Shown: one piece after another, positions 1 through 64,000 of the stretch
How the letters are laid out: the number at the start of each line of letters is the position of its first letter
Position numbering within the stretch: the first letter of the stretch is position 1
NCBI RefSeq assembly: GCF_030052815.1
Contig: NC_079495.1
Span: 43,715,651-43,779,650 of the forward strand
Direction: 5' to 3'
DNA from: Hevea brasiliensis
Taxonomy: Eukaryota; Streptophyta; Magnoliopsida; Malpighiales; Euphorbiaceae
DNA length: 64,000 bases
The notes under the pieces: model-generated
Told to the model about the DNA's origin: nothing
Databases searched by the model: none
What the model saw: the letters and a program-made list of their open reading frames with translations, nothing else
Program-made: the position numbers and the translations under genes

Positions 1-41
1 AAAAGGAGAGTTGTGAGAAGAGTGGAGAGAATAAAGTCAGT

Positions 42-874
42 TTGCTAGCAAAAGCCAAGGATGTGAGGACTGCATATTTTTCTAGTATGCCAATGGCTTT
101 GCTAATTTGTAAGGGAGCTTACACCAATGTTTCTAACCTTAACCAATCCATTCCTAGTTGTGCTTTGCCCTTGTTGCAGGAGTTTGAGGATGTCTTCCCT
201 GAAGAAATACCTAATGGGCTACCACCCATTAGAGGCATAGAGCACCAAATAGATTTTGTGCTCGAGTCAGAATCCGAAATAGGCCAGCCTATAGGACCAA
301 TCCGGAAGAGGCTAAGGAACTTCAAAGACAAGTGGAGGAGCTTCTAGCAAAAGGCCATGTTAGGGAGAGCATGAGCCCATGTGCCGTGCCTGTTCTTTTG
401 GTGCCAAAAAAAGATGGGAGCATGCGCATGTGTGTGGATTGTAGAGCAATCAACAAAATCACTGTAAAGTATAGACATCCCATACCTAGACTTGATGATA
501 TGCTTGATGAGTTGCATGGTGCATGCATATTTTCTAAAATTGACTTAAAGAGTGGTTATCACCAAATTCGCATGAAATTAGGAGATGAATGGAAAACTGC
601 CTTTAAGACTCAATATGGACTATATGAATGGTTAGTCATGCCATTTGGTTTGACCAATGCACCTAGTACATTTATGAGGCTTATGAACCATGTGTTGCGT
701 GCTTTCCTAGGAAAATTTGTTGTAGTGTATTTTGATGATATCCTAGTATATAGCCAAAATATGCATGATCACTTGCTGCACTTGAGACAAGTCTTTGAGG
801 TGTTGAGAAAAGAGCACTTTCTGTATGGACAAAGTTATTTTCTTAGGATTTGTGGTGAGTGGCAAGGGAATTGA
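42..874 (+). pseudogene. G1 Ty3/gypsy pol relic: pre-RT linker and reverse transcriptase
   Basis: This is a broken gypsy reverse transcriptase. Frame 42-347 encodes the linker before RT (FEDVFPEEIPNGLPP, then GIEHQIDFV). Around 300-340 the reading shifts into frame 332-874, which carries [23 protein letters not shown], the palm motif [12 protein letters not shown] and the catalytic YFDD box near 728-739. The polymerase would copy element RNA inside virus-like particles. A second shift near 830 loses the junction to the thumb, so no intact RT can be made. Gag and protease would lie left of the window. The sequence family differs from the Tekay copies in the rest of the window: it has YFDD rather than FIDD and a different linker. 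Confidence 0.9.
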
Positions 875-1500
875 GGTTGATGAGGACAAGGTAAGAGCCA
901 TTAGAGAGTGGCCTACACCTAAGTCCGTGAGTGATGTGAGGAGCTTCCATGGGTTGGCTAGTTTTTATAGGAGATTTGTAAAGGACTTCAGTACCATAGC
1001 CTCACCCTTGAATGAAGTTGTAAAAAAGAATGTGGGATTCAAGTGGGGGGAAGAACAAGAGAATGCATTTAATTCACTCAAGGAGAAATTGTGTTCTGCA
1101 CCTTTACTTGCTTTACCTGATTTTTCTAAAACTTTTGAGATTGAATGTGATGCCTCTGGAGTGGGTATTGGAGCCGCTTTTTGAAGCAGAAAGGAGACCA
1201 ATTGCCTACTTGGTGAGAAGCTAAGTGGGGCTACATTGAACTACTCCACTTATGACAAAGAGATGTATGCTCAGTGCGTGCACTTGAGACTTGGCAACAC
1301 TACTTGTGGCGAAGGAGTTTGTCATTCATAGTGACCATGAGTCACTCAAGTACTTAAAGGCGAACAAGCTCAACAAGCGCCATGCCAAGTGGAGTGAATT
1401 CATTGAAGGTTTCCCATATGTGATTCAATACAAGCAAGGCAAAGAGAATGTGGTGGCTGATGCACTTTCAAGGAGGTACACTTTACTTTCCATGCTTGAT
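825..1500 (+). pseudogene. G1 RT thumb and RNase H, frameshifted
   Basis: Frame 825-1184 reads [21 protein letters not shown] and then [14 protein letters not shown], the RT thumb/connection, followed by [14 protein letters not shown], the first RNase H strand with its Asp. Around 1185-1290 there are several small indels and stops, although NYSTYDKEMYA is still readable. Frame 1291 onward resumes with [20 protein letters not shown] and [12 protein letters not shown], the end of RNase H. The domain is recognisable but disrupted at least three times, consistent with an old insertion. Confidence 0.85.
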
Positions 1501-2725
1501 GCTAGACTTTTAGGCTTCGAACATGTGAAAGAAATGTATGCTAATGATGATGACTTTGGGAAAGTGTTTGCCTTTTGTGAACATGCTGCATATGATAAAT
1601 TCTATAGGCATAATGGTTTCTTGTTTAGGGAAAATAAATTATGTGTGCCTAAATGCTCAATTAGAGAGTTGCTTGTTAAAGAATCACATCTTTGGTGGTT
1701 TAATGGGACATTTTGGGGTTGCAAAGACCTTAGAAATTTTAAAGGAACATTTTTATTGGCCACACATGAAGAGGGATGTAGAGAGATTGTGTGCTAGATG
1801 TGTGACTTGCATGAAGGCAAAGTCCAAAGTAAGGCCGCATGGTCTATATATGCCATTGAGTGTTCCTAGTGAACCTTGGGTAGATTTATCCATGGATTTC
1901 ATTTTGGGTTTACCTAGGACAAAGAAAGGCCATGATAGTATTTTTGTTGTTGTTGATCGTTTTTCCAAGATGGCTCATTTTATACCATGTCACAAGACTG
2001 ATGATGCATCTTACATTGCTTCTTTGTTCTTTAGGGAGATAGTTAGATTGCATGGCATTCATAGAACAATTGTTAGTGATAGGGATGTGAAATTTCTAAG
2101 CCATTTTTGGAAAGTCCTGTGGGGAAAATTAGGAACCAAACTTTGTTTCTCCACCACTTGCCATCCACAAACGGATGGGCAAACAGAAGTTGTAAATAGG
2201 ACCGTGGGCACTCTTCTACGTGCAATGATTAAACAAAACTTGAAAGCTTGGGAGGAGTGCATACCATTCATAGAATTTGCATACAACAGGTCTGTGCATT
2301 CATCTACTGGTTATTCACCATTTGAACTTGTATATGGTTTTAACCCACTAACTCCTTTAGATTTGTTGCCTTTGCCTACTAATGAGCTTGCTAGTTTAGA
2401 TGGCAAAACGAAAGCTGAAATGGTGAAACAAATGCATCAAAAAGCAAAGCAACAAATGGAGAAAGTGAATGAGAGAACGGCAGCCCAAGCTAACAAGGGG
2501 AGAAAGAAGATGGTGTTCCAACCTAGTGATCTTGTATGGGTTCACTTGAGAAAGGAGAGGTTTCCTACACAAAGGAAATCAAAACTTCAGCCTAGGAGTG
2601 ATGGACCTTTTGAAGTGCTAGAGAGAATTAATGACAATGCGTACAAGATAAACCTTCCAGGTGAGTATGGTGTAAGTGCTACATTTAATGTGACTGATCT
2701 TGCTCCTTTCTATGCAGATGATGAC

Positions 2726-2741
2726 AATTCGAGGACGAATT
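2726..2741 (+). other. G1 PPT-proximal hairpin (TTCGAGGACGAA motif)
   Basis: The sequence AATTCG-AGGA-CGAATT is a perfect 6-bp stem with a 4-nt loop, six bases upstream of the purine tract. The same core occurs at 15220-15239 and 56316-56335 in the Tekay elements but is translated in a different frame here (N-S-R-T-N). Confidence 0.7.
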
Positions 2742-2746
2742 CTTTC

Positions 2747-2760
2747 GAAGAGGGAGAGGA
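2747..2760 (+). other. G1 candidate polypurine tract
   Basis: GAAGAGGGAGAGGA lies immediately before TGATGAGGAACC, a plausible LTR start. The plus-strand primer position is inferred from composition and from its spacing to the hairpin; no second LTR copy is available in the window to confirm it. Confidence 0.5.
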
Positions 2761-3690
2761 TGATGAGGAACCGGTTGCACCAATTCCACACCAAGGGCCA
2801 ATAACTAGAGCAATGGCTAAGAAGCTTCAAGGCTTGGTGCATAAGCACATCACCAAGTCGTTGCAAGTATTCGGTTTGGACTTGGAAGAGGGAAGCCAAC
2901 CTTGCTATACATTCCTTTGCATATTTGAGGAGCCAAGAGACCAAGTGGCATCCGTCCAAGTTGGCATACATGTGGCAGCCACCTCAGCAAATCCATCCTA
3001 GTTGGCATCCAATGTGGCGTCCATGTGGAGTGCCTAGGTGGCAGCACAATTGGCAGCCCATCTCCACCAACTTTTTGAAGATGCTTTTGTCCATTTTGCA
3101 AAGATTGAAAGCCATAACTTTGTCCAAGAGCTCTAGCCATGCTTCAACTATTTATAGGAAAAGCAAATTTACTACTTTCAACTTCAAGACAAAACATCTC
3201 TTTTCAGATTGTCTTTCATTTGTAGGCTGCCAAATCTGACTTTTCTATTAATGTTTGAACTTTGTATCTATTTTTGGAGAGATTGGTGTATTAACCAAGA
3301 CTTGCACATGTCCCATGGTTGTTGAAATGTCTTGGCAGAATACACCAAACCATATTAGCCTTCTTTTGTTTCATTTAGAGAACAGAATTCATATGGTAAA
3401 TTTTTTAGCAAAATTGCTGGAGCTTGCTTCAAAGTTCTTCTTAGAACTCTCTCTATTTTTCTTAGCAAATTCTTGCCTTGATTTGTTAAGTTTTATTATA
3501 TGTTCAAGGTTGTTCATCAGCATAGGTGAATTGGTCTTGTTCTTGGCTGTCTTTCTTGGGAATTATATTTTCAGTTCTCCATCTTCAAGGTGAAGGGTTG
3601 AAGGTTCAAGGGAGTTTCTTGGCTTGTTTTGAAGACGGTCCTTTGGTCTTTCTTCTTAGTTGAATCAGTTACTAAGGGTAGAATCAGTAT
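2761..3690 (+). repeat. G1 candidate 3' LTR (right end uncertain)
   Basis: This starts with TG after the purine tract. It contains a TATA-like TATTTATAG at 3149-3157 followed by a non-coding leader-like stretch. The left end is inferred and the right end is not visible as a clear CA boundary; it must lie before the Cassandra-derived block. The last 80 codons of pol lie inside it. Confidence 0.4.
3149..3157 (+). promoter_or_regulatory. TATA-like box of the G1 LTR
   Basis: TATTTATAG sits about 390 bp into the candidate LTR, with no long ORF near it apart from short shadows. It is a plausible U3 promoter. Confidence 0.35.
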
Positions 3691-3694
3691 CAAA

Positions 3695-3885
3695 TTGTCT
3701 GCTTTGGCCCATCCCATCCTGAGCCTCATGATTTTGTCCTATAGGTGGAATGGAGAAGTTTTCCAGGAGGTCACCCATACTAAGATTTCTCTCAAGCAAG
3801 CACGCTTAATCATGGAGTTCTTCCAACTCTCCAGGCTATTCCACCAAAAACGCCTCTAGTGATTAGTTTCCCCCATTCATGTGCC
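3695..3885 (-). mobile_element. Cas-B: decayed Cassandra LTR fragment with 5S-like block
   Basis: This region is homologous to the LTRs at 11099-11374 and 11462-11737. It shares the tract around TCCGCTTTGGCC (here TCTGCTTTGGCC), GGTGGAATGGAGAA and the minus-strand 5S-like block at about 3757-3821 (GGTCACCCAT, CAAGCACGCTTAA). Similarity stops after GATTAGTTTCCCCCATT. No PBS and no second LTR are present, so it is a solo or truncated LTR. Confidence 0.75.
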
Positions 3886-4167
3886 CTGCATTCCACTACC
3901 CTAGGCAGTCTCACCATCCTAGATGCTTGCCAGGAGTTTACTCTTTTATACCACTCCCCACCCTTATCGAATAGCTTTCCTGAGTTGAGTCATCACAAAT
4001 AACGTGGACAATTGATGTTGTTTTTCATAGTTAAGGTCTCTCAAATTAACTTCTATACATTTAGCACTTCATTATCTTGTACGACTGACATTATTTTATG
4101 GTTGATCTGTTAAGAAAATCATAGCTGATTTTGCCACCACAACATAGAGGAAAGAGAATTGTCCACG
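3886..4167. other. Unassigned spacer
   Basis: I see no ORF, no LTR terminus and no convincing similarity to the other repeats here. It lies between the Cassandra fragment and the first Tekay-type LTR end. Confidence 0.4.
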
Positions 4168-4216
4168 TGTGACACCCCTTACCGGTCTATAGTGTAGTCG
4201 AGTAAGACATGTCACA
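4168..4216 (-). other. U5 terminal inverted repeat of TK-a
   Basis: TGTGACA at 4168-4174 pairs with TGTCACA at 4210-4216, with CTTACC/GAGTAAG pairing inside. This is the same LTR-end stem found in all related LTRs of the window. Confidence 0.65.
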
Positions 4217-4726
4217 CTTGGTGCCGAAGCACCCTATCTTATCTTACTTTATTCTTTTAATAATTTGTTCTCATTATATTTTAATATTAATTATTTTTCT
4301 AAGGAGAAACCAGTGGAGTTTCCCCTGTTTTTATTACCAGTTGGCGTATTTCACTATTCACCTGCTTGAAATTTTCAATAATATTTTACAATGAAAATAT
4401 CATTCATACTCATCATGTTCATCTCACATTCAATTCTTGCAATTCACATACTCATTTGTACAAATCCATTCATTTTCATACATATTCATTAATTTATATT
4501 CCATACATATTAAATACAATTTCCTCGACTGCATTACAATATATGAAATAATGACAATACACAAAATACATAATATGACTAATGTGAGCTCTGTCTATAT
4601 GCATTATTGAGGAGGTAACAACCTTATACACTTCTGATACTTCTGCAAATCCGAACTCCAAGATCCTAGTCTCATATCCACTGAGCTTTATCTTCAGCAC
4701 CTGCATGAAGGAAACAATCTATCGCG

Positions 4727-4744
4727 CTAAGCATTGCTGCTTAG
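4727..4744 (-). other. LTR hairpin H1 in TK-a
   Basis: CTAAGCA and TGCTTAG form a 7-bp stem with a 4-nt loop, next to the GGTGCAAT flank conserved in related LTRs. It lies about 576 bp from the LTR 3' end. Confidence 0.65.
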
Positions 4745-7700
4745 TGGTGCAATAATATAACAAGAAAAAAATGTATACAAATAAAGAAAGAATCAAGCAT
4801 TCTAAATATTCAAGTATCAATTTGATTTAAAATGACATTTCTTGTATTAACTATCTTATATGCTAATTCATTCCTCTTTGGAAGTACCGAGTTTATAGCC
4901 TTACAGTAATAATATTTAATATACATTTTATTCTAGGAGTATTGTATTTAAGGTCTCTCTACGATTCTGCAAATTGTATTTTTATTATGTTTCTATTGCT
5001 AATCTCTTTTTCACATTTTATTTAATACTTTCTAATGTTTTTTAATTGCTAATATGCTTAAATAATTTCAACAATTTACACTGCCCAGGTACCCTATGAC
5101 AGGCTGACTAAACTAGATAACGGGTCATTGGCACTGGACACCGCGGTGCCTCGGGCTGTCATATCATGGGACGCGAAATGTGTAACACCCCTATGTTCGG
5201 TAGTGCGTTCTACTGTTTCAGTGACCAGTGTCTGTCCGGACAGCTAGAATGCTTAGAACTACACTTAAATGTTAGTGATGAGACATAAAATAATGAAATA
5301 CAATAAAAGACAATACAAGAAAAATTAAGAAAAAATAAAAGAGAGAAAATGAAACTAAGTTAAACGAGTCGAAAACCGTAGCGATGTGTGACCGCACCGG
5401 GAAGTTGCGGCGTGGACCGTTGACTAGCCCTAGACTGCGGAGAATCCTGAAAAATATTTTTAAGACTTAAATAAACATCTATTGAAGTATAAATGACATA
5501 GGAAATGTCAAAGAAAAATTAATTAATTAGTACAAAGAAAAATGAGAAATCGAGAAAATGACAAAACTCGGTGTTATCGAAAAATCGGGAACACAACCCG
5601 AATAAGGGCATTGTGGTCAATTGACGCGCCTAGTTGACTTTTGACCTCAATGTCCATTAAAAATAAGTAGTATTACACTTTGAAAATATCATAAAAAATA
5701 AAAATATAGTACATAATGTAAATAGTGGAAGCAATGAGGCAAACTTACAAAATTTGGAAACTTTGAATAAACAACTATTATAATTTAATTAGTGCTCCAC
5801 TAAAATTGCATTTGGGACACCTAAAAACTAAAGTGGACAAGTGTAGAACCATTTCTCTTCTTCTTTCTCATCACCTTCACTTTGGCCGAATCTCATGTCC
5901 CATGAAAACCTCCATTGCCGTCCACACACCAAGCTTTAATCCACCATGATTAAACCATAAAAACCTCAAGTGCCTTCATTAAACTTGACCACTACACCTT
6001 GGGCAGCACTTAGGGAACAAGAAAGAAGGAATTTGGTGGAGTTTTGAGGAAGTCCATAAGAGGTAAGTGGCCATTTCTTCATCCTTTCCTTGTTAAACTT
6101 TGAGTTGATGTTGTGGTGAGTTGATTTATGGAAGAAGTTTTGAGGTTTGATGAATTATTAGTGATGTACCATTTTGGCAGCCATGAAAGTTAAAATGTTT
6201 AGCTTGTTTTTACATGTAAATGATGGGAAAGTCTGTTGATTAATGTTATAAAATGTTGTAGCCAATGTGTATTAAGTGTGATTGTAAGTTGAAAAGTGAA
6301 AATGGAAGTTTCATATGTATGTGTATTATTTTGGCAGCCTCATGATGAAGATTGAAGTGTTTAAATTCATGAAAAGATTGTTGAATTATGGTACTAAAAG
6401 TGGCAGCTTATGTATATGATTGAGTAGAGAATAAATGTGTAATTTGATAATGGAAGTTATGTGTAATAATTAGGAGTGTTTGTGTATATATTGTTAGGTT
6501 TGGACTCTGTAAATTATGATTGCATTTGGTGTATTGTGAAATTATTATATTCTATCCAATTTGACCTATAATGTATAGTAATGAATGGTTATGGTTAGTG
6601 CCAAATGCAGAATGGTTTGGGAAAGTGAAGATGTAGTTGGTAAATATGTGTTTGATTTGGTGTTTGAGAGGCATGTAGAGGGCAGTGTGCAAATGAGCCT
6701 ATAACCCTAAGTGTGTGACTCCAATTGGTATGAGGCTAATTGGAGGTGAAACTAGGCACAAAATTTGCCAACTTTCATGAAGAAAGCCTACCTAAATTCT
6801 GTCCAAAAAGTGACATGAGAATTGACCAAATCCGGATTAGTGACTTTGCAAACCTGAAAATTGACCATTTGGACAGCAGTCAGTGTTCTGGCCATAACTC
6901 ACTCAAAACAGGTCCAATTGACCTAAAATTTATACCATGGATAGCTTAGACATAGAGCTACAACTCTTATGAAGACACCAAAACCCAGAAATGACCATAA
7001 GTAAGTCAAAATGCTTGCACAATTTCGGGTATAAAAACTACTAGAACCAGAAATGACCTAAAAATGACCTAAGTTTGCCATTTTAGTGCAATCTGACCAG
7101 CAATAGTAAAATGACCATAACTTGGTCTAGTAAACTGCAAATGATCTAAAATTTGTTGCAAAAGTTCACTAAGACATAGACCTACAAGTTTGTAGTCAGA
7201 CTAGAAACCGAAAACCGAGGGAACTAGGTCATCCGGCTAGGTCAAAATAGCATATCGAAATCCGATAAATTGCAATAAAATGCAATACACTTAAAAATGG
7301 AATTGGTAACATATATCAACACTAAAGGACTATAAAATATGACATATTAGTAACATTAAAATTTATTCCCCTAGAGTACATTAAGGGTCAACATTATAAG
7401 TTGACTAAGGAAAGCAATAGTATTAAATAAATTTAATATTTGAACTTTATTATTAGAAACAATTTAAAAGAGTTCTGAAACACTTCAAATTGTGTGTTTC
7501 AGTTAGCAAAGACTTAAGGAAGGGGAAAGAAATACTGAGTCAGGGCCAAGAGATTACTCTTCAGAGGTTTGTGCACAACAGTTATTTCTTTTGAATTTTC
7601 AATTGAAATAAATTATGACAATTTGTATGTTATTGTTTTAAATTGTGAAAAATTATTTGAATGGAAATTTAATGGATACTTATTGCTTGAAAAATATTGC

Positions 7701-8084
7701 AAATGGTTTGAAACCACAGCTATCATGTATATTGATTGAATTCCTCGCTAACTTGTCTAGTGGGACGAATTGGCTTTGAATTCCCTCTCTGACTGAAGTG
7801 TTGAGGTGTGTGTCAGTTGAGGACGAATAGGATGAGTACTCATATTATTGCTAGCTAGCTATGTTATTCCTCACTAGCCATCGGCTTTTGGAACGAATTG
7901 GACTATGGAATCATGATTAAGCTGTGTGTGTAATTTATTGATATTTATTATGATATTGTGAAACGGAGTTTAATTCTTTATGATATTCATTGTCTTTTGA
8001 ATTTAACTATGATTTTAAATATCCACAGTTCATATAATTTATGGTTTATGGTTTTAAATTGCATTTTCTTAATGTTGTGCTCCA

Positions 8085-8130
8085 CTGAGACATTAGCTCA
8101 GCGATAGCTTTTTCATTGCTGTCACAGGTA
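8085..8130 (+). other. LTR hairpin H1 and splice-donor-like site in S1
   Basis: CTGAG (8085-8089) pairs with CTCAG (8097-8101). It is followed 24 nt later by CACAG|GTAGAC (G at 8128). Most related LTRs have a similar hairpin followed by CAG|GT at about the same spacing. Confidence 0.55.
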
Positions 8131-8489
8131 GACAGACGGAGAGAGCAGTAGAGTAGGCTGCTTGTGCTACATTTTGAGATTTCGCCGGGTATATTGAGTA
8201 TACCATATTTTGTAGTTTTTGTTGTAATGTATGTGCTCTGTATGTATATATTGTACTTAGTCTTGAGCAGTTGTAAACTAAAATTGTAAATTATTTTTGC
8301 CTGTAAAAATATTGTGACATATTTCTCTTATCTCAGCTTTTGGAAACACTGGAAAATTGTTGTTGAATTGAGTTGACAAATGTTGAGAAATTTATTGTGT
8401 TGAACTGTTATTGGAGTTTGGAATTGAAGAAATATATTGGAAGTGATTTTTTAAAGGTTTTTGAAGAACTGTTTTATTCAAAATACAGA

Positions 8490-8502
8490 TGGCACTTTGC
8501 CA
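8490..8502 (+). other. LTR hairpin H2 in S1
   Basis: TGGCA-CTT-TGCCA follows the conserved GAAGAACTGTT motif. Related LTRs keep the pairing with different bases. Confidence 0.55.
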
Positions 8503-8693
8503 AAATTTTTACAGAAATTATTGCTACTTCAGATTTGTTAATTGGTTCACTTCAGATAAAAAAAATTTTACACCTGTCAAAAGTGCTCACCACTGTAAAA
8601 AGAAATAAGAAAAGGTTTAAAATCCCTTGTAGAGTATTTAATGAGTTATCAGTAAGCGAAGTTTGGTAATTCATTAGGTATACTACGGGATCA

Positions 8694-8725
8694 TGTTATG
8701 CCTTACAGAGGGGTAGGGTGTGACA
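8694..8725 (+). other. U5 terminal stem of S1
   Basis: TGTTATGCCTTAC pairs with GTAGGGTGTGACA over 13 positions when G-U pairs are allowed, with loop AGAGGG, ending exactly at the LTR terminus. Confidence 0.6.
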
Positions 8726-11098
8726 ATACATCAACCACATATGCAGTCAGTATGGCTAAAAAGCCATGAAAACACATAATCGGGCACAAAAACCATGAGT
8801 GCGAGCATAAAGTCATGAATACAGGCATAAAGCCTTTCGCAATATTGCTAAAATAATACCCTATTGACATGCCAATCTATCCAATCTGACACACATGTCT
8901 AGGCAATACATAGGCACATAGTACCATTAAATGTTCATAAATTTCATTATTTCATTATAGGTTCTAATTATAATTTCTAGCATTTTAATCTTTTTCATAA
9001 TAGAAACATAAATCTCTAAGTCTAATATTTACATAATTTATGCATTCATCGTAATTTATATATTCATTATGTTATCCATAATTATCACAATTCAAAACAA
9101 TGGTTTTCATGCACCATTGTACTCAAAATACTTTTTCTTGTCCTTTCTCCAATAATGGGAACTAAAGTCTTATTTATACATTCATTTATTCATTGCCCTA
9201 TTTATATAAATTATTATTCATATTCCAAGTAGTCCATGAATATTTCATGGATTTCAAATTTAGCTAAATTTTCCTTAAATCCTAGTGTCACTCAAATTGA
9301 AAATTTAAATCAACTATTTACATTATCTATATCTTAACCATTACAATAGCTTTCTAATTTATTATACTCTTTCCTATATCATTGGGCTCACTTAACTTCA
9401 CCATTCACCATTTTACCTACCACGTCCTATATTAACAACTACAATGGTTTTATAGTTTGTTTTTCTACTTCACATAATTTAGTGGATACTATTCATTTGA
9501 CCATTTCTATTCAAAGGTTGACTTTTTGATTCATAATAGATTTGTTAAGAAGTTCACCAATATACCACATTTTATATTTTATTTTTATTGGCTTTGATTT
9601 TCAATACCATTTCAAAGCTTATTTTATATCATTCAAAATTTTCAGATTTCATACCTTAAGTTTACTGTTCCATTGGTCTAAGCTACAGTGAGAATTTGGC
9701 AAACTTTTCTTCATCAAAGTTGTTCCTTTATGTGTCTTCTTTACTTTCTTTTTTTGAATCACTCCATTTGGAGTTTTCTAGCTCAAGTTATGGCCATTTT
9801 ACCATAACTGGCCGGATTCACCTGTATCTAGAATTTCTGGGCAATCCTGATTCCGCCAGATTTGGTATCTTGACTTTGGTGGACAATTCCATTAAGTTCT
9901 GGTCAAAATTTAGAATTATGTTCTTCATGAAAGTTGTTCTAAATTGTCTAATCTTTCCATTGATATAAAATTTAGGTCATTTGAACATTTGGACATTTCT
10001 ACACTGAGTTATGACCATTTGAACAAATACTGTTCATTTGGTCAATTTCCAGGACCAGCAGGTTGGTTACCCGGATTTGGTCAATTTTTAGGGTATTCTA
10101 AGTTTATTTTCTAGGCAAGGTTTCTTCATCAAAGTTGTGTCATTATGTGTCTAGTTTCACCTCCGATTGGCCTTACACCAAATTTGGAGTTACACAAATC
10201 AAATTAGGACTGCCCAAACACACTGGACTCAAGGTCCAGAAATTCTATCACAATTAGGCAGCATACCATTTCAATTCCAATGCCACAATGGTCCCTAATT
10301 TAAGGTCAAAATTCATCAAATGGTCACTAATTGACCATTAGAACTTAAATTAAACATCGAACCATTAAATCCTCAATTAAATCTCAAAACCCTAACACTA
10401 ACAATCCATCATTTCATCTAACATACACAAATCAACATCTAACTCTAACATAATTATCAAACATCATTCCCAAGAAATTTAATTCAATCAAATCAACAAG
10501 TCTCAACCTTCCCCCATGGCTGTCGAAAATTAGAATATTCCTAACATGCATATTTTCTTCAAATTTTCTCCATTTTCTAACTTAACTCAAAGTTCAAATA
10601 AAAAATATAAAGAAAGAAGTAAGAAATTTAGCACTAACCTTGAAGTGGCACTTCTTGGACTTGTATAAACCTTAGAATTTCTACTTCTTGGGGCTGCCTA
10701 GAGTTGGCTTATGATGTGGGGATGAATTTTTGTGAAAAGATATTAAGATTTTATGATGGAATTCAAGGAGAAATCAAGCTCAATTTGAATAAAAATGGAG
10801 GAAGAAGGTGTGTGAAGGATGCCGACCATGGAGAATAATGAGGAAGATGACACTTTCTTTTTATTTATTGGTCTTATTTATTGTCTCCCTTATCCCTTAA
10901 TAAAACTTGTTAATTTCCCATAGGTTGATTAATTTTCAATGATGTCATTTTGACATCATATATGCTTATGTCATAAATTAATTTTCATTTCTTTCATTTC
11001 TTTTCTTTTTCTACTCATTTTTAATTTAAGTTTTTAGCAATATTTATTCACATTTTATGTCATAATAATTATTTATTTAACTGAACAAGTTGGTCAAA

Positions 11099-11374
11099 TG
11101 TAACGATCGGACTCCAACCACTAGAGAAATTGTCCGCTTTGGCCATAAGCCTCACAGTTTTGTCCCAAAGGTGGAATGGAGAACTTCCCAGGAGGTCACC
11201 CATCCTAGGATTTCTCTCAAGCGAGTACGCTTAATTCTGGAGTTCTTCCAGCTCTCCAGGCCATTCCACCAAAAGGCGCCTCTAGTGATTAGTTCCCCCA
11301 TTTTATATATCATTACTTTTTGAACCCAAGACCATCTCCGTGCTTTGCCGATGTGGGATTTGCCTAAGGGACCT
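11099..11374 (-). repeat. Cas-A 3' LTR
   Basis: On + it begins TGTAACGATCGGACTCC and ends near AAGGGACC. It contains the 5S-like block (about 11182-11246) and a minus-strand TATATAAAA box near 11303-11312. Confidence 0.85.
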
Positions 11375-11461
11375 TTCTCCCCCTCTTTCGAGACTCAGCG
11401 TCCTCGCTGAGGTTTGCCTCACCATCGCCCAAGAGGACACGCAAGTGGCTCTGATACCAAT

Positions 11462-11737
11462 TGTAACGATCGGACTCCAACCACTAGAGGAATTGTCCGC
11501 TTTGGCCATAAGCCTCACGGTTTTGTCCCATAGGTGGAATGGAGAACTTCCCAGGAGGTCACCCACCCTAGGATTTCTCTCAAGCAAGCACGCTTAACCC
11601 TGGAGTTCTTCTAACTCTCCAGGCCATTCCACCAAAAGGCGCCTCTAGTGATTAGTTTTCCCATTTTATATATCATTACTTCTTGAACCCAAGACCATCT
11701 CCGTGCTTTGTCGATGTGGGATTTGCTTAAGGGACCA
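11462..11737 (-). repeat. Cas-A 5' LTR
   Basis: This is the second copy of the 275-bp LTR, with a few substitutions relative to 11099-11374. The 5S-like block is at about 11545-11609. On the minus strand its start is TGGTCCCTTAAG. Confidence 0.85.
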
Positions 11738-12222
11738 ATTGTAACACCCTCATTGTAACCAGTTCGTACATTCTACTTGTCACACCTTATCCCTTGTAAG
11801 GCATGACATGTTCCCGTAGCATGCCTAATGAATCACCGAACTCCACCTACCGATAACCCATTAGTTATGCTACAAAGGATTTTAAAACAAACCATAGCTT
11901 TTTATCTTATCAATTCTTTTGCGGAAAACTATATGAGAATAGTTAAAATTCCATGCAAACATTCATTGGAAATAATGATAGACTAAATATTGCAAAAGTT
12001 ACATTTTCATAAGTCTCAAAGTAAAATACAAAATAATTACAAACTCAAAATGTGATAGCAATGCAATGTTTTTAAATACAAACTGCTCAATGTCTGTACA
12101 TCCATGCATATAGGTACAAAATACATCAAAAGGAAATTACAGGGGTATGACTACAATATATACCCACAAACAATACCAAAATGCTACTTCCAAGTCTCTC
12201 ACTCGGCAGCCTTCTCCTTTCC

Positions 12223-12269
12223 CTTACCTGCGACAGCATAAAGAAGCTATTGCTGAGTATATCACTCAG
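12223..12269 (-). other. LTR hairpin H1 and splice-donor-like site in TK-c LTR
   Basis: CTGAGT and ACTCAG (12253-12269) form a 6-bp stem. On the minus strand it is followed by GTCGCAG|GTAAG at 12223-12233, an excellent match to a plant 5' splice site. Confidence 0.6.
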
Positions 12270-14591
12270 TGGTGCACAACTAATAACTTTAAAACTTAAA
12301 GTAAAACATAATTTATCAAAGCATAATAAATCACATTTTTCTTAAGCATGAAAACTTCACAATAGTTCTAAGTTCATAAGAGCCATTTATTGGAATATCA
12401 TTTCAAATGAGAAATCACACTTCATAAATCACAAATCACACACAGTTCAGGCCATGACACAAAATTTCACGATCAGTGCCGTGTTGTACACCAGGACAAA
12501 GCAATCTCAACCTCACTAACCGTTATTAATGAGGGAAGGGCTAGCTAGCTAATGAGTACTCATATAGTCTTACCCCACTAACCATTATTAATGGGAGACA
12601 TAATCAATATCAATTATAAAACCCTAAGTAGCCATTACTACTGGGGAGTTCCGAAGGGACTGTCATGCTAACTGTGGTTTCAAAACAACTTTCAAGAGTT
12701 TCTAAATCAATAATCACGTTTGCAAAACAATAGCATATTCAAATCATCATAAAATCCATAAAAGGGGTGGCGACACACAAATTCCTCAAATACAAGAGAA
12801 AAACATACCTCATTCAAAATAAACTCATTTCAAATCAAACTCATTCAAATAAACTTATTCAAATTAATTTACGAAGCTAAAACAAAGAAAAATGTTAGTT
12901 GTGCACAAACCTTCAATACTCTCCTTTATTGTTACCTACTTCTCCTTGTCCGTTCCAACTTCTTTTTCTACTGAAAATACACAAATAGAATACCTCAATA
13001 CCAATCTCAATTGCTGCCAAGAACTCATTATATACATGTCTAATGCATCCCAAGTTAGCTTTGAAAATTTTAGAATATTTTGGTTTTGGGACAGCTTGGT
13101 GCCCCAATCTTTGAACCCAATTTTTACCTAGTTTCGATCATAATTTGGTGAGATGTTCTTCATGAAAATTGTTCATTTAGGTCTTAACTTTATTTTCCTT
13201 TTTGAATCGCCTAATTCGGAGCTGTGTAGCTCAAGTTATGCCAAAAACATCATTACTGTTCACGTCACTGTTCATGCTGCAGATTTTGTTCTGGTAGATT
13301 TATTGATCCAACTTTGTTCAGCAATTTGACCAAGTTAAGTCCATAATTTGGTCTAATGTTCTTCATATGAAATATTCTACTATGTCTTAGGTTTCCATCG
13401 GTTTAAGAATCGCCTAAATCGGAGTTTTCTAGAGAGAGTTATAGCCTTGCAAATTTACTGTTCATTTGGTCAATTTTAGGTGCCCAGATTCTGGCAGATT
13501 CGGTGACCCGACTTCTTTTCACAATTTGATTGAGTTAAGTTCATAATTTAACCTAACATTCTTCATATGAAATATTCTACTATGTCTTAGGTTTCCATCG
13601 GTTTAAGAATTGGCTAAATCGGAGTTTTCTAGAGAGAGTTATAGCCTTGCAAAGTTTACTATTTATTTGGCAATTCTGCAGTTTTGCAGATTCAGTAACT
13701 CAACTTTGCTCAATAATTTGATTGGGTTAATGGCAGAATTTGGATTTGTGTTCTGCATGAAAGTTTTAGGTCTATATCTCATCTAACTACTGGTAAAATT
13801 TCAGGTCATTTTGACCTGCCTAGCTCGAGTTATGACCCAAACACGATTACTGTTCATGTGTACTGTTCATACTGCAATTTTTCAAGTTTGGTCAGTTTGT
13901 TCACTAGGTTTTGGTCACTTTTTGGGCATGCTTCCTAAATGAAAATTGTGTCATTTAGTGCCTATTTTCAGTCCCAATTGGTCCCATACCAATTGTACTT
14001 ATAAAATTTCATTTTTGGTCCCTCAAAGTTGACTTTTGGTCATGCTTCATACCCAATCCGAATTTGGCTTTGATTTAAATACTTCTCACACACTTAATAA
14101 GGTCACAAATGGCCATTTCTTTCCTTAAACTATGTCAAAGACATCATTTAGCACTTCTTCACATTTTTTGTCTCTAAACCCTAATGTTCAAAACCCTAAT
14201 TTTTCTCCCATTTGGCCAAAACCCTAGTTTAGGTTCCATATATGTTTTCTTTCATTTTCTTATGAAATTTCATCATAAATTAACTTCATTCAAAGCTTAT
14301 ACAACTAATCTAAAATGAAAAGAAAATTACCTCTTGTTGATTTCTTTCCAACTTCACTTTTCTTCTAATTCTTGTTCTCCTTGCTTTTAATCTCTCAATC
14401 AAAGATTTCTTTGATGTTTTCTTTTAGTGGGCTATGGAATTTATGAAGGGAATTTAAGGGAATTAAAACTTGGGAGGGGAAATCAATGAGGGGAAGAAGT
14501 GGAAGAAGAAGAGAAAAAGAGAGAGAGAGAAAGAGAGAGGAGATGGTGGTGGCCTCTTATGAAAAAAAGAAATGAAGAAGACATTTGTCTT

Positions 14592-14593
<2 letters not shown>

Positions 14594-14666
<73 letters not shown>
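14594..14666. repeat. (TA)n microsatellite in TK-c LTR
   Basis: This is a run of about 35 TA dinucleotides with a purine tract (GAGAGA) 50-80 bp upstream. The equivalent place in the TK-e LTR (about 43120) has no such run, so it expanded within this copy. ORFs made of Ile-Tyr repeats here are artefacts. Confidence 0.95.
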
Positions 14667-14674
<8 letters not shown>

Positions 14675-15199
14675 TTATCCCCAAAATTAGCTTATTAAAA
14701 TTATAAATTTTAATTGTGCCATAAGGATAATTAAACTTAAATTTTTATTCCTTTTTTTTTTTACTTAATTTTTCCTTTTAATTAAATAATTAAATTTAAC
14801 TATCAAAAGCCCATAAGTCTTTCATTTTAATTTTGTCATAATGGACATGAAAGTTTAAGTTTTCATTTCTTAAATTTTCCCTTACATATTTTTACTTGAA
14901 TTTTTCTTCAATTTTTACCCCATGATTCAATTCATTAATTTTATTTAATTTAATTGACATTTTGGTCAAAAGTCAACTCTTGAGGTGAATTGACCAAAAT
15001 GCCCCTCATCGGGTCATAATCCTTCTTTTTATAATACCCGATGAGTCCTTAGTTTTTTTTTTTTTTTGTTCACTAGAATTTTTATTGTGTCTATCTCAAT
15101 TAATTTCTATTTATTTTTGGTCCTCAAGGTGTCTTCGTATAGTTTTAGTCACGGACCAAAAATGGTACTATTCATAACTCGAAGGTTCGGGGTGTTACA

Positions 15200-15213
15200 A
15201 TTCTCCCCTCCTT
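15200..15213 (-). other. TK-c polypurine tract
   Basis: On minus, AAGGAGGGGAGAAT lies directly before TGTAACACC of the 3' LTR. It overlaps the last codons of pol. Confidence 0.85.
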
Positions 15214-15219
15214 AAAAAT

Positions 15220-15239
15220 AAATTTCGTCCTCGAAATTT
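15220..15239 (-). other. TK-c PPT-proximal 20-bp hairpin
   Basis: AAATTTCG-TCCT-CGAAATTT is a perfect 8-bp stem, seven bases upstream of the PPT, encoding K-F-R-G-R-N. The same 20 bases occur at 56316-56335 in TK-f. Confidence 0.8.
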
Positions 15240-15747
15240 ACCTGGTCTCGCACGAATAGTCAGGTGCTGTCTCCTCATGTCCTCCTCATGCTCCCATGTA
15301 GCCTCTTGGCCTGAATGATGGTTCCACAGCACTTTGACTAGAGGTATATGTTTGTTCCTCAGCTGCTTCACCTCATGTGCCAAGATCTTTATGGGCTCTT
15401 CATCATATGTCAGGTCTGGATTCACCTCAATCTCCTCTATTGGCAAAATGTGAGAGGGGTCTGATCTGTACCTCCTTAACATGGAGACATGGAAGACATT
15501 GTGAATCTTTTCTAACTCTGGAGGCAATGCAAGTCTATATGCCAATGGACCCACTCTTTCCAGAACCTCATACGGCCCAATGAAGCGAGGACTTAGTTTC
15601 CCCTTTCTACCAAACCTCATGATCCTCTTCCATGGGGAAACTTTCAGGAACACCTTGTCACCCACACTATACCGAATATCTCTTCTCTTTAGGTCAATGT
15701 AGGACTTCTGTCTATCCGTTGCAACTTTGAGTTTGTCTCTAATGAGC

Positions 15748-16625
15748 TTAACCTTTTCTTCTGTCTGCTGCACTAACTGGACCAATCAACTTCCTCTCGC
15801 CCACTTCATCCCAACACAAAGGAGTTCTACACTTCCTGCCGTAAAGGGCTTCGTATGGAGGCATTCCGATGCTTGAATGATAACTGTTGTTGTAGGCAAA
15901 TTCAATTAAAGGCAAGTGTGTGTCCCAACTCCCTTCAAACTCAATCACACAAACCCGAAGCATATCCTCCAAATTCTGAATGATCCTTTCAGACTAGCCG
16001 TCTGTCTGTGGATGGAATGCTGTACTAAAGTTCAATCTAGTCCCTAGGGCTCTTTGGAGACTACCCCAGAATCTAGAAGTGAACCTAGGATCTCTATCAG
16101 ACACAATAGACATTGGCACTCCATGCAACCTCACCACTTCGTCAATGTATAGTTTGGCCAATCTTTCCAGGTTGTAATCCATTTTCACTGGCAAAAAGTG
16201 TTCAGACTTGGTCAATCTATCAACAATAACCCAAACTGCATCATGATTCTTTTGTGTACGTGGAAGTCCTGTCACGAAATCCATAGTGATTCTTCCCATT
16301 TCCATTCGGGAATTGGCAATGGTTGTAGCAACCCTGCAGGCACTTGGTGTTCTGCCTTTACTTGCTGACAAGTTAGGCATTTGGCAACATATTCTGCAAT
16401 GTCTTTCTTCATTCCTCTCCACCAATAGTGCTCTTTCACACTTCTATACATTTTGGTTCCACCAGGGTGCATTGCAAAAGGTGAATCATGTGCTTCCTTT
16501 AAAATAGTCTGCCTCAGTTCAACATTCTCAGGAATGCACATTCTGCCCTTATATAACAACAAGCTCTCATCATTTACTGATAATTCTAGTTTCTTGCCAT
16601 CCCGAGCCTCTTCCATCAACTTCAC
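15748..16625 (-). pseudogene. TK-c integrase (zinc finger and DDE core), broken
   Basis: Frame 16272-16625 has the HHCC zinc region ([32 protein letters not shown]). Frame 15994-16425 has the core ([43 protein letters not shown]). Frame 15748-15972 has [13 protein letters not shown] and [13 protein letters not shown] residues ([13 protein letters not shown]). A frameshift near 16320, a TAG at 15994-15996 after HPQTDG where Gln is expected, and a frameshift near 15785 inactivate it. The two Asp are visible, and the third acidic residue would lie in the S-E-R segment just after the stop. Confidence 0.88.
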
Positions 16626-16662
16626 ATACTTATCATCCTTCGTAAATCGCTTTAATTTGTTC

Positions 16663-18447
16663 TCACAAGATTAGCTTCACTTGCCAAGTAGCTACCATCT
16701 GCCCATCTTCATTAATCTCCAAATTAGCATGCAATGCCCTTAATTCATGCACCATGGACAAAGGAGAAACCCTCAAACCAGCCATAGTCTTGCGACTTAA
16801 AGCATCAGCTACAACATTAGCTTTTCCAGGCTGATAGTCTATCAAACAATCATAATATTTTATCAGCTCTAACCATCTCCTTTGCCTCAAATTTAACTCC
16901 TTTTGTGTGCTCAAGTACTTCAAACTTTTATGATCTGTGTATATATAACATCTCTCCCCATACAAGTAATGTCTCCAGATCTTCAAGGCAAAGACAATGG
17001 CTGCTAGCTCCAAGTCATGTGTAGGATAATTCCTCTCATGCGGTTTAAGCTGGCGTGAAGCATAGGCAATGACGTTTCTATCTTGCATCAACACACAGCC
17101 TAATCCGTTATGAGAAGCATCACTGTATATGGTATACTCCTTACCCAAAATGGGCAAGGTTAAGACTGGAGCTTCAGTTAAATGCCTCTTTAACTCATCA
17201 AAACTTTCCTGGCATTGATCAGTCCACTTAAATTTTACATCCTTCCTAAGTAGCTTGGTCAGTGGAGATGCTAGTATGGAGAATCCTTTCACAAACCTTC
17301 GATAATACCCAGCTAAACCAAGGAAACTCCGAACTTCCGTGACATGTCTAGGTGGCTTCCAATTAAGAATGGCTTCTACTTTGCTAGGATCCACTTGGAT
17401 ACCCTCTGCAGATACAATATGCCCCAAAAATGAAATCTCCTTTAGCCAAAACTCACATTTCGACAGTTTGGCATACAACTGCTTCTCCCTCAAAGTGTGC
17501 AATACTATCCTTAAGTGCTTGTCGTGTTCCTCTGTATTCTTTGAGTACACCAAAATATCATCAATGAACACCACAACAAACTGGTCCAAATATGGCCTGA
17601 AGATAGTGTTCATTAGGCCCATAAAAGCAGCTGGAGCATTAGTCAACCCGAATGGCATTACCAAGAACTCATAGTGGCCATACCGAGTCCTAAAGGCAGT
17701 TTTAGGAATACTTTGCTCCTGCACCCTCAACTGGTAGTAGCCCGATCTCAAGTCAATTTTGGAGAATACAGTTGCATCCTTCAACTGGTCAAACAAATCA
17801 TCAATCCGTGGCAGAGGATATCTATTCTTTATGGTCACCTTATTCAACTGTCTGTAGTCTATGCATAGGCAGAGAGTACCATCCTTTTTCTTCACAAATA
17901 ATACTGGTGCTCCCCAAGGTGACACGCTAGGGCGGATGAAACCCTTATCTAACAATTCCTGCAATTGTACCTTCAGCTCTTTCAACTCAAAGAAAGCCAT
18001 CCTATAAGGAGTGATGGAGATTGGCTCCACACTGCATAGTCTCAATTTCAAATCGCACCTCTCTTCTCGGGGCAATCCGGTAATTCTTCCAAAAACATCC
18101 GTAAAATCCCATCTCAGAGGAATATCTTTAAGATCTGGACTCCCCACCTGAGTGTCTATCACATGAGCTAGATAAGCTTCACATCCCTTTCTAATCATCT
18201 TTCTAGCAAGTGCAGCTGAAATGATGTTGGATGGCAAACACTGTCTCTCCGCGTGTATCACTACATCTGCATACTCGGGAAGACCAAAAGTGACTGTCTT
18301 CAGTCTACAGTCAATCATGGCATGATGCCTGGCTAACCAATCCATGCCTAAGATGATATCATAATCTCGGAAGGGCATGTCAATTAAGTCTGACAGGAAT
18401 GTATGTCCTTGGATCACCAAAGGACAATCCTTATACAATTTGTTCAC
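16663..18447 (-). pseudogene. TK-c protease end, reverse transcriptase and RNase H (594 codons open)
   Basis: The frame starts in the protease C-terminus ([20 protein letters not shown]), passes the RT linker and then [47 protein letters not shown], and catalytic FIDD at + 17557-17568. The thumb [16 protein letters not shown] is followed by RNase H ([48 protein letters not shown]). It ends at a stop after QVKLIL, where TK-e continues into the integrase. The Met at its start is internal: upstream protease continues beyond a TAA. Around 18040 the sequence differs from TK-e by small indels ([21 protein letters not shown]), a short compensated shift. Confidence 0.92.
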
Positions 18448-18456
18448 CCTAACCTC

Positions 18457-18693
18457 TTATCCTAAAGGACTAGTCACTAGCACATCATAATCCAATTTCA
18501 CACAAGGAATAGCAATAGAGCATGCAATACTGGCACTAGCATAAGAATGTGTAGAACTAGGGTCAAACAACACATATACATCTCTATCAAAAATGGAGAA
18601 AGTACTAGCCACAACATCTGATGTCTCAGCTTCATCCCTCTGGCACATGGTGTACACCCTGACTGGTGCACCACTCTGCTCTGGTTGGCTCAC
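18457..18693 (-). pseudogene. TK-c protease N-terminal part
   Basis: The frame shows VRVYTMCQRDEAE then VYVLFDPSSTHSYASASIAC, the aspartic protease active-site region. The expected D-x-G triad reads D-P-S-S-T here, so the glycine is lost; TK-e has D-L-G-S-T. The TAA at 18457-18459 replaces a CAA present in TK-e, separating this part from the rest of pol. Confidence 0.82.
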
Positions 18694-18786
18694 TCTGCCC
18701 TGACTACCAGAAGTGTTACCTCTACCCTTGCCTCTGCCTCTACTAGTTGTCTGTTGTCCTCTAGAAGCAGAACCTTGAACAGATCC

Positions 18787-19857
18787 CTAAGTGGTAGTAG
18801 GCGGTCCAGATCTGCGGGCACTAGTGCAATCTCTAGCAAAATGCCCACTTCCACCACAGTTGTAACAGGCTCCTATGGCCTTATAACATACTCCTCCATG
18901 AGTCCTGCCACAAGTTTCACAAGCACGGGTAGGAAAGGAACCCCTAGATGTCTGCTGTCCGGATCTAGGTGGCCTCTGCCCTGAGAATCTTCCCTTACTA
19001 GATCCTCTGTTACTTGGTCCCGCAAAGCTCTTCCTCTTACCCGAATTGTTACTTGGAGTTTGACCTGTAGGCTTACTGCTTTTCTCTTTTTCAGTGATTA
19101 CCTTCTCAAATGCCCCTTCTAGTTCTATCCTTTCCAATTCAAGGGCCTGTGATATCAACCCAGAGAAGTTGTCATGTCGAAACCCAACCACTTGTAATCT
19201 CAAACTAGGCCTCAAACCGGCCTCAAACCATTTGCATCTGTCTCTACTGGTAGTGAGTAGGCTTCCAGCATAGTGGCTGAGGCGAGAAAAGTCTCTCTCA
19301 TACTCAGCTACAGTCTTGTTCCCTTGCTTCAAACTAAGAAACTCCTGTAGCTTCATATCCACAGAGGCATCAGGAACATACTTTTGTCTAAACTCCCTTA
19401 GAAAGTCATCCCATGTCAGCACTGACGGCTCAGCCAAACTGTGGGGAATGGTCTTCCACCACTCATATGTATCTCCATGCAGCAAGGAAATTGAATATTC
19501 AAACTTCAACTCATCTGTGCAGTGCAATTTCTTGAAGACCCTCTCCATCCGTTCTAACCATTGCTCAGCTTCCAATGGGTCCACTGTACCCTTGAACCCT
19601 GTTGCCCCATACTTCATTAACTTGTCATATTGTCTGGCTGGGGATGGTGGTTGCACTAGAGGTGCTTGCACAGGAGCTTGGACTGGTATATTGCCAACCA
19701 TTTGCTGAAATAGTGTAGCCATCTACTGAGCGAACTGAGCAGGAAACTGCATGGGTGGGATGGGTGCAGCCGATCCACTGGCATTCTGAGGAGCTGGGGC
19801 TTCCCCTTGTACCTCAGCTGCTACTGATTGCTCTACTGTGTGATCACCTTCTTCCAT
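18787..19857 (-). pseudogene. TK-c gag
   Basis: The likely start is the ATG at 19857-19855 (M-E-E-G-D), 170 bp from the PBS. An in-frame TAG lies just before Met-19722, after which 311 codons are open. These show the retrotransposon gag fold (EAEQWLERMERVFKKLHC, AYEWWKTI-like YEWWKTIPH, FLREFRQKYVP, VAEYERDFSRLS), a basic linker and two zinc motifs: CETCGRTHGGVC, and the CCHC knuckle CYNCGGSGHFARDC, which binds RNA for packaging. The frame stops at TAG 18787-18789 before a Gly/Ser/Arg-rich linker to protease. Confidence 0.9.
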
Positions 19858-20026
19858 ATTGAATCACAAGGAATTCTACTCCCTGAGCAACCAACACAAG
19901 GAGATTTCCTTCCATTAGTCCATATTTATGATGTAATGCACTATATGTATCAATAATGACAATTGAGCAGTTGTACTTATCAAAAATTTTCAAACATGCA
20001 ATTTCAAAACTTGTATAAAAACCAAA

Positions 20027-20038
20027 GCTCTGATACCA
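20027..20038 (-). other. TK-c primer binding site
   Basis: On minus, TGGTATCAGAGC is complementary to the 3' end of plant initiator tRNA-Met. It is eight bases (CTAAAACA on +) from where the missing 5' LTR should begin, the same spacing as in TK-e. Confidence 0.9.
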
Positions 20039-20046
20039 CTAAAACA

Positions 20047-20409
20047 ATTGGTATCAGAGCCGCTCGTGTGTCCTCTTGGGCGATGGTGGGGCAAACCTCA
20101 GTGAGGACGCTGAGTCCCGAAAGGGGGGGAGAAAGGTCCCTTAGGCAAATCCCACATCGGCAAAGCACGGAGATGGTCTTGGGTTCAAAAAGTAATGATA
20201 TATAAAATGGGGGAACTAATCACTGGAGGCGCCTTTTGGTGGAATGGCCTGGAGAGTTGGAAGAACTCCAGGGTTAAGCGTGCTCGCTTGAGAGAAATCC
20301 TAGGATGGGTGACCTCCTGGGAAGTTCTCCATTCCACCTATTGGACAAAACCATGAGGCTTATGGCCAAAGCGGACAATTCCTCTAGTGGTTGGAGCCCG
20401 ATCGTTACA
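20047..20409 (+). mobile_element. Cas-C: Cassandra interior and 3' LTR without 5' LTR
   Basis: PBS TGGTATCAGAGC is at 20049-20060, the interior runs to about 20133 with a purine-rich GAAAGGGGGGGAGAAA, and the LTR is 20134-20409, ending GATCGTTACA. The sequence closely matches Cas-A. The 5S-like block is at about 20262-20324 (GGTTAAGCGTGCT, GATGGGTGACCTCCTGGGAA) and a TATATAAAA box is at 20199-20207. It starts at the first base after the expected 5' LTR, where it meets TK-c. It has no coding capacity. Confidence 0.88.
20262..20324 (+). other. 5S-rRNA-like block inside Cas-C LTR
   Basis: The segments AGAACTCC, GTTAAGCGTGCT and CTAGGATGGGTGACCTCCT match the conserved internal promoter half of plant 5S rRNA. 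The block lacks the 5' part of a 5S gene and sits in an LTR, so it is not a 5S gene; it is the diagnostic Cassandra domain, downstream of a TATA box. Confidence 0.85.
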
Positions 20410-23400
20410 CTACTATTCCGGTGACCGGTGTCAGTTTGAACAACTAAAATGTCTGGAACTATATTTAAACTAGAGTGAGGAGTTATAAAATAACCAAATA
20501 AGTGTAAGAAAAATTTAGGAAAAAATTTTAGAAATAAAATACAACCAAATTAAATAAGCCGGTGCCCTAGCGATGGGTAATCGAGTGGAAAGTTGCGATC
20601 CTCGCAGCTAAGAACCCTAAACCCAGGAGAAAATTCATGAAATAACTTTTAGGACTCCAGAGAAGAGTCATTGAGGTTTCTATAGCATTAAAATGTTAGT
20701 AGTATGCCCTAGAGCATATCATTTAGTATGTATCTTATGCATGTTTTATTAATAAAAGGTATTTTCACTTTTCCATTTACATAATATATTTACATGTAAT
20801 AGAAAAGGTCCATTGATATTTTGTTAGAAATTCTATTCTTAAGTTGTTAAGAATATGAGTGACAGTATTTCTAGCACAAAGTATCATAAATTAGTTTACA
20901 ATCGAGGATACTTCACACAGGACATGACTTATCTAGAAAGATTGTATTCATGTTTGTTCCCAATGTATTTATATGAGATGTAAATAATATGGAATGGTGA
21001 GTCTCATGCCATATAACAAACATGATAGGCACTTATGCATGATAAGTAGGCCGAACTAGTGACATTTATGACAAGCACATGGAGTTTACTCTTGTCAATG
21101 CATTGTCATAAATCATATTAATGCATATAATCTTTAGACCTAAGATAGCACAGTTATCTTGTATATAGGTGGTTTGAGTTTGATACTGTTTTCATACTTG
21201 TACTGTGTATGGGTATATGGGCATGTGTTGCCTCCTACTAGTTATATATGGAGGTAGGTGTTGATCAAGATGGAATCTGTTACCCTAAGTAAATAGGGCT
21301 AAAATCCTATGTTCATTTAATTGTTCTTGATGTTTCAAGTTCCTGGCCAGGACAGATAGATTTAATTAGAAAAGAGTTTCTGATGAGAAAATCTTTTAAT
21401 CAAGAACTGGAATTAAAAGAAAACATAATATTCATAGTAAATGGGGTTTGACATAAACCATGACTCCAGCTCAAATTGGGATTTTATAACAAAGAGATTC
21501 TAGTGCATGGTAACATATGATTATAGGTTCATTTAAGGTATACCTTATTACTAATTAGGTAGCTATAACATGTTATGCTAGGTATTAACCATAGTCTATG
21601 AGGTGCCTAAAATGATTTAGAGAAATCATTTATGGTAAGAAAGAGTTCTGATGATATTAAGAGTTGATATCATATCTCATTGCCAATTATTGATGAGCCT
21701 AGTGAGTCACACACATACACAAGTAATCTGTAACACCCTCCCAGTAGCAATTCCGTACATTCTATTGTTCCGGTGACCGGTGTCGGTCTGGACAACTAGA
21801 ACGTCCGGAAAAATATTTAAACTAAAGTGAGGAACCAAAATTAACTCAAATACTAATAAGAAAAATTTAGTAAAAATTTTAGAAATAAAATACAACCAAG
21901 TTAAACGAGCCTGTTCTAGTAGGGGTAACCCAGAGGGAAGTTGCGGTTCTCGCAACTAGGAGCCCTAGACCCGGGGGAAAAATTATAAAATAATTTTTGG
22001 GACTCCAGAGAAGGGTTATTGGGGTTCCCATGGCATTAGAATGCCAAGAAAATACTTAGAAAAATTTTTCAATCGGTACAGACAATTTTGACCCGTTAAG
22101 CCAAACGGAGAGCATTTTGGTCATTTCGCCTTCAGAGGTGATTTTTGGCCGACTTGTCCAGTTAAGTAAATAATTATTATGACACAAAATATGAATTAAT
22201 GTTGATGAAAAATTAATTTAAAGTTAGTAGAAAAGAAAAGAAAAAGCTAAATATGACATCATTAGGATGTCATTTAAAAACTTCTACCAATCAAAATTAA
22301 ACAACCCTTTAAACTAACCAATAAAAGAGACAAACCAAGACAAAAGAATTAAAAATGCAGCTGCCTTCTTCTTCTCCAATTCCAGCCGAAACTTTGCTTG
22401 CCCTAAACCTCCATTAATCCTTCAACCAAAGCTCAAGTTCTCTCCTTATTTCACCATAAATTTTCCTACTCCATTCACTAAAACTTATCCCCACATCACA
22501 AGGTAACTCTAGGCAGCCACAAAGAAGAGGAATTCTAGAGTTTTCACAAGCTCAATAAGTTGAGCAAAGAGGTTAGTGCTATACTTCCACTCTCACTCAT
22601 TTAATCTTTGTTAGAGCATCACTTTAAGTTAAGAAATTGTAAAAATTTGAAGTAAATTATATATGTTAGGGTATCTTCAATTTTCGGCAGCCCTAAGGAA
22701 GGATGAGTTTGATTGTTTTAATGGACTTAGAGTGAATTAGAGATCATGTTAAAGTGTATACATATATATATATACAAAGAATGAAAGAGTTAACCAAGGA
22801 AATTGTGAAAACCTTGAAATTGAGCTAGGGTTTAGGGGTGAAAATTTAACTTGGCTTATGAAATTGTTAAAGAACACTCTAATGGTCAATTAGTGACCAT
22901 TTGAGATAAGTTGACCATAAATTGGATTGAAATATAGCATGGCAAAGTGAATGAGTATGCTGCCCAATGAGTGCAACAGGGTGGCTGAGATTTCAATCCA
23001 CTTGGACTGCCATACCTTTGGCTGTGTTGGTCCAATTGGTGTTTGGCGAATTGGAAATGAAACTAGGCTTATAATGGCACATTTTTGCTGAAGAAACCAT
23101 GCCCAAAAGACCAAAGCAAGTGGACCAAAAGTTGGCCCCAATCCGGATACCCTACAACAGCACCTGCAGAAATGACCAAACTGTTCATTTGGCCATAACT
23201 CACTGTAGCTATGGTTAATTGACCTGAAATTTTTACAGCAACAAGTTAAGACATAGACAAACAACTTACATGAAGAAACCTACCTCAAATTATGACCAGA
23301 ACCTAACCCAAATGGCAGTCACAGTTACTGTTCATGGTACTATAGATTTGGTAACTCTGCAGTTTTGGCAATCCGGCCAGCTGTGGTTTTTGGACCATAT

Positions 23401-24156
23401 CTGGAGCTTCAAAACTCCAAATGGAGTGATTCAAAAAATGAAATTCAACTGGACAAAATAAGGAACAACTTTCATGTTTATCATTTCCTCAAATTCCCAC
23501 TGCAACAGGGCCCAATGGAATAGTAAAGTTGGGTCACAAAAACTGAAATTTCTGCCCTCTTAGATTTAAGTTGAGAAATGGTAATGGTGACCAATTCCAA
23601 TAAGTCTTAAATGCCAAATGTGGTATGTTGGGAGTGCCAAAGTCAATGTACATATTTTCTATCCAAAAGTCAACATTTTTGTTGACCAATGAGGTGAATA
23701 GTAACACCAAAACTTGAAATTCACAAATTGAAGAATTTAAAAGTTTCAAATGCCCTAGTATACCTAACAAGATTGGTTTGGATAGTTTGGCATGCCAATA
23801 GGGTTCGATTAGCGATCGCACATGGCAATATGCCATTACGTGATTTTATGGCTTTTAGCCATTCGACCTTGTATTGAGCTTTGGCCTTGTGCTCGATGTT
23901 ATCACGGCTTGTTGTTACATGCCTGCCGGGAGATGCATATGTGACCGATGGTGTGACGGCCCGAGGTACTTGATACCCAGTGCCAGTTTACCCGTTATCC
24001 AGTCCAGTCATCTAGGGTAGGTTACTTGGGCAACCAAATGAATGAAAGTGGACAAAGATAATGAAATAATGGATACACCAATACCAAACAAAGAAATCAT
24101 ACACATTCTATACATACTTATTTTCTGCTATTTTCTTTTATTATACTATTGCACCA

Positions 24157-24174
24157 CTAAGCATTATTGCTTAG
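24157..24174 (+). other. LTR hairpin H1 in S2
   Basis: CTAAGCA-TTAT-TGCTTAG is a perfect 7-bp stem, 672 bp from the LTR end. Confidence 0.65.
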
Positions 24175-24630
24175 CGCGTTGCTTTGCCATGCGTAGTGCG
24201 GAGATACAGATCGTGAGCCCGGTAGACCGCAGATGGTGAGTCTGTCGGCGATTCCGCGATGTCCGTGTCACCTCAACTTCTGCAGTGCATTGGTAGGACA
24301 CTAGGTGTCATTTTGATATTTTGTAGCTAATTTTTATTTTGTAGCTAATTTCTCATAGCTAATTTTGACAGTTTGAACTTATGTAATGTATTCTGATGTT
24401 CATGTAAATAATGAAAGTTATGGCTATGAATGCAAAATTTGAGCATTTATTTATTGTTTGTATATGAGAAATGGATGTTTGAGAAATGAAAAGGTTATTG
24501 AGAACTAAAATTGAAATGTTGTTGAGATCTTGATATTGAGATTTTGTTGATGAATTGAAGTTGGGATTGTTTGGAAATTATTTGGAAGTGTTTTTAACAG
24601 GTTTCGAAGAACTGTTTTCTCCATTTTTAG

Positions 24631-24645
24631 CCGGTACTCTGCCGG
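24631..24645 (+). other. LTR hairpin H2 in S2
   Basis: CCGGTA-CTC-TGCCGG forms a 6-bp stem with one T-G pair, after GAAGAACTGTTTTCTCC. Confidence 0.55.
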
Positions 24646-25350
24646 ATTTTCTTTAAAATTTTCGGAACCTCAAATAAATTATGATTTCAATAAATGACTT
24701 AAATGAGTTATCTTTCACAAATTATATTCAAAAGCATGATAAAAATTAATTAAGGTATAATAGAGTGTGCCGGTACACCGTGTGACATTGCTTACTCGGG
24801 TACACTGTTCACGGGTAAGGGGTGTCACATAATAACCAAGTTAAATGTGATTTAATTAATTAATTAAAGAGTTTAATTGATTAATTAAATAGGTTTGGTT
24901 TGTAATTAGATTGCAAAGTCCCTAGCATGGCTTGAAACCAAATCTAGGTTATTGGATGTATAGTATAAGTTAAATTTATATTTAAACACTAAATTTATAT
25001 TTAAAGTGTTTAAATATAAATTTAATTATGAGAAATTAATTAATAGATATTAATTAATTTATTTATATTTGATATAAATTGATTAGAAGAAGAAAAATAA
25101 TTATTTTGGATTGAGAACTCAAAATTAAGACACAGAGGTATTTTGGTCATTTCACAGGGTGACACGTGGCACCATGAGATGGTGACATATGGCACTACAC
25201 ATAAGCTTGCCAATTGTCTTTTAATCATGTAAGATGATCAAAGTCAAGATTAAATCTAAGTTTGACACTTGGCCCAATGTGATTGGGTCAATTAAACTAA
25301 GAGTAAATCAGAAAGTGACATGTGGCAAAGGTTTTAAATGATGACCTAGC

Positions 25351-25357
25351 TATATAA
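25351..25357 (+). promoter_or_regulatory. TATA box of COP 5' LTR
   Basis: TATATAA followed by GGGA is repeated at 40811-40817 in the 3' LTR. It is a plausible RNA polymerase II core promoter about 570 bp before the PBS. Confidence 0.6.
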
Positions 25358-25928
25358 GGGAATGATGAAAAAAATAAATAAATAAGCTGCTGTTCTTTCA
25401 TATGTGCCACCACCCTTGGAGTGCTCTTCTTGTCTTCTTCTTCATCTCTCATCAATTCAAAAAGAATTGCCAATATTCTCTTGAATTAAAATTACTAGAA
25501 ATCATTTCTAGTGTCCTGTATGCATCTATAACATCTCTAATGGCAAAACCTAATTTTCTAATTAATTGGAAAGGCTTGAGAAGTTGTTCAAGGGGCTGCC
25601 ATTGGTGATCTTGGTGTGAAAAAGCTAGAGGGGCAACATCTGGTGTCCTAAGTGCATCCTAAAGGTACCAAACACAACTACAGTGCATCAAAAGGTCAAT
25701 GCACATGTTCTTGATTTAATTTAGGGTTCTAATAAATTAATCTGTTAATTCTGCAATATTAAATGGCAAATATAGATCAAAAAACATATTAAAAGAGTTT
25801 TAATATACTGTTTAACATTGAAATCAAATAGATAAATAATGAATCTTGCATGATGCATAAAACCCTAGAAGAAAATTTTTGAATTCAATGTTCTAAACTT
25901 ATGTTTTTCATGCTTCCGCTCCTTCAAT

Positions 25929-25940
25929 TGGTATCAGAGC
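25929..25940 (+). other. COP primer binding site
   Basis: TGGTATCAGAGC, two bases after the 5' LTR end, is complementary to initiator tRNA-Met. Confidence 0.9.
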
Positions 25941-27498
25941 CACTATATTTGCCATTTAGATTGTGGATTATATGATTTAATTGTGTGATTTGATCATGAG
26001 ATGATTGGTTCATTGCTTGTTGCAAAGCAAACGTGGCGGCATGTTTGATAAACACCATGGTGCGCATGGTTGTGGCACCACAATGGTGCGCAAGGTATGA
26101 TGTATGTTGAATGTGCCATTGTTGTATGATCTAAGGTCCATTTTATGTCTAATTAAATTGTTTAATTAGAATTATAATCACACAATTAAATTTGTTTGAA
26201 TATGATTCAAATCTAAATTTTTAAATTTATTTAAATATGATTCAAATCTGAATTTTTAAATTTGTTTGAATGTGATTCAAATCTAAATTTTTAAAGAATG
26301 AGATTCAGATCTGGATTTTTAAGTTGAATATGAGATATTCAATTTAATTTTAGTATGTATGTTTTATTTAATTGTTAAATAGTGATATGCATGATGGATG
26401 ACCATGGACAATAAAAGACCAATGTGATTGGATTTTTTTTTTCTTTTATGTTTCTTTGGGTTGTAAATTAATTAATTTATTTTAATTTATTTTGGTGGCA
26501 TATATTATAAAGGTTGTAATATTTTTGGATTGTAATTTCATTTATTTAGTTCTTGTAAATTCGCCTTGGTATGCCAAGGATTACTATGTAATTGGATTGC
26601 AAGAAGATCAAGGAGGACAAAAGCATTGGTGGGACCAATGAGAGGAATTCAAGATCAAGTGTTGATTATGTACTCCTTCAGCAACTCTTGTAATATGAAT
26701 GAATGAAATGAACCTAGGAATGCCCTGATTCAATTCTTGGTGGCTCAGAATTGAATCCCTTAGAAAGTCTATGATCATACCATATTTATTATCCATTAAT
26801 GCATGAGATGTATGGGAATGTATGCAAGTATATGATATATGCATGCTAATTGGATAATGTGCAAAGTGAGACCTTAATAGTAATTAGGACGACCACAAAA
26901 TCTTTCAATCAAATGATTAAGTTGGAAATGGTATAATTAAAGTAATTATAACATCGGCCCTCCATTGAGGCAATTATTTTAAGAAATTTTAAATAGTTGC
27001 ATATGATGCAATTAATTTAAGAGATTTTCTTAAGAATAATTGTTAAGCATGAGATGTTGTAAATATGTAAATGGTTTGGTGGCCAATTTTTGATGTACCT
27101 GAGGACATTAAAATTATTTGCATGTTTACTGGCTCAATGGGATTAACTTAACTAATGCAAGATAAGTCAATAATAGATATACCTAAGATTTTGAGAATTA
27201 GGGGCTAGGTAAAGGATTGAACCTCACATGAGATGTGATGGGCAAGGAGTTGCTCACTTATAGTTTATTGTAATTCCAATAATGGATGTACCTGAAGATG
27301 ATCAATAGAATTATAAGAATTCAATCACCCACTAGAAATCCATCCAACTAGGATTTCCGTTTTCTATTTTGGAAGTGTAGGATTCGCTAAATTAGTGGGA
27401 GGACCAATTTGATTAAAGGACCATAATCATTTTGGTTCATTACATGATACATTTACTAATTAATCTGGTTATTTTCTGTAGTTAATTTTTTTATAATA
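25941..27498 (+). other. COP 5' untranslated leader with tandem repeats
   Basis: This 1.56-kb stretch between PBS and gag has no long coding frame. At about 26166-26310 there are three to four degenerate copies of a ~35-45-bp unit centred on GATTCAAATCTAAATTTTTA. The rest is AT-rich with no recognised feature. Confidence 0.7.
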
Positions 27499-27990
27499 AT
27501 GAGCACACCACAACCACCACCATCCAATATCCTTGCAAGCATACTTGATCATAATAGGTTGACAGGACCTAATCTATTTGATTGGCTAAGAAATTTGAAA
27601 CTTGTACTGAACCTTGAACATATAGGATATGTTCTAGACTCAAATGTTCCTGGTCCCTTACCTCCAGAGGCCACTCAAGAGGAACATGAAACTTTGGACA
27701 AGTGGAAGGAGCATGATATGAGAGCCAAGTGTTACATGCTTGCTTCTATGAGTAATGAGTTAGTGAAGCAGCATGAGAACATGCAAAGTGTGAGTGAGAT
27801 TCTTCTTCACCTACAAGAGTTATATGGTGAGCACAGCAGGAATGCTAGGTATGAGATATCTAGACAGCTGTTCCACATGAGGATGTTTAAGGGACAGAAT
27901 GTTGGGGATCATGTCCACAAGATGATTCGACTGATTGAGCAGCTGGAAGATCTTAACTTTAACATGGATTTCCAACTGCAACGGATTTGA
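27499..27990 (+). pseudogene. COP gag, N-terminal 163 codons
   Basis: It starts ATG at 27499 after an AT-rich leader. LTGPNLFDWLRNLKLVLN and HDMRAKCYMLASMSNELVKQ are typical of copia gag (UBN2 type), followed by LYGEHSRNARYEISRQLFHM. The frame ends at TGA after LQRI because of a small indel; the homologous sequence continues in other frames to about 28080 (SLPKSFGNFVINFHMTKQE is discernible). The capsid part is otherwise well preserved. Confidence 0.88.
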
Positions 27991-28261
27991 TCCTGTAGTC
28001 CCTTCCTAAGTCATTTGGGAATTTTGTAATAAATTTCCATATGACTAAGCAGGAATGCAACTTGGCTGGTTTACTCAACATCCTGGTTATTGCCTAAAAG
28101 AATATGCCGGGCAATAAAGGAAAAGAGGTAGCTTTGATTGCATCTTCTTCTGCTGGAAGTCCAACAAGAAGAAGGGCAATAAGAAAAATAAACCTCAGAT
28201 TCCTAGTCCTTCCAAGAAAATAGCTAAATAGAAAGGGAAGACTAAAGCTGATGGAGGCAAA

Positions 28262-28320
28262 GGAAAGTGTTTCCACTGCCAGCAGGATGGACACTGAAAA
28301 AGGAGCTGCCCAGAGTATAG
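28262..28320 (+). pseudogene. COP gag zinc knuckle
   Basis: GKCFHCQQDGH, then a stop, then KRSCPE is a CCHC knuckle in which the Trp codon TGG after His has become TGA (28295-28297). The sequence then joins integrase-side sequence within about 60 bp, so the protease has been deleted. Confidence 0.8.
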
Positions 28321-28332
28321 CAATCTAAAAGA

Positions 28333-29108
28333 ATGCAATGCTATGGTGAAAATCAACTCAAGTTCAAAATATATTTGGCACTTGTTGCAGAAGATAGGAT
28401 TGCAAAACTGGAGAAAATGGGGATTCTATCCTCATTGGGTTCTGAACCTACTCCAACTTGTGAATCCTGCCTTCAGGGCAAAATGACCAGATCACCCTTT
28501 ATTGGACAAGGGCTTAGAGTTGAAAATATTTTGGAGCTAATATATAATAATGTATGTGGTCCATTTAAAGAAATGGTTGGAGGCGGTTTTCATTATTTTA
28601 TTACCTTTACTGATGATAAATCAAGGTTTGGATGTTTGTATTTGATGAAATACAAAAATGAATCCTTTGAAAAGTTCAAAGAATTTAAATCTGAAGTAGA
28701 AAATCAAACAAGAAAAAGTATTAAAGCTCTTCGATCAGATCGTGAAGGTGAATACTTGAGTACTGAATTTTATGAACACTTGAGAGAGCATGGCATTGTT
28801 TCCCAGCTGACTCCTCCAGGAACACCACAGCTGAATGGTGTATCTAAAAGGAGAAATCGTACCTTATTGGATATGGTACGTAGTATGATGAGCTATACTG
28901 ATATGCCAATCTCCTTTTGGGGATTTGCATTAGAATCAGCTTTGTATGTTCTGAATAGGATTCCATCAAAATCAGTATCTTCCACACCTTATGAGATATG
29001 GCATGGAAGAAAACCAAGTCTTAAGCATGTTAAGATTTGGGGTTGACCAGCTTATATCAAAAAGCTAAACACTGATAAATTAGAAACCAGATCAGAAAAG
29101 GGTCGATT
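28333..29108 (+). pseudogene. COP integrase, catalytically mutated and cut by S3
   Basis: The frame contains the zinc-region cysteines (CESCLQGKMTRSPF), the core (FITFTDDKSRFGCLYLM; ALRSDREGEYLS; PPGTPQLNGVSKRRNRTLLD) and the C-terminal SSTPYEIWHGRKPS. Two of the three expected catalytic acids are changed: the Asp before V-C-G-P is Asn (AAT, 28549-28551) and the Glu of S-E-R-R-N is Lys (AAA, 28846-28848). Both are G-to-A changes. A TGA follows KIWG. The frame is interrupted at 29109 by S3 and resumes at 37403. Confidence 0.9.
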
Positions 29109-32100
29109 TGTAACACCCCTATGTTCGGTAGTGCGTTCTACTGTTCCAGTAACCAGTGTTGTCTGGACAGCTAGGATGCCTAGAACTACACTTAGATATG
29201 GGTGAAGAGACATAAAATAATGAAATACAAGAAAATAAAATACAAGAAAAACAAAGGAAAAATAATAGTAATGAAATGTAACCAAGTTAAACGAGCCAAG
29301 AACCATAGCGATGGGTGATCTCAGTGGGAAGTTGCGGCGCGGACCGTTGACTAGCCCTGGACCGCGGGGAACCCTGAAAAATATTTTTAAGACTTAAATA
29401 AACATCTATTGAAGTATAAATATCATTAGAAATATCAAAGAAAAATTAATTAATTAGTACAAAGAAAGACGAGAAATCGAAAAAATGATAAAACTCGGTG
29501 TTACCGAAAAATCGAGAATGCAACCCGAATAGGGGTATTGTGGTCATTTGACATCCTGAGTTGCCTTTTGACCTAAATGTCCATTAAAAATAAATGATAT
29601 TAAACTTTGAAAATACCATGAAAAATTAAAATGAGATACATTATGTAAATAGTGAAAGTGTGGTGGCCAAATTACAAAAATTGGAAAGTTTAACATTAAA
29701 ATAGATTTTTAATCAATTAGTGCTCCACTAACATCACTTAAGTGGATAGCCAACTCCACTAACTCCATCTTCTTCTTCTTTTACATTCTTTTCCAAGCCA
29801 AACCAAATTCTCTCAAAAATTCTTCCATGGCTGCACCATACCACAAGCTCCATCTACCATGATTAAGCCATGGTTTCTTGCAAATTTCTTCATTAAAAGT
29901 GGTGTATACCTCTTGGGCAGATTATTGGGAGCAAGAAAGTTAAGTCTTGGTGAGTTTTTGAAGAACTTCAAAAGTGGTAAGTGAGTGTTTTCAATTCTTG
30001 TTTCATTAAAAGTGTAACCAAGGTTGTGGGTAATTGATTTATGGAAGAATTTTTGAAGTTTGATGTTTTAATGGAGATGTACATTTTGACAGCCATGGAA
30101 ATTCTGTATATGTAGCTTGTTTTTACTTGTTTATGGTTGTCTAAGATGTTATTGATGGCAGCATAGATATGTGTATAATGGTTTGAATTTGGACATATAA
30201 ATGAGGTATGTCATGTGGTTAATTGTTGTAATTAGACTTGGAAAAATTCTGAGTTATAATGTGTTTGTTGAGAGTTGTTACAAGCTGCCAAAATGACCAA
30301 AAATGTAAATTAAAGTGTGTTAATATCATGGTACAAACCAGAATTGGCATGGAAGAATTAATTTGGTAAGTGTTGGATGTGTAATTGGTAAGGATAAACA
30401 ATGTGTAATAGGGTAGTGTACATTTTAGCTTAGAACCTTAAGTGTGTGACTCCAATTGGTATGAGACCAATTGGAGGTGAAACTAGGCACAAAATGTGCC
30501 AACTTTTATGAAGGAAGCATACCAAAATTCTGCCTAGAAGGTGACTTGAAAAATGACCAAACCCGGATTAGTGACTTGAAAGCCTGAAAATTGACTATTT
30601 GGGCAATAGTTAGTGTTTTGGCCATAACTCACTCAAAACAGGTCCAAATGACCTGAAATTTTTACCATAAATAGTTTAGACATATATCTACAATTCTTAT
30701 GAAGACACCAAAGCCCAAAAATGGCCATAACCAAGCCAAATAGCTTGCACAAGTTCAGGTACCAAAACTGGCCGAACTAAAAGTGACTTAAAAATGACCT
30801 AAAGTTATCATTTTGGTGCATTCTGTCCAGCATTGGTAAATTGACCATAACTTGGTCTACACAACTCAGAATGACCTGAAATTTTGCCCCACGTGCAATA
30901 AGACATAGACCTACAATTTTGTAGTTTAGACCAAAACCCGAAAATCAAGGGAACTAGGTCGTCCGGCTAGGTAAAAATAGTACACCGAAATCCGACAAAT
31001 TGTAATAAAATGCAATATACTTGAAAGTGAATTTGGTAATATGTACCAACACTAAAAGGCTATAAAATGTGACATATTGGTAACATTAATGTAACACCCT
31101 CCCAGTAGCAACTCCGTACAATCTATTGTTCCGGTGACCGGTGTTGGTCCGGACAGCTAGAACGTCCGGAAAAATATTTAAACTAAAGTCAAGAACCAAA
31201 ATTAACTCAAATATTAATAAGAAAAAATTTAGTAAAAATTTTAGAAATAAAATACAGTTAAGTCAAAAGAGCCGGTGCCCAAGCGATGGGTAACCAGAGG
31301 TAAGTTGCGGTTCTCGCAACGAGGAGCCCTAGACCCGCGGGAAAAATTATAAAATAATTTTTGGGACTCCAGAGAAGGGTCATTGAGGTTCCTATGGCAT
31401 TAGAATGGCAAGAAAATACTTAGAAAAATTTTTCAATCGGTACAGACAATTTTGACCCGTTAAGCCAAACAGAGGGCATTTTGGTCATTTCGCCTTCCGA
31501 GGTGATTTTTTGCCGACTTGTCCAGTTGAGTAAATAATTAATATGACATAAAATATGAATAAATATTACTAAAAATTAATGTGAAAATGAGTAGAGAAAA
31601 GAAGAAAAGAAAATGAAAGAAAAACCTAAATATGACATCACATGATGTCATTTGGAGGGCTTCCACCAATCACAACCTAATAAGCCAAATTAAAAAGATA
31701 AAAAAATGACAAATGAAGACACAAAATTTCTGGTTCTTCTTCTTCATTTGGACGTGAATCTCTCCCTCTCCCTCCACCATTTTATCAAGCTTTGAACTTG
31801 ATTTTCTCTTCATCCACTCACTAAAACCCATAAGTCTCTTCATCAAAAATTAATCCCACACCTAGACAAAGCTTTTGGCAGCCTAGAAAAGGAAGGAAAG
31901 TGAAGTTTTAGCTTGAAGAAATCTGCCCTACAAGAGGTTAAAGTGAGGTTAGTGCTATCCTTTCACTCTCACTCCTTTAATCCTTGTTAAAGCATCATTT
32001 TAAGTTAAGAAATTGTAAGAGTTTGAAGTAAGTTATATGTGTTAGGGCATCTTTAATTTTTGGCAGCCCTAAGGAAGGATGAGGTTGATTGTTTTAATGA

Positions 32101-33177
32101 ATTTAGAATGGATAGAAATGATGTTTAAGGTATGAATATGCATGGATGTTGAATTAGTGTGCTAATTGAGGTTTATGGATAATTTAAATTGGACATTAGG
32201 GTTTTGAGAAGTGAAACTTGGATTTAGCTTATGGAATTGTGAAAGAACATTATAAGGGTCAATTAGTGACCATTTTAGGTATGTTGACCATGAATTGGAC
32301 TGAAAAATAGTATAGCCAAGTGAATGTGTAGGCTGCCTTGTTAGTGCAGCAGAGGGACTGAAAATTCAGTCCACTTGCACAGCCATAACTTTGGCTGTGT
32401 AGGTCTAATTGATGTTTGGCCAATTGGACATGAAACTAGGCTTATAATGGCATATTTTTGCTGAAGAAACTATGCCCAAAAGACCAAAGCAAGTGGACCA
32501 AAACTTGGCCCCAATCCGGACACCCTGCAACAGCCCCTGCAGAAATGACCAAATGAACAGTAACTGTTCATTTGGCCATAACTCACTTTAGATTTGGTCA
32601 ATTGACCTGAAATTTTCACAGCAACAAGTTAAGACATAGACAAACAACTTTCATGAAGAAACCTACCCCAAATTATGACCAGAACCTAACCCAAATGGCA
32701 GTCACAGTTACTGTTCAAACCTGCAACTCTGTAGATTTTCATTTGAGCAGTAATGTTTGGATGGCTATAACTCTCTCTAGAAAACTCGGATTTAGGCGAT
32801 TCTTGAACCGATGAAAACCTAAGGCATAGTAGAACATTTCATATGAAGAAAGTTAGACCAAATTATGAACTTAACTTGATCAAATTACTGACCAAAATTG
32901 GACCAAAAATCTGCCATACCCAAAATCTCAGCATGAACAGTGCACATGAACAGTAAACTTATTTTGGCCATAACTTGAGCTACAAAACTCCAAATGGAGT
33001 GATTCAAAAAAAGAAATTCAACTAGACAAAATAAGGAACAACCTTCATGTTTACCATTTCTTCAAATTTCCACTGTAACAGTGCTTAATGGAATAGTAAA
33101 GTTAAGCTTCAAAAACCGAAAATTTTGTTTCCCTTGGTTTAAGCCTAGAAATGGTAATGGTAATCACTTCCAACAAG

Positions 33178-33635
33178 TTTTAAATACAAAATGTGGTATG
33201 TTTGGGGTGTTAAAACCAATACACCTATTTTCTATGCAAAAGTCAATATTTTTGTTGACCAATGAGGTGAATAGTGTCACCAAAACCGAAAATTAGCAAT
33301 TTTGCCAAAATGACCTAAGCTGTGAGAAAGTGACCAAAACCAACAAGTTTTAAATGCAAAATGTGGTACATTGGGAGTGTTAAAACCAATGCACCTATGA
33401 TCTATGCAAAAGTCAACTTTTTGTTGACTATTGAAGTGAATAATGACATAAAAACTTGAAATTCAAAATTTGAAATTAGAAATGCATCTAGGGGACTTTA
33501 AATTGCAATTGGCAATTAATACTAGCAAATGTAAAACTCAAAATGTGGGATCTTGGTGTAATAAGAATTTTCATTAAGTATAAAAAGGTCAACATTTTGG
33601 TTGACTAGTAAGGTGAATAGTAATTAAAATGATTA
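33178..33635 (+). repeat. Tandem ~170-bp modules in S4
   Basis: Three successive degenerate units share AAAATGTGGTA, GTTAAAACCAAT, TATGCAAAAGTCAA, GTTGAC and GGTGAATAGT, starting near 33185, 33356 and 33535. A single related unit lies near 23610-23705 in S2. Confidence 0.75.
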
Positions 33636-34274
33636 GTAAATTAAGATGAAGACCTAGAACCAATTCTAAGCTTAAATGCTTAGAATTGTATGACAAATAT
33701 GGACTATGCATCCTAGTCAAAATTGTTAAAAAGAAATTTAGGCCATAAATTTGAAATCCATGAAATATTCATGGATTACTTGAAACATGAAAAATAAGTC
33801 ACCTAATTGATGTGAATAGATAGTTAGAGCACATATACTCATCACAAATGGAATTCATAAAATATTAGAAACTCAACTTGAAATATAAAATTTGTAATTA
33901 CATAAGTAGATTCTTGAATGTATAAATGAGAAAGGAAAAATATTTTGAATACAATGGTACATGTGAATCATTGTTTAGAATGGTGATCAATATAAATAAC
34001 ATAATGAATGGACAAATAAACCGTATTAATGTATGAATGAGACATTAGTTCTCATTATTGTAAAGAGGAGAAGTATTTTGAGTACAATGGTATAAAAGGA
34101 TAATTGATGTGAATTGTGATCATATAAATGATCAAATGAATGTATGAATTATGATTGAAATTTATCATGAAAAAAAATGAAGTCATAAAGCACAATATAT
34201 TAACATTTTAAAATATCAAATGCCCTAGTATACCTAACAAGATTGGTTTGGATAGTTTGGCATGCCAATAGGGT

Positions 34275-34400
34275 ATTGTTTTAGCAGTACTGCAAAAGGC
34301 TTTATGCCTGTATTCATGGCTTTATGCCCGTATTCATGGCTTTTATGCCCGTATTCATGGCTTTTATGCTCGATTATGTGATATCATGGCTTTTTAGCCA
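34275..34400 (+). repeat. ~21-bp tandem repeat (CCCGTATTCATGGCTTTTAT)
   Basis: Four or more near-identical copies of a unit containing GTATTCATGGCTTTTATGC occur, followed by diverged copies (ATATCATGGCTTTTTAGCC). The same array, degenerate and in the other orientation, occurs in TK-a at about 8755-8835 and in shorter form in TK-f at about 54100-54190. Confidence 0.8.
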
Positions 34401-34875
34401 TACTGACTGCATACATGGTTGACGTTCTGCGTCCCATGGTATGACGGCCCGAGGCACCGCGGTGTCCAAAGGCCAACGACGTTATCGATCCGATCGTCTA
34501 GTATAGGTTACTTGGGCAGTCAATTAAAGTATTATTCAATTCAGGCAGCTAAGTTAAGTTAAGTATAATGAAAATCCAGTACAATTAAATTAAGTATTGA
34601 ATGAATAAGCAAAAGAGATTAGCAAAAGAAACATAACAAAAATATAAATTGCAAAACCGTACAGACTTGAAATACAATACAGATAGAATAAATTATATAC
34701 CTGCTAGTATTACTGAAAAGTTATAAACTAAGCACTTCCAAAGAGGAACAAACTAGTATATAAGATTGTTGATACTAGAAATACCATACCAAATTAAATT
34801 GACTCTGAGTATCTGAATTATCATTTATTTCTTTCTTTACTTGTATATATTATTTCTGGTTATATTATTGCACCA

Positions 34876-34893
34876 CTAAGCAGAAATGCTTAG
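34876..34893 (+). other. LTR hairpin H1 in S4
   Basis: CTAAGCA-GAAA-TGCTTAG is a perfect 7-bp stem with a GNRA-type loop. Confidence 0.65.
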
Positions 34894-35362
34894 CGCGATG
34901 GAATTGCTTCCTCGTGCAGGTACTGAAGGTAAAACCAGTAGACTGTCGACTGAGATTTTTGGAGTCCAGATCTGCAGAAGTGTCAGAAGAGTTCAAGATT
35001 GTCACCTCCTCAGCAATGCATGTAGATAGGGCTCATTTTATACATGTTATGTATATTGTTCATTCCTAGCACATTGTAAATTATTTGTATATCTTGTACA
35101 AAATAAACTCATGTAATTAACCTATGAATTATGGAAGCTATTCAAAGTAAGTATTTTAGTATGTGAATTGAATTTGAGTTATAATGAAATTATACTTGTG
35201 AATATGGAGATATTGAAAATCTAATGAGATTTCTGAGAAATCTGAATACTGTATTGAAATACATTATGTTTGAAAATTTTTGAGACTATTAAGTTTGAGA
35301 AATTGAGTATATATTGAAATTGTCTTTGGCAGGTTCAGAAGAACTGTTAGTCCAAATTACAG

Positions 35363-35377
35363 CCGACACTTTGTCGG
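35363..35377 (+). other. LTR hairpin H2 in S4
   Basis: CCGACA-CTT-TGTCGG is a perfect 6-bp stem. Compared with S3 (CGGCA-CTT-TGCCG), the third stem pair differs on both sides. Confidence 0.6.
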
Positions 35378-36339
35378 ATTATCGTTAAAATTTTTGAAAT
35401 TTTCAATTTAGTTAGATTTTGATAAAAGTAACAATAGCCTAAATCTTCAATAAAGTTTTTGAATAAATAAATCAAGGACTGTAATGAAGTCAGATAAAAT
35501 AGAGTGCTCCGGCACACTGAGTGGCATAACTTGCTCGGCTACACTGTAGTCGGGTAAGGGGTGTCACAATTAAACCTAATTCATCTACAGTGCATCGAGG
35601 GTCAACATTTTAGGTTGACTAAGGAAAATAATATAATTCAATAAATTAATTATTGAGCCTTATTGTTAGAGACAGTTTAAATGAGTACTGAAACACTTCA
35701 AATTGTGTGTTTCAGTTAGCAAAGACTCAGGGGAGGGGAAGGAAACACTGAGTCGGGACCAAGAGACATTTATCAGAGGTTTGTGCACAACTAGTTTTTA
35801 ATTGATTTTATTCTGAATATTTCATATGATTAAATGACATATTTTTCTTATGTATTATGTTTAACAAGCATTAGATTTAATTCAATGATTATTGAAATTG
35901 TTATATTATGTATGAATTTAGCTTTGTAAAATGGTATTTCCACAAGTATTAAGCATTGTTGTGGATTGGATAAATTATGTTTTGGAAAATTGTGACAGAA
36001 CATGTTTTGAATTGTGATGGGCAATTTGCATGGAAAAATGCAAATTTATGATTTGAATTGTGATGAGCATAAAAATTATTAGATATTGGAATTGACTTTG
36101 AATCGAATTGTATTGTGATTTATGCTCACTAAAAGGATTGTGATATTGTTTTATATCTCACTATAGATGCTTGACTAGGTAATTACCCGTCTCTCTCATT
36201 TGTTGAGAAGATAATGGAGTTAGTTGTGTTTTGATTACCATGGTACATGCACAGGCTTAGATTCTCCTCTTATTAGAGGTTAGATCTAAGTTTTTATGTT
36301 ATGGCCCTTTCGGAAGATTCATTATTGTGATGTGTACTG

Positions 36340-36515
36340 TGCACGATGATTTGACCTCCCCGACCATAGGGAGTTAGAATTTGATTCGACCTCCCCGACC
36401 ATAGGGAGTTAAAATCACCCGAAGATGGCCCTTTCGGATTAGTCTTGCATAGTTAGTGAGATAAAGAATGGCTTTTGAGATAAAGAATGGCTTTTGAGAT
36501 AAAGAATGGTTTTGA
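36340..36515 (+). repeat. Two short tandem duplications in S3
   Basis: GACCTCCCCGACCATAGGGAG occurs as two copies (about 36351-36410), with the two units 31 bp apart. Just downstream, AAAGAATGGCTTTTGAGAT occurs in three copies (about 36463-36515). Confidence 0.75.
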
Positions 36516-36763
36516 ATAGTAAAGAATTGTGATTTCAATTATGATTTATGTATAATCGATTTTGTTAAAATTACCTTAAATGGTTAGTTATGATTTGATA
36601 AATTGAATTTTATGATCAAAGTCATTTTATACAAATGATTTATATTATTGGCAATGAATATTTTGAGTTTTGGAATTTGATGAGTATTCAGATTTCTAAA
36701 TTATTTGCTGTAAATTTTATCAATGTATATTGTACTATATTTTAAATTATAGTTGTGCACCAC

Positions 36764-36780
36764 TGAGTTCACCACTCAGC
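36764..36780 (+). other. LTR hairpin H1 in S3
   Basis: CTGAGT and ACTCAG form a 6-bp stem with a 5-nt loop. GTCGCAG|GTTAAA follows 25 nt later. Confidence 0.6.
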
Positions 36781-37224
36781 GATAGGTTTGTATGTTGTCG
36801 CAGGTTAAAAGAGCATAGAGCAATTGAGTAAGCTTCTTTGAAGGTAGACATTCAGATCAGCTCCTGGTATATCATAGGTATACCCATGTACATAGGTTTT
36901 GATGTATGCATGTAATAATATGTATGTAAATTATTTGAGCAGTTGTATAAAAACTCTTGTAAAATATTTTGATATATAATTAAATGTAAATTATTGTAAA
37001 TGTAAATTTGAGATTTCATTTACTTGAATAGTTTTGTAATATAAATTTTGAGTCTTGTAATCAATGAAATGTTTCTTTATGATGAGATTGATTTGAAAAT
37101 GAATTGATTGTTTATTGAGATTTGAATTGTGAATTGAAATGAAGTTATTGGAGTTGTATTTGAGAAAACATATTGGGAGTATTTTCTTTTGCAGGATTGA
37201 AGAACTGTTTTCTCAAAATACAGC

Positions 37225-37237
37225 CGGCACTTTGCCG
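37225..37237 (+). other. LTR hairpin H2 in S3
   Basis: CGGCA-CTT-TGCCG follows GAAGAACTGTTTTCTC. Confidence 0.6.
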
Positions 37238-37549
37238 AAAAAATTTTATAACACCAGATTTTAATCGATGATTTAAATTTCATGAAAATTGTTTTAAAAT
37301 TCCTTGTAATATATCTAATGGGTTATCGATAGGCGAAGTACAATAATTCATTAGGTGTACTATGGGATCATGGTACATCTTACGGGAGAGTAGGGTGTGA
37401 CATGATTTTTTGGATATCCAAAAGATAGTTTTGGATATTATTTTTATTTTCCTACATCACAAAAGGTTGTGGTAAGTAGAGATGCCACATTTCTTGAATA
37501 ACAGTTTGTTCAAGAAGGAGGAGGCAAAGGAAGAAAAATAGAGTTAGAA

Positions 37550-39040
37550 TTGGAGAATTCTAACCAACCAACTAATCAGATGGATATGGATCCATCTAGT
37601 CAACCTACACCTATTGATGAAACATCTATAGCTATTCCTCGTAGATCAACTAAGGTATCTCATCCACTAGTGAGATATGATTTCCTTCATGAAGAAGAAC
37701 AAGAGTTGTCTACTCATGAAGAAGTAGATCATGGAGATGATCCACTTACCTATGAAGAAGCTATATCAGATATAGACTCTTCAAAATGGATTGATGCTAT
37801 GAAATCCGAGATTGATTCCATGAAATCCGAGATTGATTCCATGCATAAGAATCAAGTTTGGGATCTTGTTAACCCACCTAAAGGTATTGTAACTATAGGG
37901 AACAAATGGGTTTTCAAGAAGAAAATTGGTTCTGATGGAAAGGTAGAGACCTATAAAGCAAGGCTAGTAGCGAAAGGGTTTCGCCAAAGGCAAGGAATCG
38001 ACTATGAGGAGACTTTCTCGCCTGTTGCCATGCTTAAATCAATTACGATTCTATTAGCAATAGCTACATACTATGATTATGAGATTTGGCAAATGGATGT
38101 CAAAACAGCTTTTCTCAATGGATACATTGAAGAAAACATTTTCATGGAACAACCTAGGGGTTTTGAATTCCAAGATGGTTCCAAAGTGCGCAAGCTTAAG
38201 CGATCCATTTATGGGTTAAAAAAAGCTTCGAGGAATTGGAATATTCGTTTTGATGAAGCCATTAAGTCATTTGGTTTCATAAAAAATGAGGATGAACCAT
38301 GTGTATATAAGAAGGTTAGTGATAGTGCCATCACTTTCCTTGTCTTGTATTTGGATGACATTTTATTGATGGGTAATGACACAGGTATGTTGACAACTGT
38401 AAAGGTATGGTTGTCAAATACATTCTTCATGAAAGACTTAGGGGAGGCAACCTATATTCTTGGGATTTGCATCTATAGAGATAGAGTGAAAAGAATAATT
38501 GGTTTATCCCAAAGTTTATACTTGGAAAAGGTGTTAAAGGGGTTTAACATGCTTGATTCCAAGAGAGGATTGTTACCAGTGAGACATAGTATCCACCTTT
38601 CTAAAGAGATGTCTCTAAAGACACCTGAAGAAAGAGATAAAATGGCCAGGATTCCATATGCTTCGGTTATTGGAAGTTTGATGTATGCAATGTTGTGTAC
38701 TAGGCCGGATATCGCATATGCTATTAGTTTGACTAGCAAGTATCAATCCAATCTAGGTTTGGAACACTGGATAGCTGTCAAGAATATCCTTAAGTACTTG
38801 AAAAGAACTAAGGATTTATTCTTGATATATGGAGGTGGTGACATGAAATTGGATGGTTATACTGATTCTGATTTCCAATCAGATATCAATGATAGAAAGT
38901 CTACCTCTGGATATGTGTTCATTTGTAATGGAGGTGCAGTCAGTTGGAAGAGTTCCAAACAGAGTACGACTACAGATTCCACTACTGAGGCTGAGTATAT
39001 TGCTGCATCAAATGCTGCAAAAGAAGCTGTTTGGATATAA
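37550..39040 (+). pseudogene. COP reverse transcriptase and RNase H (496 codons open)
   Basis: The best-preserved copia segment. The integrase tail resumes at 37403 and meets this frame after a TAA near 37500, so the ATG at 37550 is probably internal. Motifs: KWVFKKKIGSDGKVETYKAR, LVAKGFRQRQGIDYEETFSP, QMDVKTAFLNGYIEENIFM, GLKKASRNWN, and catalytic YLDD at 38348-38359. RNase H follows: DGYTDSDFQSDINDRKSTSG, STTEAEYIAASNAAKEAVWI. A 10-residue KSEIDSM repeat duplicates near 37800-37840. A TAA after VWI and a shift move the last residues (GQGDVAMQKIASAKNPADSF) to frame 38853-39191. Confidence 0.92.
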
Positions 39041-39191
39041 GGAACTCTGGTCTCACCAGAAATCTAAACACATAGAAAGGCACTACCACATTATCAGAGA
39101 GATAGTTGGGCAAGGCGATGTAGCCATGCAGAAAATAGCATCAGCTAAAAATCCAGCTGATTCATTCACTAAGCCTATGTCACAAGCTTAG
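39041..39191 (+). pseudogene. COP RNase H tail, out of frame
   Basis: In the +1-type frame the sequence reads KSKHIERHYHIIREIVGQGD and NPADSFTKPMSQA, the standard end of copia pol, with part of the preceding segment deleted. It lies 60 bp upstream of the purine tract. Confidence 0.75.
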
Positions 39192-39259
39192 TTAGGTTGA
39201 CATCTTAAGAAGATGGGTCTAAGATATTGTGATGAATGGCTCTAGTACTAGTGGGAGAT

Positions 39260-41382
39260 TATTAGTAGTATGCCCTAGAGCATATCATTTAGTATGTATC
39301 TTGTACATGTTTTATTAATAAAAGGCATTTTCACTTTTCCGTTTACATAATATATTTATGTATAATAGAAAAGGTCCATTGATATTTTGTTAGAAATTCT
39401 ATTCTTAAGTTATTAAGAATGTGAGTGACAGTATTTCTAGTACAAAGTATCATAAATTGGTTCACAATCGAGGATACTTCACACAGGACATGACTTATCC
39501 AGAAAGATTGTATTCATATTTGTTCCAAATGTATTTATATGAGATACAAATAAGATGGAATGGTGAGTCTCATGCCATATAACAAACATGATAGGCACTT
39601 ACGCATGATAAGTAGGCCAAACCAGTGACATTTATGATAAGCTTATGGAGTTTACTCTTGTCAATGCATTGTCATAAATCATATTAGTCCATATAATCTT
39701 TAGACCAGAGATAGCACAGTTATCTTGTATATAGGTGGTTTGAGTTTGATACTGTTTTCATACTTGTACTGTGTATAGGTGTATGGGCATGTGTTAGCTC
39801 CTACTAGTTATATATGGATGTAGGTGTTGATCAAGATAGAATCTGTTACCCTAAGTAAATAGGGATAAAATCCTATGTTCATTTAATTGTTCTTGATGTT
39901 TCAAGTTCCTGGCCAGGACAGATAGATTTAATCAGAAAAGAGTTTCTGATGAGAAAATCTTTTAATCAAGAACTGGAATTAAAAGAGAACATAATATTCA
40001 TAGCAAATGGGGTTTGACATAAACTATGACTCAAACTCGAATTGGGATTTTGTAACAGAGAGATTCTTGTGCATGGTAACATATGATTATAGGTTCATTT
40101 AAGGTACACCTTATTACAAATTGGGTGGCTATGGCATGCTATGCTAGGTGTTAATCATAGTATATGAGGTGCATAAAATGATTTAGAAAAATCATTTATG
40201 GTAAAAAAGAGTTTTGATGATATTAAGAGTTGATATCATATCTCATTGCCTATTAATGATGAGCCTAGTGAGTCACACACATACACAAGTAATCACACAC
40301 ATACACCAGTAATCATCAAGTTAAATGTGATTTAATTAATTGATTAAAAAGTTTAATTTATCAATTAAATAGGTTTGATTCGCAATTAGATTGCAAAGTC
40401 CCTAGCATGGCTTGAAACCAAATCTAGGTTATTGGATGTATTGTATAATTTAAATTTATATTTAAAGTGTTTAAATATGAATTTAATTATGAGAAATTAA
40501 TTAATAGATATTAATTTATTTATTTATATTTGATATAAATTGATTAGAAGAAGAGAATAATTATTTTGGGTTGAGAACTCAAAATTAAGACACAGGGGTA
40601 TTTTGGTCATTTCACAGGGTGACATGTGGCACCATGAGATGGTGACACATGGCACTACACATAAGCTTGTCAATTGTCTTTTAATCATGTAAGATGATCA
40701 AAGTCAAGATTAAATCTAAGTTTGACACTTGGCATAATGTGATTGGGTCAATTAAACTAAGAGTCAATCAGAAGGTGACATGTAGCAAGGGTTTTAAGTG
40801 ATGACCTAGCTATATAAGGGAAAGGATGAAAAAAATAAAAAATAAGCTGCTGTTCTTTCGTATGTGCCACCACCCTTGGAGGGCTCTTCTTCTCTTCTTC
40901 TTCATCTCTCATCAATTCAAAGAGAATTGCCAACATTCTCTTGAATTAAAATTACTAGAAATCGTTTCTAGTGTCCTGTATGCATCTATAACATCTCTAA
41001 AGGAAAAACCTGATTTTCTAATTAATTGGAAAGGCTTGAGAAGTTATTCAAGGGGCTACCATTGGTGATCTTGGTGTGGACAAGAGGGACAACATCTGGT
41101 GTCCTAAGTGCATCCCAAAGGTACCAAACACAACTATAGTGCATCAAGAGGTTAGTGCACATGTTCTTGATTTAATCTAGGGTTCTAATGAATTAATCTG
41201 TTAATTCAAAAATCTTAAATAGCAAATATAGATCAAAAAACATATTAAAAGTGTTTTAATATGCTGTTTAACATTGAAATCAAATAGATAAATAATAAAT
41301 CTTGCATGATGCATGAAACCCTAGAAGAAAATTTTTAAATTTAATGTTCTAAACTTATGTTTTTCATGCTTCTGCTCCTTCA
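39260..41382 (+). repeat. COP 3' LTR, 2123 bp
   Basis: It starts TATTAGTAGTATGCCC (the 5' copy has TGTTAG, so the terminal G is mutated) and ends CTGCTCCTTCA. It is uninterrupted, giving the empty site of S2 (near 40290-40320). It has a TATA box at 40811-40817. The two LTRs differ at scattered sites plus small indels, including a short CACACATACAC duplication. Confidence 0.92.
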
Positions 41383-41637
41383 TAGAATGCCAAGAAAAGG
41401 CTTAGAAAAATTTTTCGATCGGTACAAATGATTTTAGCTCAGTAAGCCAAACGGAGGACATTTTGGTCATTTCGTCTTCGGAGATGATTTTTAACTTACT
41501 TGTTCAGTTAAGTAAATAATTATTATGACATAAAATATGAATAAATATTACTAAAAATTAAATTGAAATTGAGTAGAAAAGAAAAGAAGAGAAAATGAGT
41601 TAAATTTGGAATTATTACCTCATGCTTATGTCATTAC

Positions 41638-42698
41638 TGTAACATCCTCCCTATACTTATCCTGTATGTTTTGTTGCTCCAGTGACCTAATATCAGTCCA
41701 AGCAAGTCAGGATATCTGAAACTACACTTCGGTGATAGTGAACAGACATATATTGATGAAATAAATAAAAAGAAAATACAAGAAAAATTAAAGAAAAATA
41801 AAAGAGAGAAAATAAAACTAAGTTAAACTTGCCGGTACCGTAGCGATGGGTGACCGCACCGGAAAGTTACGATGAAGGTAATTGCCTACTCCAGAACCGC
41901 GGAAAACCCTCGGAATTAAATTTTGGGACATAATTAAAGGTTTATTGAAATGTAATTGATACTAGAAATATCAAAGAAAAAATAATAAATTAGTATAAAG
42001 AAAAACGAAAAATCGAGAAACAGATAAAAAAATCAGTGTTACCGAAAAATCAGGAATACAACCCAAAGAAGGGCATTTTGGTCATTTGAAACCTAGAGTT
42101 GCCTTTTGACCTCAATGTGCATTAAAAATAAATGATATTACACTTTGAAAATGTCATAAAAATTTAATTGTAGTACATTATATGAATAGTGAAAGAAATG
42201 GGGCATAAAATCCAATTTATGAAACTTTAAATAATTAAACATTAAAATGGAACTTAGTGCTCCACTAACTTAAATCGTGGGACACCAATATAAGCCTTGG
42301 GACAGCAGAAACCACTTCATCTTCAACCTTCCACAAACCAGCCGAATTCCACCATGGAAGAACTCAATTGCCATACCTTGTTCCACCTCCATGCAAGCAT
42401 GTTCTAGCCATCCTTTCTCACTAGTGTCTTCATTAAAACTTATACATTCAACTTGAGGAAGTCATTAGCAGCAAGAAGAAATGGATTTAGTGAGTTTTTA
42501 GCAAGCTCCAAAAGAGGTAACTGTCCAAATCCCCTCCCTGGCTCTAGTAAACTTCATGTTTAGGTTGAGGTGAGTTGAATGGTGAAGAGAATGGAAGAAT
42601 TTATTGAGTTATGGAATTGTTCAATTTCGGCAACCATGAGAATCTATGTTGCTTGAGTTTTTCTTACTTCTAATGGATGGAAAATAATGTTGATTTAG
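41638..42698 (+). repeat. TK-d: Tekay-type LTR 5' portion
   Basis: It starts TGTAACATCCTCCC in the middle of TK-b and resembles S1 and S3 (GCGATGGGTGACCGCACCGG, CATTTTGGTCATTTG, TTAGTGCTCCACTAA). It is cut after 1061 bp by TK-e. Its remainder would lie right of the window. The left flank is ATTAC. Confidence 0.75.
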
Positions 42699-44139
42699 TG
42701 TAACACCCCGAACCTCCGAGTTATGAATAGCACCATTTTTGGTCCGTGACTAGTACTATTCAAAGACACCTTGAGGACCAAAAATAAATAGAAAATTAAT
42801 TGAGATAGACACAATAAAAATTCAAGTGACCCAAAAATATAAGGACTCACCGGGTATATTGTAAAAGAGGGATTATGATCCGATAAGAGGCATTTTGGTC
42901 AATTCACTTTAAGAGTTGATTTTTGATCAAAATGTCAATTTAATTAAATGAAAATAAAATATTGAATTATGAAGAAATATTGAGGGAAAAATTAGAGTAA
43001 AAGTGGAAAGAAAATAAAAGAGGCAAAAATCTAGAATTTAAATTCCATTTTTGACCTAATTAAAATTAATGACTTATGGGATTTTGACAATTAAACTTAA
43101 TTATTTAATTAAAAAGGAATAAATAAGTATAATAGAAGACAAGTCTTCTTCTTTCCCTTCTTCCATGCCACCACCCATCTTCCCTCTCCCTCTCTTTTCT
43201 TTTCTCTTCTTCTCTAATCTTCTTCTACCATTGTTTTCCCTTCCAAGTCTTGATTCACTTCAATTCCCTTCATAAATTCCATAGCCCACTAAAAGAAAAC
43301 ATCAAAGAGATCTTTGATTGAGAGATTAAAAACAAGAAGAGCAAGATTTGGAAGAGATTGGAAGTGGAAAAAATCATTAAGTGAGGTAAGCTCTCTCTTT
43401 CATGCTTGATTAACCAAATATGCTTTGAATCAAGTTTGGGTGTGATGAATTTACATGAGAAAACATAAAATTTCATAAGAAAATGAAAAAAAAACATGTA
43501 TGGAATCTAAACTAGGGTTTTAGCCAAATTGGAGAACAGTTAGGGTTTGATGTCTTTGAATGAAATTTATGATGAGATTAAGCTTAGTTGAAGTAGTATA
43601 CATGATTGGGGTAAAAAAATTGCATGAAATGTGTATAAATTTAATTATGAGAGATTAGGGTTCATGGGAAAATTGGAGTTTTGGTGCTAAAGAATGAAAT
43701 TGGTGTGTGTAGTGTTAAATTATGGTCATTTGAGGTTTATTTAGTTTGAATTGACAATGGGTTGATGAATGGGGGTAATGAAATGGTAGGATTAGGGAAA
43801 ATTGCAAACTTTGGTGTTTGAGAATTGTGGGGTTTGTGCTAAGAAGTGCCATTGACGTGTCAATGCTAAATCATAGTCATTTTGGGTGAATTAAATGTGA
43901 ATTGAGGTCGGTTAGTGGGAATAATTAAAGAAATGAAAAATTTGAACTTAGGGTAGAATTTGCACACTGAGTTCAATGTGTTTGACAGCCCATAAATTGA
44001 GCTACACAACTCCAATTGGTGTGAAACTAATTGGAAATGAAACTTAAGACATAGGGTTAGAATTTTTGTGAAGATATCCTGCCCCGAAAATGAACTGAAG
44101 CTATCCGAAATGAGCCTTGAACTTAAAGACAAAATTCTA

Positions 44140-44725
44140 GAACCTGCAGAATTTAACTATAAGAACAGTAAAATTTGCATGGCCATAACTCTCTCTAGAA
44201 AACTCTGATTTAGGCCATTCTTGAACCGATGGAAACCTAAGACATAGAATAACATTTCATATGAAGAACTTGAGGTCAAATTATAGAGTTAACCCAATCA
44301 AATTGCTAAGCAAATTTGAATCACCGAATCTGCAGAATTACAGATTTACCATATGAACAGTAAATTTTGCATAGCCATAACTCTCTCTAGAAAACTCTGA
44401 TTTAGGCGATTCTTGAACTGCTGGAAACCTAAGACATAGTAGAAAATTTTTTATGTAGAACATTAGACCAAATTATGGACTTAACTTGATCAAATTGCTG
44501 AACGAATTTGGATCAATAAATCCGCTAGAACTGAATCTACAGGATGAACAGTGACGTGAACAATAATCATATTTTGGTCATAACTTGAGCTACACAGCTC
44601 GGAATTAAGCGATTCAAAAAGGAAAATAAAGTTAAGACCTAAATGAACAATTTTCATGAAGAACACCTCATCAAATTATGATCGAAACTAGGTAAAAATT
44701 GGGTTCAAAGATTAGGGCACCAAGC
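44140..44725 (+). repeat. Degenerate ~200-bp LTR modules
   Basis: Units starting near 44178, 44369 and 44575 share GGCCATAACTCTCTCTAGAA / CATAACTTGAGCTACACAGC, TAAGACATAG or TTAAGACCTA, ATGAAGAAC and CAAATTATG in the same order. Matching units occur in S1, S3, S4, S5, TK-a, TK-c and TK-f LTRs. Confidence 0.7.
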
Positions 44726-45577
44726 TGTCCCAAAACCAAAATATTCTAAAATTTTCAAAGCTAACTTGGGATGCATTAGACATGCATGTAATGAGTTCTT
44801 GGCAGTAATTGAGATTGCTATTGAGGTATTCTGTTTGTGTATTTTTAGTAGAAAAATAAGTTGGAACGGACAAAGAGAAGTAGGTAATAAGGAAGGAGAA
44901 TTATCGAAGGTTTGTGCACAACTAACCTTTTCTTTGTTTTTAAACTTGTAAATTGCTTGGAATGTGTTAAATTGAATGAGTTTGCTTTGAACAAATTTAC
45001 TTTGACTAAAATATGGTTTTTCTCTTGTATTTAAGAAATTTGGGCGTTGCTACCTTTATATGGATATTATGATGAATTTAAATGTGTTTATTGGTTTATA
45101 AATGTGATTATTGAGTGGGAAATTTTTAGAAACTGTTTTGAAACCACAGTTAGCATGACAATCCCTTTCGGAACTCTCCAGTAATAACGGCTACTTGGGT
45201 TTGATAATTGATATTGATTATGTCTCCCATTAATAATGGTTAGTGGGATAAGACTACATGAGTACTCATTAGCTAGCTAGCCCTTCCCTCATTAATAACG
45301 GTTAGTGAGGTTGAGATTACTTTGTCGTAGTGTGCAACACGGCACTGATCGTGAAATTTTGTGTCATGGCCTAAACTGTGTGTTGATGTTGGCAACACTA
45401 ATGCTTTGTGAATTGTAATTTATGAAGTGTGATTTCTCATTTGAAATGTTATTCCAATAAATGGCCTTTATGGACTTAGAACTATTGTGAAGTTTTCATG
45501 CTTAAGAAAAATATTATTTATTATGCTTTGACAAATTGTGTTTTACCTTAAGTTTTAAAGTTATTAGTTATGTACCA

Positions 45578-45625
45578 CTGAGTGATATACTCAGCGATAG
45601 CTTCTTTATGCTGTCGCAGGTAAGA
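45578..45625 (+). other. LTR hairpin H1 and splice-donor-like site in TK-e
   Basis: CTGAGT-GATAT-ACTCAG is followed by CGATAGC...GCTGTCGCAG|GTAAGA, the strongest donor match among the copies. Confidence 0.65.
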
Positions 45626-46076
45626 GAAAGGAGAAGGCTGCCGAGTGAGAGACTTAAAAGCAGCATTTTGGTATTATTTGTGGGTATTTATGTTAGGTAT
45701 ACCCTTGTGATTCCTTTGGATGTATTTTGTACCTATATGTATGGATGTACGGACATTGAGCAGTTTGTATTTAAAAGCATTGCATTGCTATCACATTTTG
45801 AGTTTGTAACTATTTTGTATTTTACTTTGAGACTTATGAAAATGTAACTTTTGTAATATTTAGTCTATCATTATTTCTAATGAATGTTTACATGGACTTT
45901 TAACTATTCTCATGCAATTTTCTATAAAAGAATTGATAAGATAAAAAGCTATGGTTTGTTTTAAAATCCTTTGTAGCATAACTAATGGGTTACCGGTAGG
46001 TGAAGTTCAGTAATTCATTAAGTATGCTACGAGAACATGTCGTGCCTTACAAGGGATAAGGTGTGACATGTTTTAG

Positions 46077-46088
46077 TGGTATCAGAGC
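46077..46088 (+). other. TK-e primer binding site
   Basis: TGGTATCAGAGC lies eight bases (TGTTTTAG) after the 5' LTR end. Confidence 0.92.
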
Positions 46089-46257
46089 TTTAGTTTTTAT
46101 ACAAGTTTTTAAATTGCATGTTTAAAAATTTTTTATAAGTACAACTGCTCAATTGTCATTATTGATACATATAGTGCATTACATCATAAATATGGACTAA
46201 TGGAGGGAAATCTCCTTGTGTTGGTTGTTGAGGGAGTAGAATTCCTTGTGATTCAGT

Positions 46258-47418
46258 ATGGAAGAGGGGGATCACACCGTAGAATAATCAGTAGCAGCTG
46301 AGGTACAGGGGGAGGCCCCAGCTCCTTAGAATGCCAGTGGGTCAGCTGCACCCGTCCCGCCTATGCAGTTTCCTGCTCAGTTTGCTCATTCGATGGCTGC
46401 ACTATTTCAGCAAATGGCTGGCAATATACCAGTCCAAGCTCCTGTGCAAGCACCTCCAATGCAACCACCATCCCCAGCCAGACAATATGACAAGTTAATG
46501 AAGTATGGGGCAACAGAGTTCAAGGGTACAGTGGACCCATTGGAAGCTGAGTAATGGTTAGAATGGATGGAGAGAGTATTCAAGAAACTGCACTGCACCG
46601 ATGATTTGAAGTTCGAATACTCGGTCTCTCTACTGCATGGAGATGCATATGAGTGGTGGAAGACCATTCCTCACTGTTTGGTTGAGCCCCCTGTGTTGAC
46701 ATGGGATGACTTTCTCAGAAAATTTAGACAGAAGTATGTTCCTGACACATATGTAGATATGAAGCTACAGGAGTTTCTTAGTTTAAAGTAAGGGAACAGG
46801 ACTGTAGCCAGTATAAGAGAGACTTTTCCCGCCTCAGCCACTATGCTGGAAGCCTACTCACTACCAGTAGAGACAGATGGAAACAGTTTGAGGCCTAGTT
46901 TGAGATTGCAAGTGGTTGGGTTTCGACATGACAAATTCTCTGTGTTAATATCACAGGCCCTTGAATTGGAAAGGATAGAACTAGAAGGGGCATCTAAGAA
47001 GGTAACCACTAAAAAAGAGAAGAGCAATAAGCCTATAGGTCAGAGTCCAAGTAACAATTCGAGTAAGAGGAAGAGCTTTGGGGGACCAAGTAATAGAGGA
47101 TCTAGTAGGGGAAGATTCTTAGGGCAGAGGCTACCTAGATCCGGACAGCAGACATCTAGAGGTTCCTTTCCTACCCGTGCTTGTGAGACTTGTGGCAAGA
47201 CTCATGGAGGAGTATGTTATAAAGCCATAGGCGCCTGTTACAACTGTGGTGGAAGTGTTCATTTTGCTAGAGATTGCACTAGTGCCCGCAGATCTGGGCC
47301 GCCTACTATCACTGAGGGATCTGTTCAAGGTTCTACTTCCAGAGGACAACAGACAACTAGTAGAGGTAGAGGCAGGGGTAGAGGTAACACTTCTGGCAGC
47401 CAGGGCATAGTGAGCTAA
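46258..47418 (+). pseudogene. TK-e gag with repeated Gln-to-stop mutations
   Basis: ATG at 46258 (M-E-E-G-D-H), matching the TK-c start. Stops at 46285 (TAA), 46327 (TAG), 46552 (TAA), 46789 (TAA) and 47416 (TAA) each align with CAA or CAG in TK-c. The gag fold (MERVFKKLHC, AYEWWKTIPHC, FLRKFRQKYVP) and the zinc motifs CETCGKTHGGVC and CYNCGGSVHFARDC are readable, and a small deletion near 46805 shifts the frame through the EYERDFSRLS segment. The C-terminal linker is Arg/Gly-rich (SRGRGRGRGN). Confidence 0.92.
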
Positions 47419-47445
47419 CCAGAGCAGAGTGGTGCACCAGTCAGG

Positions 47446-48150
47446 GTGTACACCATGCGCCAAAGGGATGAAGCTGAGACATCAGATGTTGTGGCTGGTA
47501 CTTTCTCCATTTTTGATAGAGATGTATATGTGCTGTTTGACCTTGGTTCTACAAATTCTTATGCTAGTGCCAGTATTGCATGTTCTGTTGCCATTCCTTG
47601 CTTAAAAATGGATTATGATGTGCTAGTGACTAGTCCCTTAGGGCAAGAGGTTAAGGTGAACAAATTGTATAAGGATTGTCCTTTGGTGATCCAAGGACAT
47701 ACATTCCTATCAGACTTAATTGACATGCCCTTCCGAGATTATGATATCATCTTGGGCATGGATTGGTTAGCCAGGCATCACGCCATGATCGACTATAAAC
47801 TGAAGATAGTCACTTTTAGTCTTCCCGAGTATGCAGACGTAGTAATACACGGGGAGAGGCAGTTATTGCCATCTAACATCATTTCAGCTGCACTTGCTAG
47901 AAAGATGATTAGAAATGGATGTGAAGCTTATCTAGCTCATGTGATAGACACCCAGGTGGGGAGTCCAGATCTTAAAGATATTCCTACGGTATGGGATTTT
48001 TTGGATGTCTTTCTGGAAGAATTGTCGGGATTGCCTCCGAAAAGAGAGGTGCAGTTTGAAATTGAGACTATGCCTAGTGTGGAGCCAATCTCCATCACTC
48101 CTTATAGGATGGCACCTACTGAGTTGAAAGAGTTAAAGGTGCAATTGTAG
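47446..48150 (+). pseudogene. TK-e protease and RT linker
   Basis: The frame starts YTMRQRDEAE. The protease active-site region is VYVLFDLGSTNSYASAS (D-L-G-S-T), followed by [35 protein letters not shown] and the linker VWDFLDVFLEELSGLPPKRE. A TAG at 48148 replaces the CAG of TK-c in L-Q-E-L-L. The Met at 47446 is internal; protease follows gag after the stop at 47416. Confidence 0.88.
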
Positions 48151-48183
48151 GAATTATTAGATAAGGGTTTCATCCTCCCTAGC

Positions 48184-49710
48184 GTGTCACCTTGGGGAGC
48201 ACCAGTATTATTTGTGAAGAAAAAGGATGGTACTCTCTGCCTATGCATAGGCTACAGACAGTTGAATAAGGTGACCATAAAGAATAGATATCCTCTGCCA
48301 CAGATCGATGATTTATTTGATCAGTTGAAGGATGCAACTGTATTCTCCAAAATTGACTTGAGATCGGGCTACTACCAGTTGAGGGTGCAGGAGCAAAGTA
48401 TTCCTAAAATTGCCTTTAGGACTCGGTATGGCCACTATGAGTTCTTGGTAATGCCATTCGGGTTGACTAATGCTCCAGCTGCTTTTATGGGCCTGATGAA
48501 CACTATCTTCAGGCCATATTTGGACCAGTTTGTTGTGGTGTTCATTGATGATATTTTGGTGTATTCAATGAATACAGAGGAATACGACAAGCACTTGAGG
48601 ATAGTATTGCAGACTTTGAGGGAGAAGCAGTTGTATGCTAAACTGTCGAAATGTAAGTTTTGGCTAAAAGAGATTTCATTTTTGGGGCATATTGTATTTG
48701 CAGAAGGTATCCAGGTGGATCCTAGCAAAGTTGAAGCCATTCTTAATTGGAAGCCACCCAAAAATGTCACGGAAGTTCAGAGTTTCCTTAGTTTGGTCGG
48801 GTATTACCGAAGGTTTATGAAGGGATTCTCCATGCTAGCATCTCCACTGACCAAGCTACTTAGGAAGGATGTAAAATTTCAGTGGACTGATCGATGCCAG
48901 GAAAGTTTTGATGAGTTAAAGAGGCGTTTAACTGAAGCTCCAGTCTTAACCTTGCCCACTTTGGGTAAGGAGTATACCATATACAGTGATGCTTCTCATA
49001 ACGGATTAGGTTATGTGTTGATGCAAGATAGAAACATCATTGCCTATGCTCCACGCCAGCTTAAACCGCATGAGAGGAATTATCCTACACATGACTTAGA
49101 GCTAGCAGCCATTGTCTTTGCCTTGAAGATCTGGAGACATTACTTGTATGGAGAGAGATGTTATATATGCACAGATCATAAAAGTTTGAAATACTTAGGC
49201 ACACAGAAGGAGTTAAATTTGAGGCAGAGGAGATGGTTAGAGTTGATAAAAGATTATGATTGCTTGATAGACTATCAGCCTGGAAAGGCAAATGTTATAG
49301 TTGATGCTTTAAGTAGCAAGACTAAGGCTGGTTTGAGGGTTTCTCCATTGTCCATGGTGCATGAGTTAAGGGCATTGCATGCTAATTTAGAGATTAATGA
49401 AGAAGGGCAGATGGTAGCTACTTGGCAAGTGAAGCTAATGCTGGCAGAACAAATTAAAGCAGTTGCACAGAAGGATGATAAGTATGTCAAGTTAATGGAA
49501 GAGGCTTCGGATGGCAAGAAACCAGAATTATCAGTAAATGATGAGGGCTTGTTGTTATATAAGGGCAGAATAAGCATTCCTGAGAATGTTGAACTGAGGC
49601 ATACCATTTTAAAGGAAGCACGTGATTCACCTTTTGCAATGCACTCTGGTGGAACCAAAATGTACAGAAGTGTGAAAGAGCACTATTGGTGGAGAGGAAT
49701 GAAGAAAGAC
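48184..49710 (+). pseudogene. TK-e RT, RNase H and integrase zinc finger (509 codons open)
   Basis: One frame runs from RT ([45 protein letters not shown] at 48541-48552) through the thumb ([14 protein letters not shown]), RNase H ([39 protein letters not shown]) into the integrase zinc finger ([25 protein letters not shown]). The reading breaks at 49711 where S5 begins; the ORF's last nine codons (to 49737) are S5 sequence. In the zinc finger the second His is kept (AMHSGG). This is the longest uninterrupted Tekay reading in the window. Confidence 0.93.
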
Positions 49711-52700
49711 TGTAACACCCCTATTTACATAGCCTAGTAAATTTCACTGTTCTAGTGATCAGTGTCGGTTCGGACAAGTATGGGGATTAGAACCACACTT
49801 AAGACAACTAGATAAGCCATAAACACAAATAATTAGTAATTGTCATTAGTTAAGTATAAATAAGAAAAACAGAACATAAGAAGTTAAATGAGCTGAGAGT
49901 CATAGCGATGGGTGACCTTCTCAGGAAGGATTACAAAGTCGACTTAAACTCAAATTTCAAACCGTAAAATGTGACACTGTGGTCCTTAGGACCATTACGA
50001 ACACAGTAGAAAAGAGAAAATCACGAAAAAAAATTATTAAGCCAGTCAAATAATTAGGTCAGGAAGCCGAAAGAAATATTGAATTATTTGCAAACCGGGT
50101 CGAATCGGCGAGGGGCAATTTGGTCAATTGACCCCGAGAGCTGACTCCTGACCTGGCTGTTAAATAAAATCGAAGAAAAGAAAATTTCAGAATCGGGTAT
50201 TAAATTAAAGAACTAATGGAAAAAAAAGTGAAAAAGGTGATGACATCATGCATGATGTAATAAACATAATAATAAACAATTAAATTTTGGATAAATTATA
50301 GGTCTTCCATAAGGATAAGTTTATAAAAAAAAAAAGAAAGAGAAAAAAAGTAAAAAGAGTTGTCTTCCTCACCATTGCCGTCTCTCTCTCACTCTTTCCC
50401 TTACTCTCACTTAAACCTCCATTGAAGCTCACTTTGAGCTTAGAGAAAACTTAAATTCAGCCATAGAGATAGTAAGCTCCTTATTTAAACCTTGTGTATG
50501 AGCTTTGGAAGGAAGATTGAAGAAGCAAAGGAAAGGAAAGAAAGAAGAGAATTGAAGAAATTGGAGGTAAGTAATCTAGTTTGAGAAATTTAGTTTCTTA
50601 GTTATGTTTTTAGTTTAACTAACCTAGAACTCAACTTAAAAATGAAAGTAAACACTTGTTAAGGGACCATAGGAAATTCAGCCAGCCTAAGGAGATATTG
50701 GATTTGATGGAAAATATTGGAATTAAAGTGTTAGAGAAGTTGGGTTAAGTGTGTATATGTGATTTGTGTAGTTGGATTGCATGAATTGTGATGATTAGAC
50801 AAATTAGGGTTTTGGCACCTAGGGTTTTGAAAGCCAAAAATGTGAAAATTGGTCAATTGGTGTCTTTGACCTTGTTTGAGATGAAAAATGGCCATTTGTG
50901 ACCAATTGAGATGTGTTGGAAGTGTTGGAAGTGAGTTTGAATTCGGATTGAAAATGGTAATGCTGCAGGCAGCATGACCAAGGTCCCTTTGAGGGACCAA
51001 AACTGAAAATTTACAAGTCCAATTGGTATGAGACCAATTGAGAATGAAAATAGACACAAAATGACACAATTTTCATTTAGGAATCATTCCCAAAAAGTGA
51101 CCAAAACCTAGTGAACAAATTGACCAAATCCGGATTTTTGCAGTCTAACCTGTACAAAAATGACCAAATGAACAGTGTTTGTTCATTTGGCCATAACATG
51201 GGCTAGACAAGTCTAAATGACCTGAAATTTTACCAGTGGACAGCTGAGATATAGACCTAAAACTTTCATGAAGAACACTAATCCAAATTATGCACTTAAC
51301 CAAGTCATTTAGCCACCCAAAATTGGTGACCTAAAACTACCAAAACCAGAATTTGCCTAGAAATCTGGGTTAAGTCCAATCCGGCAGCCATGATTCAAAT
51401 AGCTATAACTTGAGCTACAAAACTCCAATTGGAGTGATTCAAAAAGGAGAATAAAGTTAAGACAATAGGAAACATTTTCTATGAAGAAAATTTTGCCAAA
51501 TTATAACAGCAAATTGACCAATGGAACAGTGCAACATAAGACACCAAAACTAAAAAATTACAATTTTGCCTAAAAGACCTAAGTTTTGAGAAAACAATCA
51601 AAACCAAAAAATTTAGTGACCAAAATGTAGTATGTGGGTAAAGTTGGAATTCCCATACCTATTAAGCCTTAGAAAGTCAATAAATTGACTTGAATAGTGT
51701 AGTGAATAGTAACCCCGAAACACAAATTTTAAAGAACGTTAAGTTTAGCATATATAAGCTAGATAAAAGTGAATTTGAATTTATTTTTGGATTTATGCTA
51801 AGTTATGGTACTGAAACACTGTGAAACTATGTGTTTCAGCTGAAAAAGGCTCAGAAAGTCTAAGAGACTGAGTCAAGGCCTAGAGGCGACTCACGTCAGG
51901 TTTGTGCACAATAAACCCTATTTAAGCATTTTATCATTGAAAAATGGATTTAGTATGCAGTATGAGTTAAGAACTTTTGTGTTGCCACTTTGTGAATGAA
52001 AATGTAACTTTGGAAATTGATTTGATTTTTGTATGCAATATTTGAATAAATTGTTTTAATTTGATTTCGGATTCACACTTAGCCTGACAGTACCATATTA
52101 TTCCCCCATTTATAGGGTTGAGATCGATTATTTTCCTCCCTCTCTGGTTTACCAGTTATGGTTGTAGATTGGATGAGTACTCATTAGCTAGCTAGCCACC
52201 TCCCTCATTGATTTCGATTAGTGAGGTTGTAGATTATTTTGTCGTGGTGTACAACGCGGCATTGATCGAAAATTTTGTGTCATGGCTTAAGTTGTATATA
52301 AATTAGCAACACTGTGTTTATTAAATTATTTGACCAAAATTGTGCTATTATAAGTTTTTATAATTTGTGAAATATGATTGTGAAATATTTAATTTGTGAT
52401 TTGTCAATGAATGTTTTATGTACTGCATTTAAAATTTTTATTGTGCACCACTGAGTATTTTTATACTCAGCAATAGCTTATTTTGCTATCGCAAATAAGA
52501 GCAAGGAGAAAGTAGCAAAGTGAGCTGCTACTAATATTGAGGACTTCACTAATCCTTTTTGTACGGGTATTTATTTATACCCTTGTAATTAATTGATATA
52601 AATATTCTAATGTTTATGTATCAATGTAAAGTTGAGCAATTGTATAATAAATTGTAATAATATTATTTTTGTATTTAATATCTGTAAATTAATCTTGTGA

Positions 52701-53142
52701 ATGTAAATTAGCTTTATTAAATGAAATGATGAAATATTTTGAGATGACAAATTGGGATTAAATTGTGGAATTATTTTGAAGTGGAATTAACTTGAGTTAT
52801 GTTGAATTGAGATTATTTGGAGGTTGGGAGTTGTGGAAAAAAATTATTGGAAGTGTTTTTACAGGTTTTTGAAGAACTGTTTTCTCCATATACAGACGAC
52901 ACTCTGCCGAAATATTTATAAAATTTGCGGAAGAATAAAATGGACAAAAATTTTTACTAATTTTGACACTTCAATTAAATGTTTTTAATTCCTACCAACA
53001 TGCTCACCACTTCCAAAATGTGAGAAAATGGTTTTAAAATCCCTTGTAGTGCACTTAATGAATTATCGGTAGGTGAAGTTCGGTAGTTCATTAGGTATTC
53101 TACAGGATCATGTTATGCCTTACAGAGGGGTAAGGTGTGACA
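49711..53142 (+). repeat. S5: solo Tekay-type LTR, 3432 bp, in TK-e integrase
   Basis: It runs TGTAACACCCCTATTTACAT to GGGGTAAGGTGTGACA with perfect AAGAC duplications (49706-49710 and 53143-53147). Joining the flanks restores M-K-K-D-I-A-E-Y. This is a distinct LTR family (GTCGACTTAAACTC region). H1 is the strongest of all at 52451-52470, H2 is weak at 52897-52909 with one mismatch, and the U5 stem is at 53111-53142. Confidence 0.95.
52451..52470 (+). other. LTR hairpin H1 in S5
   Basis: CTGAGTAT-TTTT-ATACTCAG is a perfect 8-bp stem. The donor-like site seen in other copies reads CGCAAATAAG here and is lost. Confidence 0.65.
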
Positions 53143-53207
53143 AAGACATTGCAGAATATGTTGCCAAATGCCTAACTTGTCAGCAAGTAAAGGCAGAACA
53201 CCAAGTG
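53143..53207 (+). pseudogene. TK-e integrase continuation between S5 and TK-f
   Basis: After the AAGAC duplication the reading is [20 protein letters not shown], giving the two Cys of the zinc finger. It is cut at 53208 by TK-f. Confidence 0.9.
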
Positions 53208-53820
53208 TGTGACACCCCTTACCCGTCTACAGTATATCCGAGTAAGCTATGTCACACGGTGTACCGGAACACTCTATTTTATCTTAATTAATTTTCATCA
53301 TAATTTTGAACATAATTTGTGAAATATAATCTATTTAAGTCATTTGTTGAAATTTTAATTTATTTGAGGTTTCAAAAATTTTATAGAAAATCCGGCAGAG
53401 TACCGGCTAAAAATGGAGAAAACAGTTCTTCGGAACATGTGAAAAACACTTCCAATAATCATATTCAATCATCTCAAACTCCAATATCAAAATCTCAACA
53501 TTTTTCAATTTCATTTCTCAATCATTCATCTCATGTGATAATCATGTATAAATCACAGATAAACATTCACTTTTCCATTCACAAACACAATTCTCATTAT
53601 TTACATGAACATCAAAATACATTTCATAAGTGCAATTACATATGAGAAAATAAAAATTAGTTACAAAATATCAAAATGAAACCTAGTGTCCTACCAATGC
53701 ACTGAAGATGGTGAGGTGACACGGACACTATGCAGAGCTGCAGGATGGACTCACCCAGTCTGTGGTCTACTGGGCTCTCGATCAGTATCTCCAGAACCTA
53801 CGCGTGGCAAAAGCAACGCG

Positions 53821-53838
53821 CTAAGCAATAATGCTTAG
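53821..53838 (-). other. LTR hairpin H1 in TK-f 3' LTR
   Basis: CTAAGCA-ATAA-TGCTTAG is a perfect 7-bp stem, repeated at 61727-61744 in the 5' LTR. Confidence 0.65.
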
Positions 53839-55738
53839 TGGTGCAATAATAAAATAAAAGGAATAGTAGAAAATAAATATGTATTGAATGTATCGATGTT
53901 TTACTGGTTTTGTACTTGTTATAATTATTTATTTTGTTAACTTTATCCACTTTCATTCTTTTGGTTGCCCAAGTAACCTATACTGGACGACTGGACTGGA
54001 TAAACGGGTAAACTGGCACTGGGTATCTAGTACCTCGGGCCGTCACACCATCGGTCACATATGCATCTCCCGGTGTGCAACAGAACAGCTAATAAGCTGT
54101 AATGACCATAGGCACAAGGCCAAATATCAACACAATGTCAGAATGGCCAAAAGCCATGAAATCACAAAATGGCATAATGCCATGTGCAGTACTGCTAGCT
54201 GAACCCTATTGGCATGCCAAACTATCCAAACAAATCTTGTTAGGTATACTAGGGCATTTGATACTTTTAAATTCTTCAATTTTTGAATTTCAAGTTTTGG
54301 TGTCACTATTCACTCCATTGGTCAACAAAAATATTGACTTTTGGATAGAAAATAGGTACATTGGTTTTAACACCCCCAATGTACCACATTTTGCATTCAA
54401 AACTTGTTGGAATTAATCACCAATACCATTTCTAAGCTTAGAACTAAGGGAGCAGAATTTTCAGTTTTTGTACCCTAACTTTACTGTTCCATTAGTGACT
54501 ATTACAGTGGGAATTTGAGGAAATGGTAAACATGAAAGTTGTTTCTTATTTTGTCTAGTAGAATTAACTTTTTTGAATCACTCCATTTGGAGTTTTCTAA
54601 CTCCAGTTATGGTCCAAAAACCACAGCTGGCCGGATTGAAAAACTGCAGAATTGACCATATCTACAATGCAGTGAACAGTGACTGAAACTGCCTTGTTGG
54701 ATATGTTCTGGCCATAATTTGGGGTAGGTTTCTTCATAAAAGTTGTTTGTCTATATCTTAACTTATTTCTGTAAAAATTTCAGGTCAATTGGCCCATTCT
54801 ACAATGAATTATGGCCAAATGAACAATTACTGTTCATTTGGTCATTCTGCAGATTCTGGTTGCAGGACATCCGGGTTGGGGCCAGTTTTTGGTCCACTTG
54901 CTTTGGTCTTTTGGGCATGGTTTCTTCACCAAAATTGTGCCATTATGTGTCTAGTTTCATGTCCAATTGGACAAACACCAATTGAACCTACACAGCCAGA
55001 GTTATGGCAGTCCAAACAGGCTGGACTCACAGCCTCCCCTGCTGCCCTCACTAGGTAGCATACCATTTCAGTTTGTAATACTCTAATTCACTTCAAATTA
55101 TGGTCAACTTACCTCAAATGGTCACTAATTGACCATTAGAATGTTCACTCATCATTTCATAAGCTAAGTCCGAATTTCACTCCCAAAACCCTAATTCCCA
55201 TTTCAATTTCACACTAGTTACCTTAGTTAACTAACTAATTCATTATCCACATAAATATATACTTTAAACACCCTCTCTAGTCTACTTTAAGTCCATCTAA
55301 ACAATCAAAATCATGACCCTCACTAGGCTTCCGAATTCCATGGGATGCATATGCCTAAGTTTTACTTTATTTAAGTTACACTTTCATGCTCAATTCAAGT
55401 CCCTAACATGGAATAAGAAAGATTTATGTATAAATAGGCACTAACCTCTTGTAGGGCAGAATTTTCCAAGCTTAAACTTCACTTTCTTTCCTTTTCTAGG
55501 TTGCCAAACACTTTATCAAGGTTGGGTGACCAATTTTAGTGAAGGGAGTTAAAGGTTTTGGGGTAAGGTTAGAGAGATTTTCAAGCTTGAATGAAGAAGG
55601 AGATGAGGGCTTCCATGGTGGTGCGGCTGGAATGGAGAAGAAGATGGCTGATAGGTTTTTTAATTTCTTTGGTCCCAATTGTCTCTTTTATTAGTTAATT
55701 AAATTGTTGTTTAATTGTGATTGGTGGGAACTTTTAAA

Positions 55739-55757
55739 TGACATCATAATGATGTCA
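55739..55757. promoter_or_regulatory. TGACATCA palindrome in TK-f LTR U3
   Basis: TGACATCA-TAA-TGATGTCA is a perfect inverted repeat resembling paired bZIP (TGACnTCA) sites. It recurs at 63644-63662 and in altered form at 10940-10958, 22254-22272, 31633-31650 and 50241-50260. Confidence 0.5.
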
Positions 55758-56297
55758 TTATTTGCATTATATTAATTTTTCTTTTCTTTTCTTTTCTACT
55801 AACTTTAAATTAATTTTTCATCAACATTAATTCATATTTTTTGTCATAATAATTATTTACTCAACTGGACAAGTCGGCCAAAAATCGCCTCTGAAGGCGA
55901 AATGACCAAAATGCCCTCCGTTTGGCTTAACGGGTCAAAATTGTCTGTACCGATTGAAAAATTTTTCTAAATATTTTCTTGGCATTCTAATGCCATAGGG
56001 ACCTCAATGACCCTTCTCTGGAGTCCCAAAAATTATTTTATGAATTTTCCCTGTCGAGGGCTCCTAGTTGCGAGAACCGCAACTTCCCTCTGGGTTACCC
56101 ATCGCTTGGGCACCGGCTCATTTAACTTGGTTGTATTTTATTTCTAAAATTTTTTCTAAATTTTTCTTATTAATATTTGAGTTAATTATGGTTCCTCACT
56201 TTAATTTAAATATTTTTCCAGACGTTCTAGCTGTCCGGACCAACACTGGTCACCGGAACAGTAGAATGTACAGAGTTACTACAGGGAGGGTGTTACA

Positions 56298-56311
56298 ACT
56301 CTTCCCCTCTA
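56298..56311 (-). other. TK-f polypurine tract
   Basis: On minus, TAGAGGGGAAGAGT lies directly before TGTAACACCCTCCC of the 3' LTR. Confidence 0.88.
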
Positions 56312-56935
56312 ATTTAAATTTCGTCCTCGAAATTTACCTGATGCAAACAGTTGAGGGAACTGTTGCCTCATCGTCTCTTCACTTTCCCAAGTTGCCTCCT
56401 CGGTGTTGTGGTGCCTCCAAAGCACTTTCACCAGTGGAATCTACTTATTTCTCAACTCTTTTACTTCCCGAGCCAGGATCCGTAGAGGTTCTTCTTCATA
56501 TTTCAAATCCGGTTGTATTTCTATTTCTTCCCTGGAGATGACATGTGAAGGATCTAAGCGGTATCTTCTGACCATGGACACGTGGAACACATTGTGGATC
56601 TTGTCCAGCTCTGGTGGTAAAGCTAACCTATAGGCCATTGGACCCACACGTTCAATGACTTCATATGGGCCAATGAACCTAGGGCTTAACTTACCTTTTC
56701 TTCCAAACCTCAATACCCTCTTCCACGGTGACACCTTGAGGAACACTTTGTCGCCAACCGCATATTCTATTTCTTTTCTCTTTAGGTCGGCATAAGATTT
56801 CTGTCTATCTGAGGCAACCTTCAGATTGGCTTTGATTAGTTTCACTTTCTCCTCAATCTGCTTTACCAGGTCTGGCCCTACCAGTTTGTCTTCGCCCAAT
56901 TCAGTCGGCCTGCTGAGTTCTACATTTTCTCCCAT
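56312..56935 (-). pseudogene. TK-f integrase C-terminus and chromodomain
   Basis: Frame 56441-56935 reads KSYADLKRKEIEYAVGDKVF, GKLSPRFIGPYEVIERVG, NVFHVSMVRRYRLDPSHVI and EEEPLRILAREVKELRNK, then a TAG. Past the stop, in the same frame, PLVKVLWRHH and EEATWESEETMR complete the chromodomain, and the frame ends in KFRGRNLN next to the PPT. The first residues (about 56880-56935) do not match the family and follow a deletion/frameshift. Confidence 0.88.
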
Positions 56936-57400
56936 ACGATTGCTTCATATGGGGCCAATTGGATACTAGATTGGTAGATATTGTTGTATGCAAATTACGC
57001 GATGGGAGGTATCTATCCCAACTTCCCTCAAACTCAATGACACAACTCCTCAGCATATCCTCAAGGACCTGACATATATTTCATGTTATTGTTATCATTT
57101 TAGTTCAATAGTTGTATTAATTCAATTGATTCAATTGTTTACCTGGATTACTCTTTCTGATTGCCCATCCATCTGAGGATGAAAAGCTGTGCTGAAGTGG
57201 AGTTGTGTACCCAAGGACTCATGCAACTTCTTCCAAAATCTCGATGTAAACCTTGGGTCTCAATCAGATATGATGGAAAGTGGAATTCTATGCAGTCTAA
57301 CTATCTCACTGATATACAATTCTACTAACTTCTCCAGTGAGTAGTCAGTCCTAACTGGCAAAAAGTGTGCTGACTTTGTCAATCTATCAACTATCACTCA
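56936..57400 (-). pseudogene. TK-f integrase core with intron-like insertion
   Basis: On minus the sequence encodes [23 protein letters not shown] residues, SIISD then a stop then [23 protein letters not shown], and, after 74 bp of AT-rich sequence (57069-57142), [21 protein letters not shown]-c reads straight through at the same place. The first Asp lies in the neighbouring frame and the second Asp region carries a TGA. After SWDR the match to the family ends in rearranged sequence until about 56935. Confidence 0.8.
57069..57142 (-). other. 74-bp GT-AG intron-like insertion in TK-f integrase
   Basis: On the coding strand: CCAG|GTAAACAATTG...ATATATGTCAG|GTCCTTGAG. Removing 74 bp restores Q-V-L-E-D-M-L in frame. 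CAGGT is present at both edges, so it could equally be a 69-bp insertion flanked by a 5-bp duplication. It is strongly AT-rich, unlike the flanking exon-like sequence. Confidence 0.7.
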
Positions 57401-57793
57401 TACTGCATCATGTTTCTTCTGGGTAAGAGGTAGACCACTTACAAAATCCATGGTTACCCGATCCCATTTCCATTCAGGTATGCGTATAGGCTGTAGCAAA
57501 CCTGATGGAACTTGATGTTCTGCCTTAACTTGCTGACATGTCAAGCATTTAGTCACATAGTCAGCTATATCCTTCTTCATACTAGGCCACCAATACTGAA
57601 GCTTCAGATCATGATACATTTTTGTACTTCCTGGGTGCATAGCATAAACACTGGTATGTGCCTCTTTCAGAATACTAGCCTTCAATTCCCCATCATCTGG
57701 TACACATACTCTTCCTTTGTAGTACAGACACCCATCTGCTTTCACCTCATAGTCAGTTGCTTTTCCCTCTGAGATTTTGCGCATAATAGCCAT
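57398..57793 (-). pseudogene. TK-f integrase zinc finger and start of core
   Basis: 131 codons: [56 protein letters not shown] (HHCC), WDRVTMDFVSGLPLTQKKHD with the first catalytic Asp. It ends after HDAV at a stop where Trp is expected (V-W-V-I-V-D). It is separated from RNase H by a frameshift near 57800. Confidence 0.9.
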
Positions 57794-57800
57794 TAATTTT

Positions 57801-58372
57801 TCATCTGCCTTTTGCCCATCTAAAATCTGTCAGAGCAGTGTTTGGCCTCACTTGCAACTCAGCCAAAATAGCTCCATCTCGAACCAAAGATAGACGGGCA
57901 TTCAATGATCTCAAAGCTGTGATGGATTTTCTGCTCAAAGCATCAGCAACTACATTTGCTTTCCCAGGATGGTAGTCAATTACACAATCATAGTCCTTCA
58001 GGAACTCAATCCATCGTCTCTGTCTAAAGTTGAGCTCCTTCTGGGTTGGCAAGTATTTTAGGCTTTTGTGGTCCGTGTAAATGTAGCACTTTTCACCATA
58101 CAAGTAATGCCTCCATATCTTGATCTGAAGATAATTGCTGCAAGCTCTAGATCATGGGTAGGGTAATTCTGTTCATGTGGCCTTAGCTGTCTGGAAGCAT
58201 AAGCGACCACCTTTCCCTCTTGCATCAATACACACCCTAACCCATTATGAGAGGCATCACTATAGACCACAAAGTCCTTTCCTGACACTGGCTGTGTTAA
58301 CACTGGTGCCTCTGTCAACATAGCCTTCAACTTCTCAAAACTGGTCTGACACTTGTCATTCCAGTCTGACAT
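57801..58372 (-). pseudogene. TK-f RNase H, one frameshift
   Basis: Frame 58058-58372 reads [39 protein letters not shown] and then shifts after AAII. Frame 57801-58103 continues with [20 protein letters not shown] and [21 protein letters not shown] one-base-type indel near 58110 separates them. The catalytic Asp of YSDAS and TDHKS is retained. Confidence 0.9.
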
Positions 58373-59132
58373 TCTTGTGTAACAACTTGGTCATTGGAGC
58401 AGCTATTAAGGAAAATCCCTTCACAAATCTCCTGTAATACCCAGCTAGCCCCAAGAAGCTTCTGACCTCAGTTGTATTCCTGGGAGGCTTCCATTCCATC
58501 ACTGCTTCTATTTTCTTAGGATCCACTCTAATCCCATCAGTTGACACTATGTGTCCAAGGAATGCAATCTCATTCAACCAGAAGTCACACTTGGACAACT
58601 TAGCATACAGCTTCTTTTCTCTCAGGGTTTGCAGAACAATCCTCAAATGTTCATCATGTTCTTCTCTGGTCTTGGAATACACCAAAATATCATCAATAAA
58701 GACCACTACGAACCGATCTAAGTGTGGATGGAAGATACGGTTCATAAGGTCCATGAATGCTGCTGGTGCATTTGTTAGGCCAAAGGGCATCACCAGAAAC
58801 ACATAATGCCCATACCGAGTCCTGAATGCAGTCTTTGGCACATCTACATCCTTCACCCTCAACTGATGATACCCTGATCTGAGATCAATCTTGGAAAATA
58901 CTCCTGCTCCCTTCAACTGATCAAACAGATCATCAATTCTAGGCAACGGATATTTGTTCTTCACAGTCACTTTATTCAACTGCCGGTAATCGATACATAG
59001 CCTCAAAGTCCCATCCTTCTTCTTTACAAACAGCACTGGAGCTCCCCACGGTGACACACTAGGGCGTATGAACCCCTTATCAAGCAACTCTTGCAACTGA
59101 GTTTTCAACTCCCTCAATTCAGTGGGTGCCAT
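58356..59132 (-). pseudogene. TK-f reverse transcriptase (258 codons open)
   Basis: Complete RT fingers, palm and thumb: [64 protein letters not shown] at + 58689-58700, [40 protein letters not shown]. It ends by frameshift at NVRLE just before the [14 protein letters not shown] segment. The start at Met 59132 ([10 protein letters not shown]) is internal; a frameshift near 59150 separates it from protease. Confidence 0.93.
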
Positions 59133-59158
59133 CCTATAAGGAGCAATAGAAATGGGTG

Positions 59159-59650
59159 TCAGATCTTTGCAGTTGTCTCAATAGCAAATTCGACTTCCCT
59201 TTCTGGTGGCAAACCAGGCAATTCTTCAGGAAATACATCTAGAAAGTCTCTTACTGTGGGTATGTCACACAAATCTGGCTTAGCCTGCCTAGTATCCACC
59301 ACATGTGCTAGGTAGGCTTCACAGCCTTTTCTCATCATTCTTCTTGCAACTGTGGCTGAGATGACATTGGACAAGAAATCTGTCCTTTCCCCCACAACTG
59401 TGATCTCATTACCCTCAGAAGTTTTCAGAGAAATTCTCTTCAATTTGCAATCAACTATTGCCTGATGACGTGACAACCAGTCCATTCCCAAAATCACGTC
59501 AAACTCATGGAAAGGCAACTCAATCAGTCCGCCAAGAATTCATACCCTGAATCCTTAACGCAACCCTTGTACACTTTGTTCACTACCACACTGTGTGGCC
59601 CAATGGATTAGTGACCGTAATGTCTTGGTCACTCTCCCTACTAGTATCCC
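59159..59650 (-). pseudogene. TK-f protease
   Basis: Frame 59159-59518 gives MPFHEFDVILGMDWLSRHQA, VVGERTDFLSNVISATVARR and the linker DIPTVRDFLDVFPEELPGLP. Upstream, NPLGHTVVVNKVYKGCVKDS and EFLADLIEL are readable in other frames to about 59640. The active-site segment (near 59680-59700) reads V-D-P-D with a base lost before T-H-S-Y, so the D-x-G triad is destroyed. Confidence 0.85.
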
Positions 59651-60080
59651 CTTTCTACGGGTAGGTTGATGCAGATGTATGAATGAGTGGATCTGGATCC
59701 ACCAATGCATGCACAGATGTATTGTAGAGGAGAAGCACGTACCGATGACATCCGGGCATCTTGCTCCTCTGAGCTCTCATCGCATAAGCTCGGCAGGTGG
59801 TGCATTATCGAGCCTCTCTGGCGCTCAGATGCGAGCCTCTGTGATGGTCCCCCGCATCAGTTTGCGATTTCCTACCCCTTTGTGGTGCAGAGCAGTGCAT
59901 GCGCTTGTGTTGGAGCGGTAATAGTTCTGCATGGGCGGTTCTTCAATTGATGCTCTGTTGACCCACACCTTAGCGAGCACAGTCACTCTCCAACACCGCC
60001 CCTTATGCCATTTCAAACAATGTGGACACACGAGAAGATCCGGGCTGGTCCCTGAACCCCATCCTCGGAGAGCGCGCACC
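59650..60080 (-). other. GC-richer scrambled gag-protease junction of TK-f
   Basis: This segment should encode the second zinc knuckle and the protease N-terminus, but only short patches fit. It is visibly richer in G and C than the rest of the window and in CpG and TpG/CpA. I see no other gene in it. Confidence 0.5.
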
Positions 60081-60986
60081 GATGGTGTGGGTGACCTCTC
60101 CTAGGGGTAAATCGTGGCTGGGCCCCGAGATCGACCACGACCTTGTGGTGACTGAACTCTGTGCAGGTGGACCCTTGAACTTCTTCCCTGGTGCAGGAAA
60201 TGAACTAGACTGACCCGGGCCCCTCTTCTGCTGTCTCTCTCTTCTGGTCTGCTCACTTATTCTAACCTTTTCAACCTTTATTGCAACTTCCACTAACTTG
60301 GTGAAGTCTGTGATTCCCAAGGCAGTGATCATGATCTTTATGTTGTCATTTAGTCCCTCTTCAAATCTCTTACACCTTTCAGCCTCATTAGGGACTATCT
60401 CCCTTCCGTAGCGGCTCAATCTGACGAATTCCTTTTCATACTCGACCACTGACAGCTGTCTTTGCCTCAGATTAATAAACTCTCTTCTTCTCTCTTCCAG
60501 GTATACACTACCCATATATTTCTTCTTAAATTCAGAGAGAAAGAAGTCCCAAGTTACTATTTCTGACTGTACTTCACTGGACACAGTATCCCACCATTCA
60601 TATGCATCATCTTGCAACAGAGATATGGCAGCTTCTAAATTTTGCTCTGGAGTGCAGTGGAGTTGTTTTAAAACTCTGCCTGTTCTGTTCAACCAATTTT
60701 CGGCTGCAACAGAATCATCTTCTCTCTTGCCAAAGAAGTCCACTGCTCCAAACTTTCTCAATTTTTCCAGGTGTGATTTTGGTTGTGGAGGTGGTGGTGG
60801 TGGTGGCATTACCCCAGCTATTTGTTTGAAGAATTCTGCCATTTGCTGAAACATGGCCTGTGGAGGCTGAGCTGGCTCTGCTTGAGCTGGCGGAGCAGGT
60901 TCTCCCATACCCCCAGTCTCAGCTGCTGCAGGTGGAGCATGACTCTCCACTTCCTCCTCAACAGCTCTCTGTGATGTAGGGTCCAT
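59825..60986 (-). pseudogene. TK-f gag
   Basis: Frame 60003-60986 starts MDPTSQRAVEEEVESHAPPA and has a Pro-rich N-terminus, the gag fold (NWLNRTGRVLKQLHCTPEQN, AYEWWDTVSSEV, FFLSEFKKKYMG, VVEYEKEFVRLSRYGREIV, RCKRFEEGLND) and a basic linker. A frameshift near 60050 moves the zinc motif CPHCLKWHKGRC into frame 59825-60079; the expected second CCHC knuckle is not recognisable. The start ATG (60986) is 111 bp from the PBS. The gag differs clearly from that of TK-c/TK-e. Confidence 0.9.
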
Positions 60987-61096
60987 ATCCTATTCAAAAT
61001 AAGAAAGACAAACAGATCTGCATTAGTGTCACCTCGACTCTTACAAATGCAATGCATGGTATGGACTCAATCTAGGCCCAGAAACGCCTAAACTGT

Positions 61097-61108
61097 GCTC
61101 TGATACCA
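61097..61108 (-). other. TK-f primer binding site
   Basis: On minus, TGGTATCAGAGC lies five bases (TTTAG) after the 5' LTR end. Confidence 0.92.
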
Positions 61109-61113
61109 CTAAA

Positions 61114-64000
61114 TGTGACACCCCTTACCCGTCTACAGTATATCCAAGTAAGCTATGTCACACGGTGTACCGGAACACTCTATTTTATCTTAATTAATTT
61201 TCATCATAATTTTGAACATAATTTGTGAAATATAATCTATTTAAGTCATTTGTTGAAATTTTAATTTATTTGAGGTTCCAAAAATTTTATAGAAAATCCG
61301 GCAGAGTACCGGCTAAAAATGGAGAAAACAGTTCTTCGGAACCTGTGAAAAACACTTCCAATAATCATATTCAATCATCTCAAACTCCAATATCAAAATC
61401 TCAACATTTTTCAATTTCATTTCTCAATCATTCATCTCATGTGATAATCATGTATAAATCACAGATAAACATTCACTTTTCCATTCACAAACACAATTCT
61501 TATTATTTACATGAACATCAAAATACATTTCATAAGTTCAATTACATATGAGAAAATAAAAATTAGTTACAAAATATCAAAATGAAACCTAGTGTCCTAC
61601 CAATGCACTGAAGATGGTGAGGTGACACGGACACTATGCAGAGCTGCAGGATGGACTCACCCAGTCTGTGGTCTACTGGGCTCTCGATCAGTATCTCCAG
61701 AACCTACGTGTGGCAAAAGCAATGCGCTAAGCAATAATGCTTAGTGGTGCAATAATAAAATAAAAGGAATAGCAGAAAATAAATATGTATTGAATGTATC
61801 GATGTTTTACTGGTTTTGTACTTGTTATAATCATTTATTTTGTTAACTTTATCCACTTTCGTTCTTTTGGTTGCCCAAGTAACCTATACTGGACGACTGG
61901 ACTGGATAAACGGGTAAACTGGCACTGGGTATCTAGTACCTCGGGCCGTCATACCATCGGTCACATATGCATCTCCCGGTGTGCAAATGAGCCTAATAAG
62001 TCAGTAATGACCATAGGCACAAGGCCAAATATCAACACAATGTCAGAATGGCCAAAAGCCATGAAATCACAAAATGGCATAATGCCATGTGCAATACTGC
62101 TAGCTAAACCCTATAGGCATGCCAAACTATCCAAACCAATCTTGTTAGGTATACTAGGGCATTTGATACTTTTGAATTCTTCAATTTTTGAATTTCAAGT
62201 TTTGGTGTCACTATTCACTTCATTGGTCAACAAAAATGTTGACTTTTGGATAGAAAATAGGTACATTGGTTTTAACACCCCCAATGTACCACATTTTGCA
62301 TTCAAAACTTGTTGGAATTAATCACCAATACCATTTCTAAGCTTAGAACTAAGGGAGCAGAATTTTCAGTTTTTGTGCCCTAAATTTACTGTTCAATTAG
62401 TGACTGTTACAGTGGGAATTTGAGGAAATGGTAAACATGAAAGTTGTTCCTTATTTTGTGTAGTAGAATTTCCTTTTTTGAATCACTCCATTTGGAGTTT
62501 TGTAACTCCAGTTATGGTCCAAAAACCACAGCTGGCCGGATTGAAAAACTGCAGAATTGACCATATCTACAGTGCAGTGAATAGTGACTGCAACTGCCTT
62601 GTTGGATATGTTATGGCCATAATTTGGAGTAGGTTTCTTCATGAAAGTTGTTTGTCTATATCTTATCTTGTTTCTGTAAAAATTTCAGATCAATTGGCCC
62701 ATTCTACAATGAGTTATGGCCAAATGAACAATTATTGTTCATTTGGTCATTCTGCAGATTCTGGTTGCAGGACATCCGGGTTGGGGCCAGTTTTTGGTCC
62801 ACTTGCTTTGGTCTTTTGGGCATCGTTTCTTCACCAAAATTGTGCCATTATGTGTCTAGTTTCATGTCCAATTGGCCAAACACCAATTGAACCTACACAC
62901 CCAGAGTTATGACAGTCCAAACAGGCTGGACTCACAGCCTCCCCTGCTGCCCTCACTAGGCAGCATACCATTTCAGTTTGTAATACTCTAATTCACTTCA
63001 AATTATGGTCAACTTACCTCAAATGGTCACTAATTGACCATTAGAATGTTCACTCATCATTTCATAAGCTAAGTCCAAATTTCATTTCCAAAACCCTAAT
63101 TCCCATTTCAATTTCACACCAGTTACCTTAGTTAACTAACTAATTCATTATCCACATAAATATATACTTTAAACACCCTCTCTAGTCTACTTTAAGTCCA
63201 TCTAAACAATCAAAATCATGACCCTCACTAGGCTGCCAAATTCCATGGGATGCATATGCCTAAGTTTTACTTTATTTAAGTTACACTTTCATGCTCAATT
63301 CAAGTCCCTAACATGGAATAAGAAAGATTTATGTATAAATAGGCACTAACCTCTTGTAGGACAGAATTTTTCAAGCTTAAACTTCACTTTCTTTCCTTTT
63401 CTAGGTTTCCAAACACTTTAGCAAGGTTGGGTGACCAATTTTAGTGAAGGGAGTTAAAGGTTTTGGGGTAAGGTTAGAGAGATTTTCAAGCTTGAATGAA
63501 CAAGGAGATGAGGGCTTCCATGGTGGTGCGGCTGGAATGGGGAAGAAGATGGCTGATAGGTTTTTTAATTTCTTTGGTCCCAATTATCTCTTTTATTAGT
63601 TAATTAAATGGTTGTTTAATTGTGATTGGTGGGAACTTTTAAATGACATCATAATGATGTCATTATTTGCATTATATTGATTTTTCTTTTCTTTTCTTTT
63701 CTACTAACTTTAAATTAATTTTTCATCAACATTAATTCATATTTTTTGTCATAATAATTATTTACTCAACTGGACAAGTCGGCCAAAAATCGCCTCTGAA
63801 GGCGAAATGACCAAAATGCCCTCCGTTTGGCTTAACGGGTCAAAATTGTCTATACCGATTGAAAAATTTTTCTAAATATTTTCTTGGCATTCTAATGCCA
63901 TAGGGACCTCAATGACCCTTCTCTGGAGTCCCAAAAATTATTTTATAAATTTTTCCCCGGGTCTAGGGCTCCTGGTTGCGAGAACCGCAACTTCCCTCTG
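61114..64000 (-). repeat. TK-f 5' LTR (2887 bp in window)
   Basis: It starts TGTGACACCCCTTACCC on + and is collinear with 53208-56094. H1 is at 61727-61744, H2 at 61298-61312, the U5 stem at 61114-61162 and the TGACATCA palindrome at 63644-63662. By comparison about 205 bp lie beyond the window. Confidence 0.95.

Follow-up and report, generated by a model that had tools for sequence, protein, structure and literature searches.

How can two retrotransposons of different families, each without its 5′ LTR, come to lie head to head inside a single target site duplication (TSD)? The question is raised by a composite at positions 11778-20409 of a 64,000-nucleotide stretch of the Hevea brasiliensis genome (hereafter the window), in which self-comparison and direct reading of the sequence revealed a Tekay-type gypsy element (TK) on the minus strand and a Cassandra TRIM on the plus strand, both lacking the 5′ LTR and touching at their primer binding site (PBS) ends. 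We consider it highly probable that this Cassandra family is a one-ended LTR retrotransposon, whose cDNA is first linked by end joining to a second cDNA, the pair then being inserted together by integrase. The finding appears to concern the usual insertion mode of Cassandra in the Hevea brasiliensis genome rather than a single accident, since the commoner joints in our sample fuse its complete left end to Tekay or Cassandra ends.

Two Elements Joined at Their PBS Ends

On its left side the composite starts with the TK 3′ LTR (11778-15199, minus strand; 3,422 bp; in the sense orientation TGTAACACCCCG...GGTGTGACA), whose U5 end faces outward, followed by the TK internal region (15200-20046, minus strand; 4,847 bp) with remnants of gag, protease, reverse transcriptase (RT), RNase H and integrase in several stop-separated pieces. 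The Cassandra half comprises an internal region with a PBS and a polypurine tract (20047-20134, plus strand) and a 3′ LTR (20135-20409, plus strand), which carries a 5S-like stretch at 20235-20342 and also has its U5 end, CGATCGTTACA, facing outward. An initial annotation had claimed that two elements without 5′ LTRs meet here at their LTR/internal borders, that their PBSs form an inverted pair, and that CTACT brackets the whole. All of these coordinates hold. The two copies of the PBS sequence TGGTATCAGAGC (20027-20038, minus strand, in TK; 20049-20060, plus strand, in Cassandra) are exact matches and, in a scan of the window, the only inverted pair of this sequence within 40 bp, and CTACT was read in the sequence and in the TSD comparison at 11773-11777 and 20410-20414. 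To this we add that the junction can be placed only to within 3 bp, because the reversed Tekay spacer TGTTTTAG and the Cassandra LTR both end in ACA, a microhomology (20044-20046) that can be assigned to either element. The 10 bp separating the PBSs correspond to the two spacers (8 + 2), and other splits fit as well. In the sense orientation the TK internal region starts with TGTTTTAG-TGGTATCAGAGC, identical to the start found in a second TK copy after its 5′ LTR (46068/46069), and the Cassandra half (20047-20409) begins with ATTGGTATCAGAGCC, like other Cassandra copies following their 5′ LTRs.

A genome search for further inverted PBS pairs, which had been suggested as a check, covered 1.88 Gb and found the strict pattern only twice outside the window (control, 0), showing that the architecture in the window is not due to chance. 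The inverted-PBS pattern gave no matches in viral contigs, and the three bacterial records that it gave in genome contigs were taken as chance. When the window junction was used as a query against the same genome, there was one other full-length match (301 bases, 83% identical), located within a second Tekay/Cassandra PBS-end composite of 7,312 bp at G000:C2:57278324-57285635, with AGCAA at both sides. There a TK-like element on the minus strand (TK3) is joined by its PBS to a Cassandra without a 5′ LTR (GCTCTGATACCAC/TATCAGAGCC). The C2 composite is an independent event, because its partner copy, joint, target and TSD all differ from those in the window. Its occurrence, with AGCAA as TSD, supports the original proposal of two cDNAs without 5′ LTRs that became linked PBS to PBS and then integrated through their two 3′ LTR ends. 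One further PBS:PBS joint was found by the strict pattern at C14:45447703 (control, 0); the head-to-head PBS pair at G000:C14:45447703-45447754 has 30 bp between its members.

Within the TK internal region, the pieces free of stop codons gave matches above the Pfam cut-offs for gag, zinc knuckle, retroviral protease, RT, RNase H, integrase zinc-binding and SH3 domains; the integrase core fell below its cut-off (21.4 bits vs. 32.6), and the chromodomain match was weak (Chromo, 20.3 bits vs. a cut-off of 25.1). TK is of the gypsy type in that integrase follows RT/RNase H and that the PBS is an initiator-tRNA PBS, TGGTATCAGAGC presumably being a fit to this tRNA. TK is putatively assigned to the Tekay clade, a name taken over from the initial annotation. 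Like the Tekay/Del chromoviruses it has a gag and a protease as well as RT, RNase H and integrase, to which the weak chromodomain match may be added, but it differs from them in being fused to Cassandra at its own U5-plus-spacer, U3 or PBS end. Exact LTR/PBS borders of the TK type number 12,715 in the genome. A long run of TA dinucleotides is present within the TK LTR, at about 14595-14667 of the window. The PBS is given as a methionine PBS in PMC10853983.

Target Site and an Older Composite in the Window

The composite lies in a region of densely nested LTR elements. The target was the start of an LTR of family X (TGTAACACCCTC...; 11740-11777, plus strand), which continues to the right of the composite at 20410-20695 (plus strand) and again at 41383-41598; the Tekay/Cassandra composite and the Y element (20696-41382) both lie inside this LTR. 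As the initial annotation had stated, the target site is present once in related LTRs: of the three X starts compared, those at 21729 and 31090 read CTATT and the one at 56297 (minus strand) reads CTACT, whereas another X-like start, at 41638, is too diverged at this site for comparison. A solo X LTR (21729-24829) within the Y LTR, flanked by TAATC and TAATA, is an ordinary insertion with a near-exact TSD of its own.

The window holds two composites, the Tekay/Cassandra unit and an older Cassandra(-)/X(+) pair joined left end to left end. In the older one, the left Cassandra (11099-11736, minus strand) consists of an LTR (11462-11736), an internal region (11374-11461) and a further LTR (11099-11373). 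Its U5 end abuts the TSD TCAAA (11094-11098), and a 3-bp U3:U3 joint, AAT (11737-11739), connects its left end with that of X(+). We followed the X(+) partner as far as 41598 and place its probable far end beyond the window, where an X-like right end, GGGGCGTCATA, stops at the second TCAAA (G000:C3:43789810-43789814) and the interrupted host X(-) resumes.

The Unequal Ends of Cassandra

The Cassandra LTR contains the published box A and box C motifs, GGTTAAGCGTGC and AGGATGGGTGACC, recognized by eye and 18 nt apart, and gave an Rfam 5S_rRNA match of 26 bits, under the gathering score of 38; at gathering scores, an Rfam scan returned no matches. The PBS TGGTATCAGAGC adjoins the 5′ LTR, as is the case in Cassandra. 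When the termini were compared with the TG...CA of LTRs, the right (U5) end, CGTTACA, was found to have the CA, and the left end was found to be without TG: complete Cassandra LTRs in our survey begin with GGTCCC, mostly preceded by AAA. Exact copies of this left start, AAAGGTCCC..., number 1,392 genome-wide, 3′ LTRs included. None of the 15 complete LTR-internal-LTR units tested (14 loci; complete units of the arrays at L028, L042 and L047 were left out) had an adjacent 5-bp TSD of its own, the best adjacent match being 3/5. At L033, a 5/5 match lies 3 bp upstream of the left end, and mismatched pairs gave 5/5 in 2 of 210 cases.

A related TRIM occurs at L018, L019 and L028. It begins with TGTAACACCCTAGGC and has a canonical start, TGTAACACCCTAGGCAAATCCC; its internal region is 83-88% like that of Cassandra, and no clear 5S part is evident by eye in its LTR. 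It may be the parent form of Cassandra.

One TSD Around Whole Composites

We surveyed 34 loci, comprising 31 other Cassandra matches, the left Cassandra of the window and the two PBS:PBS composites, the sample consisting of the best matches from a search that scored 40 of 3,363 candidates. The left end of Cassandra is fused to a Tekay or X right end with unprocessed spacer at L020, L021, L025, L031 and L035, to a Tekay or X left end at C14 and in the left Cassandra of the window, to a shortened Tekay LTR at L027, and to the related TRIM at L018. Cassandra lies head to head with another Cassandra at L026, L030, L034, L039, L042 and others, and its PBS end follows a foreign LTR end at L028, L032 and L037.

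If a composite is inserted whole, one TSD should be common to its outer ends. We tested this prediction by comparing the outer ends at 25 of the 34 loci, leaving out L022, L023, L024, L032, L033, L040, L043, L044 and L046. At 24 loci the TSDs matched, 19 of them at 5/5 and five at 4/5; among 552 mismatched pairings used as a control, 5/5 was obtained once and 4/5 in 13 cases. At the 25th locus, L035, no TSD match was found at LTR starts within the fetched stretch. For L020, L021, L025, L027 and L031, the TSD was read first at the Cassandra flank, and its second copy was then located beside the distant end of the Tekay partner. The far copy adjoins the start of the neighboring LTR at L021, L025 and L027; at L020 and L031 it was found next to an LTR start that is separated from the Cassandra left end by about 10.6 and 9.4 kb, respectively, the intervening stretch having been read only in part, and a polypurine tract precedes the adjoining LTR. 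Outer ends were assigned on a second look at L036, L037 and L045; at L037 the outer end chosen first was mismatched, and a match, TTGTT, was obtained where the inverted TK LTR next to it ends.

The Cassandra left end never adjoins the target at the 24 loci with matching TSDs; the partner supplies the other end, and one TSD encloses the whole. The partners were Tekay-type at 13 of these loci, Cassandra only at eight, the related TRIM at three and the Y Copia at none, as annotated with a library made from the window and the C2 locus only, with which other partner families could be missed.

Joints Across the Genome

Genome-wide, joints were counted as sequence patterns, TSDs being compared only at the surveyed loci. 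A Tekay right end with its spacer and a Cassandra left end lie no more than 10 bases apart at 74 places on many contigs (control, 0), with 30 distinct joint sequences among them. At 20 of the 74 the exact end of the spacer is followed by AAA, so that the two elements are fused exact end to exact end; a few joints retain PBS bases (for example, TGGTAT), and filler bases are present in some. Cassandra:Cassandra left-end joints were found at eight places, L039 among them, all of them different (control, 0), and PBS:PBS joints under a permissive pattern at eight places, including the window and C2 (control, 0). Among the first 100 listed of the 1,392 left starts, on C1, opposite-strand neighbors within 5 kb had their U5 ends outward in seven cases and inward in two.

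Proposed Mechanism and Alternatives

We propose an order of events that is read from integrated copies rather than from live cDNA. Reverse transcription would yield a linear Cassandra cDNA with a right end that serves as a normal integrase substrate and a left end, AAAGGTCCC, that has no TG, apparently stems from cleavage inside the polypurine tract and would go unused by integrase. The left end would then be joined to another cDNA with a second integrase-competent end, be it Tekay-type, Cassandra or the related TRIM, and integrase would insert the entire composite, producing the single 5-bp duplication around it. If plus-strand transfer failed, the PBS end of Cassandra may be joined instead, and the window composite would represent this PBS:PBS version. 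Since a 3′ LTR acquires its U5 only once first-strand transfer has taken place, both halves of the window composite had gone through that step, but not through plus-strand transfer.

The joints, termini, TSDs and recurrence of the composites were observed directly. That Cassandra cDNAs were joined to partner cDNAs before integration is suggested by the bases kept at the joints, namely the spacer TGTTTTAG, partial PBS and polypurine AAA, which lie outside the integrated element, and the Cassandra left end is probably not an integrase substrate because it is without TG/CA. The likeliest joining step would be end joining by the host before integration, needing little microhomology or none, with RT jumping as the main alternative. 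Where a single TSD is flanked by Tekay on one side and Cassandra on the other, the same integration complex probably accepted the two ends, which suggests that Tekay-type machinery does the integration work, which makes the question of the helper testable; the frequent role of Tekay as partner could reflect its abundance alone (12,715 borders). With modest confidence, we lean toward the view that an abundant family has lost one of its integrase ends and become an obligate co-integrant, its cDNAs being welded before insertion to those of Tekay or to one another, whereby two U5 ends would together play the part of terminal inverted repeats, with Tekay-type chromovirus machinery as its helper in this plant.

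Rather than being ligated, cDNAs could be linked in the particle by RT jumping end to end from one to another, a possibility to which we give some, though limited, weight. The 2-3 bp shared at two PBS:PBS joints (ACA in the window, and TA at C2 if its TK3 copy has the spacer observed for TK3) are compatible with such jumping, and template-switch complexes with TSDs have been published for grasses (PMC1950507). However, in the modal joint (20/74) both ends are complete and unprocessed, and some other joints contain filler bases, as in end joining, although jumping and ligation are hard to tell apart from integrated DNA. It also seems rather unlikely that some composites replicate as units, in which case a chimeric copy would be transcribed and reverse transcribed and a few joints would be copied. 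The single joint sequence AAA, which makes up 20 of the 74 Tekay:Cassandra joints, would fit this explanation, and some of these joints may be copies of one composite. However, the 74 joints include 30 distinct ones, the eight Cassandra:Cassandra joints all differ, the partner families vary (TK, TK3, X), and recurring exact-end joints are also what independent ligation would be expected to give.

Separate ordinary insertions, with deletions or inversions later bringing the pieces together, are very improbable: a dense nest of LTR elements would offer an opportunity for them, but they leave unexplained both the identical outer 5-bp duplications in 19 of 24 loci and the position of the joints exactly at cDNA ends. 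To an assembly artefact we attach next to no probability. The sequence is repetitive, but Tekay:Cassandra joints occur on many contigs and the TSDs match; for the window junction itself, an assembly join appears unlikely because the junction shares only 3 bp, a TSD is present at both outer ends, and a second locus is alike. Two nested insertions were rejected as the origin of the window unit. An inversion between inverted Cassandra copies was rejected by reasoning, as it would move the PBS:PBS joint rather than remove it and would break the TSD, and autointegration was rejected as the source of the window joint, which is without an LTR terminus.

Relation to Known Systems

Joining of unintegrated cDNA ends, with PBS or polypurine bases kept, occurs in retroviral 2-LTR circles and in aberrant integrations of U3-mutant viruses. 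The joining there is a dead end or the property of a laboratory mutant, whereas here it is apparently the regular route of insertion for the abundant Cassandra. The template-switching complexes of Sabot and Schulman resemble the Hevea composites in that two elements form one unit with a single 5-bp TSD (PMC1950507), and one TSD around the whole is what we found as well. In those complexes, however, a third LTR is shared between related elements on one strand, whereas the Hevea composites unite different families, often head to head, with no LTR shared and the joint at cDNA ends; an arrangement of three LTRs, the outer ones near-identical, with two cores on one strand was not found in them.

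In the accounts of Cassandra TRIMs (PMC7215508, PMC10853983), these elements are like the Hevea units in having a 5S-like LTR, a spacing of 18 nt between box A and box C, the PBS TGGTATCAGAGC, no coding region described and tandem arrays, while the Hevea units differ in lacking the left TG, in having no adjacent TSDs (0/15) and in being inserted as joined composites. Tandem Cassandra arrays were described by Kalendar and colleagues, who suggested recombination or template switching (PMC7215508), and reshuffling and polymerisation were described in general terms by Maiwald and colleagues (PMC10853983). Head-to-head composites or left-end loss are reported neither in PMC1950507 nor in the accessible part of PMC7215508, and a literature search, with subscription papers mostly outside it, found no earlier report of such joined one-ended Cassandra insertions. 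No autonomous family is indicated as the mobiliser of Cassandra, according to Kojima (2024; PMC10886601), and putative helpers are named for some other TRIMs by Gao and colleagues (PMC4717578).

Our results suggest that a retroelement may survive without one of its LTR ends, provided that it obtains a partner through end joining. They also suggest that composite insertions would be missed by annotation demanding paired LTRs together with a TSD.

Other Features of the Surveyed Loci

Some of the surveyed loci have additional features. L033 and L038, on different contigs, have the same 25-base sequence, AATCGAGAAATGGTCCAAATTTTTA, at the Cassandra joint. At L037:3345, a Cassandra U5 end is joined within an inverted TK LTR, the outcome expected if one cDNA had autointegrated into another, and TTGTT brackets the whole. 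L040 consists of an X(+) LTR, a Cassandra internal-LTR-internal stretch and an X(-) LTR, so that two X elements in inverted orientation enclose the Cassandra piece. At L047:1682-1969, about 290 bp of AT-rich DNA lie between two outward-facing Cassandra arrays, the bracket being TTTGT.
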